From the NCBI RefSeq assembly GCF_000819805.1, contig NZ_CDCE01000025.1:1-64000 (forward strand): a stretch of 64,000 bases of DNA, written 5' to 3'. The stretch's first letter is position 1. Each line of letters begins with the position of its first letter. Origin of the DNA: Aeromonas diversa CDC 2478-85 (GTDB lineage Bacteria; Pseudomonadota; Gammaproteobacteria; Enterobacterales; Aeromonadaceae). Under the pieces are notes generated by a model. It did no database searches and was not told the DNA's origin. It saw nothing but the letters and a program-made list of their open reading frames with translations. Positions 1 to 64,000 of this stretch are shown in pieces. The position numbers and the translations under genes were made by a program.

Positions 1-215
1 TGTGGGCGACCATCCGGGCTATACCAGCTTACTTGCAAGCCCCAGCCTAGACCTGCGGTATCGCGCCCGCAGGCTGTTACCCAGAGTGGAGCACCGATCC
101 TGTTCCAAACATCGTCTTGGCCTTTGTCACTGGTGACATAGTAGAGTCCATCTTGAAACTCAAAGGGACCTAACTGGAAGGGCTCGACCTTTAGCTCGTA
201 ACGTCTTGTATTCAT
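1..215 (-). CDS. DUF927-family mobile-element protein, N-terminal part (cut by window edge)
   Basis: Reading the minus strand from an ATG at 215 gives an open frame of about 71 residues that runs off the left end of the window. The segment around residues 12-30 (PFQLGPFEFQDGLYYVTS) and the later WGLQVSWYSPDGRP match the start of DUF927 proteins as I know them. In that family this region precedes a P-loop ATPase/helicase-like part, and the genes sit in phage satellites and genomic islands next to primase-like genes. Here it lies 80 bases downstream of a Toprim protein on the same strand, so the two probably form the replication module of the integrated element. The helicase part is outside the window, so activity cannot be judged. 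Confidence 0.75.
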   Translation of the reverse strand, partial: MNTRRYELKVEPFQLGPFEFQDGLYYVTSDKGQDDVWNRIGAPLWVTACGRDTAGLGWGLQVSWYSPDGRP

Positions 216-295
216 AGAATATACCTTTGTATAAGGTTGGTTGAACGATCCGGTCTCGTTGGTGTTTGTGACACAGTGACGCCGTGACACCGGAT

Positions 296-1189
296 TTAAT
301 GGGCTGGAGGAGCGGCTTCAACACACGCGAGCAGTGCGGCTTTGCCGTTAAGGCAGAAGAGGTCATTGAAGTCGGTTATGCCGGGGATGGTCGGTGGCAC
401 AATCAAGCGGCCGTGCAGTTGATAAGCTGCTGCACGCGCTTTGGTTAGTCCGGGGTTGCCTGCAGTGGCATGATCGTTGTCTGCACACACCCACAGTTTG
501 CTGCTGCTATAAAGCGTGCGAATGATACGGCCGACCTCGAGCAGGTTACCGGCAGAAAATGCAATGGCGACCGGCAGGCCGAGGTTCTCAAACAGCGTGG
601 CCCCGGTTGAATAGCCTTCGCAGAGCAATATCGGTTCACCAGATTTGGGCGAGAATCCAAGGAGCAGGTAACCGCCTTTGACTGATAGCCCGTGGGAAAA
701 GTGCTTAGAGCCCAGCTCGGTAATTTCTTGCAAGCTAATCAACTGAGATCGGGCATTAAAGATTGGCACTATCAACTTGTTACCCAACTGACGGATCCCA
801 ATACCTGAAATTTGCTTGTGCTTTAGGTAAGGGTGCTGTGATGGGGGCTTAGAAGAGTCCCATTTGTTCTTGGCATTCTTGAGAGCTTTAGCCCTAGTTG
901 CTGCACGCCTCTCGGCGTCCGCACTACTAGCGTGTTGACTCTGTTGGGCACGGATATAGCTCGGTACTGCAGGCACTTGTAGGTGATATGTAAATTTCTC
1001 ATCGGTTTTCCAAGACCCGAATGAGATAGATCTGCCATTGGAATTGACTTTGAGCCAACCATTCCAGGTACCAGAGCGGTCTCCAGCAATGTGAAAGCGA
1101 TTGTATCCATAAGGCTTGATGGTGAGAGGGCGTGAGGGGATGACACCCATTGCAGCCATGAAGTCCTCCAAGGACAGGGCGGTGGTCAT
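296..1189 (-). CDS. Toprim-domain primase-like protein of an integrated element
   Basis: 297 residues. The C-terminal half has the Toprim fold signature: a hydrophobic strand followed by LLCEGYSTGA with the catalytic Glu at about 191, and VCADNDHA with the metal-binding Asp pair at about 237 and 239. This resembles the Toprim part of P4 alpha-like and plasmid primases. I see no N-terminal CHC2 zinc finger and no helicase motifs, so this is a split primase whose partner is probably the DUF927 gene downstream. Its start lies 3 bases after the stop of the AlpA-like gene, which indicates one transcript. The role (priming replication of the element) is inferred from the family. Confidence 0.8.
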   Translation of the reverse strand: MTTALSLEDFMAAMGVIPSRPLTIKPYGYNRFHIAGDRSGTWNGWLKVNSNGRSISFGSWKTDEKFTYHLQVPAVPSYIRAQQSQHASSADAERRAATRAKALKNAKNKWDSSKPPSQHPYLKHKQISGIGIRQLGNKLIVPIFNARSQLISLQEITELGSKHFSHGLSVKGGYLLLGFSPKSGEPILLCEGYSTGATLFENLGLPVAIAFSAGNLLEVGRIIRTLYSSSKLWVCADNDHATAGNPGLTKARAAAYQLHGRLIVPPTIPGITDFNDLFCLNGKAALLACVEAAPPAH

Positions 1190-1191
1190 GG

Positions 1192-1476
1192 TTACATCCC
1201 CCCGACCAACTTCTGCATCAAGTCCTCGATATCACAACTGCGCCAAGCGACGCGGCGTCGACCGAGTTTGTAATTTTGCGGGTAGAGACCCTGCTTCATT
1301 CCGTCATACCAAGTCGTCTTGCTGACAGGGATTAAAGCCAGCACTTCGCCAAGAGAAAGGAAGTGGTAGGAGCAGGTAGTTGATGAGCGCAGTTTGGCCT
1401 TAGTTGTTGTAGGGGCTGAGTTGCAAGGGCGCTTGGTACCTTTGGGGTAAGTCTGGGGAGTGGCGTTTTGATTCAT
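1192..1476 (-). CDS. AlpA-family phage/island transcriptional regulator
   Basis: 94 residues. After a low-complexity basic N-terminus of about 35 residues comes a winged helix-turn-helix of AlpA type: FLSLGEVLALIPVSKTTWYD, then KLGRRRVAWRSCDIEDLM. These small regulators, related to MerR/excisionase folds, control integrase or excision genes in P4-like and CP4-57-like elements. It is the first gene of the alpA-toprim-DUF927 set and faces the AT-rich repeat region on its upstream side, so it may bind there. Its target is not shown by the sequence. Confidence 0.8.
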   Translation of the reverse strand: MNQNATPQTYPKGTKRPCNSAPTTTKAKLRSSTTCSYHFLSLGEVLALIPVSKTTWYDGMKQGLYPQNYKLGRRRVAWRSCDIEDLMQKLVGGM

Positions 1477-1506
1477 ACTGAGCTCCGGGCGTAGCAGTTG
1501 GTCAAC

Positions 1507-1530
1507 GTACGGTGTTGTCCATGTCCGTAC
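1507..1530. repeat. inverted repeat upstream of the AlpA-like gene
   Basis: GTACGG at 1507-1512 and CCGTAC at 1525-1530 are perfect inverted 6-base arms with a 12-base spacer, 31 bases upstream of the AlpA-like start at 1476. Size and place fit a dimeric operator. The binding protein is unknown. Confidence 0.45.
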
Positions 1531-1585
1531 AGTGAGCGCAGTGAATCACTAATTTAAAAACTTCACATCCATTTTTTTCTGTAAG

Positions 1586-1657
1586 GTTATGTTTTTAATA
1601 GTATTTTTGTTATGTTTTTCATAACGTCTCGGCGTTTTTTGTTATGTTTTTCATAAC
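1586..1657. repeat. iterated GTTATG-T5-CATAAC hairpins
   Basis: The 17-mer GTTATGTTTTTCATAAC occurs exactly at 1609-1625 and 1641-1657, 32 bases apart (about three helical turns). A degenerate copy, GTTATGTTTTTAATA, lies at 1586-1600. Each full copy is a perfect inverted repeat with 6-base arms. Iterated sites beside primase genes often serve as replication-origin iterons, and they can equally be operators. Which applies here is not shown. Confidence 0.65.
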
Positions 1658-1846
1658 ATTTTTGGATGTTTTTTAGACTTTGTTTTCATATCTACGCAAA
1701 TCCTTATTCCATATGGTTTTATTTGTTGGGGGGAATGCGATGATTTTGGTGGCGGGATATAGGTACAGTGATTGGTACATTGCGTCTTTGTGTTGATTGA
1801 AAATTCTTTAAAATTCAAGTTCCTCAAGTGATGATTGCGCTGGCTG

Positions 1847-1859
1847 TCTCTCCGCCACC
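1847..1859 (+). other. putative right attachment site (tRNA-Ser 3' end copy)
   Basis: TCTCTCCGCCACC matches the acceptor-stem 3' end of many gammaproteobacterial tRNA-Ser genes (…TCTCTCCGCCA). No cloverleaf precedes it: the upstream bases are AT-rich element DNA. A strong tRNA-style terminator begins 5 bases later. This is the pattern left when an integrase inserts an element at a tRNA 3' end. The intact tRNA and the integrase would then lie to the left, outside the window. Confidence 0.6.
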
Positions 1860-1863
1860 TACC

Positions 1864-1890
1864 AAGCCCACGCCAATGCGTGGGCTTTTT
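1864..1890 (+). terminator. Rho-independent terminator, probably of the tRNA-Ser gene
   Basis: AAGCCCACGC and GCGTGGGCTT (1864-1873, 1878-1887) form a perfect 10-bp stem with a CAAT loop, followed by T residues. It directly follows the tRNA-like fragment and so is probably the original terminator of the disrupted or displaced tRNA gene. Confidence 0.75.
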
Positions 1891-1916
1891 CATTTCTGCG
1901 CCTTCTGGCGACCGCA

Positions 1917-2822
1917 TTATGAGTGCTCTGCCGAGCTGTGCTGCGGCGCGTTCTCCAGCATGGTCATGAAGGCGCGCATGGCCGGGGTGACGCTGTGGCG
2001 GCGGGCGATAAAGACGGTGGTGCCGGCCTCGGCGCCGAGCAGCGGCTGGCAGCAGACGTCGAGCAGCTGGCCGGCGGTGGCAGCCAGCCCTGCGCTCACC
2101 ACGGCGCTGCCGAGGCCGTGGTTGACCGCGCTCACCAGATGAAACAGGGAGTCGGTCTCGAGCACCACCTTAAACTGCAACCCGGCCTGCTCGGCGGCCT
2201 GGTCGAAGTAGCGGCGAAACTGCATGCTGCGACTTGGCAGCAGCAGGGGGTGGGGCAGCAGATCGTGCAGGGTGAGGGGGGCGCACGGCTCGCGGCCGTC
2301 GCACGGGCTCAGCACCGCCATCTGATTGGGGCGGCGCACCCGCACGTCCAGGTGGCGACGCTGGTGATCGCTCAGGGGCTCGTCGAAGCCAAGGCCGATG
2401 TCGCACTGGTGCAGCTCGAGCTGCTCGAGCAAGGTGGCGTGGGTCAGCACCGACAGGCGCAGTGCCACGTTGGGGTGCAGGCTGTTGAAGCGCCGCAGCA
2501 GCGGCATGATGTCGACACTCGACTGGGGGATGATGCCGATGCGCAGCAGCCCCGACAGCTCGCCGGTGAACAGGCTCAGCTCCTGATGCATGGACTCTTG
2601 CTCGAGCAGCATCCGCTCGGCGTGGCGCAGCACCACTTCGCCGGCCTCGGTGAGGGCGACAAACTGGCTGTTACGCACCACCAGCTCGGTGCCGAGGGAC
2701 TTCTCCAGCGCCGTGATGCTGGCCGACAGGGTCGGCTGGGTGATAAAGCAGGCCTTGGCGGCCCGGGCGAAGTGACGATGCTGGGCCAGCTCGTAAAAAT
2801 AGCGCAGTTGCTTGATGTTCAT
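1917..2822 (-). CDS. LysR-family transcriptional regulator
   Basis: 301 residues from the ATG at 2822. A longer frame adds 10 residues but misaligns with the family. The N-terminal winged helix-turn-helix is clear (MNIKQLRYFYELAQHRHFARAAKACFITQPTLS split over residues 1-35), followed by the LysR effector-binding domain from about residue 90. It is divergent from fdhD with about 155 bases between the starts, the classic arrangement for a LysR protein regulating its neighbour. It may therefore control the formate dehydrogenase-like operon. The effector is unknown. Confidence 0.85.
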   Translation of the reverse strand: MNIKQLRYFYELAQHRHFARAAKACFITQPTLSASITALEKSLGTELVVRNSQFVALTEAGEVVLRHAERMLLEQESMHQELSLFTGELSGLLRIGIIPQSSVDIMPLLRRFNSLHPNVALRLSVLTHATLLEQLELHQCDIGLGFDEPLSDHQRRHLDVRVRRPNQMAVLSPCDGREPCAPLTLHDLLPHPLLLPSRSMQFRRYFDQAAEQAGLQFKVVLETDSLFHLVSAVNHGLGSAVVSAGLAATAGQLLDVCCQPLLGAEAGTTVFIARRHSVTPAMRAFMTMLENAPQHSSAEHS

Positions 2823-2977
2823 GGGGGGCAGGAGCGGGGGAATGATTAACAAATTTAATCAATCGCTCCATGGTGGGCAATAGCCTTTCTCTATCGCCAT
2901 ATAGATTTGTTTCATTGGTTTTAAACAGACCACTTCTCTAAACTCATCCCCCGCATACATTTTTACAACACCTCCCT

Positions 2978-3746
2978 ATGGACCTTCACAGTCAATGGTC
3001 GCTGCGGCTGGATGAGCTGGTCGAGGAGACCGCCCTGGCCATCAACCTCAATGGCATCAGCCATGCCGTCATGATGATCACCCCCCACGATCTCGACGAC
3101 TTCGCCATCGGCTTCCTGTTTGCCGAGGGGATCATCCACGCCAATCACGACGTCCACGATCTGCAACTGCGTGATGCCCCTCAGGGGTTAGTGCTCGAGG
3201 TGACCCTGGCCAACCGCTGCCTGGCGCGGCTGGGGGAGCGCAAGCGCCGCCTGGCCGGCGCCACCGGCTGCGGCATCTGCGGGGTCGAGGCCATCGAGCA
3301 GGCGATGCCCTGCCTCGCCCCCCTGCCGGTGCGGCCCCTGCCCGAGGCGGTGCACCTGACGGACCTGCGAGCCCGGATCTCGCCCTGGCAACAGCGGGGC
3401 CAGCAAAGCGGCGCCCTGCACGCGGCGCTCGCCATGAACGCCCGGGGAGAGATCACCGCCTGCCGGGAGGACATAGGCCGCCACAACGCGCTCGACAAGC
3501 TCATCGGCATGCAGCTGCGCCAGGGGCGGCGCGATGACACCCTGATCATCACCAGCCGCTGTGGCAGCGAGCTCATCCACAAGGCGGTGCGCTTTGGCGC
3601 CGCCAACCTGATAAGCCTGGCCTCCCCGAGCCGGCTCGCGGCGCACTTGGCGCTCGAGCACAACCTGAACCTTATTCACCTGCCGCGAATCGATCCGCCG
3701 GTCTGTTACACCCGGGCCGGATCGTCCCGGCCCACCGGAGAACACC

Positions 3747-3766
<20 letters not shown>
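2978..3766 (+). CDS. fdhD: FdhD, sulfurtransferase for formate dehydrogenase maturation
   Basis: 262 residues. FdhD transfers sulfur from IscS to the molybdenum bis-MGD cofactor before its insertion into formate dehydrogenases. The conserved CGICG motif, with the sulfur-carrying cysteines at about 98 and 101, is present, as are the N-terminal NGISHAVMM and the central HNALDKLIG stretch. The 3' end overlaps the start of the YdeP-type oxidoreductase gene by 20 bases in another frame, so the two are translationally coupled. FdhD probably matures that enzyme. Confidence 0.92.
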
Positions 3767-6044
<2,278 letters not shown>

Positions 6045-6056
6045 GCGGCGCAATAA

Positions 6057-6086
6057 AAAGACCCCTGCCATTGGCAGGGGTCTTTG
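6057..6086. terminator. bidirectional terminator between ydeP-like gene and symporter
   Basis: AAAGACCCCTGCCA and TTGGCAGGGGTCTTT form a perfect stem with A-rich and T-rich flanks. It sits between two convergent genes and can serve both. Confidence 0.85.
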
Positions 6087-6127
6087 TTGTTGGGGCGAGC
6101 CGAGGCGGCTCACTGTCTTGCGGGGGA

Positions 6128-7306
6128 TCAGGCGGCGTCCTGCTCCAGGGCCGGGGCCCCTTGCTGACCCTTGGCGAAACGGTCGACCCACAGGGCAATG
6201 GCGCCGTCGCCGGTGACGTTGGCGGCGGTGCCGAAGCTGTCCTGGGCCAGGTAGAGGGCGATCATCAGGGCGATGGAGGCGTCACCGAAGCCGAGCATGG
6301 AGGTGAGCAGGCCGAGGGCCGACATCACGCCGCCACCCGGGGCGCCGGGGGCCGCGATCATCACCACGCCCAGCATCATGATGAAGGGAAGCATCTCGGA
6401 GAGGCTCGGGATGGCCAGGTGCTCGGAGAGGAACATGACGGCGGTGGCACAGGTCACCAGGGTAATGGTGGAGCCGCACAGGTGAATGGTGGCGCACAGG
6501 GGCACGGTGAAGTTGGCGATGCCGTCGCTCACCCCGTTGTGCTTGCTGGCACGCAGGGCCACCGGAATGGTGGCGGCGCTCGACATGGTGCCGACGGCGG
6601 TGAAGTAGGCCGGCAACATGTTCTTGATGAGGGCGGCCGGGGAGCGGCCGAGGGCCAGACCTGTGCCGACAAACAGCACGCTGAGCCAGAGCCAGTGCAT
6701 CAGTATGGCCATCACCAGTACGACCCCGAAGGTCTTGAGGGTGGTAAAGACGGTGCCCTCGACCGTCATCTCGACGAAGACGCCGGCGATGTAGAGGGGC
6801 AGCAGGGGGATCAGCACCTTGGCCAGCAGGCGGTCGATGATGTCGCGTCCCTGGTCGGCGACGTTACGCAGGTCGTGCGACTCGGTGGCCGAGATGCCGA
6901 TGCCGAACACGAAGGCGGTGGCCAGCGCCGTCATCACGCCAAACAGGGGCGGGATCTCGAGGGTGAGGTAAGAGGCGAGCTTGACCCCCTCCTGGTTGGT
7001 CATGGCGGTGGTGCTGGCCAGCAACGGAATGAAGTGGCTGGCGACCAGGAAGGCCAGGGTGCCGGCCATCAGGGTCGAGCCGTAGGAGAGGGCGACCGTC
7101 TGGCCCAGCAGGCGGCCGGAGTTCTTCGGCAGGCTGGCGATACCGCTGGTAATAAAGAAGAGGATGATGAGCGGTATGGTGAAGGTGATGAGCTGCCCAA
7201 TCAGCGCCTTGGCGGTGAAGACGAGCCGCGCCATCCACTCGGGGGCGTAGAGGCCGATCAGAAGGCCGAGCACTATGCCGGCCAGCAGTTTCGCTATCAG
7301 TTTCAT
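6128..7306 (-). CDS. dicarboxylate/amino acid:cation symporter (DAACS family)
   Basis: 392 residues of mostly hydrophobic sequence, with about eight membrane helices and two re-entrant loops. Family motifs are visible: the serine-rich GTMSSAATIPV near residue 258 and NFTVPLCATIHLCGS near 290. Near the C-terminus, AQDSFGTAANVTGDGA fits the substrate and cation site. The family imports glutamate, aspartate, serine or C4-dicarboxylates with Na+ or H+. The exact substrate cannot be told. It is transcribed alone, towards the terminator shared with the ydeP-like gene. Confidence 0.88.
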   Translation of the reverse strand: MKLIAKLLAGIVLGLLIGLYAPEWMARLVFTAKALIGQLITFTIPLIILFFITSGIASLPKNSGRLLGQTVALSYGSTLMAGTLAFLVASHFIPLLASTTAMTNQEGVKLASYLTLEIPPLFGVMTALATAFVFGIGISATESHDLRNVADQGRDIIDRLLAKVLIPLLPLYIAGVFVEMTVEGTVFTTLKTFGVVLVMAILMHWLWLSVLFVGTGLALGRSPAALIKNMLPAYFTAVGTMSSAATIPVALRASKHNGVSDGIANFTVPLCATIHLCGSTITLVTCATAVMFLSEHLAIPSLSEMLPFIMMLGVVMIAAPGAPGGGVMSALGLLTSMLGFGDASIALMIALYLAQDSFGTAANVTGDGAIALWVDRFAKGQQGAPALEQDAA

Positions 7307-7429
7307 TGGGATATCCGCAGGTTGTGTTGTCTGTCTGTTTTTTTAATCAGGCGGGGGGTTTTAACACAAAACTAGCGAAAATGCCTGTCTAAAACCGACT
7401 GGGCAGCGGAAAAAATCACCGACTCCGAA

Positions 7430-7927
7430 TTAATGGCTAGTTTCTTCCCCCAGCCAGAAAACCGGGTTGGGGAGCTGAGCCAGCAGATCGGGCAGATGCA
7501 ACCCCTTGAAGGCAAAGGTCCATTCCGGCAGGCCAGGGGTGAACATCAGCTCCTCGCAGGCCAGCAGGGCCGGGTCCACCAGCAGGGGAATACGAGCCGG
7601 CAGGGCGAAGGGGCAGACGGCGCCGGGCAGGCAACCGGTGACGGCGCTCATCTCCTCGTCGCTGCACACCGAGGGGCGCTGGCCGAGTACTGCCTTGACT
7701 CGCCTGGTGTCGAGCCGGCTGTCCCTGTGGGTTAGCAGCAGGGCGTGGCTGCCATCCTTGCAGCGCAGGAACAGGCTCTTGGTGGGCTCGGCGGTCCAGC
7801 CGAGTTCGCGGGCCAGGCGGGCATCGGTCTCGTAGTCGAGAATGGGCTCGTGCTGCCACGCCTGATGGGGGACGGCGCTGCGCTCAAAGAGCTGGCGGCA
7901 GGCATCGAAGAGGGCTTGCAGTGTCAT
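7430..7927 (-). CDS. YbaK/EbsC-family aminoacyl-tRNA deacylase
   Basis: 165 residues with the YbaK/ProX fold: PTKSLFLRCKDG near residues 48-59, then DTRRVKAVLGQ and the glycine-rich TGCLPGAVCPFAL near 96-108. Members hydrolyse mischarged aminoacyl-tRNAs, for example Cys- or Ala-tRNA-Pro. The start overlaps the end of argO by 4 bases, so both are probably one transcript. Which mischarged tRNA it corrects is not visible. Confidence 0.85.
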   Translation of the reverse strand: MTLQALFDACRQLFERSAVPHQAWQHEPILDYETDARLARELGWTAEPTKSLFLRCKDGSHALLLTHRDSRLDTRRVKAVLGQRPSVCSDEEMSAVTGCLPGAVCPFALPARIPLLVDPALLACEELMFTPGLPEWTFAFKGLHLPDLLAQLPNPVFWLGEETSH

Positions 7928-8568
7928 AGGGCCTCCACGCCGAGGGACTCAAGGAGTTGCAGGGAGAGCTGGCCGGCCAGGGTCAGCATGATAAACCCGA
8001 CCAGCAGATCGATGCCCTGCTTGACCCGAGGGCGGCTCAGCACGGGGGCGAAGCGGGCCGCGCCGAGCGACAGGGTGCTGAACCAGTGCAGGGAGGCGAG
8101 CAGACAACCGAGGGCGAACCAGGGGCGCTCCTCGTCGGCCAGCTGGCTGCCGAGGGAGCCCAGGATGACCAGGGTGTCGAGGTAGACGTGGGGGTTGAGC
8201 AGGGTTACCGCCAGGGTGGCGAGCAGCACCGCCATCCGCCCGACGAGACGCACCCCGTCACCCTCACCGGATACACCGGCCGGGCGCAGGGCGCTGCGAA
8301 GCGCCAGGCTGCCGTAGGTGGTGAGAAACAGGATGCCGGCGGCGGTGATGAGGCCGAGCAGCAGCGGCTGGCTGCTCATGACGGCGCCGGCGCCAAACAC
8401 CCCCAGGGTGATGAGGAAGACGTCGCAGACGATGCAGATGGCCGCCACCATGAGGTGGTGGTGACGGCGGATCCCCTGATTGAGGACGAAGGCGTTCTGG
8501 GCGCCGATGGGGACTATCATGGCCAGGCCGAGTGTCAGGCCTTGCCAGAGTGGGATGAGTTCTTTCAT
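7924..8568 (-). CDS. argO: ArgO, LysE-family arginine exporter
   Basis: 214 residues with five to six hydrophobic helices and the LysE-family N-terminus GLAMIVPIGAQNAFVLNQGI, which is nearly identical to enteric ArgO (YggA). It exports arginine, and canavanine in E. coli, across the inner membrane. The gene is divergent from a clear argP homologue, as in the known ArgP-argO control unit. ArgP would activate argO when arginine is plentiful. Confidence 0.92.
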   Translation of the reverse strand: MKELIPLWQGLTLGLAMIVPIGAQNAFVLNQGIRRHHHLMVAAICIVCDVFLITLGVFGAGAVMSSQPLLLGLITAAGILFLTTYGSLALRSALRPAGVSGEGDGVRLVGRMAVLLATLAVTLLNPHVYLDTLVILGSLGSQLADEERPWFALGCLLASLHWFSTLSLGAARFAPVLSRPRVKQGIDLLVGFIMLTLAGQLSLQLLESLGVEAL

Positions 8569-8665
8569 GAGGCTTCTCCGCTGTGATGGGAGCAGCTTAG
8601 AGAGTGGCTATGCTTTAGTGAAACTAATAATCTTAATGAATTATCAGTTTTGCTAATGGTAAATC
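8569..8665. promoter_or_regulatory. argO-argP divergent control region
   Basis: A 97-base intergenic region separates the two divergent starts and is AT-rich in its right half. Established biology of the argO-argP pair places the ArgP site and both promoters here. I do not see a motif clear enough to place individual -35/-10 boxes. Confidence 0.55.
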
Positions 8666-9562
8666 ATGCGGGGACTCGATTATCACTGGCTGGCGGCGCT
8701 CGATGCCGTGGTGGCCCACGGCGGCTTCGACAAGGGGGCGCAGGCGCTGTTCGTCACTCAGTCGGCCATCTCGCAGCGCATCAAGCAGCTCGAGCGCTGG
8801 CTCGCCCAGCCCGTGCTGGTGCGTGCCACCCCGCCGCGTCCTACCGAGCTCGGGCAGCGTCTGCTCGGCCACTACCGCCGGGTTCAATTGCTGGAGCAGG
8901 AGCTGCACCCGGCCCTCTCACCGGAGGGCAGTGGTCCCCTCTCTCTGGCCATCGCCACCAATGCCGACAGCCTGGCCACCTGGCTGCTGCCGGCCCTCAC
9001 TCCCCTGATGCGCTCGGGACAGCTGCTACTCAATCTGATGGTGGACGACGAGAGCCGTACCCTGAACCGGCTGCGCTCCGGCGAGGCGGTGGCCGCCATC
9101 AGCAGCGAGCCGACCCCCATGGCGGGCTGCGTCAGCGACAGCCTGGGGCGGCTCGACTACCTCTGTGTCGCCAGTCCGGCCTTCGCCAGCCACTACTTTG
9201 CCGGTGGCATCGATGCCGGGGCCCTGGCCCGGGCGCCAGCCGTGGTGTTTGACCCCCATGACGACATGCACGGCGTCTTTCTCGCCGAGCGCTTCGCCCT
9301 TTCCTCCGTGGCCTGGCCGCACCATGTGGTGCGCTCGTCGGAGGCCTTCGTCAAGCTGGCCGTGCAGGGCTGCGCCTACTGCCTCATTCCCAGGCTGATG
9401 ATCGAGCCGGAGCTGGCGAGCGGTGAGCTGGTGGATCTGCTGCCGGGCCAGGGGGTGAGCCGTACCCTCTACTGGCACCGCTGGGCCCTCGAAAGTGGTC
9501 TGCTGGCCCGCCTCTCCGAGACCTGCATCGGGTTTGCTCAGGGTTTTCTGGCGCAGGAGTGA
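8666..9562 (+). CDS. argP: ArgP (IciA), LysR-family regulator of argO
   Basis: 298 residues. The N-terminus LDYHWLAALDAVVAHGGFDK and the QSAISQRIKQLE recognition helix are those of ArgP. The effector domain keeps TLYWHRWALESGLL near the C-terminus. ArgP senses arginine and lysine and controls argO and, in enterics, dapB, lysP and others. Its divergent position next to argO supports the call strongly. Confidence 0.93.
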   Translation: MRGLDYHWLAALDAVVAHGGFDKGAQALFVTQSAISQRIKQLERWLAQPVLVRATPPRPTELGQRLLGHYRRVQLLEQELHPALSPEGSGPLSLAIATNADSLATWLLPALTPLMRSGQLLLNLMVDDESRTLNRLRSGEAVAAISSEPTPMAGCVSDSLGRLDYLCVASPAFASHYFAGGIDAGALARAPAVVFDPHDDMHGVFLAERFALSSVAWPHHVVRSSEAFVKLAVQGCAYCLIPRLMIEPELASGELVDLLPGQGVSRTLYWHRWALESGLLARLSETCIGFAQGFLAQE

Positions 9563-9647
9563 ATAAGGGAGCCATTAGTGCTCTATCCTCTACACACCGG
9601 GATGGGCAGCATGTCGCTGGTTGACTCTCTCTTCATGGAGGAAGGTG

Positions 9648-10571
9648 ATGTTAAAAAAAGCGCACGAGATGTTTCTTGACGATCCGGCATCCTTGATGAC
9701 ATTGCATGATCTGACGGAAAGCGATCTTGCCCTGATACGCAAGTTTGGTCAGATGATCATGCCCAAGATGAGTGAGTTTGTGACTCATTTTTACGGCTGG
9801 TTGCGAACCATGCCCGCCTTCGAGCAGTTTTTCAGTGATGCCCAGCGGCTCGCTCATGTGCAGGAGCAGCAACAGATTTACTGGCGTAGCTTCTTCAACG
9901 CCCAGATCAATGCCCAATACATTCAAGAGCGTGTCATGGTGGGGGAGATCCACGCTCGGGTCGGCCTTCCGCTGCCGACTTACTTCGCCAGCATGAACAT
10001 GTCGATGCTGATCTTCACCAAACGCATGTATGACGGCAGTCTTTACAGCGACGAGTACAGTGCCTTGGTCACGGCCTTTACCAAGCTGCTTCATATGGAT
10101 ACCACCATAGTGGTGGACACCTATGCCCGCCTCAACAACAAGCGATTGGCCGAGCAGAGCGAGGCCCTGCTGGCCATGTCGACGCCGGTTACCATGATTT
10201 GGCAGGACGTGTTGATGCTGCCCATCGTCGGCATCATCGATTCCAAGCGGGCTCAAGACATCATGACCGCCGTGCTTGACAAGATTGCCGAGCAGAGAGC
10301 CAAGGTGTTCATCATGGATATTTCCGGGGTGGCCGTGGTCGATACGGCGGTCGCCAACCATTTCATCAAGATTACCAAGGCGACCAAGCTGATGGGGTGT
10401 GAGAGCCTGGTCTCCGGTGTCTCGCCCTCTATTGCCAAAACCATGGTTCAGTTAGGGGTCAACGTCGGTGAGGTCAAAACCAGCGCGACGTTGCGCGATG
10501 CGCTTGAGAGTGCCTTCAAGACGGTAGGTCTCAATATTCTGGGGCGGCCTCACTTCGACGACCGAGAGTAG
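9648..10571 (+). CDS. rsbR: RsbR, globin-coupled STAS stressosome sensor
   Basis: 307 residues. The start at 9648 is chosen because GGAGGAAGG at 9637-9645 gives ideal ribosome-binding spacing. An upstream TTG would add 9 residues. Residues about 10-165 form a protoglobin/globin-sensor domain: GEIHARVGLP carries His102 at the position of the proximal haem ligand of globin-coupled sensors. Residues about 180-295 form a STAS domain. Thr233 (VVDT) and Thr265 (SIAKT) align with the two RsbT-phosphorylated threonines of B. subtilis RsbRA (Thr171, Thr205). It is the first gene of the rsbRSTX operon. Haem-based sensing of O2 or another diatomic gas is inferred, as reported for the related Vibrio vulnificus protein. 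Confidence 0.9.
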   Translation: MLKKAHEMFLDDPASLMTLHDLTESDLALIRKFGQMIMPKMSEFVTHFYGWLRTMPAFEQFFSDAQRLAHVQEQQQIYWRSFFNAQINAQYIQERVMVGEIHARVGLPLPTYFASMNMSMLIFTKRMYDGSLYSDEYSALVTAFTKLLHMDTTIVVDTYARLNNKRLAEQSEALLAMSTPVTMIWQDVLMLPIVGIIDSKRAQDIMTAVLDKIAEQRAKVFIMDISGVAVVDTAVANHFIKITKATKLMGCESLVSGVSPSIAKTMVQLGVNVGEVKTSATLRDALESAFKTVGLNILGRPHFDDRE

Positions 10572-10577
10572 GGCGTT

Positions 10578-10922
10578 ATGGAGCAGGCAATCCCTATCAA
10601 TCGCCTCAAACAGGCGCTGATCGTTTCCTTTCAGGTCGATCTCTCCCTCTCCTTACTGGCGACCTTCGAGATGACACTGCTCTCCCGGCTGAGCGAAGAG
10701 GGAATAAAGGGGGTGTTGATCGATCTCTCCGGACTCAAGACCTGCGGTTGTGATGAGTTGATGGGATTGCTGGCGTTGGCCAAGGCGGTCGAGATGATGG
10801 GGCGGCATTGTGTCTTCGTGGGGCTGAGACCCGGTCTTGTGATGGGCATGCTGGATGTGGGCATGGATACCTCTGAGATGGTCTCTGTCGCTTCGCTTGA
10901 GCAGGGGATGGAACTCTTGTGA
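10578..10922 (+). CDS. rsbS: RsbS, STAS scaffold of the stressosome, with Cys at the phosphosite
   Basis: 114 residues, a single STAS domain. In B. subtilis RsbS builds the stressosome core with RsbR and captures the kinase RsbT until Ser59 is phosphorylated. Aligning the GVLIDLSG strand here with the equivalent B. subtilis strand, without gaps, puts Cys58 (codon TGT at 10749-10751) on Ser59 and Gly57 on the preceding Asp. The usual phosphoacceptor thus seems to be missing. Cys56 lies two residues earlier. The gene starts 6 bases after rsbR and 7 bases separate it from rsbT. Confidence 0.88.
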   Translation: MEQAIPINRLKQALIVSFQVDLSLSLLATFEMTLLSRLSEEGIKGVLIDLSGLKTCGCDELMGLLALAKAVEMMGRHCVFVGLRPGLVMGMLDVGMDTSEMVSVASLEQGMELL

Positions 10923-10929
10923 GGGAAAG

Positions 10930-11328
10930 ATGAGAGAGGTCGAGTGTTATCGACTCCACCTGGAGACAGATATCGCCATCGCCGTCATGGGGAGTTACAC
11001 CTATGCCCGAACCTGTGGCCTGGCCCCGCAGCAGATGAGCGAGGTGGCCACCACAGTGTCTGAGTTGGCCACCAACGTCATCAAGTATGCCTCGGACGGA
11101 GAGGTGTGGATTGAGCATCTGCTGCTGGGGGCGCGGGAAGGCGTCAGGGTGACCGTCATCGACAGGGGGCCCGGGATTGCCGACCTCGACAATGCCCTGC
11201 GAGATCACTTCTCGACGGGTCAATCACTGGGGCTGGGGCTACCCGGCGTGCAGCGTCTGATGGACGAGTTCACCATTGACACCTCGTCAGGCGGGACCCG
11301 GGTGGCTGCGATCAAATGGAGGGCATGA
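10930..11328 (+). CDS. rsbT: RsbT, serine/threonine kinase of the stressosome
   Basis: 132 residues from the ATG at 10930, with a GAGGG ribosome site just upstream. The GHKL-type ATP-binding fold is clear: N-box SELATNVIKYA, then VIDRGPGI, then the glycine-rich SLGLGLPGVQRLMDEF lid and GTRV near the end. RsbT phosphorylates RsbR and RsbS and is released to activate an output partner. In B. subtilis that partner is the phosphatase RsbU. No RsbU, RsbV/RsbW or sigma-B gene is visible here, so the partner is probably encoded downstream in the same operon. Confidence 0.9.
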   Translation: MREVECYRLHLETDIAIAVMGSYTYARTCGLAPQQMSEVATTVSELATNVIKYASDGEVWIEHLLLGAREGVRVTVIDRGPGIADLDNALRDHFSTGQSLGLGLPGVQRLMDEFTIDTSSGGTRVAAIKWRA

Positions 11329-11915
11329 TGTCGGTGCAGGTGGCGATGCGGCAAACCCCGTGCTTTGGTGAGGTGTCATCCGGTGATGGTGTGGTGGTTG
11401 TCACCCGGGCGCACGGCGCACTGATCGTCGTCATCGATGTGCTGGGTCATGGCGAGGTGGCGGCCTTGTTGGCCCGTGAGATGGAAGGCTTCATCAAGGG
11501 GTGTCCTGCGGCATCCGTGGCGGGGCTGATGGAGATGGTACACCAGCACTTCAAAGGGGAGCTTGGCGCTGCCATTACCATGCTCAGCATCGATCTTGAG
11601 AGGCGGCAGTTTCAGGTCGTGGGGGTGGGAAACGTGATGCTCAGAAAACACAGGCTTGGGAAATGGTTCTCGTTTTATGCCCAATCCGGCGTTGTCTGCG
11701 AGATGATCCCTACCCTGGTCCCCCTCGAGGGGAGCGTGGAGGAGCATGATCTCTTTATCGTGACCTCGGATGGGATAAGAGAAAACATCCCTCTGGAAGA
11801 GGAGCATTCCCTGTCGTGCTGGAGCCCGTCGCAGATCGCGGGTTACATGATGGAACATTTTGCCAAGCATCACGACGACGCCACCGTGGTGGTGGCCAGG
11901 TGCCACTATGGTTGA
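11328..11915 (+). CDS. rsbX: RsbX-type PP2C phosphatase
   Basis: 195 residues from the ATG at 11328, which overlaps the rsbT stop as TGATG and has GGAGG five bases upstream. ATGs at 11316 and 11325 are alternatives. The fold is SpoIIE/PP2C-like: SSGDGVVVV and [11 protein letters not shown] supply the metal-binding aspartates, VGNVMLR is central, and VTSDGIREN and [11 protein letters not shown] lie near the end. RsbX resets the stressosome by dephosphorylating RsbR and RsbS. It overlaps the kinase gene downstream by 8 bases. Confidence 0.87.
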
Positions 11916-14900
11916 TCCCATTTTTATCATCGTTCGGGCGGCCGAGAGCAGCCTCATCTCCTTTCGAGCCAAACTGCTGATCCTGGCGCGCAGCTACGGT
12001 TATTCCCAGGCCGAGCAGGATAGATGGCTGCTCAATATGGATGCACAGATGCTCCCTTTGCTTAAGGGGGGCCACGAGCGGGCGCTGGAGATCCGTTTGC
12101 ACGAGATGGGGGCGTCATTTGCCATAGTCGGCCCCGAGCCCCTCTCCGAGGGCGACACGTCTCTTTGCAAATCCGGCTGGTCTCTGGTTGGTGTATCCAG
12201 GCTCAATCTGGGGCAGTGCCAGGCGCTGGCGAGTCAATTGCGTGAGAAAAATCGAGATGAGTTACTCGATGAGTTGCATGCAAAGAATCGGGCGCTGGCC
12301 GTTCATCAGGAGGGGCTGGAGCAAGAGATCGCTCGTCGTACTGCGGATCTGGTTGCCAGCGAGGAGATGGCAAGAACCATTATTGAAGGGGCACCCTCCA
12401 GTCTTGCCATCATAGATAGCGAGGGGCGAATCCTCTTGTGGAATCGCACCGCCGAGCGAACTTACGGGTATTCTGCCGCGCAGGCGCTGGGTGTTTCCCT
12501 CTTCGAGCTATTGCGCATGGCGTTGCCAGAAGAGCTGGCCTCGTTACTGGCCTTACCGCTGCAATTGTCTCATGCCTCCTTGCTCAAGGAGGGGGCCTAT
12601 GAGGTGCCGACCTTCACGCAAGATGGACGTCTGGTGTCCATCGACCTGGGGGTGTCGATATTCGAGCTGGGTGGCCGCTGTCAGGCGGCCATGTTCTTGC
12701 GGGATGTGACCTCTCGCAAACAGGCCGAGAGCGAGCTGAGTGAGGCCAAGGTCAAGGCCGAAGAGGCCGTCGAAGTCAAATCCATGTTCCTGGCGAACAT
12801 GAGCCACGAGATCAGGACTCCGATGAACGCCATCATCGGAATGGCTCACTTGGCACTTAACACCGAGCTCACCCCCAAGCAGCACGATTACATTGGCAAG
12901 ATCCACTCTTCGGCGACCCTGCTGCTTGGCATCATCAACGACATATTGGACTTCAGCAAGATTGAGGCCGGTAAACTCTCGGTAGAGCGGGTCGACTTCT
13001 ATCTCGATGATGTCTTTCACAACGTCTCTATGGTGACGGGCCAGAAGGCGTTCGACAAGGGATTGGAGCTGCTCTTCGCCATCCAGAGAGAGGTCCCGAA
13101 AGCGCTGTGTGGGGATCCCCTGCGCCTTGGACAGGTGATCATCAACCTGGTGAACAATGCGGTGAAGTTTACCGACGAGGGGGAGATCTCGGTGTCGGTC
13201 AGTCGGGGCGAGATGCAATCGGGAAAGATAGAGCTCATCTTCGAGGTCTCCGACACCGGGATCGGCATGACCGGCAAGCAGACGCAGGGGTTGTTTCAGG
13301 CGTTTACCCAGGCTGACGGCAGCACGACCCGTAAATATGGGGGCACAGGGCTCGGGCTCTCGATTAGCCGGCGATTGGTTGAGCTCATGGGGGGCAGTAT
13401 CCGGGTCGAGAGTTCTCCCTCCATCGGTAGCCGTTTCATCTTCAATACCTGGTTTGACGTCAGCGAGCAGCCGGCTCGCCATCATGAGATTGTCCCGGAG
13501 CGGCTTGCCCATATTCGGACTCTCATCGTTGACGATAACGAACATGCCAGGGACATTCTGGGGGAATTGCTGACGACCATGTCCATACCGGTCGTGGCGG
13601 TCGCAAGCGGAACCGACTCCTTGCGCGTGCTGAAGGAGGCTCATGAGCAGGGTGCTCCGTTCGAGCTGGTTTTTATGGACTGGAACATGCCGGGGCTCAA
13701 CGGCATCGCTACCGCGCGCCGCATCCGCCACGAGCTCCCCCCCGAGGCGCAACCCAAGATTGTCATCGTGACCGCCTATGACAAAGATGAAGTGCAAGGC
13801 GAGATGAGAACCGTGAATGCGGCGGGCTTCCTGACCAAGCCGGTCAGTTCTTCCCATCTGTTTGATATGTTGGTGAACCTCTTTGTCGGCCTGGTACCCG
13901 GTGGCTATCGACCCCACCGGCAGGAGGGGCCTGTGTCGGATTGGTCGCTTTCCGGCATCCGGGTACTGCTCACCGAAGACAACGAGATTAATCAGCAGAT
14001 CGCCGTCGAACTGATGGAGAGCAAAGGCTTGCTGGTGACGGTGGCCAGCAATGGTCAGGAGGCGCTGGATCGGTTGTCGTGCTCATTGCACGGGGATCCT
14101 TTCGACATCATCTTCATGGATCTGCAAATGCCGGTCATGGATGGATACGAAGCCAGTCGTCAGATCCGGGCGATGAGCCAGTGGGACCAGACCCCCCTGA
14201 TTGCCATGACGGCCCATGCCATGGTTGAGGAGCGCGAGCGTTGTCTCAGCCTTGGGATGAACGATCATATCTCCAAGCCCATCGAGCCCGAATTGCTCTA
14301 TCGGACCATCAGCAAATGGTGTCAGGGAAAAGGGTCCACCGCCAAGACGGACCCGGTCAGTGCGACCGAACTCGCGCAACGGCTGCGGGACATCGCCTCG
14401 CTTGACGTCAAAAATGGTCTCCTGCGTGTGGCCGGAAATGAAAAGCTCTATACCCGTCTGCTCTCGCAGATGATGGATGAGCAGGCGGATATTGTCCGGC
14501 GCATTGAAATTGCGCTGGAGAAGGGAGAGCACGAGTTGGCCATGCGGCATGCCCACACGCTCAAGGGAACGTCAGCCAACCTGGGGGCCATCTTGACTTC
14601 TGACATAGCGTCTCGTCTCGAGGTGGCCTTGAGGACTATGTCTGGGCAGGACGATGTCAGAGCCGTGCTCGATGAGATGAGAGAGCACCTGAATAGCTTC
14701 TTCGAACAGTTGGCCGCATCGTTGAATCGCCCCCCGCCTCAGCGCGTCAAAGGGGGGGAGCTGGATCCCGCCATGCAGGCCATGCTCTACCGTCTGGCGC
14801 AGTTATTACTGGAAATGGATGCCGGTGTGCTCGATTACTTTGATGAGCACTATCTGGTACTGCAAGAGCTGCTCAAGCCTGATGATTTTTCAGATTGCAG

Positions 14901-15000
14901 CAGGTTCATCAACAACTGTGACTTCGAGTCGGCAAGGATGGTGTTGAACAGGGCGGTCTCCATCTATCCCCTCGATCTCGACAAGCTGGGTGTGGCTTAA
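11908..15000 (+). CDS. hybrid sensor histidine kinase PAS-HisKA-HATPase-REC-REC-HPt
   Basis: 1030 residues from the ATG at 11908, which overlaps the rsbX stop. Residues 1 to about 110 are a soluble N-terminal region I cannot assign, followed by a coiled coil. Then come a PAS domain (about 153-270), HisKA with His300 in [11 protein letters not shown], and HATPase_c with [10 protein letters not shown] and GTGLGLSIS. Two receiver domains (Asp591 in FMDWNMPG, Asp738 in [11 protein letters not shown]) and an HPt domain (His883 in [10 protein letters not shown]) complete it. No membrane helix is visible, so it is cytoplasmic. Linkage to rsbRSTX suggests that it receives the stressosome signal, perhaps by contacting RsbT through its N-terminus. 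That is inference. Confidence 0.9.
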
Positions 15001-15001
15001 A

Positions 15002-16120
15002 ATGAATGAGACGATTTTGGTTGTCGACGATAATCCTGAGAATCGGGCCGTCTTGATTGGTTTGCTCAAATCCCACTATCGGGTGCTGGTGGCCGTGAAT
15101 GGTTCGCAGGCGCTTGAGATCTGCCACCGAAGTCACCCTGATCTGGTGCTGCTTGATGTGATGATGCCCGAAATCGATGGCTACGAAGTGTGTCGTCGCA
15201 TCAAGGCGCATCCCGATCTTGCTGAGATACCGGTGATTTTTCTGACGGCCAAATCCCAAATCGAGGATGAGCAGATGGGCTTTAGTGTCGGCGCCGTCGA
15301 TTACATCATGAAGCCAATCAGTCCCCCCATCTTGTTGAGTCGGGTCAAGACTCACATCAGGTTGAGACAGGCGAGAGAAGCGCTGGCCAGACAAAATGAA
15401 GTCCTCGAGCAGAGAGTGAAGGCGCGGACTCACGAATTGGAAATGCTGCAAGACGCCATCATAGTGGCCATGGCCTCCTTGGCCGAGACGCGGGATAACG
15501 AGACAGGCAACCACATTCGGCGGACCCAACACTATGTCAGGGCGTTGGCCAACCAGTTGGTATCAGAAGGGCGTTATATGGATCAACTCACGCCCGCCGT
15601 GATTGAACTGCTCTTCAAATCGGCTCCGCTACACGACGTTGGCAAGGTCGGGATCCCCGATCAAGTGCTACTCAAACCGGGCAAACTCACTGAGGATGAA
15701 TTTGAGGTGATGAAGAGCCATACCACCCAGGGGTTGAAGGCGCTCAAGGCGGTGGAGGAGGCACTCGACTTCGAATGTGCATTTCTGAATTTGGCCAATG
15801 AGATTGCCTATTCCCATCAGGAGAAGTGGGATGGTAGTGGTTATCCCGAGGGGCTCAAAGGAGAGGCGATCCCCCTGAGTGCCCGTCTGATGAGTGTGGC
15901 CGACGTTTATGATGCACTCATCTCCAAAAGAGTCTACAAACCGCCTTTTTCCCATGAGAAGGCGGTGAGTATCATTCGGGAGGGCCGTGGTCAGCACTTC
16001 GACCCTGTGGTGGTGGACGCCTTCCTGGCGATAGAGGGCCACTTTCAGGAGATTGCGAGGCGCTTTCATGATGAGGAGTGTCCGCTGCAAGATGAACGGC
16101 CTCAGGTTGGACTGGGATAA
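15002..16120 (+). CDS. response regulator with HD-GYP cyclic-di-GMP phosphodiesterase domain
   Basis: 372 residues. The start at 15002 lies 1 base after the stop of the histidine kinase gene. Residues 1-120 form a receiver domain with phospho-acceptor Asp52 (LLDVMMPEIDGYEV), and residues about 160-355 an HD-GYP domain. The HD pair is His211-Asp212 (HDVGKVGIP) and the GYP triad lies at 280-282 in HQEKWDGSGYPEG. RpfG-like proteins of this build break down cyclic-di-GMP when phosphorylated. It is the probable output of the stressosome operon, linking stress to motility, biofilm or iron physiology. It ends at a strong terminator. Confidence 0.92.
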   Translation: MNETILVVDDNPENRAVLIGLLKSHYRVLVAVNGSQALEICHRSHPDLVLLDVMMPEIDGYEVCRRIKAHPDLAEIPVIFLTAKSQIEDEQMGFSVGAVDYIMKPISPPILLSRVKTHIRLRQAREALARQNEVLEQRVKARTHELEMLQDAIIVAMASLAETRDNETGNHIRRTQHYVRALANQLVSEGRYMDQLTPAVIELLFKSAPLHDVGKVGIPDQVLLKPGKLTEDEFEVMKSHTTQGLKALKAVEEALDFECAFLNLANEIAYSHQEKWDGSGYPEGLKGEAIPLSARLMSVADVYDALISKRVYKPPFSHEKAVSIIREGRGQHFDPVVVDAFLAIEGHFQEIARRFHDEECPLQDERPQVGLG

Positions 16121-16148
16121 AAAAACGGCGCCATCAGGCGCCGTTTTC
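16121..16148. terminator. bidirectional terminator, stressosome operon / pykF
   Basis: AACGGCGCC (16124-16132) pairs with GGCGCCGTT (16137-16145), flanked by A and T runs. It separates the convergent HD-GYP and pykF genes. Confidence 0.85.
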
Positions 16149-16163
16149 GTCACTGGGCTGTGA

Positions 16164-17576
16164 TTACAGCACGTGCACGGAGGAGGTGTTGGTGGTGCCG
16201 CTCGGTACCAGAGCACCGGAGACCATGACAACAACATCACCCTTCACGCCCATGCCGCTTTGCAGCGCGGCTTCCATACCGATGCGGTAGAAGTCGTCGG
16301 TGGAGGCGATGGAGTCAACCACGTGCGCCATCACACCCTTGGACAGGGAGAGCTGGGCTGCGGTCTTCTGGTTGGTGGTGATGGCCAGGATCCAGGCTTT
16401 CGGGAAGTACTTGCGGATGGCCTTGGCAGACTTGCCGCCTTCGGTGGCAACCACGATCAGCGGGGCGTCCAGCTTCTCTGAGGTCTCGACCGCACCCTTG
16501 CACACGGCTTCGGTGATGCGCAGCTTGTTGCTGTCGTTGGCAGCAGACAGGTTGGACGGCATCACGCCATCGGTACGCTCACAGATGGTGGCCATGATGG
16601 TCACGGCTTCCAGCGGGTACTTACCCTTGGCGGACTCACCGGACAGCATGACAGCGTCGGTGCCGTCCAGGATGGCGTTGGCCACGTCGCCGGCTTCGGC
16701 GCGGGTCGGACGCGGGTTCTTGATCATGGAGTCGAGCATCTGGGTCGCGGTGATAACCACTTTACGCGCCTTGTTGCACTTCTCGATGATCATCTTCTGG
16801 GCGAAGATCACCTCTTCAACCGGGATTTCGACACCCATGTCGCCGCGGGCGACCATGATGCCATCGGAGACAGCCAGGATCTCGTCGAAGTTGTCCAGGC
16901 CTTCCTGGTTTTCGATCTTGGAGATGATCTGGATGGCTTCACCACCGTGGGACTTCAGGTGCTCACGGATTTCCAGCACGTCTTCCTTCTTGCGGATGAA
17001 GGAGGCGGCGACGAAGTCCACGCCCTGCTCGCAACCAAACACCAGGTCACGCTTGTCCTTCTCGGCCAGGGCCGGCAGCTTGATGGAGACGCCCGGCAGG
17101 TTAACGCCCTTGTTCTCGCCCAGATCGCCGTTGTTCAGGACCTTACAGATCACTTCACGCTCGGTGATTTCGATGACGTCCAGACCGATCAGACCGTCGT
17201 CAACCAGGATGCGGTTGCCCACGCGCAGGTCGCTGGCAAAGCCCGGGTAGGTCACGGCAACCTTGTCCTTGTTACCCACGACAGTCTGGTCGGTGGTGAA
17301 GGTGAAGGTTTGGCCGGCAACCAGGGAGACGTCGTTGCCCCCTTCCAGCTTCATGGTACGGATTTCCGGACCCTTGGTATCGAGCAGGATGGCGGCCTTG
17401 CGACCGGTCTCGGCCATCACTTCGCGCAGGTTGCGGATACGGGAGCCGTGCTCTTCGTAGTCGCCGTGGGAGAAGTTCAGGCGCATGACGTTCATGCCAG
17501 CGTCCAGCAGTTTGGCCAGCATCTCTTTGGATTCGGTCTTGGGACCGATGGTGCAGACAATCTTGGTCTTTTTCAT
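16164..17576 (-). CDS. pykF: pyruvate kinase I
   Basis: 470 residues from the ATG at 17576, the same length as E. coli PykF. An ATG at 17588 would add MKTD. Pyruvate kinase converts phosphoenolpyruvate and ADP to pyruvate and ATP at the end of glycolysis. The N-terminus [17 protein letters not shown], the [19 protein letters not shown] stretch and the active-site [10 protein letters not shown] are almost those of the enteric type I enzyme, which is activated by fructose-1,6-bisphosphate. The upstream region has three AACGTTTT repeats that may bind a sugar-responsive regulator. Confidence 0.96.
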
Positions 17577-17974
17577 GTCAGTCTTCATGGTTAAAGGAAT
17601 TTTCGCCGGGCAATATACACCAGTTTTTGGATACTTTTATGATCCAGAAACAACGTTTTGGCCAGATAACGTTTTCTTTTTGACTATAACGTTTTCGCTA
17701 CCATTTTCCCGGTTCCCCCCGGTGGGAAGAGTTACAACCCCATAACAGCGGGGGTCCTCTGTTGGAGCCAAACAGCCCATTACGGGAGTCATTCGTAGTC
17801 AAATAACAACAGCCTGGGAGGGGACGCCATGCTGGCCACGTCATGAAGAATAGCTCTCCTGGCGAGGCCATGCTGTCGTGATCAGTGCTCTCCCCGTTTG
17901 TGCGGCTATTCACAAAAGACGCAATTGCTTTGCTGGCCGGCACACGGGCCGAGGTATCATCACGACGGGTTCGT
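17577..17974. other. pykF upstream region, no gene
   Basis: About 400 bases hold no credible gene. The left third contains an inverted TGGAT/ATCCA pair (17628-17646) and three AACGTTTT repeats, and is probably the pykF promoter/operator region. TATATT on the minus strand (17612-17617) is a possible -10 box for pykF, without a good -35. The rest shows nothing distinctive. Confidence 0.5.
17652..17695. promoter_or_regulatory. three AACGTTTT repeats upstream of pykF
   Basis: AACGTTTT occurs at 17652-17659, 17668-17675 and 17688-17695 in the same orientation. Read on the pykF strand each is AAAACGTT, resembling half-sites of LacI-family proteins such as Cra, which represses pykF in E. coli. This is a candidate operator cluster, not a proven one. 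Confidence 0.4.
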
Positions 17975-18814
17975 ATGGATGCTTACATGTCGCGGTATCG
18001 ACTCTCTCTGCTCGTGTTTCTCGCCCTGGTGGCCCTGCCTGGTCAGGGACATCCTCTTCGCATGGTCGTTCACGACTTTGCTCCCTTTACCTTTGCCGAT
18101 GAGGCGGGGAGGGCACAGGGGGCCTTGGTGGAGTTGGTGAAAGAAGCCTGCCGCCGTCGGGCCGAGGGGTGTGAGATCCTCTATCGTCCCAGCCGCCGGG
18201 CCAGGCTGATGCTCGAGCGCGGTTGGGTCGATGCCATGTTTCCCCTCGGGGTGACCCCGGAGCGGCTGGTGAAGCTGAACTTCTCGGCCCCCATCGCCTC
18301 CACCCGCTACGGTTTTTATTGTGCCTCTGACTCTCCCCTTCAGACCCTGTCTGCCGACACCCTCTCGGGCATGAAGGTGGGCACCTTCGGCCCCTCCTTC
18401 ACCCAGTATCTGCTCGAGCAGGTCAACCAGGAGGTGATGGCCCGCACCGGGGTTGGCATGACGCTCGACGTCCAGCCCAACGCCGATGCCAAGGGGTTGG
18501 CCAAGCTGGTTTATCGCCGTTATCCCCTCTATTTCAGTAACATCCATTCGGCCGATTACCACTTACGTCAAAACAAGCTGAGCGGAGTGCGTCAGCTCGG
18601 TGGCGTGAATCTTAAAGTCGAGTACCGCATCGGTTTTGCCAAGGGGCGCGTCTCTCCCGATGAGGTGAGCCGCTTCAATGGGTTGCTCCACCAACTCGAG
18701 AAGGAGGGGGTTGCCAGCCGGATCCGCGCCAGGTGGCAACTGTCTGAGCCTGATCTCGGTGCGCCCCTGACCTCCCTGGGGGCGCTCGACCTGCTCAGAG
18801 ACGATCACTCCTGA
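17975..18814 (+). CDS. periplasmic substrate-binding protein (amino-acid ABC transporter type), orphan
   Basis: 279 residues from the ATG at 17975. ATG 17987 is also possible, and a frame from 17885 would hide the signal peptide. A signal sequence (RLSLLVFLALVALPGQG) precedes a type II periplasmic-binding fold beginning LRMVVHDFAPFTFADEAG. The body resembles the SBP_bac_3 family that binds polar amino acids. No permease or ATPase gene is adjacent, so it may act as a sensor-type or stand-alone binding protein. The ligand is unknown. Confidence 0.75.
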   Translation: MDAYMSRYRLSLLVFLALVALPGQGHPLRMVVHDFAPFTFADEAGRAQGALVELVKEACRRRAEGCEILYRPSRRARLMLERGWVDAMFPLGVTPERLVKLNFSAPIASTRYGFYCASDSPLQTLSADTLSGMKVGTFGPSFTQYLLEQVNQEVMARTGVGMTLDVQPNADAKGLAKLVYRRYPLYFSNIHSADYHLRQNKLSGVRQLGGVNLKVEYRIGFAKGRVSPDEVSRFNGLLHQLEKEGVASRIRARWQLSEPDLGAPLTSLGALDLLRDDHS

Positions 18815-20596
18815 TCACTGCCCCTTGGCGATCCCCTCCCGGCGCGGATCGGCGGCGCCAAACCAACCGGCGCCATTGCGCTGCACCCCCTGCAGGCCCG
18901 AGGTCTGCTCCCCGAGTACCACCTCGTGCCCCCTGGCCTTGAGCCCCTCCACCACCTCGGGCGGGGTGCGTCCCTGCTCGAGCTCGGTGGGGCCATTGCG
19001 GCTGCCGAAGTTCGGCAGATCGATGGCCTGTTGCAGGGTCAGCCCCCAGTCCAGAGTGCCGAGCAGGGTCTTGCCCACGTAGTTGATGATGGCCGACCCC
19101 CCCGGGGAGCCGAGGGTCATCTCCAGCTCGCCACTTTGCTTGTCAAACACCAGCAGGGGTGACATGGAGGAGCGTGGCCGCTTGCCCGGCTCGACCCGGT
19201 TGGCGACCGGCAGGCCGGCGGCATCGACCGAGGTGAAGGAGAAATCGGTGAGCTGGTTGTTGAGCAGGTAGCCGTTGACCATCAGGCGCGAGCCGAAACC
19301 GTCCTCGATGGAGCTGGTCATGGAGATGGCCATGCCGCTTGGGTCGACGATGGAGACGTGGCTGGTGGAGGGGAGCTCGGGGGTGGCGTCCCGTCCGCGT
19401 GCCTGGGTCTGGGGCGGGGTACCGGGGGCGGCGCTGCCCATGCTGCGCGGCCCGATGAGGCGGGCGCGCTCGGCCAGATAGCCCTTGTCGAGCAGACCGG
19501 CTACCGGCACCGCCACCTGGTCGGCATCGGCCACATAACGGTTGCGATCGGCAAAGGCGAGACGGGCCGCTTCACTGTAGAGGTGGATGGCGTCGGCCGA
19601 GGCGGCCTGGCGCCCGTTGGCGCTCTTCACCGGTGCCAGCGCGCTCATGTCGCGCCCCTCCAGTATGCCGAAGATCTGGCCGAGCGCCAGGGTGCCCGAG
19701 GAGGGGGTAGGGAAGCCGCAGATCCTGTGTGCCCGGTAGTCAAAGCAGAGGCCATCGCGCACCTTGGCACGGTAGTCGGTGAGATCGTTTAAGGTCAGCA
19801 GCCCGGGGTTGCTCGGGTGCCCCTGCACCTTGGCCACCATGGCCTCGGCCAGGGGGCCCTGATAGAAGGCGTCCGCTCCCTGCTCGGCCAGGGTGCGCAG
19901 CACCTTGGCCAGGGCCGGGTTGGTCAGGCGGGTGCCGACCGCCTTGGGGCGTCCGTCCGGCAGGTAGAAGTAGGCGCGGGCGTCGGCGTCTCTGGCCAGA
20001 TAGGGCTCCTTGGCGAGCAGGGTGGCCAGCCGCGGGCTGATGGTAAAGCCCTGCTCGGCGAGCGTGATGGCCGGAGTGAAGAGATCCCGCCAGGGTAGCT
20101 TGCCGTAGCGCTGGTGGGCCAGAGCCAGGGCACGCACCGTGCCGGGGGCCCCCACCGAGCGGCCACCCACCACGCCGTCGTAGAAGTCCATCGGCTTGCC
20201 CTCTTTCATAAACAGCTGGTCGGTGGCCGCCGCCGGCGCCGTCTCGCGCCCGTCTACCGCGCTCACCTGCCGGCCGTCCCACACCAGCAGCAGGGTGCCG
20301 CCGCCGATGCCGGAGGATTGGGGCTCGACCAGGGTCAGCACCAGTTGCACCGCGATGGCGGCGTCCACCGCCGAGCCACCGGCGCGGATCACCTGAAAGC
20401 CGGCGTCCACCGCCAGGGGGTTGGCGGCGGCCACCATGAAGTCGTGTCCCTGCCAACCCGGCTTGTCGCTCCAGCCGCTCGACGCCTCGGGGGCGATCAG
20501 GGTTTGGGGCGGCGGCGCATAATGAAAGCCCTGCGGGTCGGCGCAGCCGGCCAGCAGGGCGAGGGTCAGGGAGAGGGCGAGGGGCTTCATGAGCAT
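18815..20596 (-). CDS. ggt: gamma-glutamyltransferase, lipoprotein type
   Basis: 593 residues. The precursor cleaves itself to expose a catalytic threonine. Here TSHVSIVD puts Thr411 at the expected position of the small-subunit N-terminus, and DGFGSRLMVNGYLLNNQ and the SPGGSAIINYV binding loop follow. The enzyme moves the gamma-glutamyl group of glutathione to amino acids or water. The N-terminus has a lipobox (ALLAGC, Cys18) in place of the simple Sec signal of E. coli Ggt, so it is probably membrane-anchored. It shares its strand with the antiporter gene upstream but is separated by about 100 bases. Confidence 0.92.
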   Translation of the reverse strand: MLMKPLALSLTLALLAGCADPQGFHYAPPPQTLIAPEASSGWSDKPGWQGHDFMVAAANPLAVDAGFQVIRAGGSAVDAAIAVQLVLTLVEPQSSGIGGGTLLLVWDGRQVSAVDGRETAPAAATDQLFMKEGKPMDFYDGVVGGRSVGAPGTVRALALAHQRYGKLPWRDLFTPAITLAEQGFTISPRLATLLAKEPYLARDADARAYFYLPDGRPKAVGTRLTNPALAKVLRTLAEQGADAFYQGPLAEAMVAKVQGHPSNPGLLTLNDLTDYRAKVRDGLCFDYRAHRICGFPTPSSGTLALGQIFGILEGRDMSALAPVKSANGRQAASADAIHLYSEAARLAFADRNRYVADADQVAVPVAGLLDKGYLAERARLIGPRSMGSAAPGTPPQTQARGRDATPELPSTSHVSIVDPSGMAISMTSSIEDGFGSRLMVNGYLLNNQLTDFSFTSVDAAGLPVANRVEPGKRPRSSMSPLLVFDKQSGELEMTLGSPGGSAIINYVGKTLLGTLDWGLTLQQAIDLPNFGSRNGPTELEQGRTPPEVVEGLKARGHEVVLGEQTSGLQGVQRNGAGWFGAADPRREGIAKGQ

Positions 20597-20694
20597 GGTG
20601 ACGACTCCGTGTCGGTCATGGATGAATTTCCGACACTGTCACAATTGTGGCTCACCTTCAAGTTTGCTTTGCCACTCAATTAGTTATGATTTTG

Positions 20695-21897
20695 TCATCG
20701 AGAAGGGGCTTCCCAGCGCAGGCGCCAGCGCTCGGCCAGGTTGAACACCAGGGGGTTCACCGCGATGGAGAGGCAGGCGCCGATGAGCACCAGGTCGCGC
20801 GCCACGTCCGGCACCAGGCGCAGGGCCACGCCGAGCCCCATCAGGATGAAGGAGAACTCCCCCACTTGGGCCAGGCTCGCCGAGATGGTGAGTGCCGTCT
20901 GCCGGCTGTGGCCAAACAGGCGCACGATGGCAAACGCCGCCACCGACTTGCCAAACAGTATGATGAAGACGGTGGCCAGCACCGCCAGCGGCTCGCGCAG
21001 CAAGATGGCCGGGTCAAACAGCATGCCCACCGAGACGAAAAAGAGCACGGCGAAGGCGTCTTGCAGCGGCAGGGTGTCGCTGGCCGCCTTGTGGCTGAGA
21101 CTCGAGCTGTTCATCACCACCCCGGCGAAGAAGGCGCCGAGGGCGAACGAGACCCCGAACAGCTTGACCGCACCGAAGGCGACGCCGAGCGAACAGGAGA
21201 GCACCGCCAGGGTGAACAGCTCCCGCGAGCCGGTGGCGATGGTGCGCGCCAGCAGCCAGGGGATGACGCGCCGCCCGCCGACGATCATCAGGGCGATGAA
21301 GGCGGCCACCTTGGCCAGGATCAGTCCCATATCGGCCAGCACGCTGGTGAGGCGCAGCGTCTCGCCGCCGTGCTGCAAGTCGGCCAGGATCGGCAGCATG
21401 ACCAGGGCCAGCACCATCACCAGATCCTCGACGATGAGCCAGCCGATGGCGATGCGTCCCTCGTGGGAGTCGACCAGGCCGAGACTCTCCAGCGCTCGCA
21501 GCAGCACCACTGTGCTGGCGGTGGAGAGGGCCAGGCCAAACACCAGACCGGGGATGAGGCCCCAGCCTTGCAGGTGGCCGAGCCCAAGCCCGAGCAGGGT
21601 GGCCAGGGTAATCTGGACGATGGCACCCGGGATGGCGATGCGCTTGACCGACAAGAGATCGCTTAAGGAAAAATGGAGCCCGACTCCGAACATCAGCAGG
21701 ATCACGCCGATCTCGGCGAGTTCGGGGGCGAGCTGCAGGTCGGCCACATAGCCGGGGGTGAAGGGGCCGCTGATGACGCCGGCCGCCAGATACCCCACCA
21801 TGGGAGAGATCTTCAGGCGGCTCGCCAGCATGCCGAGCAGGTAGGCCAGCACGAAGCCGCCCACCAGGGTCGTGATCAGGGGAAGGGAGTGGTCCAT
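20695..21897 (-). CDS. CPA2-family cation:proton antiporter lacking RCK domain (YbaL-like)
   Basis: 400 residues, almost all hydrophobic, with about 12 helices. It resembles the membrane half of YbaL/KefB: ISPMVGYLAAGVISGPFTPG near residue 31, LSTASTVVLLRALE near 124, and AFFAGVVMNSSSLSHKAASD near 260. Family members exchange K+ or Na+ for H+. E. coli YbaL has about 558 residues because of a C-terminal TrkA-N (RCK) domain. This protein stops right after the last helix, and the intergenic region before ggt is too short to hold the lost domain. It is either a naturally short form or a truncation. Confidence 0.85.
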   Translation of the reverse strand: MDHSLPLITTLVGGFVLAYLLGMLASRLKISPMVGYLAAGVISGPFTPGYVADLQLAPELAEIGVILLMFGVGLHFSLSDLLSVKRIAIPGAIVQITLATLLGLGLGHLQGWGLIPGLVFGLALSTASTVVLLRALESLGLVDSHEGRIAIGWLIVEDLVMVLALVMLPILADLQHGGETLRLTSVLADMGLILAKVAAFIALMIVGGRRVIPWLLARTIATGSRELFTLAVLSCSLGVAFGAVKLFGVSFALGAFFAGVVMNSSSLSHKAASDTLPLQDAFAVLFFVSVGMLFDPAILLREPLAVLATVFIILFGKSVAAFAIVRLFGHSRQTALTISASLAQVGEFSFILMGLGVALRLVPDVARDLVLIGACLSIAVNPLVFNLAERWRLRWEAPSR

Positions 21898-22205
21898 ATC
21901 GTCACCTCGCTAATGGCAGTCAGTAGCTGCTGGCGCAGCCGTCAATAAGCAGGTTGGCGAAAGGAGAATTGCGGGGCATGCCTGGTTGCGCGGCATGATG
22001 CGTCAATCATCGTTTCGGCGGGACTATAAAGACTCAAGCCGGCGCCGGCAATGATGTTTTTGATTAAATTGTAAGTAAGTTTTACCGCCTCTTTCGCGCA
22101 GGATCCTGACGGTTGATTGCTAAAAACAGGCAGTTGGCGGGTGATTGGTTGTTGAGTGCGTACAAATAAGAAGGCCGCCCTTGGGCGGCCTTCACGGCGG
22201 GCAAC
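21898..22205. other. intergenic region antiporter-rdgC, no gene
   Basis: The left part should hold the antiporter promoter (minus strand) and the right end holds the rdgC terminator. A GCCGGCGCCGGC palindrome occurs near 22039-22050. Nothing else stands out. Confidence 0.5.
22163..22193 (-). terminator. rdgC terminator
   Basis: GAAGGCCGCCC and GGGCGGCCTTC form an 11-bp stem with a 2-base loop. On the minus strand it is followed by CTTATTTG, a moderate T-rich tail. Confidence 0.75.
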
Positions 22206-23117
22206 TCAGAGTGCCTGCTCCTCGCCCCCCAGGGCGGCAAACAGGGCCGGGATGAACTGGGCCAGCTCGGCGGTGACCAGGGCGAAGTCGGCATCCAGAC
22301 GGGCGGCCAGATCTTCACTGGTGATGTCGTCGTTTTGCTCGCGCAGCTCTTCGCTGAACTTGAGGCGCTTGACCGAGAGGTCATCCCCCAGCACAAAGCT
22401 CAGGGTCTCGCCCCAGTTGAGGGCCAGCTTGGTCACCAGCTTGTCGTTGGCCAGGTGATTCTTGATTTCGTCAGTCATCAGGTCCTGCTGCTTGCAGCGG
22501 ATGATGCCGCCGTGCTCCATGGCGCTGCGCAGCTCCGCCTCGTCTTCCAGGGTGAAACTGGCGGGTAGGTTCCCCTCGTTCAGCCACTCGGTCATGGTGA
22601 TCTCGGGCGGGTTCTTGAGGGCTACCGGCACCACCGGCAGGGTGCCGATGCTCTTGCGCAGCAGGGCCAGCAGGTCATCGGCCTTCTTGGCCGAGCCCGC
22701 GTCCACCACCATCAGGTTGTCGGCCGGATTGATCCAGGCGAAGGTCTGGCTGGTGCGGCTGAAGGCGCGCGGCAGCAGGGTGTGGAGGATCTCCTCCTTG
22801 AGCGCTTCTTTCTCTTTCTTCTTCAGGGCGCGGCCCTGCTCATGCTCGAGCTCTTCCACCTTCTCGGCCAGCATCTCTTTCACGACCGACCCGGGCAGCA
22901 TCTTCTCTTCCTTGCGGGCGCAGATGAGGATCTGGCCGGAGGCGCTGTGGGCCAGAGTAGCGCCGAACTTGCCAAGCGGTTTGACCCAGCCGAATCGGGA
23001 GAGATCCTGGCTGCCGCAGGGGGTGAAGAGGCAGCTCTCGAGCTGGGTCTCCAGCTGCTCCACGGTCAGCTCGAAGGGGCGGGTAAAACGGTAGATCTGC
23101 AGGTTCTTGAACCACAT
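22206..23117 (-). CDS. rdgC: RdgC, recombination-associated DNA-binding protein
   Basis: 303 residues from the ATG at 23117, the start that aligns with E. coli RdgC (MxWFKNL…). GAGGAG lies a suitable distance upstream, and a frame from 23162 would add 15 unrelated residues. RdgC forms a ring around duplex DNA and limits RecA filament growth. Conserved segments include FTPCGSQD near 47, GQILICARKEEKMLP near 76, and TLLPRAFSRTSQTFAW near 125. It is transcribed alone. Confidence 0.95.
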   Translation of the reverse strand: MWFKNLQIYRFTRPFELTVEQLETQLESCLFTPCGSQDLSRFGWVKPLGKFGATLAHSASGQILICARKEEKMLPGSVVKEMLAEKVEELEHEQGRALKKKEKEALKEEILHTLLPRAFSRTSQTFAWINPADNLMVVDAGSAKKADDLLALLRKSIGTLPVVPVALKNPPEITMTEWLNEGNLPASFTLEDEAELRSAMEHGGIIRCKQQDLMTDEIKNHLANDKLVTKLALNWGETLSFVLGDDLSVKRLKFSEELREQNDDITSEDLAARLDADFALVTAELAQFIPALFAALGGEEQAL

Positions 23118-23297
23118 GGCGTCGTCGGTCTCCTCGGTTGTCAGGCCGGCATTGTACTGCAAAAGTGCGGCCTGTGATCAGCGCCTTACTTTGGTTAAAA
23201 AAAGCGGAGCCAGCTCACAGGAGAGGTTTTTCGTTTGGAACAGCCCGCTCAATCCCCCCTAGACTGCTCATTGAGCGAACACTCAGGAGTCGAATCG

Positions 23298-23756
23298 ATG
23301 ATAAGACCCGCACAGACACAAGACATGGATGCCGTTCTCGAGATCTGGCTGCTCGCCTCGCTGCAGTCTCACGACTTTGTCGACGCTTCCAGCTGGTGGC
23401 GGGTGCAGGAGGAGCTGCGTATCCGTTACCTCGACAAGGCCGAGATCTGGGTCTGTGACGAGCGTGGCGATCTGCTCGGCTTTATGGCGCTGGTGGACGA
23501 CTACCTGGCGGCCCTGTTTGTGCGCCCGGACCGCCAGGGACGCGGCGTCGGCCATGCCTTGCTGGCTCAGGCCAAGGAGCTGCTGCCGCAGCTAAGGGCC
23601 AAGGTCTATGCCGAGAACGACGAGGCCCTGCGTTTCTATCGCCACCACGGGTTTAGCATTCATGGGGAAGAGACGGATCCCCTGACCGGCCACCATCTCT
23701 ATCTCATTGAGTTTGTTGGTAAGCAAACTCAGAGCAGCCCTGAGCCCCAGGCTTGA
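23298..23756 (+). CDS. GNAT-family N-acetyltransferase (YjaB-like)
   Basis: 152 residues from the ATG at 23298, with CAGGAG 9 bases upstream. The GNAT fold is plain: an acceptor-binding N-terminus, VDDYLAALFVRPDRQGRGVGH with the acetyl-CoA pyrophosphate loop, and YAENDEALRFYRHHGF near the end. Overall layout resembles E. coli YjaB, whose substrate is uncertain. It precedes sbcD on the same strand by 60 bases but is functionally unrelated. Confidence 0.85.
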   Translation: MIRPAQTQDMDAVLEIWLLASLQSHDFVDASSWWRVQEELRIRYLDKAEIWVCDERGDLLGFMALVDDYLAALFVRPDRQGRGVGHALLAQAKELLPQLRAKVYAENDEALRFYRHHGFSIHGEETDPLTGHHLYLIEFVGKQTQSSPEPQA

Positions 23757-23815
23757 TCTCGGGGCTGGCTGCCCCCATCTGAGAGTGTCATCGCCTCCAT
23801 TTTTGCAGAGTCATC

Positions 23816-25036
23816 ATGAAGATCCTCCACACCGCGGACTGGCACCTGGGGCACCAGCTCCACGGTCACGATCGCCACGCCGAACATCAGGCCTTTCTCG
23901 ACTGGCTCGCCGCCACCATCGACGAGCGTCGTCCCGATGCCCTGCTGGTGGCGGGCGATCTGTTCGACACCGCCAACCCGCCCGCCAGCGCCTGGCAGCA
24001 GCTCTACCGCTTCCTGGCGCGGCTGCGGGCCGACCATCCGGCCCTCAACCTGGTGCTCATCGGTGGTAACCACGACTCGCCCTCCAAGCTGGATGCGCCC
24101 CATGAGCTGCTGCGCGCCTTCGACCTGCACCTGGTCGGCAGCATCAGCCGGGATGCCGAGGGTGAACTCGAGCTCGAGCGTCTGTTGGTGCCGCTGACCG
24201 GGGGCGACGGGGTCGTGCAGGCCTGGTGCGCCGCTGTGCCGTTTCTGCGCAGCAGCGATCTGCGCACCCGGGAGCTCGCCGACGGGGAAGACAGGTTGGT
24301 GGAGGGGGTGCGCGCCGTCTATCGCCAGGTGCTCGATGAGGGGCGCCGACGGGCCGGGGAGCTGCCCCTCATCGCCATGGGCCACGCCTATCTGGCACGC
24401 GGCCAGCTCTCCGAGCTCTCCGAGCGCAAGGTGCTCGGCGGTAACCAGCATGCCCTGCCAAGCGATCTGTTCGAGGGCGCCGACTACACGGCCCTGGGTC
24501 ACCTGCACCTGGCCCAGCACATCGGCGAGCGGGTTCACTACAGCGGTTCGCCGCTGCCGCTGTCGCTCTCTGAGGCCGACTACCGCCACCAGGTGCTGGA
24601 GGTGACCCTGGACGGGCGCGAGGTGAGCGTGACGCGCCTCATGGTGCCGCGTACCGCCCCCATGATCCGGCTCCCCGAGCAGGGTCTCGACGAGGCGCTG
24701 GCGGCCATCACGGCCCTCGATTTGCCCGAGGTCGAGGCCGGCGCCCGCCCCTATCTCGAGGTACGCCTGCTGCTGCCCAAGCCCGAGGCCCGCATCCGCG
24801 AGCGCATTCTCTCGGCCCTGGCAGGCAAGCCGGTACGCCTGGCTCGCATCAGTACCCGCTATCAAGGGTCGGGCGAGGGTCTGGCCGATGGTCTGGCTCG
24901 ACGCAGACTCGATGAACTCTCTCCCACCGAGGTGTTTCGCCTCTGCTATCAGCGCCAGTTCGAGGGGGAACCCGACGCGTCACTCGTCGCCTCGTTTGAA
25001 GAGATCCTGGAGCAGGTCAAGGAGTCCGGCATATGA
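23816..25036 (+). CDS. sbcD: SbcD, nuclease subunit of SbcCD
   Basis: 406 residues, close to E. coli SbcD (400). The Mre11-type metallophosphoesterase motifs are in order at the N-terminus: ADWHLGHQL, AGDLFDTANPP, GGNHDSPSK. LGHLHLAQHI follows near residue 232. SbcCD cuts hairpins and protein-blocked DNA ends. The stop overlaps the start of sbcC by 4 bases (ATGA), so synthesis is coupled. Confidence 0.96.
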   Translation: MKILHTADWHLGHQLHGHDRHAEHQAFLDWLAATIDERRPDALLVAGDLFDTANPPASAWQQLYRFLARLRADHPALNLVLIGGNHDSPSKLDAPHELLRAFDLHLVGSISRDAEGELELERLLVPLTGGDGVVQAWCAAVPFLRSSDLRTRELADGEDRLVEGVRAVYRQVLDEGRRRAGELPLIAMGHAYLARGQLSELSERKVLGGNQHALPSDLFEGADYTALGHLHLAQHIGERVHYSGSPLPLSLSEADYRHQVLEVTLDGREVSVTRLMVPRTAPMIRLPEQGLDEALAAITALDLPEVEAGARPYLEVRLLLPKPEARIRERILSALAGKPVRLARISTRYQGSGEGLADGLARRRLDELSPTEVFRLCYQRQFEGEPDASLVASFEEILEQVKESGI

Positions 25037-28000
25037 AAATCTTGTCTCTATCCGGTGAGAATCTGGCCAGCCTGACCGGCTCCTTCACCATCGACTTTAC
25101 CCGTGGTGCGCTCGGGGCGGCCGGTCTCTTTGCCATCACAGGCAACACCGGTGCCGGCAAGAGCACGCTGCTCGACGCCATTTGCCTGGCCCTCTACGAC
25201 GAGATGCCCCGTTTTATCGCCAATCGCAAGAATGTCGAGAAAATTGGCCGCGCCCATGAAGACGAGAAAGACAAATTAACGGCCAATGATGTCAAAAACA
25301 TCCTCAGTCGCGGCCATGCCAGCGGCTTTGCCGAGGTGAGCTTTCGCGGCTGTGACGGTCGCACCTGGCGCGCCCGCTGGACGGTGCGCCGGGCCCGTAA
25401 CCGTGCCGAGGGGCGCTTTCAGGCGCAAGAGCGCTCCCTGACCGACGTCGAGTCGGGTCAGGTCTTCTCGGGCAGCAAGCGGGAGCTGCAGGATCGCATC
25501 GACGAGTTGGTGGGCCTCTCCTGGGAGCAGTTTCGCCGCGCCGTCATATTGCCGCAGGGGGAGTTTGCCGCCTTCCTCAAGTCCGATGCCAACGAGCGAT
25601 CCGCCCTGCTCGAGCGGATGACCGGCACCGAGCTCTACTCCGCCATCTCCATGCAGACCTATGAGCGAGCGCGGGAGGAGCAGCAGAAGCTGGCGACCAT
25701 CGGCCAGCGCCTCGGCGACCTGGTACTGATGGATGAGGAGAGCCGCAGGCAGTGGGTGAGCCAGCAGGTGAGCCTTACCTCCAGCCTCAAGCACGAGCAG
25801 CAGCAACAGCAGCTGATGCAGGATCTGCGCGATCTTAATAGCCGCATCGCCGACCAGCAGCGAGGTTGCCTGGAGGGGGAAGCGGCGCTGGAGAGGGCCC
25901 TGCTGGCTCATGGCGCCGCCGCCGCCGAACGCGAGGAGTTCGCCCGCGTCGAACAGGCCCAGGTGGCCCGCGCCGATCACGACGAACTGGCCCGCCTCAC
26001 CCTGGAGGTGCAGCAGCAGGAGAAGGTGATCGCCGAACTCGGCCCCGAGCTGGCCCAACTCGAAGAGCAGGCCCAGCAGAGCGTGCTGACCGAACAGCAG
26101 TTGCTGGCCGAGAAGATCGCCGCCGAGCGCGAATGGGGCGCCCTGCAGCCCGAGCTCAAGCGGGCGCAAGAGCTCGACACCCGCATTCGGGAAAAGCAGC
26201 AGCAGTTGCAGAAGATCCAGCAGGAGGGGGCACAGGAGCGGGAGGTGCAGCGCACCCTGGAGCAAGGCTGGCGCGAGCAGAGCCAGCAGGTGGCGCAGCT
26301 CAAGGGTGAGCACCAGCAGTGGAGCCTCTGGCTTGAAGAGCACAAGGAGCTGGCGCCGGTCGCCCGCCAGTGGCAGCCCCTGCTCACCGCCATGCAGGAC
26401 TGGAGCGAGGATGCCGACACCTTGCAGCAACTGCTCATCCTGCGGGATCGCAAGCTGAGCGCCCTGCAACAGTTGCAACGTCAACTGGAGCAGGGTCAGC
26501 AGGAGCGCGACTACTGGCAGCGCGAACTGGCGCGGCTGCAACAGCAGCAGCTCGAGCTGGAGCAGCAGCAGTGGGAGAGCCGCCTCGCCAAGGCACAGGA
26601 TCAGTGGCAGCAGCAGACCGAGCAGCTGGGGCAAGTGCGTCAGCTGCTGGAGCTGGTCGATTACGCCCACAGCCATGCCGAGCAGCACACCCGGTTGCAA
26701 CAGGAGATAGCACAGCTGGAGCAGGCGCTGGGCAAGTTGGCCACCCTCAGCGCAGAGCTGGTGCCGGCCCGCGAGCGCCTCGCCTTGCAGCGGGACGAGG
26801 CGCGCCATGCGCTGGAGCAGTCCCGGGCTGTGGCCAGTTTTGAGCAGTATCGCCACCTCCTCAGCGATGGCACCCCTTGCCCGCTGTGCGGCGCCGAGGA
26901 GCACCCCTACCGCCAGAGCCAGCCGCAGGTTGCCGGCATTCTGGGTCAACTGGCACAGCGGGCCCAGAGCCTGGAGCTCGAATGGGAGCGGCTCAATCAT
27001 CAATGCATTCAGTGCGAGAGCGAGCATCAGGAGCTGGCGCGCCAGCTGCTGGTACGCCAGCAGCATCTTCCCGAGCTGGAGACGCGTGCCGAGCAGCTGA
27101 CCCAACGCTGGTTGCAGCTGGGCGGCGATAACCTGCTGGGTCATCCATTGCCGCGAAGCCAACGCCCCCTCGAGTGGAAGGAGCTGATGAGCACCCTGAT
27201 AGGCCGCAGCCAAACCCTGGAGCAGGGGCTGGCCCAGAGCCAGCAGCTGTTGCGTGAGGCTCAGCTCGGCCAGCAGCAGTTACAGGGGATTCGCCAGCAA
27301 CTGAGTCAGCTGGCCGAGCGGCACCAGCAGTTCGACCAGCAGTGGCAGGAAGCCGACCGTCAGCGCATCACCCTGGAAGGGGAAGTGAAGGCGATGGGGG
27401 AGCAGGAGGCCACCCTGCGTCAGCGTCTCGAGCTGGGAGGCCTTCGCCTCGACGAGCAGATGGGGGGCCAGCCCTGGCGCCAGTGGCTCGGCACTCGGCA
27501 GTGGCACGAGTGGCAGCGTGCCTGCGAGGCCTGGCTGCACGGCCAGAGCGAGTGGGAGCGGCTGGCCGGCGAGATTGCCAGCCTCACCCCTGCCCTGAGC
27601 GCTCAGGAGGCGCGCCTGCAGACCCAGCGCGACGTGCTGCACAAGCTCGAGCGCGACTACAAGGAGCACGATCAGCAGCGCCAGGGGCTGCTCACCAGTC
27701 GCGCCGCCTGTTTGGGGGGGGAAGAGATAGCCCTGGTCGAGAGTCGCTGGCAGGCGCGCCTGCAACAGATCGCCAGCGAGTTGGAGGCGATGCAAGGCAG
27801 CGCGCGCGCCCTGCGTGAGCGCCAGACTGAACTCAAGACTCGCCTCGCCCACATGGAGCAGGAGAAACAGGTCAGCAGCCGGCGCAAGCGCGAGGTGCTG
27901 GGCCGCTGGGCCGCTCACGCCAGCGCCCTAGGCATCGCCGAATATGACCTGCGCCGCCTGCTGGCCATCAGCCCGGAAGAGCTCAAGGCGCGCCGCACTG

Positions 28001-28791
28001 CCTTGCAGGGGTTGGAGGACGCCGTGGGCGAGGCCCGCACCCGCCTCGCCGAGCGGCAACGGGCGCTGGCGCTGGAGCAGAGCAAGCGGGATCGCTATCA
28101 GGAGCACCACCCCGAGCTGGCTGCCCTGGCGCAGGAGGAGCTGGTGCAGCGTCTGGCCGAGCTGGAAGCCCACTGTCGTGACCTGGATGAGCAACTGTTT
28201 GCGTGCAAGAGCGCCCTGGCCCAGGCCGAGGCGGCCGCCCTCAGGGCGGGCAGCTTGCAGCAGGAGCTGGCCACCCAGCAGGCGGTGGCCGATCACTGGC
28301 AGCAGTTGTGCGATCTCATCGGGCAGGCCAACGGAGCCAAGCTGCGCACCTTCGCCCAGAGTCTCACCCTGGAGCGGCTGCTGCTCGAGGCCAATGCCCA
28401 GCTGGGCGACCTGTCGCCGCGCTACCGGCTGGAGCGGGTGCCCGGCACCGACCTGGCGCTGCAGGTGGTGGATCTCGACATGGGGGACGAGGTGCGCTCG
28501 GTCGATTCCCTCTCCGGCGGTGAGAGCTTCCTGGTCTCCCTGGCGTTGGCCCTGGCGCTCTCGAGCCTGTCGTCCAAGCAGACCCAGGTGGAGTCGCTCT
28601 TCATCGACGAGGGGTTCGGCACCCTGGATCCTGACAGCCTGGATCTGGCCCTCTCCTGCCTCGACTCGCTGCAGGCGAGCGGACGGCAGATCGGGGTCAT
28701 CTCCCATGTACAGACCCTGGTCGAGCGCATCGGCGTGCAGGTGCGGGTCGAGGCGCTGGGGGGAGGGGAGAGCCGTGTGCTGATCCCGTGA
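25033..28791 (+). CDS. sbcC: SbcC, ATPase subunit of SbcCD with zinc hook
   Basis: 1252 residues, longer than E. coli SbcC (1048) mainly in the coiled coils. A Walker A motif (ITGNTGAGKST) lies at about 36-45. The middle is a very Gln/Glu-rich coiled coil with the zinc hook CPLC at 616-619. The C-terminal lobe has the ABC signature SLSGGESFLVS and Walker B LFIDEGFGTLD. It is the Rad50 counterpart. High Gln content in the coil (many CAG codons) explains large open frames on the opposite strand. Confidence 0.95.
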   Translation: MKILSLSGENLASLTGSFTIDFTRGALGAAGLFAITGNTGAGKSTLLDAICLALYDEMPRFIANRKNVEKIGRAHEDEKDKLTANDVKNILSRGHASGFAEVSFRGCDGRTWRARWTVRRARNRAEGRFQAQERSLTDVESGQVFSGSKRELQDRIDELVGLSWEQFRRAVILPQGEFAAFLKSDANERSALLERMTGTELYSAISMQTYERAREEQQKLATIGQRLGDLVLMDEESRRQWVSQQVSLTSSLKHEQQQQQLMQDLRDLNSRIADQQRGCLEGEAALERALLAHGAAAAEREEFARVEQAQVARADHDELARLTLEVQQQEKVIAELGPELAQLEEQAQQSVLTEQQLLAEKIAAEREWGALQPELKRAQELDTRIREKQQQLQKIQQEGAQEREVQRTLEQGWREQSQQVAQLKGEHQQWSLWLEEHKELAPVARQWQPLLTAMQDWSEDADTLQQLLILRDRKLSALQQLQRQLEQGQQERDYWQRELARLQQQQLELEQQQWESRLAKAQDQWQQQTEQLGQVRQLLELVDYAHSHAEQHTRLQQEIAQLEQALGKLATLSAELVPARERLALQRDEARHALEQSRAVASFEQYRHLLSDGTPCPLCGAEEHPYRQSQPQVAGILGQLAQRAQSLELEWERLNHQCIQCESEHQELARQLLVRQQHLPELETRAEQLTQRWLQLGGDNLLGHPLPRSQRPLEWKELMSTLIGRSQTLEQGLAQSQQLLREAQLGQQQLQGIRQQLSQLAERHQQFDQQWQEADRQRITLEGEVKAMGEQEATLRQRLELGGLRLDEQMGGQPWRQWLGTRQWHEWQRACEAWLHGQSEWERLAGEIASLTPALSAQEARLQTQRDVLHKLERDYKEHDQQRQGLLTSRAACLGGEEIALVESRWQARLQQIASELEAMQGSARALRERQTELKTRLAHMEQEKQVSSRRKREVLGRWAAHASALGIAEYDLRRLLAISPEELKARRTALQGLEDAVGEARTRLAERQRALALEQSKRDRYQEHHPELAALAQEELVQRLAELEAHCRDLDEQLFACKSALAQAEAAALRAGSLQQELATQQAVADHWQQLCDLIGQANGAKLRTFAQSLTLERLLLEANAQLGDLSPRYRLERVPGTDLALQVVDLDMGDEVRSVDSLSGGESFLVSLALALALSSLSSKQTQVESLFIDEGFGTLDPDSLDLALSCLDSLQASGRQIGVISHVQTLVERIGVQVRVEALGGGESRVLIP

Positions 28792-28890
28792 CACGGCCAC
28801 CGCGTTGTGCTCACATGAGCCCACTCTTACAATCAGCGGGCCCCGATAGCCGGTGCCCTTTCTTTTAACCGTGTGATGCAAGTAGGCGTG

Positions 28891-29360
28891 ATGAGAATTC
28901 GACGGGCACAGCAGGGGGATGAGCCGGCCTTGACCCGCTTGCGGTTGGCCCTGTTTGTGGAAGAGGGAGATCTCGCGTCGACGGACGAGGATCCCGCGCT
29001 GGCGGTTGTGCTGGCCGATTACTTCGCACAGACCCTGGCGGATGGGGCCTGTCTGCACTGGGTCGCAGAAACAGAGGGCGAGGTGGTGGGGGCGGGCTCG
29101 CTGGCGCTCTTTTGCCGGCCCCCCTACCCGGGCAATCTGGCCGGGCGCGAGGGTTACCTGCTCAACATGTTTGTGCTGCCCGCCTGGCGCCGCCGTATGT
29201 GGCCCGAGCCCTGGTGACTGCCATCGAGCAGGAGGCCTGTCGGCTGGCACTGGGCAAGGTGTGGCTGCACGCCAGTGCCATGGGGGACCCCCTCTATCGG
29301 GAGCTGGGTTTTGCCGGCAACCCCGCCTATCTGGAGTGGCGCCCTCAAGTTCTCGCCTAA
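28891..29360 (+). pseudogene. frameshifted GNAT acetyltransferase
   Basis: The first part, from ATG 28891, reads a GNAT start (MRIRRAQQGDEPALTRLRLA) through YLLNMFVLPAWRRR and then stops at 29217. The natural continuation (VARALVTAIEQEACRLALGK … MGDPLYRELGF) is in another frame that runs to 29360. The break lies near 29195-29205, exactly where the acetyl-CoA loop (RRG/A) should be. A one-base deletion, or a sequencing error, joins the two parts into a normal-length protein of about 156 residues. Confidence 0.75.
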
Positions 29361-29465
29361 GCCGGTCGTTGTACCTTGTCAGGCCGCCCGTTGGGCGGCT
29401 GCGCAGGGCGCAGTGCGTCCGCCTCATGCGCCGTCATCGGCGCCACCACAACAGGTTATCCACTC

Positions 29466-30077
29466 ATGAAGTCAGCGGGTCGCGAGCGCCTGCTTACCCT
29501 CACCTGTCTGCTGTGGGGGGTAGCACTGCTTTGCTACATGCTGGGGTTGGGGCTCTACCTCATCCCCACTGGATGTGCCCTGGTGGCACTCATCGGATAC
29601 GTGATAGAGAGATTCATAATGTTTGGTCGTGACAAACCCAAGGCTCCCGTCGCCGCGATGAGCGAGCCGGCACAGACCGTATTGGCCGCCGAGGCCACCT
29701 TTACCGGCAACCTCCAACTGCAGGGGCAGCTTCTGGTCTTCGGGCGCCTGGTGGGCAATGTGACCATGACCGAAGGCCGGGTGAGGGTGATGCAGGGCGG
29801 GCGCATCGAGGGGGAGGTTCACGCCCCCGAGGTGGAGCTGGACGGGGTGCTTGAGGGCACCTGCGAGGCGACCTCGGTCGCCATCCTGGCCCATGGCCGG
29901 TTGCAGGGTATTTGCCGTGGCGGCACCCTCTCTATCCAACCGGGCGGCGTCTTCCTCGGCCACTCCCAGGCGCTCGGAGAGGCTCAGTCCAATGTGACCC
30001 CCCTGGCCGGCGGCAAGGGAAAGGAGTCCAAGGAGAGCAAGAAGAGCGAGCCCGCCCCCGAGGCCAAAGAGGCCTGA
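29466..30077 (+). CDS. membrane-anchored bactofilin
   Basis: 203 residues from the ATG at 29466, without an obvious ribosome site. Residues about 10-50 are hydrophobic (CLLWGVALLCYMLGLGLYL and a second helix) and should anchor it in the inner membrane. Residues about 75-175 form the bactofilin beta-helix, with repeating short strands such as TFTGNLQLQGQLLVFGRLVG and GRIEGEVHAPEVELDGVLEG. The tail is rich in Lys, Glu and Ser. Bactofilins polymerise without nucleotide and organise cell-shape or envelope proteins. No M23 peptidase gene, a frequent partner, is adjacent. Confidence 0.85.
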   Translation: MKSAGRERLLTLTCLLWGVALLCYMLGLGLYLIPTGCALVALIGYVIERFIMFGRDKPKAPVAAMSEPAQTVLAAEATFTGNLQLQGQLLVFGRLVGNVTMTEGRVRVMQGGRIEGEVHAPEVELDGVLEGTCEATSVAILAHGRLQGICRGGTLSIQPGGVFLGHSQALGEAQSNVTPLAGGKGKESKESKKSEPAPEAKEA

Positions 30078-32000
30078 TCACTGGCGCAGGATGGCCGGGA
30101 TCCGGCAGGCCTGCTCCCCCATGTGGCTGGCAACTCGGGTCGCCTCCTCGGTGACCCGGGCCGACTGCTGATGCAGCTGCTCCATCAGCGCTGCAAAGCG
30201 CGTCAGGTATTCTGACTGGGAGCGGGCATTGCCGGCTCCCTGACAGGCGATGCTGGCCGTGCTGCGGGCGCTCTCCTGCATCGCGCGAGTCACGCCAAAG
30301 AGGGTGCCCGCCTGGCTCTGCTGTGCCCGGGCGTGCTGCTCTATCTGCTCCATGGAGGCCGAGAGCCGACCGCCGGCCTCTTGCAGCCTGCCGAGCACAC
30401 CGACGATCTGCTGCAGGGAGCGTTGGGTGTCGGTCGAGAGGTGGCGAACCTCGTCGGCCACCACGGCAAACCCTTCCCCCTGCTTACCGGCGCGCGCCGC
30501 CTCGATGGCGGCGTTGAGGGCCAGCAGGTTGGTCTGCTGCGCTATGTGCCCTATCACCTCCACCATGGCCTCCACCTCGTTGAGGGAGAGGGTCACCCCC
30601 TTGATGGCGCTGCGGCTCTCGTCGATGGCTCCCGTGGTCTTGCGGCTCGCCTCCAGCATCGCCTGGACCACGCTCTCGCTCTCGCGCATGGTGTGCTCAT
30701 TGTGATGGGCGTGGTGCGCTATCTCGTCGGCCACCTGGCGCACCTCGGCAGCCAGCAGATCGAGTTCTCGCATCATGTCGCCGCTCTCTCTGACCACTGA
30801 GGCCGCACTCCGGGTGCTATGACAGATCTGCTCCACGTGGGTCACCATCTCATTGAGATGGCGCGAGACGGCATCGAGCTGGCTGGCCTTGGTCTGGCTG
30901 CTGCGTTGCCACTGCACGATAAGTTGGTTATAGCTCTCACCTATTTCGGCCAGCTCGTTACCCTGACCCATGGCGGGCAGGGGCTCTGCCTGGCCGGTCT
31001 GCGCCAGTGCCGCGAAGGCCCGCTGCAGGCGCCTGAGCGGACGCAGTACCCAGCGGTATTGGAAGCCCCAGCCCAGCAGGGTAAAGAGCACCAGGGCGGC
31101 GGCCATCGACGCAATGGTCGAGCCCAGTTGCGACAAGCCCTGCTGGCGCTCGGTTTGCTGGGATTTCACCAGGGTGTCGAGCAGTGCATAGAGCGAGGCC
31201 ACATCCTGGCGGATCTGCTGGCGGGCCTGCTGCTGGCGGGCCAGCTGTCGGGTCGTCTCGTCCAGCTCCTTAGGGTAGCGTCGCAGCAAGGAGGCGAGTT
31301 CATCTCTGGCCTGCTCACCCAGCTCGGCAGGGGGTGCCGGAGTGAGCAAGGGGAGCAGCGGCTCCTCTTTCTCTTCCAGATGGCCCAGCAGGGGGAGGGT
31401 CGCGAGCTGCCGGTACTGGCCCTGCATCAGCGCCAGGGTCTGCTCCAGCGCCTTCTTGTTCCCCGTCTCTCCCTGGCCCTGATAACTCTCTCGCTGGTGG
31501 ATGAGTTCGATCAGGGTGGTGGCCAGTGCCTGCGCCTGGATCTGATAGGCCAGACGCGCCGGCTCCAGTGCCGGGTCGACCGGACGCCCCGCATAGGCCA
31601 GCAACTGGCGGATCTGCCCGGCCATCTCCTGCTCTGCGTGCTGTAGCAGTAGCGCCGGGGTGCCGGAGAGTTTACCGGCGGCCAGGTAGTCGCTCTTCAT
31701 GCGCTGGCGCAGGGTGCCAAGGGTCTCTCCCAGCTCGGGCTGGGTTTGGGGCAGCTGACTGATGGCGGCGTCCAGTAGACGGATCGCCTGCTGGAGGCTC
31801 TCGTTGTTACCGTTTCCCAGATACTCCTGCAATCGGGTTGGGAGTTGCTGACCGAGCCTTTGCTGCAGTACCTGAAGCGTGAATAGCGCCTGCTGCTCGG
31901 CGGCAAGCTGGCGGGCACCCTGCCACAGCGCCAGGGTGAGCGTGCCAGCCAGTAGCAGCAGGCAGAGGGAAAAAAAATGAGTGAAGCGGCCGATGCGCAT
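30078..32000 (-). CDS. methyl-accepting chemotaxis protein
   Basis: 640 residues. An N-terminal helix (about 9-28) and a second near 300-320 bracket a helical, Gln-rich periplasmic domain of about 270 residues, similar in build to helical-bimodular (HBM-like) sensors. A HAMP segment follows, and then the signalling hairpin with its conserved tip [20 protein letters not shown] and [13 protein letters not shown]. There is no NWETF-type C-terminal pentapeptide. The ligand is unknown. The gene is convergent with the bactofilin gene: its stop abuts the bactofilin stop. Confidence 0.93.
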
Positions 32001-32240
32001 GATACGACTCCTCTGGGTGGAGGCCAGTCCAAACAGGATGGACAGAGCCTAAAGGGAGTCCGTGATGAAAAGATGACAAGCGGCGTCTACATACAATCGA
32101 TGGAGCATCATTGTATTTTGTGGGTTATTTGAGTCTCTATTTTCTCGTTTTATTTATGCCTCGGGTGGAACTTTTTCATCCACCTTGGCTCTTAATTATG
32201 CGCATAGCATATTTGCATTGAGCGCGTATTTTTTAATCAA

Positions 32241-32390
32241 GAAAGCGCTTTCAATCATATTTTAATGGTGAAATTAGCCTTCTCACTCTTAATTTCAAGG
32301 GATTAATAATCAAGGATATCGCTTTCAGGCGCAATGCTTGACCTTTTTTGTGTGTTTTTGTGGGTTATCTGTTCAAAAGAAAACGATTTC
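32241..32390. promoter_or_regulatory. three LacI-family-like operator palindromes upstream of lamB
   Basis: GAAAGCGCTTTC (32241-32252) is a perfect palindrome. GATATCGCTTTC (32315-32326) and GAAAACGATTTC (32379-32390) keep its core. Spacing is 74 and 64 bases. This is the usual look of LacI/GalR-family operators with a central CG. I found no clear MalT box (GGGGATGAGG type) here, so maltose control may be by a LacI-type protein. Confidence 0.5.
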
Positions 32391-32478
32391 ATTGATTTTA
32401 TTTTCAATCAGATCTGGTTTGGCGCAATTTGTCGCCGTTTTGTGAATTGCCTCATGGTTTCCCCTGCTGGGCGCTCCC

Positions 32479-32484
32479 TATAAT
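32479..32484 (+). promoter_or_regulatory. lamB: candidate -10 box of lamB
   Basis: A perfect TATAAT about 100 bases before the lamB start. There is no good -35 hexamer at the right distance, consistent with an activator-dependent promoter. Confidence 0.45.
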
Positions 32485-32583
32485 CCGCTCGGTTATCACG
32501 CCAAGCATTTTCGACATCCTCTGGCGGCGATAGTGAACCGGATTTTTGGAACACACATCCACAACGGGAAATTAAGGAACTAA

Positions 32584-33843
<1,260 letters not shown>

Positions 33844-33866
33844 TCTGTCGCTAAGCTGACAACCCG

Positions 33867-33895
33867 CGCCCCCGCTTGTCGGGGGCGTATCTTTT
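33867..33895 (+). terminator. lamB terminator or attenuator before malM
   Basis: CGCCCCCG (33867-33874) and CGGGGGCG (33880-33887) form a strong stem followed by TATCTTTT. It would lower, not abolish, malM transcription from lamB. Confidence 0.7.
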
Positions 33896-33920
33896 GATTC
33901 TGTATTAAAAGGGAGGTGCA

Positions 33921-34880
33921 ATGACCTATACCAAGATTGCTCTGGCCATGGTGTGTGGATTGGCATTGGGAGGCTGTGCGACGCTGGAGAGCACAGTGGC
34001 GCCGACCAAGGAGTACAAGGCGGTGTTAGATGGCAGAGAACAGGCGATCAGTGCCCTGAGCCAGGCCGAACCTTGCTGCCATGATCTTACCTCCCTGCCC
34101 TATAAAGTGCTCTCGGTTGGCGATCATATCGTGCCGATCGATGGCGCTTCTGCGGCTTATCAGTTTGAAGAGGGTAAGAGCTATGTGGCTGCCTTCCGTC
34201 TGCCCGCCAACAGCGGGGATCTGCGTATTACGGTAGAAGGGGTGATTGAGAAGAGCATGTTCAATCCGACCGTGATGATGCTGGACTCCAGATTCAAGGT
34301 CACCCGTAAGCTGGGTAAGGACGTATTTAAATACGAGCCGGCCAGGATGCTCAAGGGCGACAGGGTAGAGGCTGTGTTCACCGTGGACCGCAGTTATGTA
34401 GGCAATCCCAACAACGAAACCTACATGATTATCTATACCGATCCCAAGGGGCTGGATGAAACGACCACCATCATGAGTCAGGCCAAGTTGATGGCCAAGT
34501 CGTTGAGTGTGGTCGATTACGGGGTCAAAGACCCGGTGATCCCTCACTCTCCCTGGGGTGTCGTGAATCTCTCGGTTGAGGACCTGAGCGGCAACAAGAC
34601 CGACAGTAACTACTACAAGCCTGTCTATCAGGATGCCATCGATGCCAATGCTCCTGTCGTGAACGAGAGCCCCAACAAGCTGGTAGTCCCCTTGGCGGCA
34701 TCGGCGTCCAAACCTGCCATGCTGGGCGAAACCGATGCCTTCTATCGCACTCAGATTGGCAATGCGGTCAAGGCTGGCGATATTGAGAAGGCAATGAAAC
34801 TGGTGGATGAGGCCGAGCGGGCAGGCTCGACCAGCGCCAGAAAGACGTTCGTTGACGCAGTCAGACAGTCGCAAAAATAA
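33921..34880 (+). CDS. malM: MalM, maltose-operon periplasmic protein
   Basis: 319 residues. A lipobox (LALGGC) near residue 18 marks it as a lipoprotein. The family body follows (CCHDLTSLPY, then FEEGKSYVAAFRLP and GVVNLSVEDLSG). MalM lies downstream of lamB in enterics and its role in maltose uptake is not settled. GGGAGGTGC gives a strong ribosome site. Confidence 0.92.
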   Translation: MTYTKIALAMVCGLALGGCATLESTVAPTKEYKAVLDGREQAISALSQAEPCCHDLTSLPYKVLSVGDHIVPIDGASAAYQFEEGKSYVAAFRLPANSGDLRITVEGVIEKSMFNPTVMMLDSRFKVTRKLGKDVFKYEPARMLKGDRVEAVFTVDRSYVGNPNNETYMIIYTDPKGLDETTTIMSQAKLMAKSLSVVDYGVKDPVIPHSPWGVVNLSVEDLSGNKTDSNYYKPVYQDAIDANAPVVNESPNKLVVPLAASASKPAMLGETDAFYRTQIGNAVKAGDIEKAMKLVDEAERAGSTSARKTFVDAVRQSQK

Positions 34881-34896
34881 GCGTTTATCCCCTGAG

Positions 34897-34924
34897 ACTC
34901 CCGCCTAATGGCGGGAGTTTTTAT
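34897..34924 (+). terminator. malM terminator
   Basis: ACTCCCGCC and GGCGGGAGT form a 9-bp stem with a TAAT loop and a T run. Confidence 0.85.
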
Positions 34925-34942
34925 TTGCAATCACCGAGCTGG

Positions 34943-34972
34943 TTACGTTGTGTTACGTGGGGATACGTCGTG
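34943..34972. repeat. three 10-base tandem repeats with TACGT core
   Basis: TTACGTTGTG, TTACGTGGGG and ATACGTCGTG follow each other without gaps. The TACGT cores lie exactly 10 bases apart, on one face of the helix. They sit about 310 bases upstream of ptsG and just after the malM terminator. This suits cooperative binding of a regulator or a DNA-bending site. Confidence 0.55.
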
Positions 34973-35282
34973 ATAATTTTGGTTGTAATGCAAATACAGT
35001 TGGTGACGGATATTAATATATATTTCTGCTAGGGTTATATTTGAGGTATTTTATTCTTTAATTCCCCTCTTGTTCTCTCCTTAATCAATCTTGTGATCTT
35101 TCCTCCAAATTTGTTTTCCTGACGCTTATTGATACAGCATCTTGTTCGATGAGCAGTTATATTTACCCCGTCTAACAATAAACTCTCGGGTCGATTCATT
35201 TTCTGGCGTATCAGGAATGAATGGCAGCGAATGAGTTCCGCTTGACCCTAATGGTAAATAATCCTCATCAGGAGCACACACA

Positions 35283-36734
35283 ATGTTGAAAAATGCATTT
35301 TCCAACCTGCAAAAGGTCGGTAAATCGCTGATGCTGCCTGTGTCCGTTCTGCCGGTAGCAGGTATTCTGCTCGGCGTCGGCGCAGCCAAATTCAGCTGGT
35401 TGCCTGCTATCGTATCTCAAATCATGGAACAGGCCGGTGGTGCCGTCTTCGGCAACATGGCACTGATCTTCGCCATCGGTGTGGCCCTGGGCTTCACCAA
35501 CAACGACGGCGTTGCCGCCCTGGCCGCGACCGTTGGCTATGCCATTCTGACCAAGACCATCGGTGTGGTCGCCCCCATCGTTGCCGGCCTCGATCCGGCT
35601 GCTGCCGATTATGCCGCCATGGCCGACAAGGTCTCCAACGTGGGTGTGCTGGGCGGTATCGTAGCCGGTGGTATCGCCGCCTACATGTTCAACCGCTTCT
35701 ACCGTATTCAGCTGCCCGAGTACCTGGGCTTCTTCGCCGGTAAGCGCTTTGTGCCCATCATCACCGGTCTGGCCGTTATCATCGCCGGTGTGGTCATGGC
35801 GTTCATCTGGCCCCCGGTTGGCGGTCTGATCCAGAGCTTCTCCCACTGGGCTGCCTATCAGAACCCGGCGCTGGCCTTCGGTATCTACGGTATCGTCGAG
35901 CGCTCCCTGATCCCCTTCGGTCTGCACCACATCTGGAACGTGCCCTTCTTCTTCGAAGCCGGCTCTTACACCAACGCCGCAGGCCAGGTGTTCACCGGTG
36001 AGATCGCTCGTTACATCGCTGGTGACCCCACTGCCGGTAACCTGGCGGGTGGTTACATGTTCAAGATGTACGGTCTGCCGGCTGCAGCCATCGCCATGTG
36101 GCACTCCGCCAAGCCGGAAAACCGTGCCAAGGTCGGTGGTATCATGGTCTCCGCAGCCCTGACCTCCTTCCTGACCGGTATCACCGAGCCGATTGAGTTT
36201 GCCTTCCTGTTCGTGGCCCCGGTACTGTACGCCATCCACGCCCTGCTGGCCGGCTCTGCCTTCGTGGTCATGATCCTGCTGGGCATGAAGCACGGTACCA
36301 CCTTCTCCCATGGTCTCATCGACTACGTCGTGCTCTTCTCTCAGTCCACCAAGGGCTGGATGTTCCCGCTGGTTGGTCTGTGCTACGCCGCGGCCTACTA
36401 CATCATCTTCCGCGTGGCTATCAAGGCGCTGGATCTGAAGACGCCGGGTCGTGAAGACGCTACCGAGGAAGAATCTGTCGGTGAAATGGCCGAACACTAC
36501 ATGGCCGAGCAGCTGGTGCTGGCCTTCGGTGGCAAGGAGAACATCGCCTCTCTGGATGCCTGCATCACCCGTCTGCGTGTCGGTGTGAAGGATGTGGCCA
36601 AGGTTGACCAGGCCGGTCTGAAGAAGCTGGGCGCCGCCGGTGTGGTGGTCGCTGGCTCCGGTGTCCAGGCCATCTTCGGTACCAAGTCCGATAACCTGAA
36701 GACTGACATGGACATGTGGATGAAGTCCCACTAA
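35283..36734 (+). CDS. ptsG: PTS glucose-specific EIICB component
   Basis: 483 residues, close to E. coli PtsG (477) and strongly similar throughout. The membrane EIIC domain (about 1-390) has [13 protein letters not shown] and [20 protein letters not shown], the linker has [14 protein letters not shown], and the EIIB domain has the phosphorylated Cys427 in [10 protein letters not shown]. It takes up and phosphorylates glucose with EIIA-Glc encoded elsewhere. The last residues [16 protein letters not shown] match enteric PtsG. Confidence 0.97.
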
Positions 36735-36751
36735 TCCATCGCTGTGATAAG

Positions 36752-36781
36752 AAGGGGGAGGCCATTGGCCTCCCCCTTTTT
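36752..36781. terminator. bidirectional terminator ptsG / yaeH
   Basis: AAGGGGGAGGCCA and TGGCCTCCCCCTT pair perfectly and are flanked by A- and T-rich tails between two convergent genes. Confidence 0.88.
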
Positions 36782-36821
36782 GCATCTCTATGCCGGGTGC
36801 GTTGAGCGCACCCGGACGGGG

Positions 36822-37217
36822 TTAGAGTTTCTCGAGATCCTGCTCTATCTCGCGGATCTTGTTTTGCACCACCTTCTCCAGATGGCGCAGGTCCTTGAGG
36901 ATCTTCTGCTTGATGTCGGCGTTGGCCGAGGTGGCGTGTGCCCCCTGGGTGATGATGTCGAGCTCGTCGACCACGTATTTCAGGTTGGCGTTGATCTCGG
37001 TGATGTCCTTGTACTCATGGGTGCCGGAATCGACCAGTATGGTCTTGCGCTGACGGGGGTACTTGAACTTGACGCTCTTGGCGAAGAACTCCCCTTTCTG
37101 CTTCTTGAAGTAGATCTTCAGGATGTCGTGCCCTGCTTCCTGGCGCAGGGTATAGCTCTCTATGCTGTCGGGATCCTGGATCCCCAGGCTCTTGAGGTTT
37201 TCAAACTGCTCTTGCAT
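36822..37217 (-). CDS. yaeH: YaeH, UPF0325/DUF3461 family protein
   Basis: 131 residues from the ATG at 37217. A start at 37235 adds six residues absent in relatives. SLRQEA-like [17 protein letters not shown] and [19 protein letters not shown] match E. coli YaeH almost word for word, and the C-terminus [20 protein letters not shown] is helical. Function is unknown. As in E. coli it lies next to dapD, which supports the match. Confidence 0.92.
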
Positions 37218-37294
37218 GACGGCTCCTCGAGTCAAAACAGACCTTTCCCGTCTATCTTAACCCAAGCCTTCCAGGCGGCCTGTGACCAGGCTTG

Positions 37295-37326
37295 GAAAAA
37301 CAAAAGGCGCCATAAGGCGCCCTTTA
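37295..37326 (-). terminator. dapD terminator
   Basis: GGCGCC (37306-37311) and GGCGCC (37316-37321) with flanking pairs form a stem. On the minus strand it is followed by TTTTGTTTTT. Confidence 0.8.
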
Positions 37327-37340
37327 TTAAATGGTGACGC

Positions 37341-38168
37341 TTACTCGTCGATGGAGCGCAGCAGGGCGTTGATCCCCACCTTGGCGCGGGTCTTGGCATC
37401 GACTTTCTTGACGATCACGGCGGCGTACAGGCTGTACTTGCCGCACTTGGAGGGCAGAGAGCCGGAGACCACCACAGAGCCTGCCGGCACGCGGCCGTAA
37501 TGGATCTCGCCGGTTTCACGGTCATAGATACGGGTGGACTGGCCGATGAAGACACCCATGGAGATGACGGAGCCTTCCTCGACGATCACGCCTTCCACCA
37601 CCTCGGAGCGGGCGCCGATGAAGCAGTTGTCCTCGATGATGGTCGGGTTGGCCTGCAGCGGCTCGAGCACGCCGCCGATGCCGACACCGCCGGAGAGGTG
37701 AACGTTCTTGCCGATCTGGGCGCAGGAGCCGACGGTGGCCCAGGTATCGACCATGGTGCCCTCATCGACGAAGGCGCCGATGTTGACGTAGGAGGGCATC
37801 AGCACGGTATTGGGAGCGATGAAGGAGCCCTTGCGTGCGGTGGCAGGCGGCACGACGCGTACACCGGCGGCCTTGAAGTCATCGCTGCTGTAGTCGGAGA
37901 ACTTTAGGGGGACCTTGTCATAGTACTGGGCATCGTCGCCCTTGATGATGGCGTTGTCGTTGATACGGAAGTAGAGCAGCACCGCTTTCTTCAGCCACTG
38001 ATGCACCACCCACTCGCCGGCGATCTTCTCGGCCACGCGTGCCTGGCCCTTGTCGAGCAGCTCGATGGCTTGCAGGATGGCGGCCTTGGTTTCGGCATCG
38101 ACGGTGCCGGGAGTGATGGTGTCGCGGCGCTCGAAGGCGGCCTCGATGATCTGTTGCAACTCGGTCAT
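37341..38168 (-). CDS. dapD: tetrahydrodipicolinate N-succinyltransferase
   Basis: 275 residues. DapD adds a succinyl group to tetrahydrodipicolinate in the lysine and diaminopimelate pathway. The C-terminal half is a left-handed beta-helix of hexapeptide repeats, with [36 protein letters not shown] and [18 protein letters not shown]. The C-terminus (LLRSIDE) matches the enteric enzyme. It follows glnD on the same strand with an 87-base gap. Confidence 0.96.
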
Positions 38169-38255
38169 GACGGTTCCCTTTCAAAAAATTCTGTTTGTTG
38201 TATCACACTTTTGCCCTCGAGTTCAGCCATCTTGCGGGCGGGGTTTGCCGTTCGC

Positions 38256-40865
38256 TCAAGCCTGAGTCAACTGGGCGAGCTGCTGTACCAGACGGGCCTC
38301 CAGTTGTTGCTGTTGCTCGCTGTCGAGCGGCTCCCCATCCAGAGTGGTGAGGCTGAAGAAGTCCTCGACCCGCTCGCCTATGGTGGTGATCTTGGCGGCG
38401 TGCAGGGCCAGTCCACACTGCTGGAACACGGCGCCGATGCGCGCCAGCAGGCCAGGGGCATCGAGGGCGATGAGCTCGACCAGGGTATGGCGCACCTCTC
38501 CCTTGTGAGGCAGGAAAGTGACGCGGGTCGGCACATCGAACTGGCGGTGGCGCCGCGACGGCGGCTTGCAGCGCAGCACCAGCTTGCCCGGATTTTGCAG
38601 TGCCTTCTCCAGCGCTCCCTTGATGGTGGGGAGGCGATTCGGGCTGATGGGTTGGCCGTTGGGTTCGAGCACGATGAAGGTATCGAGCACGAAGCCGCTG
38701 CGCGAGCTCATGATCTGGGCGTCGTGAATGTTGAGGTTCTTCTGATCCAGGGTCGACGCCACGGTGGCGAAGAGGTTGGGCATGTCGCGGCAGTAGATGA
38801 AGATCTCGCTCCCCCCTCGGGTCGGGTGCTTGCCAACCAGCACCAGAGGCCGGTCATCTTCCTGCTCGAGGATATGGCGGGTGTGCCAGGCGATCTGCTC
38901 GGGGCTGTGGCGCAGGAAGTAGTCGGCCTTGAAATCCCCCCACAGGGTGTTGATCGCCTCCTCGCTCATCTCGCGCTGGGCCAGTTGTTGTTTGGCCTGG
39001 CGCTGGTTCTCGCGGATCTTGAGGCGCATGTCGGGCGGATTTTCGAGCCCCAGGCGCAGCGCCTTCTGGGTGGCGAAGAACAGCTCGCGCAGCAGGGTGC
39101 CCTTCCAGTCATTCCACAGGGTGTCATTGGTGGCACAGATGTCGGCCACCGTCAGGCAGCAGAGCAGCTCAAGGTGGAGCTCGTCGCGCACCTTCTGGGC
39201 AAAATCGGTGATGACATCCGGATCATAGATATCCCGGCGCTGGGCGGTCACCGACATCAGCAGGTGGTGGCGCACCAGCCAGGCGACCAGCCGGCTCTCG
39301 TAACGGTCGAAGCCGTGTAGCTGGCAGAACTCGAGGGCGTCGACCGCGCCAAGCTCGGAGTGATCCCCCTTGCGTCCCTTGGCGATGTCATGAAACAGGG
39401 CCGCCACGTAGAGCAGCTCGGGTTTGCGCAGCTGGTTGAACAGCTCGTGACAGAGGGGGTGGCGCTTGCGGCTCTCGGGATCGGCGAAGAAATGAAAGTG
39501 TTTGAACAGGCGATGGGTGTGTTCATCGACCGTGTAGGCGTGGAACATGTCGAACTGCATCTGACCGACGATGAGGTTCCACTGGGGGAGATAGGCCGCG
39601 AGGATGCCGTACTTATGCATCAGGGTCAGTGGCAGGCCGATCCCCCCCGGGTGGCGCAGCAGGGCCATGAACAGGCGCCGACACTCGGGGATATCCTGCA
39701 GCCAGCAACCGAGTCGGCGGCGCGCCTCGCGCAGTTGGCGCAGGGTCGCCGAGTGAATGCCGGTCACGTTGGGGTGCTGGGCTATCTGATAGAAGAGGCG
39801 CAGTATGGCGGCGGGCTCACGGGTGAAGAGATCCGGCTCGACTGCATCGATGAGGCGGCCGCGCAGCTGAAACTCATCGCTGAGACGGCGCACATCCATG
39901 GCGCTGTTGCCGAGGATCGCCTCGTCAAACAGTTGCAGCAGCATCTCGTTGAGTTCGGCCACCCGGCGTACCGTCTGGTAGAAGCGCTTCATCATCTGCT
40001 CGACCGGGGCGTTGCCTTCTCCCTCGAAGCCCAGCATCTGGGCCACGGTGCGCTGGCGATCGAACAACAGGCGATTGTCGCCCTTGTTGATGGCCATGTG
40101 CAGGGCGAAGCGCACCTTCCACAGGAAGTTTTGGCAATCCTGCAACTCCCGAAACTCGGCCTGGTTGAGAAAGCCGTGGCTGGTCATCTCGGTGAGGGTG
40201 GTGGCCCCGAAGTGACGGCGAGCGACCCAGGCCAGGGTCTGAATGTCGCGCATGCCGCCCGGGTTGCTCTTGATGTCCGGCTCCAGCTTGTAGGCCGTGC
40301 CCTGAAACTGTTGGTGGCGCTCCTGCTGCTCCTGGCGCTTGGCGCGAAAGAAGGCCTCGCTCGACCAGAAATGCGCGGGGGAGGTGGCCGCCTTGAGGGC
40401 ATCGAAGCCGGGGTGGTGACCCGTGATATAGCGCGCCTCGATAAGGTTGGTGGCGATGGTGATATCGCGCCGCCCCTGCTCGACGCACTCGGCCACGTTG
40501 CGCACTGACTGCCCCACTTCCAGCCTCAGATCCCACAGAAAGGCGATGAAGTCGCCGATCCGCAGGCCCAGTACCTCGTCCGGCTCCTCCTCATAGAGCA
40601 GCAACAGATCGATGTCGGAGTGAGGGTGCAGCTCGCCGCGGCCATAACCGCCGACCGCGATCAGGGTCAACCCTTGCACCCGGTCGAAACCAAACTGCTG
40701 CCAGAGTTCGATGAGCAGCGCATCCATGAAGCGGGCACGCTCGGTGACCAGGGTGATGATCTCTTCGCCGGCCTCGAAGCGGGTCTGCTGTTGGCTCATG
40801 CAGTGGGCCAGCCGTTCCCGGTAGTGATCGCGATCCAGCGGGGAGGGGAGAGAAAGAGCGTCCAT
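38256..40865 (-). CDS. glnD: GlnD, bifunctional uridylyltransferase/uridylyl-removing enzyme
   Basis: 869 residues (E. coli 890). GlnD adds UMP to, or removes it from, PII proteins according to glutamine and so sets nitrogen control. Domains in order: nucleotidyltransferase with GGYGRGELHPHSDIDLLLL near 72-90, a PII-uridylyltransferase middle part, an HD domain with YVAALFHDIAKGRKGDHSE near 480, and two C-terminal ACT domains that bind glutamine (one starts at HDAQIMSSRSGFVLDTF). Its own map terminator lies upstream, so it has a separate promoter. Confidence 0.96.
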   Translation of the reverse strand: MDALSLPSPLDRDHYRERLAHCMSQQQTRFEAGEEIITLVTERARFMDALLIELWQQFGFDRVQGLTLIAVGGYGRGELHPHSDIDLLLLYEEEPDEVLGLRIGDFIAFLWDLRLEVGQSVRNVAECVEQGRRDITIATNLIEARYITGHHPGFDALKAATSPAHFWSSEAFFRAKRQEQQERHQQFQGTAYKLEPDIKSNPGGMRDIQTLAWVARRHFGATTLTEMTSHGFLNQAEFRELQDCQNFLWKVRFALHMAINKGDNRLLFDRQRTVAQMLGFEGEGNAPVEQMMKRFYQTVRRVAELNEMLLQLFDEAILGNSAMDVRRLSDEFQLRGRLIDAVEPDLFTREPAAILRLFYQIAQHPNVTGIHSATLRQLREARRRLGCWLQDIPECRRLFMALLRHPGGIGLPLTLMHKYGILAAYLPQWNLIVGQMQFDMFHAYTVDEHTHRLFKHFHFFADPESRKRHPLCHELFNQLRKPELLYVAALFHDIAKGRKGDHSELGAVDALEFCQLHGFDRYESRLVAWLVRHHLLMSVTAQRRDIYDPDVITDFAQKVRDELHLELLCCLTVADICATNDTLWNDWKGTLLRELFFATQKALRLGLENPPDMRLKIRENQRQAKQQLAQREMSEEAINTLWGDFKADYFLRHSPEQIAWHTRHILEQEDDRPLVLVGKHPTRGGSEIFIYCRDMPNLFATVASTLDQKNLNIHDAQIMSSRSGFVLDTFIVLEPNGQPISPNRLPTIKGALEKALQNPGKLVLRCKPPSRRHRQFDVPTRVTFLPHKGEVRHTLVELIALDAPGLLARIGAVFQQCGLALHAAKITTIGERVEDFFSLTTLDGEPLDSEQQQQLEARLVQQLAQLTQA

Positions 40866-40890
40866 GATGTTGCGTACTCGGTAACAGGGA

Positions 40891-40919
40891 TAAAAAAACC
40901 GGCCTGGGGGCCGGTTTTC
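40891..40919 (-). terminator. map terminator
   Basis: AAAACCGGCC (40895-40904) pairs with GGCCGGTTTT (40909-40918). On the minus strand it is followed by a run of T. It separates map from glnD. Confidence 0.82.
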
Positions 40920-40923
40920 GATG

Positions 40924-41712
40924 TTATCCGTGTTTGATGACCCGGTCGAGGGCTTCGCCCTCGCGCAGGGTCAGTACCTCACAGCCATCCTCGGTGACCA
41001 GCAGGGTGTGCTCCCACTGGGCGGAGTCGCCGCCGTCCTTGGTGGTCACGGTCCAGCCATCCTTGGGGTTGACCTTGCAGTGGTGCTTCTTGGTGTTGAT
41101 CATCGGCTCTATGGTGAAACACATGCCGGGTTTGAGCTCCATCTTGCCACCATTGCGATAGTGCAGGATCTGCGGCTCTTCGTGGAACTCTTTACCGATA
41201 CCGTGGCCGCAGTAGTCGCGCACCACGGAGAAGCCCGCCTGTTCGGCGATAGGCTGGATGATGGCGCCGATCTCGCTGATGCACATGCCCGGGCGCACCT
41301 GGCGAATGGCAGCATAGAGGCTATCTTGCGCCGTCTTGCAGAGCTGGCGACGCAGAGGGGTGGTCTGGCCGATAACGAACATGGCGGAGGTGTCGCCGTG
41401 GTAGCCATCCTTGATGACGGTGATATCCAGATTGACGATGTCACCCTCGCGCAGCTTCTTGTGGTTCGGGATGCCGTGGCACACCACCTCGTTGACCGAA
41501 GTACAGATAGACTTGGGGAAACCGTGGTAGTTGAGGGGGGCCGGAATGGCCTGCTGCACGTTGACGATATGCTCATGGCAGAGGGTATTGATCTCGTCGG
41601 TGGTGACGCCCGCCTTGACGTGGGGGGCAATCATTTCGAGCACCTCGGCGGCCAGGCGGCCGGCGACGCGCATCTTTTCCATCTCTTCGGGGGTCTTGAT
41701 CTTGGCAGTCAT
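40924..41712 (-). CDS. map: methionine aminopeptidase, type I
   Basis: 262 residues, E. coli length 264. It removes the initiator methionine from nascent proteins. The metal ligands of the pita-bread fold are seen: IVNLDITVIKDGYHGDTS (two Asp), GHGIGKEFHEEP (His, His) and FTIEPMI, then the final Glu in AQWEHTLLVT. It is divergent from rpsB, as in E. coli. Confidence 0.96.
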   Translation of the reverse strand: MTAKIKTPEEMEKMRVAGRLAAEVLEMIAPHVKAGVTTDEINTLCHEHIVNVQQAIPAPLNYHGFPKSICTSVNEVVCHGIPNHKKLREGDIVNLDITVIKDGYHGDTSAMFVIGQTTPLRRQLCKTAQDSLYAAIRQVRPGMCISEIGAIIQPIAEQAGFSVVRDYCGHGIGKEFHEEPQILHYRNGGKMELKPGMCFTIEPMINTKKHHCKVNPKDGWTVTTKDGGDSAQWEHTLLVTEDGCEVLTLREGEALDRVIKHG

Positions 41713-41886
41713 GGCTTCTCTCTAGGCCACCCCATGGGGGAGGCAATTGAAAATTGTATGCGTTTGCAAGCGGTTGTAAATTTTATCCGCATCCCCCCCC
41801 GACTTCCAGCGTGATTCTCATCACATCTCATCTCGGCTCTCGCCCCCCCTTGCCCCCATGCCAAGGTGGTGTTTTGCTCAGGGATA

Positions 41887-41895
41887 TGGTATAAA
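41887..41895 (+). promoter_or_regulatory. rpsB: rpsB extended -10 promoter
   Basis: TGGTATAAA is an extended -10 element (TGN-TATAAA). It is followed by GCGCGCC, a GC-rich discriminator typical of stringently controlled ribosomal promoters. No strong -35 is needed for this type. Confidence 0.6.
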
Positions 41896-41904
41896 GCGCG
41901 CCGA

Positions 41905-42032
41905 ACTCGGGTCTCTTCCGGGTTCTTCACCTTAACTTAAACACCACACACACATCGACACCTGTGCCGGGGTGCCCCTTACGGGTCGGTCACATGGGAT
42001 GTGTGGAGGCCTAACCCCAATAGAGGTATAAA
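41905..42032 (+). promoter_or_regulatory. rpsB: rpsB leader RNA (S2 autoregulation)
   Basis: The transcribed leader holds GGGGTGCCCCTTACGGGTC and CACATGGGATGTGTGGAG, two short hairpin-forming parts, before AGAGGT. In gammaproteobacteria S2 binds a conserved rpsB leader and represses rpsB-tsf translation. The matching elements here make the same role likely. Confidence 0.6.
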
Positions 42033-42761
42033 ATGGCTAAAGTTTCTATGCGCGACATGCTGCAGGCTGGCGTTCACTTCGGTCACCAGACCCGTTACTG
42101 GAACCCCAAGATGAAATCCTACATCTTCGGTGCTCGTAACGGCGTTCACATCGTCAACCTCGAGAAGACTGTTCCGATGTTCGACGATGCCATGAACTTC
42201 CTGAGCTCCACCGCTGCCAAGAAGGGCAAGGTACTGTTCGTTGGTACCAAGCGTGCCGCCGCTGAAGCCGTTAAAGAGTCCGCTACCCGTTGCGACCAGT
42301 TCTATGTGAACCATCGCTGGTTGGGCGGTATGCTGACCAACTGGAAGACCGTTCGTCAGTCCATCAAGCGTCTGAAAGATCTGGAAACCCAGTCCCAGGA
42401 CGGTACCTTCGACAAGCTGACCAAGAAAGAGGCGCTGATGCGTACTCGCGAAATGGACAAGCTGGAGAAGAGCCTGGGCGGTATCAAAGACATGGGCGGC
42501 CTGCCTGACGTTCTGTTCGTGATCGACGCCGAGCACGAGCACATCGCCATCAAGGAAGCCAACAACCTGGGTATCCCGGTTATCTCCGTAGTTGATACCA
42601 ACTCCAACCCGGACGGCGTAGACTACATCATCCCGGGTAACGACGACGCGATCCGTGCCGTACAGCTCTACCTGAACGCTGCCGCTGACACCGTTCTGGA
42701 AGCCCGTGAGCAGGACATCGTTGTTCAAGCCGAGAAAGATGGCTTCGTTGAAGCTGAGTAA
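42033..42761 (+). CDS. rpsB: 30S ribosomal protein S2
   Basis: 242 residues (E. coli 241). [20 protein letters not shown] at the start, [19 protein letters not shown] near 89-107 and the [20 protein letters not shown] region mark S2. It is needed to recruit S1 to the small subunit. First gene of the rpsB-tsf operon, with AGAGGT as ribosome site. Confidence 0.98.
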
Positions 42762-42811
42762 TTGATAAGGTCTGCAAAGCCCTTATTAACCAAGCTGAAC
42801 ACATTGGTTGG

Positions 42812-42839
42812 CAGGGGCCCTTATGGCCCCTGTTTTTTG
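42812..42839 (+). terminator. rpsB-tsf intergenic terminator/attenuator
   Basis: CAGGGGCC and GGCCCCTG form an 8-bp stem followed by TTTTTTG. It would let only part of the transcripts continue into tsf. Confidence 0.78.
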
Positions 42840-42865
42840 TCAATTCAAGACCGAGGATACTGGAC

Positions 42866-43747
42866 ATGGCAAACATTTCTGCCGCCCTGGTAAAAGAACT
42901 GCGCGAGCGCACCGCCGCTGGCATGATGGACTGCAAAAAAGCGCTGGAAGAAGCCAACGGTGATATCGAGCTGGCTATCGAAAACATGCGCAAATCCGGT
43001 CAGGCCAAGGCCGCCAAGAAAGCCGGTCGTATCGCCGCCGAAGGCGTGATCTTCGCCCGTACCGAAGGCAACGTTGCCGTCATGATCGAGCTGAACTGCG
43101 AGACTGACTTCGTTTCCAAGGATGCCGGCTTCCTGGCCATGGGTCAGAAGATCGTCGAGATCGCGGCTACCCAGAAGATCGCTGACGTTGACGCCCTGAA
43201 GGCTGCCGACTTCGGTAACGGTGAGTCCGTAGAGCTGACCATCACCAACCTGATCGCCAAGATCGGTGAGAACATGAACCTGCGTCGCGTGATGCTGGTT
43301 GAAGGTGACAACCTGGGTACCTACGTTCACGGCGCCCGCATCGGTGTTATCACCAAGCTGGTTGGCGGTACCGACGAGCTGGCCAAAGATCTGGCCATGC
43401 ACGTTGCTGCCAACAGCCCGCAGTTCGTCAAGCCGGAAGACGTGTCCGCTGAAGTCGTTGCCAAAGAGCGCGAGATTCAGATCGACATCGCCATCAACTC
43501 TGGCAAGCCGAAAGAGATCGCCGAGAAGATGGTTGAAGGCCGCATGAAGAAGTTCACCGGTGAGGTTTCCCTGACTGGTCAGCCGTTCGTGAAGGATCCT
43601 TCCATGACCGTTGCCGAGCTGCTGAAGAAAGAAGGCGCTGACGTTGTTTCCTTCACCCGTTTCGAAGTGGGCGAAGGCATCGAGAAGCAGGAAACCGACT
43701 TCGCTGCCGAAGTTGCTGCTCAGATCGCGGCCGCTCAGAAGGCCTAA
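42866..43747 (+). CDS. tsf: elongation factor Ts
   Basis: 293 residues (E. coli 283). [20 protein letters not shown] at the N-terminus and the [10 protein letters not shown] motif of the core are diagnostic. EF-Ts recycles EF-Tu by exchanging GDP. It lies downstream of rpsB as in most bacteria. Confidence 0.98.
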
Positions 43748-43771
43748 TCGAACCGGTTTTACCGTTCTCCG

Positions 43772-43799
43772 GACCGCGACATCTGTCGCGGTCTTTATA
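43772..43799 (+). terminator. tsf terminator
   Basis: GACCGCGAC and GTCGCGGTC with an ATCT loop and TTTATAT tail, between tsf and pyrH. Confidence 0.75.
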
Positions 43800-43817
43800 T
43801 GACCAGGAATCACTCCC

Positions 43818-44552
43818 ATGAGTACCAATCCCAAGCCTGCATACAGACGTGTTCTTCTCAAGTTGAGCGGTGAAGCCCTGCAAGGAGCAGAAGGTTTCGG
43901 TATCGATCCGACCGTACTGGATCGCATGGCCCAAGAGATCAAGGAGCTGGTTGAGCTGGGTGTGCAAGTCGGTCTGGTCATCGGTGGCGGCAACCTGTTC
44001 CGTGGCGCCGGCCTTGCCAAGGCGGGAATGAACCGCGTGGTGGGCGACCACATGGGTATGCTGGCGACCGTGATGAACGGCCTGGCCATGCGTGATGCCC
44101 TGCATCGTGCTTATGTGAATGCCCGTCTCATGTCTGCCATCTCCCTGCAGGGGATCTGCGACTCCTATGCTTGGGCCGAGGCGATCAGCCATCTGCGCGC
44201 CGGCAAGGTCGTGATCTTCTCTGCCGGTACCGGCAACCCCTTCTTCACCACCGACTCGGCGGCCTGTCTGCGTGGCATCGAGATCGAAGCCGACGTGGTG
44301 CTCAAGGCCACCAAGGTCGATGGTGTCTACAGCGATGATCCGGTTAAGAATCCTGACGCCGTGATGTATCATGAGCTGGGTTATGACGAGGTGCTCGACA
44401 AGGAGCTCAAGGTCATGGATCTTGCCGCCTTCACCCTGGCTCGCGATCACGACCTGCCGATCCGCGTGTTCAACATGAACAAGCCCGGTGCGCTGCGTCG
44501 CGTGGTCATGGGTGAGCCGGAAGGCACCCTGATCCACCACATCGCAAAATAA
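43818..44552 (+). CDS. pyrH: UMP kinase
   Basis: 244 residues (E. coli 241). It phosphorylates UMP to UDP and is regulated by GTP and [32 protein letters not shown] and [15 protein letters not shown] are the family motifs. The gene lies in the usual tsf-pyrH-frr order. Confidence 0.98.
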
Positions 44553-44596
44553 GACTGTTCGGGTCCACTACCCACGAACTACAAGGAAATACCACC

Positions 44597-45154
44597 GTGA
44601 TCAACGAGATTAAAAACGACGCCAAGGAGCGCATGCAGAAAAGCGTGGATGCGCTCAAGTCCCAGATGTCCAAGATCCGCACCGGTCGTGCCCATCCGAG
44701 CCTGCTCGATGGTATCCAGGTCGAGTACTACGGTTCTGCGACCCCGCTGAAGCAGCTGGCCAACGTGGTGGCAGAAGACTCTCGTACCCTGGCGCTGACC
44801 GTGTTCGACCGCACCATGATCCAGGCCGTCGAGAAGGCGATCATGAGCTCGGATCTGGGCCTGAACCCGGCCACCGCCGGCACCACCATGCGCATCCCCC
44901 TGCCGCCGCTGACCGAAGAGCGTCGTCGCGATCTGACCAAGGTGGTGCGTGCCGAAGCAGAAAATGCCCGCGTGGCCGTGCGTAACATCCGTCGCGATGC
45001 CAACGCCGATCTGAAGGCCCTGCTCAAGGATAAAGAGATCTCCGAGGACGACGACCGTCGTGCCCAGGACGATATCCAGAAGCTGACCGATGCCTTCGTC
45101 AAGCTGGTGGATGAAGCCCTGGCTGCGAAGGAGAAGGAGCTGATGGAAATCTAA
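44597..45154 (+). CDS. frr: ribosome recycling factor
   Basis: 185 residues, the usual length. [20 protein letters not shown] and [20 protein letters not shown] are RRF signatures. It splits post-termination ribosomes together with EF-G. A GTG start at 44597 follows AAGGAAAT. Confidence 0.97.
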
Positions 45155-45175
45155 GGCTCCGAAAGGTATATTACG

Positions 45176-45207
45176 AGCGCCGTGCAGTGCCCCTGTGCGG
45201 CGCTTTT
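45176..45207 (+). terminator. frr-uppS hairpin, possible terminator
   Basis: AGCGCCG (45176-45182) and CGGCGCT (45198-45204) pair around a 15-base loop and are followed by TTT. The long loop and short T run make it a weak terminator or an mRNA boundary. Confidence 0.5.
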
Positions 45208-45226
45208 CTGTTTGTGGGAGATATGA

Positions 45227-46003
45227 ATGTCGCTTTCGGCTGCAGTCGGTGAGATTGCCAACCAGAGTCTGCCCCGCCATGTGGCCATCATCATGGATGG
45301 TAATGGACGCTGGGCCCAGAGCCGCGGCAAGATGCGCGTGCATGGGCACAAGGCCGGGGTCAAGTCGGTACGCGACGCCGTTTCGTTTGCCGCACGGGCC
45401 GGCATGCAGGCTCTCACCCTGTTCGCCTTCTCCAGCGAGAACTGGCGCCGCCCCGCAGGGGAGGTGAACGCCCTGATGGAGCTGTTTATGTTGGTGTTGG
45501 GGCGTGAAGTCGACACCTTGCATCAAAATGGCATCCGTCTGCGAGTCATTGGCGATACTCGTCGCTTCAGCGACCGCCTGCGCGACAAGATTGCCAAGGC
45601 CGAGGCGCTGACCGCCAACAACCCGGGGCTTACCCTTAACATCGCTGCCAACTATGGTGGTCAGTGGGACATTGCCCAGGCGGCACGCCGCATGGCCGAA
45701 GAGGTCGCCGCCGGTCGTCTGGCGTGCGATCAGATCACTGAGGAAAGCTTCACCCATTTTGTCTGTATGGGCGATCTTCCGCCGGTCGATCTCTTGATCC
45801 GAACCGGGGGCGATCACCGTATCAGTAATTTCGTGCTCTGGCAGATGGCCTATGCCGAACTCTACTTTACCCCCGTCCTGTGGCCCGATTTCGACGAGCA
45901 ACAGTTTAGCGAGGCCATTGCCTCCTTCGTCAGCCGTGAGCGCCGTTTTGGCTGTACCGGCGAGCAGATCCGCGCCCTCATCGCCGACCGAAAGACCGGT
46001 TGA
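45227..46003 (+). CDS. uppS: undecaprenyl diphosphate synthase
   Basis: 258 residues (E. coli 253). It makes the C55 lipid carrier for peptidoglycan. [14 protein letters not shown] carries the catalytic Asp, then [13 protein letters not shown] and the C-terminal [18 protein letters not shown] follow. The GGGAGATATGAATG region gives the ribosome site. It directly precedes cdsA. Confidence 0.97.
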
Positions 46004-46027
46004 GCGTTTCCCGAGAGAGGAACTCTT

Positions 46028-46876
46028 TTGCTAAAACAACGCATTATTACCGCACTCCTGCTGATCCCCCTGGTCTTCGGGGCGCTCTTCTTTCTCCCTA
46101 TTAAATGGTTTGCTCTGCTCCTTGCCGGTGTCTTTGTCCTGGCCAGCCAGGAGTGGGGGGCCTTTGTCGACGCCCGTTTGCGTCACCCCGTCTCTTTGCT
46201 GCTCTGTGTGCTGCTCGGTCTGACCCTCTTGTGGCAGCCGGTCGACCGGCTCTGGTCGCCGGATCTGGCATCCTTGCCCACCAGCATGCTCTATCTTTCT
46301 GCCTCCTGGTGGCTGCTGGCGCTACTGCTGGTGGTGCGCTATCCCGGCTCCGCCGCCCTGTGGCGCCACTCCCGCTGGCTCAAGACCCTGTTCGGTGCCG
46401 CCACCCTGATCCCCTTCTTCTGGGCTCTGCTGTCCCTGCGTAGCGTCAACATCTGGCACGACAGCGCGACCGGCGCCTGGCTGCTGCTGTTTGTGATGGG
46501 GCTGGTGTGGGCGGCGGACTCGGGCGCCTACTTCTGTGGCCGTGCCTTTGGCAAGCGCAAGCTGGCTCCCGCCGTCAGTCCGGGCAAGACCCTGGAGGGG
46601 ATGCTGGGAGGATTGCTCTGCTCCGCCGGACTGGCCGTGACGGTCGCCTGGTGGCAGGATGCCGACAGCCAGCGAACCCTGGTGGTGCTGCTCAGCAGCC
46701 TGCTGGCGGTGCTTGCCTCCGTGTTGGGGGATCTCAGCGAGAGCATGTTCAAGCGTGAGGCGGGACTGAAAGACTCAGGCGCCCTGCTGCCGGGCCACGG
46801 TGGCGTGCTCGATCGCATCGACAGCCTGACGGCCGCCTTGCCGGTCTTTTTGCTCAGCTACCTGCTGCTTTCCTAG
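46028..46876 (+). CDS. cdsA: phosphatidate cytidylyltransferase
   Basis: 282 residues with a TTG start at 46028 after GAGAGGAAC. It makes CDP-diacylglycerol for phospholipid synthesis. About eight membrane helices are visible. The family signature near the C-terminus, [20 protein letters not shown] followed by [12 protein letters not shown], is intact. The start [16 protein letters not shown] aligns with E. coli CdsA. Confidence 0.95.
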
Positions 46877-46884
46877 GAGCCTGC

Positions 46885-48072
46885 ATGGAAAACCTGGTGA
46901 TTCTGGGCGCCTCCGGCTCTATTGGTCAGAGCACCCTCAAGGTGGTCCGCCAGCACAGGGCGCGCTGGCAGATCCTGGCGCTGACCGCGGCGCGCAGTGT
47001 CGATGCCATGGTGCGCGACTGCCTCGAGTTTACTCCCCGCTTCGCGGTCATGGTCGATGAGCTGGCCGCCGGTGAACTGGCCGGTCGCCTGCGTGCCCAT
47101 GGCTGTGAGACGCGGGTACTCAGTGGTGAGCGCGCCCTGTGCGAAGTGGCCGCTCACCCCGATGCCGATAGCGTGATGGCCGCCATCGTCGGTGCCGCTG
47201 GGCTGCCTGCCACCATGGCGGCGGTGTGCGCCGGCAAACGGGTGCTGCTGGCCAACAAGGAATCCCTGGTGATGTCGGGCGCCCTGTTTATGGAGGCGGT
47301 GCGCGCCCACGGGGCCACCCTGCTCCCCATCGACAGCGAACATAACGCCATCTTCCAGAGCCTGCCGCTCGAGGTGCAGGGGAATCTCGGCTTCTGCGAT
47401 CTCGAACGTGCCGGGGTGAGCAAGATCTTGCTGACCGGCTCCGGCGGACCGTTTCGTTACCGTGAGGTAGAGAGCCTGCATGGCGTGACCCCCGAGGAAG
47501 CGATCGCTCACCCCAACTGGTCCATGGGCCCCAAGATATCGGTCGATTCGGCCACCATGATGAACAAGGGGCTCGAATATATCGAGGCCCGTTGGCTCTT
47601 CAACGCCGCCCCCGAACAGATCCAGGTGATCATCCACCCCCAGTCGGTGATCCACTCCATGGTGCAGTACAAGGATGGCTCTGTGCTGGCCCAGCTCGGC
47701 AACCCGGACATGTGTACCCCCATCGCCCACGCCCTGGCCTATCCAACCCGTGTCACCTCGGGCGTGGAACCTTTGGATTTTTTCAGTGTCGGAGAGTTCA
47801 GTTTCCTGCGCCCCGATGCGGCGCGCTACCCCTGCCTGCAGCTCGCCATCGAGGCGTGTGCTGCCGGTCAGGCGGCGACCACGGCCCTCAATGCCGCCAA
47901 CGAAGTGGCGGTGGAGGCCTTCCTGCAGGGGCGGCTCGGCTTCATGGCCATCGCCGGCCTGGTGGAGCAGGCCTGCGAGCGCTTTGGCGGGGCAGTGGTT
48001 GGATCACTCGATGACTTGATGGCGCTCGATACCCAGGTGCGTCATCAGACACGGCAATGGCTGGAGGTGTAA
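46885..48072 (+). CDS. dxr: 1-deoxy-D-xylulose 5-phosphate reductoisomerase
   Basis: 395 residues (E. coli 398). It makes MEP, the second step of non-mevalonate isoprenoid synthesis, and is the fosmidomycin target. The NADPH motif [27 protein letters not shown], the [11 protein letters not shown] metal site and SGGPFR are present. It sits after cdsA and overlaps rseP by one base (TAATG), a position different from E. coli. Confidence 0.97.
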
Positions 48073-49424
48073 TGGGGTCTGTGCTTTGGAATATTGCGGC
48101 CTTTGTGGTGGCCCTTGGCATCCTGGTGGCGGTACACGAATTTGGCCACTTCTGGGTGGCGCGCCGCTGCGGAGTCAAGGTGGAGCGCTTTTCCATCGGG
48201 TTCGGGCGCGCCCTGTGGCGTCGGTTCGGCAAGGATGGGACCGAGTATGTGATCGCCATGATCCCGCTGGGCGGCTATGTGAAGATGCTCGACGGTCGCG
48301 TCGATGAGCTGAAGCCCGGTGATGAGCGTGTCGCCTTCAACCACAAGCCGGTGTGGGCCCGTATGGCCATCGTGGCCGCCGGTCCCTTCGCCAACTTCGT
48401 GTTTGCCCTGTTTGCCTTCTGGCTGATGTTTATGATCGGGGTGCCCGCGGTCAAGCCGGTGGTGGGGGAGGTGCGTCCCGCCTCCATCGCCGCTGAGGCC
48501 CTGCTCGAGCCGGGCATGGAGATCGTCGGTGTCAACGGTGAAGACGCCGGCGACTGGGAGTCGGTCACCTATGCCCTGCTCGAGCAGCTTGGCGAGTCTC
48601 ACCTCACCCTCTCCCTGAAACAGAAGGGAGCCGACTATGCGGTGACCCGTGAGCTCAACCTCACTCAGTGGCAGTTTGACCCGGACAAGGAGTCTCCTGT
48701 CACCAGCCTGGGTATTGTCCCGCTGGGCGCTCAGGTGCTGCCCGAAGTGGCCACAGTGGTGGCCAAGGGGGCGGCCGAGCGGGCGGGTCTGTCGGTTGGC
48801 GATCGACTGATGGCCCTCGACGGTCAACCGCTGACCCACTGGCAAGAGTTTGCCGATGCGGTGCGCAAGGCGCCGGGGCAGACCCTCTCTCTTGAGGTGG
48901 CTCGCAATGGTGAGCGTCTCTCCTTGACCATGGTGCCCGATAGCCGCAAGGTAGACGGCGTCGAGATGGGATACGTGGGGATCGCCCCCAAGGTGGTTCC
49001 ATTACCGGATGAGTACCGGACTCTGCTACAGTATGGCCCTCTGCAGGCCCTGTGGCATGGCCTGCTCAAGACCTGGGATCTCATCGGGCTCACCTTCAAC
49101 ATGCTGGGCAAGTTGATCGGCGGTATCGTATCCCTCGACAATCTGAGCGGCCCCATCTCCATTGCCAAGGGGGCCGGCAGCAGTGCCGACTATGGTCTGG
49201 TCTATTTTCTGGGCTTCCTGGCCCTCATCAGCGTCAACCTGGGGATCATCAACCTGTTCCCCCTGCCGGTGCTCGATGGGGGACACCTGCTCTACTTCCT
49301 CATCGAGGCGGTGCGTGGACGCCCTGTCTCGGAGCGGGTGCAGGAGATTGGTTTCAAGATTGGTGCCGCCATTCTGGTGGCGCTGATGGGAATTGCGCTG
49401 TTTAACGACTTCGCCCGTCTCTGA
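48072..49424 (+). CDS. rseP: RseP, site-2 zinc metalloprotease
   Basis: 450 residues from the ATG at 48072, which aligns with E. coli RseP (450). It cuts RseA in the membrane to release sigma-E and clears signal peptides. The zinc motif HEFGH at about 21-25 is in the first helix and the second ligand in [13 protein letters not shown] near 397. Two PDZ domains lie in between. The one-base overlap with dxr implies coupling. Confidence 0.96.
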
Positions 49425-49458
49425 GCGGCGGGCATCAACAAGGACACATAAGAACAAA

Positions 49459-51993
49459 ATGGCCGTGAAAAATGCTTTGGTCTTGAGCTGCCTGCTGGGG
49501 GCTTCCCTGGCGGTCCATGCAGCTCCCGCCTCCTTCACCGTTCAGGATATCCAGGTTGAGGGTCTGCAGCGTGTCACTCTGGGTGCCGCCCTGCTTAACT
49601 TGCCGATCCGGGTTGGCGATCAGGTCGATAGCCTGGCCCTGGCCGCGGCCATCAAGAAGCTCTATGCCACCGGTAACTTCGAAGACGTCAGGCTCTACCG
49701 GGATGGTCGTGTGCTGATGGTCGAGGTGAAAGAGCGTCCGACCATCGCCAGCATCGAGTTTTCCGGCAACAAGGACATCAAGGAAGAGCAGCTCAATCAG
49801 ACCCTGGAGTCCTCCGGCATTCGGGTTGGTGAGCCGCTCGACCGTACCATGCTGAGTTCCCTCGAGAAGGGACTGGAAGACTTCTACTACGGCGTCGGCA
49901 AGTATTCGGCCAAGGTAAAGGCCATCGTCACCCCGCTGCCGCGCAACCGGGTTGACCTCAAGCTCACCTTCGTCGAAGGGCAAGCGGCCAAGATCCAGCA
50001 GATCAACATAGTCGGTAACCAGGTCTTCCCGGAAGACAAGCTGATCGCCCAGCTCTCCCTGCGCGACGAAGTACCCTGGTGGAACTTCACCGCCGATCAG
50101 CGCTATCAGAAGCAGAAGCTGGCCGGTGACATCGAAACCCTGCGCTCCTACTACATGGATCGCGGTTATATCCGCTTCCAGCAGGATTCCACCCAGGTCT
50201 CAATGACCCCGGACAAGAAGGGTGTTTACGTCACCCTCAACATCAAGGAAGGGGCTCAATACAAGGTCTCCGGCGTCCAGCTCAAGGGCGATCTCATCGA
50301 CCGTGGCGGCGAGATGAAGGGGCTCATTCCCATCGAGGCCGGCAGCGTCTACTCTGCCAGCCAGGTGACCCATACCGAAGAGGTGCTCTCCAAGTTCCTC
50401 GGTCGTTACGGCTATGCCTATCCCAAGGTGGCCACCTTCCCGCAGATCAATGACGAGACCAAAGAGGTCGAGCTCATCGTCAACGTGGAGCCGGGTCCGC
50501 GCGTCTATGTACGCAACATCAACTTCACCGGTAACGCGACCACCCAGGATGCGGTGCTGCGCCGCGAGATGCGTCAGATGGAGGGCACCTGGCTCTCTTC
50601 CGACAACGTCGAGCAGTCCAAGACCCGTCTCAACCGTCTCGGCTACTTCGAGAGCGCCGAGGTCGAGACCAAGCGCGTGCCGGGCAGCGACGATCAGGTC
50701 GATCTGGACTTCAAGGTCAAGGAGCAGCCGGCCGGCTCTATCAACGCCGGTATCGGTTACGGTACCGAGTCGGGGCTGAGCCTGCAGGCGGGCCTGACCC
50801 AGGACAACTTCCTCGGCACCGGCAAGCGGGTGGGGATCAACGCCAGCACCAATGACTACTCCAAGAGTGTCGATCTGAGCTACACCGACCCCTACTTCAC
50901 CGTAGACGGGGTCAGCCTGGGCGGGCGTGTCTACTACAACCAGTTCCGTGCGAAGGATGCCGACATCGTCGACTACGAGAACGAGACCGTAGGTTTTCGT
51001 CTCTCCAGCGGTTTCCCGGTCAACGAGGAGAACCGTCTGGACTTCAGTACCGGTGTCGAGAGCACCAAGCTGAGCCGCCCGAGCTTCAACGAGGCCAACT
51101 ATCAGCAGTGCGTGAAGGATAACAACGGGGATCCCAACGGCTGGTGCTGGAACGAGTTCAACAACAACCGCCAGTCGGTGCAGATGGACCAGTTCTGGGA
51201 TCAATACTCCACCGACGGTCAGAACCTCGACTTCCTGACGGTGGATCTCACCGCTGGTTGGACCCGCTCCACCCTCAACAAGGGGATGTTCCCGACAGCG
51301 GGTGATCGCCAGCGTTTCAACGCCAAGGTGACCGTGCCCGGGATGGATCTGCAGTACTACAAGCTCTCCTTCGATGATGCCCACTACTTCCCGATCGATG
51401 CGGATCACAAGTGGGTGATGATCGGCAAGGCTCGGGTCTCCTACGGTGATGGCTACGGCTCCACCGGACAGGACAAGGATCAGATGCTGCCCTTCTTCGA
51501 GCACTACTATGCCGGTGGCTTCGATACTATTCGCGGCTTCAAGAGCAACTCGGTCGGTCCCAAGGCGATCTACAAGACTTACAACAAGCCGGCCAATGCC
51601 GGGGGCTCGCCCATCTTTACCGGTAATTACGAAGGCTCCAACACCTCGGTCGGGGGTAACGCCCTGGCGGTGGCCTCGTTCGAGCTGGTCTTCCCGACCC
51701 CGTTCGTCTCCGAGACCTACGCGCCGCAGATCCGCTCCACCGCCTTTATCGATATGGGCAGCGTCTGGGATACCGACTTCGACAACAGCCTCTACCCCTG
51801 CGGTGCGGGTCTGGACTGCAACTATGCCACCCAGGATTATTCGGATCCGGCAAACGTGCGTGTCTCGGCCGGCGTCTCGCTGCAGTGGCTCTCGCCCATG
51901 GGCCCGCTGGTCTTCTCGCTGGCCAGGCCCATCAAGAAATATGAAGGGGACAGAACCGAAGTCTTCTCCTTCAATATCGGCCGTACCTTCTAA
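49459..51993 (+). CDS. bamA: BamA, outer-membrane protein assembly factor
   Basis: 844 residues from the ATG at 49459, chosen because a 21-residue signal peptide ([16 protein letters not shown]) follows. Five POTRA repeats fill residues about 22-420 and the rest is a 16-strand barrel. The conserved loop-6 motif appears as TIRGF in [14 protein letters not shown], and the protein ends in Phe (FNIGRTF), the usual OMP C-terminus. It folds other OMPs into the outer membrane. Confidence 0.97.
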
Positions 51994-52011
51994 CCAAGCA
52001 AAGGCCTTTGG

Positions 52012-52027
52012 GGCGCCCTCGGGCGCC
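52012..52027 (+). other. bamA-skp intergenic hairpin
   Basis: GGCGCCC and GGGCGCC form a tight stem with a 2-base loop, without a T run. It may stabilise the bamA mRNA or weaken readthrough. It is not a canonical terminator. Confidence 0.4.
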
Positions 52028-52103
52028 TCGATAACAAGGCGGCATATTTGCCGCAGCACGTGGTTTGACAGTTCACCCTGTTCACAGGGAATGAGGAGTT
52101 AGT

Positions 52104-52610
52104 GTGAATAAAGTACTGAAGACGGCCGGTCTGACCCTGGCCCTGATGACCCTTGGTATGGGTAGTGCCATGGCTGACACCAAGATCGGTGTGGTGGACA
52201 TGGAGCAGGTGTTTCAGCGTCTTCCCCAGCGCGAGCAGGTGACTGCCCAGCTCAAGCGTGAGTTCGAACCCCGTGTCCGTGAGCTGCAAAAGCTCGAGGA
52301 GGAGGGCCAGAAGCTGGTCGAGAAGTTCCGCAAGGACGAATCCTTCATGAGCAAGGATCAGAAGAAGCAAAACCAGGAGAAACTGGCAAAGCTGCAGATG
52401 GAGTTTAACCAGAAGCGTCAAGCCTTCGAGCAGGACAACGCCCGTCGTCAGGGTGAAGAGCGCTCCAAGATCCTCAAAGACGTCAAGGTGGCCATCGACC
52501 AGATCGCCCGTGACGGCGGTTACGACCTGATCCTGGAGAACAATGCAGCCCCCTTCTCCTCCAGCAAGCTGGACATCACCACCCAGGTTATCTCCAAGGC
52601 AAGCAAGTAA
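52104..52610 (+). CDS. skp: Skp (OmpH), periplasmic chaperone
   Basis: 168 residues with a GTG start at 52104 after ATGAGGAGT. A signal peptide ends at AMA before DTKIGVVDMEQVF. The middle is a long, charged coiled coil (KFRKDESFMSKDQKKQNQEK) forming the jellyfish arms. Skp carries unfolded OMPs to BamA, encoded just upstream. Confidence 0.95.
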   Translation: MNKVLKTAGLTLALMTLGMGSAMADTKIGVVDMEQVFQRLPQREQVTAQLKREFEPRVRELQKLEEEGQKLVEKFRKDESFMSKDQKKQNQEKLAKLQMEFNQKRQAFEQDNARRQGEERSKILKDVKVAIDQIARDGGYDLILENNAAPFSSSKLDITTQVISKASK

Positions 52611-52623
52611 GAGCATCTGATTA

Positions 52624-53649
52624 ATGGCATTCACTCTCGCACAACTGGCCCAGCGTCTGGGTGCCCAGGTCCACGGAAACGCAGACCTGGAGATTCGCAA
52701 GGTAGCGACACTGGAAAAGGCAGGGGAGGGAGAGATCTCCTTCCTCTCCAACAAGAAGTACCGTCAATACCTGGAGCAGACCAAGGCGGCCGCGGTGCTC
52801 ATCACCGAGGCGGACCTGCCGTTCTGCCCGACCAACGCGCTGGTGCTGAAAGACCCGTACGTCGGCTTCGCCCGCGTGGCCCAGTTGCTGGACACCACGC
52901 CACAGCCGGCCACGGACATCCACCCGAGCGCGGTGATCGCCGCAGACGCTCAGTTGGGCGAGAGGGTTTCCATCGGTGCCAATGCGGTCATCGAGTCCGG
53001 CGTGGTGCTGGGCGACGATGTGCGCATTGGCCCAGGCTGCTTCGTCGGCAAGAACACCAAGTTGGGTGACCGCTCCCGTCTGTGGGCGAACGTCACCCTC
53101 TATCATAACGTGACCATGGGCAGCGATTGCCTGGTCCAATCGGGCACCGTCATCGGCGCCGACGGCTTCGGCTACGCCAACGAGCGTGGCGAGTGGATCA
53201 AGATCCCCCAGCTCGGCGGCGTGACCATCGGCAACCGGGTCGAGATCGGTGCCTGCACCACCATAGACAGGGGTGCGCTGGAAGATACCCGCATCGCCGA
53301 CAACGTCATCATCGACAACCAGTGCCAGATCGCCCACAACGTGGAGATCGGCTACGGCACCGCAGTGGCGGGCTCGACCGTGATGGCCGGTAGTCTCAAG
53401 GTCGGTAAATACTGTATCATTGGCGGCGCTTCCGTCTTTAACGGGCACATGGAGATCTGCGACCAGGCCACCGTCACCGGTATGGCCATGGTGATGCGTC
53501 CCATCACAGAGCCCGGTGTCTACTCCTCCGGCATCCCCCTGCAGACTAATAAAGAGTGGCGCAAGACCGCCGCCCGGGTGATGCGTATCGAGGAGATGCA
53601 CAAGCGGTTAAGCAAGCTTGAGAAGAAGCTAAGCGACGACGAACAGTAA
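52624..53649 (+). CDS. lpxD: LpxD, UDP-3-O-acylglucosamine N-acyltransferase
   Basis: 341 residues, same as E. coli. It adds the N-linked hydroxyacyl chain, the third step of lipid A synthesis. The hexapeptide beta-helix is clear ([20 protein letters not shown], then [17 protein letters not shown], with the catalytic His in IAHNVEIG). It starts 13 bases after skp. Confidence 0.96.
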
Positions 53650-53667
53650 AACGATAGGGTTATTCCT

Positions 53668-54129
53668 TTGACACAAGAAGCTAAACGCCTGGATATCCAG
53701 GAGATCATGGGGCTGCTGCCGCACCGTTATCCGTTTCTGATGGTGGATCGGGTTGAAGATTACGAGATCACCGAGGAGCGCAAGACCCTGCGCGCCATCA
53801 AGAACATCTCGTTCAACGAGCCCATCTTTCAGGGACACTTCCCGGCCAAGCCGGTCTTCCCCGGTGTGCTGATCCTCGAAGCCATGGCCCAGGCCACCGG
53901 CATCCTGGCCTTCACCATGGTGGGCAAGCCCTCCCCCAATGAACTCTACTACTTCGCCTCTATCGACAACGCCCGCTTCAAGCGCCCGGTCGGCCCCGGT
54001 GATCAACTGGTGCTGGACGTGGAGTTCTTGAAGGAGCGTCGCGGTATTGCCAAGTTCACCGGCGTCGCCACCGTCGACGGTGATGTGGTCTGTACCGCCG
54101 AGTTGATGTGCGCCAAACGCGAGATTTAA
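53668..54129 (+). CDS. fabZ: FabZ, 3-hydroxyacyl-ACP dehydratase
   Basis: 153 residues with a TTG start at 53668. It dehydrates hydroxyacyl-ACP in fatty-acid elongation and competes with LpxA for hydroxymyristoyl-ACP. The hot-dog fold motif [20 protein letters not shown] holds the catalytic His and Glu. [14 protein letters not shown] is also conserved. TTG is used for E. coli fabZ too, to my knowledge. Confidence 0.95.
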
Positions 54130-54131
54130 TA

Positions 54132-54923
54132 GTGACTGACCAGACTGCCATCATTCACGAAACCGCCATCGTCCATGAGTCTGCCGTCATCGGAAAAGGG
54201 GTCGAAATCGGCCCCTTCACCGTCATCGGCGCCGAGGTGACGATCGGTGACAACACCTGGGTAGGCTCCCATGTGGTGATCAAGGGCCCGACCAAGATTG
54301 GTAGCGGCAACAAGATCTTCCAGCACACCTCTATCGGTGAGGATTGCCAGGACAAGAAGTACGTCGGTGAGCGCACCTTCCTCGAGATCGGCGACAACAA
54401 CGTCATCCGCGAGAACTGCACCTTCCACCGTGGCACCACCCAGGACCAGAGCCTGACCAAGGTGGGCAGCGGTAACCTGTTCATGGTGAACGTGCATGTG
54501 GCTCACGACTGCATCATCGGTGACAACTGCATCTTCGCCAACAACGCCACCCTGGCGGGCCATGTGCACATCGGTGACTTCGTGATCTTCGGCGGTCTCT
54601 CTGCCATTCACCAGTTTGGTCGCGTCGGCTCCCATGCCTTCGTCGGTGGCTGCGCCGCCCTCAACAAGGACGTGCCGCCCTACGTGATGGCTGCCGGCAA
54701 CTACGCCAAGCCGTTCGGGGTCAACTCCGAGGGGCTGCGTCGTCGCGGCTTCAGCGGTGACGCCATCCTGGCGGTCAAGCGCGCCTACAAGGAGATCTAC
54801 CGCTCCGGCAAGACCATCGAAGAGGTGGTGCCTGTGCTCGAGGAGATGGCCAAGGCAGAGCCGGCGGTCCAGCTCTATGTGGATTTCCTCAAGGGCAACG
54901 AGCGCGGGATCATCCGTGCCTGA
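54132..54923 (+). CDS. lpxA: LpxA, UDP-GlcNAc acyltransferase
   Basis: 263 residues from a GTG at 54132, two bases after the fabZ stop. It starts lipid A synthesis by adding hydroxyacyl to UDP-GlcNAc. Hexapeptide repeats run through most of the chain. The catalytic His is in [13 protein letters not shown] near 125, and [19 protein letters not shown] is the substrate loop. The end overlaps the start of lpxB by 8 bases. Confidence 0.95.
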
Positions 54924-56055
54924 TCCCATCCGCATCGGCATCGTCGCCGGAGAAGTCTCCGGCGACATCCTTGCCGCGGGTCTGGTGCGCGAGATCAAGG
55001 CGCGTTACCCGGATGCCGTGTTCGAAGGCATCGCCGGACCGCGCATGCAGGCGCTCGGGGTCAAGGCCCTGTTCGAGATGGAAGAGCTGGCCGTCATGGG
55101 CATCAGCGAGGTGCTGGGCCGTCTGCCGCGCATCCTCTCGGTGCGCCGCCAGCTGCTGCGCCACTTCATCGACAACCCGCCGGATCTCTTCGTCGGCGTC
55201 GATGCCCCCGATTTCAATATCGGCGTGGAGCTCAAACTGCGCCGCGCCGGTATCAAGACGGTGCACTACGTCAGTCCCTCCGTCTGGGCCTGGCGTCAGA
55301 ACCGCATTCACAAGATCAAGGCCGCCACCGACCTGGTGCTCGCCTTCCTGCCGTTCGAGAAGGCCTTCTACGACCGCTTCGACGCCCCCTGCCGCTTCGT
55401 CGGTCACACCATGGCCGATGACATCCCGCTGGTGCCGGATCAGGCGGCGGTGCGCCGGGCGCTGGGCATCGATGCCAATCGTCGCTGGTTGGCGGTGCTG
55501 CCCGGCAGTCGCCAGGCTGAGGTGGGCTTCATGTCGCCGCTGTTTCTCGAGGCGTGCAAGCACCTGACGGTGCGCTACCCGGATCTCGGCTTCCTGGTGC
55601 CTCTGGTCAACGAGCGGCGGCGCGAGCAGTTTATGGCCCTCAAGGCCGAGGTCGCGCCCAGCCTCGACATGGTGCTGCTCGACGGCCAGGGCCGCGAGGC
55701 CATGATCGCCGCCGACGTGGTGATGCTCGCCTCCGGCACCGCCTCGCTTGAGGCCATGCTGGTGAAAAAACCCATGGTGGTGGGCTACAAGCTCAAACCC
55801 TTTAGCTATTGGCTGGCCCAGCGGCTGGTGAAGACAGAATTCGTCTCCCTGCCCAACCTGTTGGCCGGTCGCATGCTGGTGCCCGAGCTCATCCAGCACG
55901 AGTGCACTCCCGAAAACCTGGTGGAGGCGGTGAGCAACTATTTCGAGCACGACAACCGCGCGCTCATCAACACCTTCACCGAGTTGCACCAGCTGATCCG
56001 CTGCAACGCCGATCACCAGGCCGCCGAGGCGGTACTGGGGCTGATCGGTCGATAA
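54916..56055 (+). CDS. lpxB: LpxB, lipid A disaccharide synthase
   Basis: 379 residues from a GTG at 54916 within the end of lpxA (E. coli 382). It joins UDP-diacyl-glucosamine and lipid X. The start reads [19 protein letters not shown], then [18 protein letters not shown] and [29 protein letters not shown] follows near 275. An earlier frame from 54757 is only lpxA sequence in another frame. Confidence 0.95.
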
Positions 56056-56060
56056 ACAGT

Positions 56061-56079
56061 GGCGCAGCCTGGCTGCGCC
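56061..56079 (+). other. lpxB-rnhB hairpin
   Basis: GGCGCAGCC and GGCTGCGCC pair around one base, 19 bases upstream of the rnhB start and without a T run. It may affect rnhB translation or mRNA stability. Confidence 0.4.
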
Positions 56080-56097
56080 CTCTCTCAAGGTAATACC

Positions 56098-56691
56098 ATG
56101 ACCATCGAGATCCCGAGCAACCTGATCGTCGCCGGCGTGGACGAAGTGGGTCGCGGCCCCCTGGTGGGTGACGTGGTCACCGCCGCCGTGATCCTCGACC
56201 CGAGTCGCCCCATTGCGGGCCTCAACGATTCCAAGAAGCTCTCCGAGAAGAAGCGCCTGGCCCTGTTTGACGAGATCAAGGAGAAGGCGCTGGCCTTTGC
56301 CATCGGCCGCGCCACCCCCGAGGAGATCGACCAACTCAATATCCTGCACGCCACCATGCTGGCCATGCAGCGCGCCGTGGCGGGGCTGTCGGTCACCCCC
56401 GAGCTGGTCTTTATCGACGGCAACCGCTGCCCTGGCTTACCGATGGCCGCGCGCGCCGTGGTCAAGGGGGACAGCCTGGTGCCCGCCATCAGCGCCGCCT
56501 CGATCCTGGCCAAGGTGACCCGGGACGCCGAGATGGCAGCGCTCGACGCCCGCCATCCCGAATATGGCTTCGCCCGCCACAAGGGGTACCCTACGCCTGA
56601 GCACCTCGCCATCCTGGCCGAGCGTGGGCCCCTGTCCGAGTATCGCAAGAGCTTCAAGCCGGTACGCCGGGCCTTAGGGCTGGAAGAGTAA
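56098..56691 (+). CDS. rnhB: ribonuclease HII
   Basis: 197 residues from the ATG at 56098, preceded by CAAGGTAAT. It removes single ribonucleotides from [23 protein letters not shown] holds the first Asp-Glu pair. The GSSILAKV-like [15 protein letters not shown] with further acidic residues follows near 135. It precedes dnaE by 9 bases. Confidence 0.95.
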
Positions 56692-56700
56692 GGAGAGAGC

Positions 56701-60180
<3,480 letters not shown>

Positions 60181-60194
60181 AGGTTTTAGGCCCT

Positions 60195-61145
60195 ATGAGT
60201 CTTTTTCTGGATTTTGAACAGCCGATTGCCGAGCTGCAGGCGCAGATCGATGAACTCAAGCATGTGAGCGAGCACAACAAAGCCGTTAACCTGAACGACG
60301 AGATCCGCCGGTTGGAGAAGAAAAACGAAGAGCTGACCAAGAAGATCTTCTCCGATCTGGGTGCCTGGCAGGTATCCCAGATGGCGCGCCATCCCCAGCG
60401 CCCCTACACCTTCGACTACATCGAACACATCTTCACCGAGTTCGATGAGCTGGCGGGCGATCGCGCCTATGCCGATGACAAGGCCATCGTCGGCGGTATC
60501 GCCCGTCTCGACGGCGAGCCGGTCATGGTCATTGGCCACCAGAAGGGGCGCGAGACCAAGGAGAAGATCAAGCGCAACTTCGGCATGCCGCGTCCCGAGG
60601 GGTATCGCAAGGCCCTGCGCCTGATGAAGATGGCCGAGCGCTTCAAGATGCCGGTCATCACCTTCATCGACACCCCGGGCGCCTATCCGGGCGTGGGGGC
60701 CGAGGAGCGTGGCCAGTCCGAGGCCATTGCCCGCAACCTCAAGGAGATGGCTGGCCTGACCGTCCCGGTGATCTGCACCGTGATCGGTGAAGGTGGCTCG
60801 GGCGGCGCCCTGGCCATCGGCGTGGGCGATCGCGTCAACATGCTGCAATATTCCACCTATTCGGTCATCTCGCCGGAAGGGTGCGCCTCCATCCTGTGGA
60901 AGAGCGCCGACAAGGCCTCCGTGGCGGCCGAGGCCATGGGCATCACGGCCCCGCGTCTGAAGGAGCTGAAACTCATCGACGCCGTAGTCGAGGAGCCCCT
61001 CGGCGGTGCCCACCGCGACGTGGAGAAGATGGCGGCCAGCCTCAAGGCGCGCATCAAGCAGGATCTCGACGCCCTGCGCCCGCTCGACAACGAGCAGCTG
61101 CTCGAGCAGCGCTACCAGCGCCTGATGAGCTACGGCTACTGCTGA
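60195..61145 (+). CDS. accA: acetyl-CoA carboxylase carboxyltransferase alpha subunit
   Basis: 316 residues (E. coli 319). With AccD it moves the carboxyl group from biotin to acetyl-CoA, the first step of fatty-acid synthesis. [18 protein letters not shown] at the start, [20 protein letters not shown] and [16 protein letters not shown] are the family signatures. It starts 14 bases after dnaE. Confidence 0.97.
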
Positions 61146-61156
61146 TGTTCATAGAG

Positions 61157-61186
61157 AAAGCCCCCGCATTGCGGGGGCTTTTTTTT
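61157..61186 (+). terminator. accA terminator
   Basis: AAAGCCCCCGC and GCGGGGGCTTT form an 11-bp stem with an ATT loop and a long T run. It ends the dnaE-accA transcript. The flanking A's also allow action on the minus strand for the MATE gene. Confidence 0.88.
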
Positions 61187-61201
61187 ATCGGTCGATTGGA
61201 C

Positions 61202-62563
61202 TCAGTGGGCGGGCAGGGGGCGCGGCGAGGGTTGCCTCAGGGCCAGCCACTCGCGCCACAGCAGGAAGAGGAGTGGTGTAGCCAGCACGGCCACTGTGGT
61301 TGGCTGTGCCAGCAGCACCCCCTTGAGACCAAACAGCAGCGGCAGGCCGACGATGAGGGGGATGAGCAGCACCGTCTTGGTTACCGTCAGGGCCAGCGCC
61401 GGTCGGGGTCGGTCCATCGCCTGCAGCAGCACTATCCCCATCAGCTCCAGCCCCTCGAGGGGCATCGCCATCAGGTTGATCGTGAGGCTGCTCACCGCCG
61501 CGGCGAGCACCGCCGGGTCGCCGTCGCCGAGGAAGGCGAGCGCCACCTGCTGCGGGAAGAGGTGGATGAGGCCCCACATCAGCAGGCCATAGCCGAGGGT
61601 GACGCGCAGGGCCATCTTCATCAGGAAGCGCACCTCGTGACGGCGCCCGGCGCCGACGGCCTGACCGACCAGAGGCTGAATACCGAAGGCGAGTCCCTGC
61701 AGGATCACCACGAAGATGGCCTCCATGTACCCCGCCACCGTATAACCGGCCACGTCATGCACGCCGCCGTAGGCGAGCAGCTGGGTATTGTGCAAAAAGA
61801 GCAGCACCCCCACGTTGAGCTCGGCTACCAGGGTCGGGGCGCCGGCCAGCAGCAGGGTGCCGGTGCCGCGTCGGCGCGGCCGCAGATCCCCAAGGTGCAG
61901 TCGCAGTCGGGCGTGGCGGCTGAAGAAGTAGCCAAATCCGAGCACAGTGACGATAGCCTCGGTGAGCAGTATGGCCTGGGCCGCCCCCACCAGGCCCAGA
62001 TCGAGCCAGACCACAAACAGGGTGTTAAAACCGATGTTGAGCAGGCCGCCGAGCATGGTCAGCGCCATGGCCAGTCGCGGCCTGTCGTCGTTACGCAGCA
62101 GATAGGGGATCGCCAGGTTGGTGCCGAGCAGCAGGGCGCCGCCACCGATCCAGGCCAGGTAGTCGCGGGCATGCGACCAGGCCGGATGCTCCGGGGTGAG
62201 ACCGAGCAGCCCCAACCAGTGATCGAGGAAGGGCACGATGGCCAGCGGGGCGAGCAGGCCAAGCAAGAGCAGCAGCCAGAGGCAGCTGACCAGGGCGTGG
62301 CGCGCCTCCTTGGTGCGGTGCGCCCCCAGATGGAGCGAGATGCGGGTGGCCGCTCCCATGGCGATCATGGCGGCCAGGCCGATGAGGACCATGATGATGG
62401 GATAGACCAGGTTGACGGCCGCGAGGCCCGCGGCACCGACGAAGTGGCCGACGAAGATGCCGTCCACCAGGTAGTAGGAGGCCGGCACTATCATGGCGAG
62501 GACAGAGGGGAGGGCGTAGTGCCAGAAGCGACGGCGCAGGGCACTGGGATTGAGGGTAGACAC
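61202..62563 (-). CDS. MATE-family multidrug/cation exporter
   Basis: 453 residues with about 12 membrane helices in two related halves. VPASYYLVDGIFVGHFVGAAGLAAVNLVYP near the N-terminus, split here as SYYLVDGIFVGHF, and later FGIQPLVGQAVGAGR fit the MATE (DinF/MepA-like) fold. These export drugs with Na+ or H+. Substrates cannot be told. A LysR gene lies upstream on the same strand, about 100 bases away. Confidence 0.88.
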   Translation of the reverse strand: MSTLNPSALRRRFWHYALPSVLAMIVPASYYLVDGIFVGHFVGAAGLAAVNLVYPIIMVLIGLAAMIAMGAATRISLHLGAHRTKEARHALVSCLWLLLLLGLLAPLAIVPFLDHWLGLLGLTPEHPAWSHARDYLAWIGGGALLLGTNLAIPYLLRNDDRPRLAMALTMLGGLLNIGFNTLFVVWLDLGLVGAAQAILLTEAIVTVLGFGYFFSRHARLRLHLGDLRPRRRGTGTLLLAGAPTLVAELNVGVLLFLHNTQLLAYGGVHDVAGYTVAGYMEAIFVVILQGLAFGIQPLVGQAVGAGRRHEVRFLMKMALRVTLGYGLLMWGLIHLFPQQVALAFLGDGDPAVLAAAVSSLTINLMAMPLEGLELMGIVLLQAMDRPRPALALTVTKTVLLIPLIVGLPLLFGLKGVLLAQPTTVAVLATPLLFLLWREWLALRQPSPRPLPAH

Positions 62564-62660
62564 GAGGAGACCTCTTGATCGAACGACAGGAGGTCACGAG
62601 TCTAATTGATTAGATTTTTATGATAATCCCGCTTTTTCTTGATGCATTAGTGAATTTGGC

Positions 62661-63566
62661 TCACTTATTGTTGCGCGCTTTGAGCATATCGATGAGGCAC
62701 CTGAGCCCCTTTCCCAGCTGATGTCGGCTGGGATAATAGAGACAGAAGCCCTCGAAGGTGGGGCTCCAGGGCTCCAGCACACTCACCAGGCGACCGGCCG
62801 CCAGATCGGTTTTAACCTCCTCCTCCGGGCAGTAGACCAGCCCAAGCCCGTCCAGTGCCGCCTTGAGATAGAGGGTCGGCGTGCTGGTGGTCAGCGGGCC
62901 ATCCACTTCCAGCTCCAGCAGGGTTCCGCCATCGACGAAGGCCCAGCGGTAGTGATGGGTTGCACTCAGGCGATAGCCAATGCAGGTGTGTTCGGCCAGC
63001 TCCCGCGGGTGCTGCGGGACGCCGCGGCGCGCCAGATAGTCGGGAGAGCCCACCACCAGATAGCGCTGCGGCCGGCTGTCGAGTGAGACCGCGACCAGCT
63101 CCTGCGGCATCATATCGCCGTAGAAGAGGGCGGCATCGAAGCCATCTTCGATGAGGCGGGGCATCAGCTCTTGCTCAACCACCTCGACTCGCATACGGGG
63201 GTAGCGGAGCAGGTACTCGGCGAGCACGGGCGCGAGCAGCTCCTCGATGGCGGCGCGTGGGGCGCTGATCTTGAGACGCCCGACCGGCTCGCCAGTGTCC
63301 TCAAGCAGCTCCTCGAGGGCAGAGGAGAGGGTGTCCAGGGTGGGCAGCAGCCGGCCGAGCAGCTGGGCTCCCGTCTCGGTCGGGACCACGGCCCGGGTGC
63401 TGCGCTGTAGCAGCCGCACGCCGAGGCGCTGCTCCAGTCCCTTGAGGCTGTGGCTGATGGCGGAGGGGGAGACCCCCAGCTCGGTGGCGGCGCGGCTGAA
63501 GCTGCGATGGCGGGCGACGGCGGCGAACACCGCCAGCTCGGCCAGATCCTGGCGTGTGATGGTCAT
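62661..63566 (-). CDS. LysR-family transcriptional regulator (CrgA/AaeR-type)
   Basis: 301 residues. The N-terminal helix-turn-helix reads LAELAVFAAVARHRSFSRAA and GVSPSAISHSLKGLE. The effector domain starts with GRLKISAPRAAIEELLAPVL, typical of the CrgA-like branch. It lies upstream of the MATE gene on the same strand and may regulate it. The effector is unknown. Confidence 0.87.
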   Translation of the reverse strand: MTITRQDLAELAVFAAVARHRSFSRAATELGVSPSAISHSLKGLEQRLGVRLLQRSTRAVVPTETGAQLLGRLLPTLDTLSSALEELLEDTGEPVGRLKISAPRAAIEELLAPVLAEYLLRYPRMRVEVVEQELMPRLIEDGFDAALFYGDMMPQELVAVSLDSRPQRYLVVGSPDYLARRGVPQHPRELAEHTCIGYRLSATHHYRWAFVDGGTLLELEVDGPLTTSTPTLYLKAALDGLGLVYCPEEEVKTDLAAGRLVSVLEPWSPTFEGFCLYYPSRHQLGKGLRCLIDMLKARNNK

Positions 63567-64000
63567 GAATATCCTGATGAATGCGTGACATCTGCGGGGG
63601 ACACGGAGCGCCGCCGGCCCCCCGTCGTGGCGAGCGACGCCGCCTTGCGATCACAGCAGGGGCCGCCGCATGGGAAGGAGAGTATCTCTCTGTGTCTCTG
63701 GGGAATAAAGCCCGATATGTTCAGCGCAGGGGAGGGGAGGGGCCCTCGTCTCTGGCCGGCACACAGGGTCAGCCGTGTGGTCTCGCGACCCCTCCCACTG
63801 GGCATAGCCCTCGGGTCACCGGCATCCTCACCGCCAGCAGGAGTCAGCCACTCACAGCGCTGAGGGAACAGCTCATGAGACACCCGCTGCCGCGTTCTCG
63901 GCCGTTTGGCCGCGCCCCTTGATACAACCCCTCAACAATTCAGGGCGGATTCGCCAGACACCCCCCTCTCTTATCGGGGTGAATAACAATTTCGCAACCT
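63567..64000. other. right-edge region without a convincing gene
   Basis: Short frames of about 106-137 codons exist on both strands, but none has a recognisable protein or a good ribosome site. The region is GC-rich and holds three consecutive short hairpins (63760-63810). It may contain the LysR promoter and the leader of a gene to the right of the window. Confidence 0.5.
63760..63810. repeat. three consecutive short hairpins
   Basis: CACAC/GTGTG (63760-63764, 63775-63779), GGTC/GACC (63779-63782, 63787-63790) and GGGC/GCCC (63800-63803, 63807-63810) can fold one after another. This could be part of a structured leader RNA, but I do not recognise a known riboswitch. Confidence 0.35.

Follow-up and report, generated by a model that had tools for sequence, protein, structure and literature searches.

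In textbook stressosome signalling, the kinase RsbT phosphorylates one serine of RsbS. The RsbS protein encoded in the 64,000-nucleotide stretch of Aeromonas diversa DNA analyzed here (the window) has a cysteine, Cys58, at this place, which raises the question of how such a stressosome could be switched, and whether the cysteine itself has a role. If a broad lineage without the serine retains the RsbR sites, the kinase and, in most cases, the phosphatase, RsbR phosphorylation must be sufficient to control RsbT, unless the acceptor lies elsewhere. Either outcome would affect the extent to which findings from Bacillus and Listeria apply to oxygen-sensing stressosomes. Cys58 itself is of little weight.

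Table 1. Stressosome operon of the window, its flanking genes, and the RsbS codons discussed in the text
Feature	Position	Strand	Remarks
argP-like LysR regulator	8666..9562	+	left flank of insertion
rsbR, protoglobin-STAS sensor	9648..10571	+	Ser178, Thr182, Ser199, Thr233, Thr265, conserved His102
rsbS, single STAS-domain stressosome scaffold protein, 114 aa	10578..10922	+	PF01740, phmmer, structural superposition
RsbS codon 56, TGC (Cys)	10743..10745	+	hydrophobic column
RsbS codon 57 (Gly)	10746..10748	+	Asp column preceding phospho-site
RsbS codon 58, TGT (Cys)	10749..10751	+	column of B. subtilis Ser59
rsbT, HATPase-fold kinase	10930..11328	+	Glu45, Asn49, Asp78, Gly80 present
rsbX, SpoIIE/PP2C-type phosphatase	11316..11915	+	13-base overlap with rsbT
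hybrid histidine kinase, PAS-HisKA-HATPase-REC-REC-Hpt	11908..15000	+	8-base overlap with rsbX
REC-HD response regulator	14990..16120	+	11-base overlap with kinase gene
pyk (pyruvate kinase)	16164..17588	-	right flank of insertion

Identity of RsbS and position of residue 58

The window RsbS has a STAS fold, its best PDB relative is an RsbS by both sequence and fold, and its gene is placed between rsbR and rsbT. Identity to B. subtilis RsbS is about 30%, and this low value is the one point in favor of a misalignment, with a nearby Ser/Thr in fact occupying the phosphorylation site. We regard this as exceedingly improbable and discarded it, since the phmmer alignment is gapless, structural superposition with a constant shift also brings Cys58, and not another Ser/Thr, onto B. 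subtilis Ser59, and the preceding column, an Asp in 89 of 93 aligned RsbS rows, anchors the alignment. The phosphoacceptor serine at the helix-2 cap (Ser59/56/58) is absent from the window RsbS, and Cys58 is found there. We therefore limit our claim to an RsbS by fold and synteny, and leave out the B. subtilis mechanism.

The original prediction had put Cys58 in the Ser59 column and Gly57 in the preceding Asp column, and had considered RsbT release via phosphorylated residue 58 in the B. subtilis manner impossible. These points stand, the last for the Bacillus/Listeria mechanism as a whole, because the canonical acceptor is absent. Three of the four rows that depart from the preceding Asp are those of the window and V. 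profundi, both with Gly, and of V. mimicus, with Ser. Lacking Asp57, the window protein may be atypical or impaired. No second, canonical RsbS was found in the same genome by a protein search (E 1e-3) or with profile A2 (1e-6); both searches returned RsbS and the RsbR STAS domain only.

Residue 58 in related stressosomes

Species genomes were scanned with a four-row RsbR alignment and the patterns VVDTAVAN and H[FIL]IKITKA. The scan yielded 165 relatives; the 80 most similar to the window RsbR were used, so that near relatives are over-represented. Further loci came from genus, order, class, and phylum searches and from plasmid records, and RsbS was extracted by profile and synteny. Identical RsbS cores were collapsed (144 to 125 in the first alignment; the later count, under the same rule, was 132 rows). 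One locus whose contig ends after RsbR (L053) was excluded before counting, as were STAS matches below 50 bits or without adjoining RsbR/RsbT, including those in L015, L016, L113-L125, and L157.

A Ser or Thr at site 58 was present in 8 of the 82 unique RsbS proteins adjoining a globin-type RsbR, a set drawn in large part from the best 80 of 165. The site was occupied by Leu (24), Arg (13), Ala (13), Val (6), Ser (6), Ile (5), Pro (3), Thr, Lys, and Met (2 each), and Cys, Gly, Phe, Asp, Tyr, and Gln (1 each). V. vulnificus RsbS itself has Gly. Three other globin loci, from evenly drawn genomes (L011-L013), had Arg, Ile, and Ile, none of them Ser. The globin-linked set spans 16 named phyla, 14 of them with Ser-less members; in Nitrospirota and Bdellovibrionota, with one row each, only Ser was seen. 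The expectation of a Ser-less site peculiar to this genome was not borne out, as 74 of the 82 globin-linked proteins also lack Ser/Thr. Scoring the column in many relatives, as had been proposed for gammaproteobacteria, shows the absence of Ser to be shared by members of 14 of the 16 phyla.

Outside the globin group, Ser/Thr was found at site 58 in 33 of 37 loci classed as non-globin without RsbT-RsbX fusion, in 2 of 2 loci where no RsbR was found, and in 0 of 11 loci with a non-globin RsbR and RsbT and RsbX in one ORF. All RsbS proteins of the fused loci have His, Tyr, Gln, or Leu at the site. The fused loci come from six other species of the genus (L003-L008) and from L149, L151, L153, L155, and L156. 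Two loci, L050 and L148, were counted as non-globin although both show globin-like sequence; in L050, the globin RsbR is split over two frames and the RsbS site is Pro. Reclassing both as globin would give Ser/Thr in 9 of 84, which is little change.

The other of these two loci, L148 (genome G833), has a globin-like RsbR interrupted between two ORFs, a canonical-type STAS domain, and a Ser in RsbS. The combination suggests that Ser loss tracks the STAS lineage and not the globin. The globin as the cause of Ser loss, an explanation that we had considered, is weakened by this locus and by the fused non-globin loci.

The survey also bears on the earlier idea of a thiol redox switch, made up of Cys56 and Cys58, governing RsbT binding beside the haem sensor. 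The two residues do form a CxC motif at the start of the helix that presents the phosphorylation site in relatives. However, Cys at site 58 occurs in 1 of the 82 globin-linked proteins (again drawn in large part from the best 80 of 165), namely in the window itself, and V. mimicus, V. profundi, and nine other Vibrio-group relatives have Arg there. Cys56 recurs without Cys58 in V. mimicus (Arg58), L074, and L095. Conversely, L161, a distant non-globin locus, combines Cys at column 58 with Leu at column 56. Column 56 is generally hydrophobic (Leu/Val/Ile/Met in 128 of 137 rows), and among the rows compared both Cys occur together in the window only, so that the pair is not conserved among orthologues. 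A redox switch is therefore very unlikely, and we rejected the pair on conservation. Judged by the alignment, Cys58 looks like one chance letter within a wider loss of Ser.

Retention of kinase, phosphatase and RsbR sites

The loss of the RsbS acceptor is not accompanied by loss of its partners. In globin-type systems, Glu45 and Asn49 of RsbT are present in all 81 rows, Asp78 and Gly80 in all but one, which has a gap, and Gly82 in 76. The 82 globin-type RsbR proteins all have Ser199 and Thr265; 81 retain Ser178 and 76 Thr182. At position 233, 77 have Thr and 5 have Ser, a count partly forced by the scan pattern VVDTAVAN, while positions 178, 182, 199, and 265 lie outside the patterns. An RsbX match follows in 72 of the 82 globin loci; the contig ends first in 5, and none was found in 5. 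The RsbT motifs, the RsbR sites, and mostly RsbX have thus been conserved, in contrast to the RsbS acceptor.

Systems that have lost the RsbS Ser thus keep the apparent RsbR phosphorylation sites and RsbT motifs, as switching through RsbR only would require. Thr233 and Thr265 are intact in the window, as originally predicted, and the RsbR-based switch proposed at the time is now the leading reading. A locus of Vibrio sp. S9_S30 (L033), one of the five in which no RsbX was found, has RsbR, RsbS, RsbT, and the downstream pair, with no RsbX match between RsbT and the kinase.

Evolutionary history of site 58

A tree of 129 rows was calculated from the RsbR STAS domain (column 182 removed) and RsbT by a quick method with no bootstrap. 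In this tree, a branch with SH-aLRT 98 sets apart 31 Ser-type systems. The tree needs 9 changes for Ser/non-Ser and 3 for globin/other. Any link between Ser loss and globin or fusion has few independent events to draw on, with a single supported pair, or three when all branches are counted. The common ancestor of the globin and fused types has 98 leaves, 10 of them with Ser/Thr. Among these leaves, column 58 requires 41 changes (rank 27 by variability among 114 columns, whose median is 31), and column 57, with the Asp preceding the site, only 6. The RsbR paralogue has Ser/Thr at the matching place, and by this argument from paralogy a loss is more likely than a gain in canonical RsbS.

The window and V. 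mimicus loci are sisters (support 85), and their parent node carries Arg. Of the 15 Vibrio-group relatives, 11 have Arg at site 58, among them V. mimicus and V. profundi, and codon 58 is CGT in L011 and L035, one C-to-T step from TGT. Together, these observations suggest that Cys58 most likely replaced Arg. The reading of Cys58 as a substitute for Ser has to be revised accordingly: tree and codons favor Arg to Cys, with Ser lost long before, and a Ser-to-Cys replacement was rejected as less parsimonious. As far as can be judged from sequence, Cys58 is most likely a private substitution at a site that probably ceased to act as phosphoacceptor early in the lineage containing most globin-coupled stressosomes.

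Proposed switching through RsbR and the main alternative

The absence of the Ser, its breadth, the intact kinase motifs and RsbR sites, and the synteny with Vibrio were observed directly. The explanation that we prefer as a whole, and consider probable, is a globin-type RSTX stressosome with RsbS as scaffold, a switch via RsbR phosphorylation, and a private Arg-to-Cys substitution. RsbS of this haem-globin (O2-type) stressosome would be a STAS scaffold that holds RsbT, with its canonical site unphosphorylated. RsbT would act on RsbR, at Thr233, Ser199, Thr265, and/or the linker residues Ser178/Thr182, and RsbX would reset RsbR. We infer that RsbR phosphorylation alone controls RsbT, and the output would presumably pass to the adjoining hybrid kinase and HD-domain regulator.

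Published results on other systems are relevant here. Bacillus RsbS phosphorylated at Ser59 is described as unable to hold RsbT (PMC7522486), and for Listeria RsbS, S56A is reported to abolish the acid response (PMC8942246) and S56D to give no homogeneous complex (PMC12154155, preprint). As S56A is signal-dead, a lineage with Ala, Leu, or Arg at the site must signal otherwise. According to Jia 2016 (PMC4976288), V. brasiliensis RsbS does not share the sites of its B. subtilis counterpart, and O2-dependent kinase control is nonetheless present. Phosphate was mapped there on RsbR Ser178/Thr182 and on RsbT, and RsbT D87N (its own numbering) abolished kinase activity (PMC4976288).

The main rival to switching through RsbR holds that RsbS is still the switch in this lineage, with RsbT phosphorylating another Ser/Thr of RsbS. 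As reported by the same authors, V. brasiliensis RsbS was weakly thiophosphorylated with Fe(II) RsbR, at an unmapped site, despite its non-conserved canonical site (PMC4976288), so that RsbS may be phosphorylated at another residue; against this, no RsbS phosphopeptide is reported there at 81% coverage (PMC4976288). The V. brasiliensis data are compatible with both an RsbR-only switch and a moved RsbS site. Several columns are more often Ser/Thr in globin-linked than in canonical RsbS (column 23, 65% vs 21%; column 67, 48% vs 21%; column 89, 44% vs 6%; column 106, 45% vs 9%), and the window RsbS has Ser17, Ser23, Ser51, and Ser106. Yet no lineage-enriched column is near-universal (65% at best), and column 51, which is Ser/Thr in nearly all RsbS, is equally conserved in canonical RsbS. 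On balance, we consider a moved RsbS site unlikely, though well worth keeping in mind.

With switching through RsbR, the question arises which residue may have taken over. Linker Thr182 of RsbR, by numbering the residue reported as phosphorylated in V. brasiliensis, may be the new acceptor. It is present in 82 of 89 Ser-less systems vs 7 of 41 Ser-bearing ones, but RsbR columns 226, 221, and 242 separate the two groups about as well. The tree offers 4 independent supported pairs; on average, Thr182 changes in the same direction as Ser loss in 0.7 of these 4, in the opposite direction in 0.1, and shows no difference in 3.3. With so few supported pairs, and mostly no Thr182 difference, Thr182 is best regarded as a marker of lineage. 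We therefore dropped Thr182 as a proven compensating site: the raw association follows lineage without independent support from the tree. In addition, the description of the V. vulnificus model considers Ser178/Thr182 buried and Thr233 the accessible site (PMC9237108), which argues against Thr182 as acceptor in the assembled complex. We suggest tentatively, and with somewhat more doubt than confidence, that a deep lineage comprising most haem-globin types and the RsbT-RsbX fusion types dropped RsbS phosphorylation and moved the whole switch onto RsbR, with Thr182 as a candidate new acceptor.

Genomic setting of the operon

The stressosome genes belong to a six-gene operon with all six reading frames open and overlaps at three of five junctions. 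The N-terminus of RsbR is a protoglobin (PF11563, E 3.8e-29), and His102 is kept in 82 of 83 aligned rows; we predict that it is the haem ligand and that haem and O2 are bound here. The rsbX gene directly follows rsbT and is in turn followed by a two-component module, as in the Vibrio-type layout. The hybrid kinase is likely the downstream module of the stressosome, and we read the REC-HD regulator as HD-GYP type. No sigB or rsbUVW follows in the stressosome cluster.

The operon (9562-16164) forms a 6.6 kb insertion between pyk and the LysR gene at 8666..9562, which we take to be argP. In relatives G027 and G029, argP and pyk adjoin, about 70 bases apart, with the G029 contig ending inside pyk; the segments retrieved from G002 and G024 showed no pyk. 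The best plasmid-collection match to the downstream stretch is from Aeromonas caviae (82.5% identity over 39% of the query), and Aeromonas accounts for 15 of the 58 records that match. Of the 37 genomes in the Aeromonas genus set, one has a close RsbS and six others have only the distant kind (7 of 37 with any match). RsbS matches were obtained in 7 of 75 genomes of the family and 9 of 394 of the order. A species-genome contig scan with RsbS alone gave no confirmed relative, and a plasmid megablast with the operon gave one 54-base match only. Gain of the operon by transfer is the simplest reading, with loss elsewhere as the alternative.

Such an insertion, present with a close RsbS in so few genomes of the genus, could also be a recent import in decay, with Gly57-Cys58 marking loss of function. 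The window RsbS indeed has neither the conserved Asp57 nor the Arg58 that was probably ancestral. We nevertheless find this very improbable: besides the open frames and overlapping junctions, the operon proteins can be aligned over almost their full length with their counterparts in one Vibrio locus or more, the RsbT motifs are intact, and Asp57 is also absent from V. mimicus and V. profundi.

Comparison with known stressosomes

The closest described systems are the globin-coupled RsbRSTX stressosomes of V. vulnificus and V. brasiliensis (PDB 7o0i; PMC9237108, PMC4976288), which share with the window the protoglobin RsbR and the order R-S-T-X followed by a two-component module. V. vulnificus RsbS, like that of the window, lacks the canonical Ser. 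At the two critical positions the window has Gly-Cys, whereas V. vulnificus has Asp-Gly and most Vibrio-group relatives have Asp-Arg; moreover, unlike the nearest operons, the window operon has a host outside Vibrio. The B. subtilis and Listeria SigB stressosomes (6jhk, 6qcm) share the STAS fold, the RsbR-RsbS-RsbT set, and key residues of RsbR and RsbT. There, RsbS Ser59/Ser56 is the release switch, a residue absent from the window, whose cluster has no sigB or rsbUVW. In the fusion stressosomes L003-L008, from six further species of the genus, the RsbS Ser is likewise missing (His instead), but these systems differ from the window in an RsbR without globin match, in RsbT and RsbX forming one ORF, and in an RsbS only about 20% identical.

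Non-conservation of the RsbS site in V. brasiliensis was published in 2016 (PMC4976288). No lineage-wide survey of RsbS Ser loss came up in the literature searched, older surveys being outside its scope, and a search for Aeromonas and stressosome gave apparently nothing about an Aeromonas stressosome. The operon belongs to a known kind and the Cys itself is ordinary; the lineage-wide loss is the part worth stating.

Among 11 loci compared, nine Vibrio loci have both the downstream kinase and the HD regulator, L036 (Iodobacter) has the kinase only, and L011 is too short to show the pair. The closest relative among the loci found is the RSTX operon of V. mimicus CAIM 602 (L023), with identities of 77% (RsbR), 59% (RsbS), 55% (RsbT), 49% (RsbX), 60% (kinase), and 72% (HD regulator). 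Its RsbS shares Cys56 and the missing Asp57 with the window, but has Arg at site 58. Across ten Vibrio or same-order loci, identity to the window was 69-77% for RsbR, 39-59% for RsbS, 41-55% for RsbT, and 34-49% for RsbX where found. RsbS, RsbT, and RsbX are thus far more diverged than the RsbR of the same operons.
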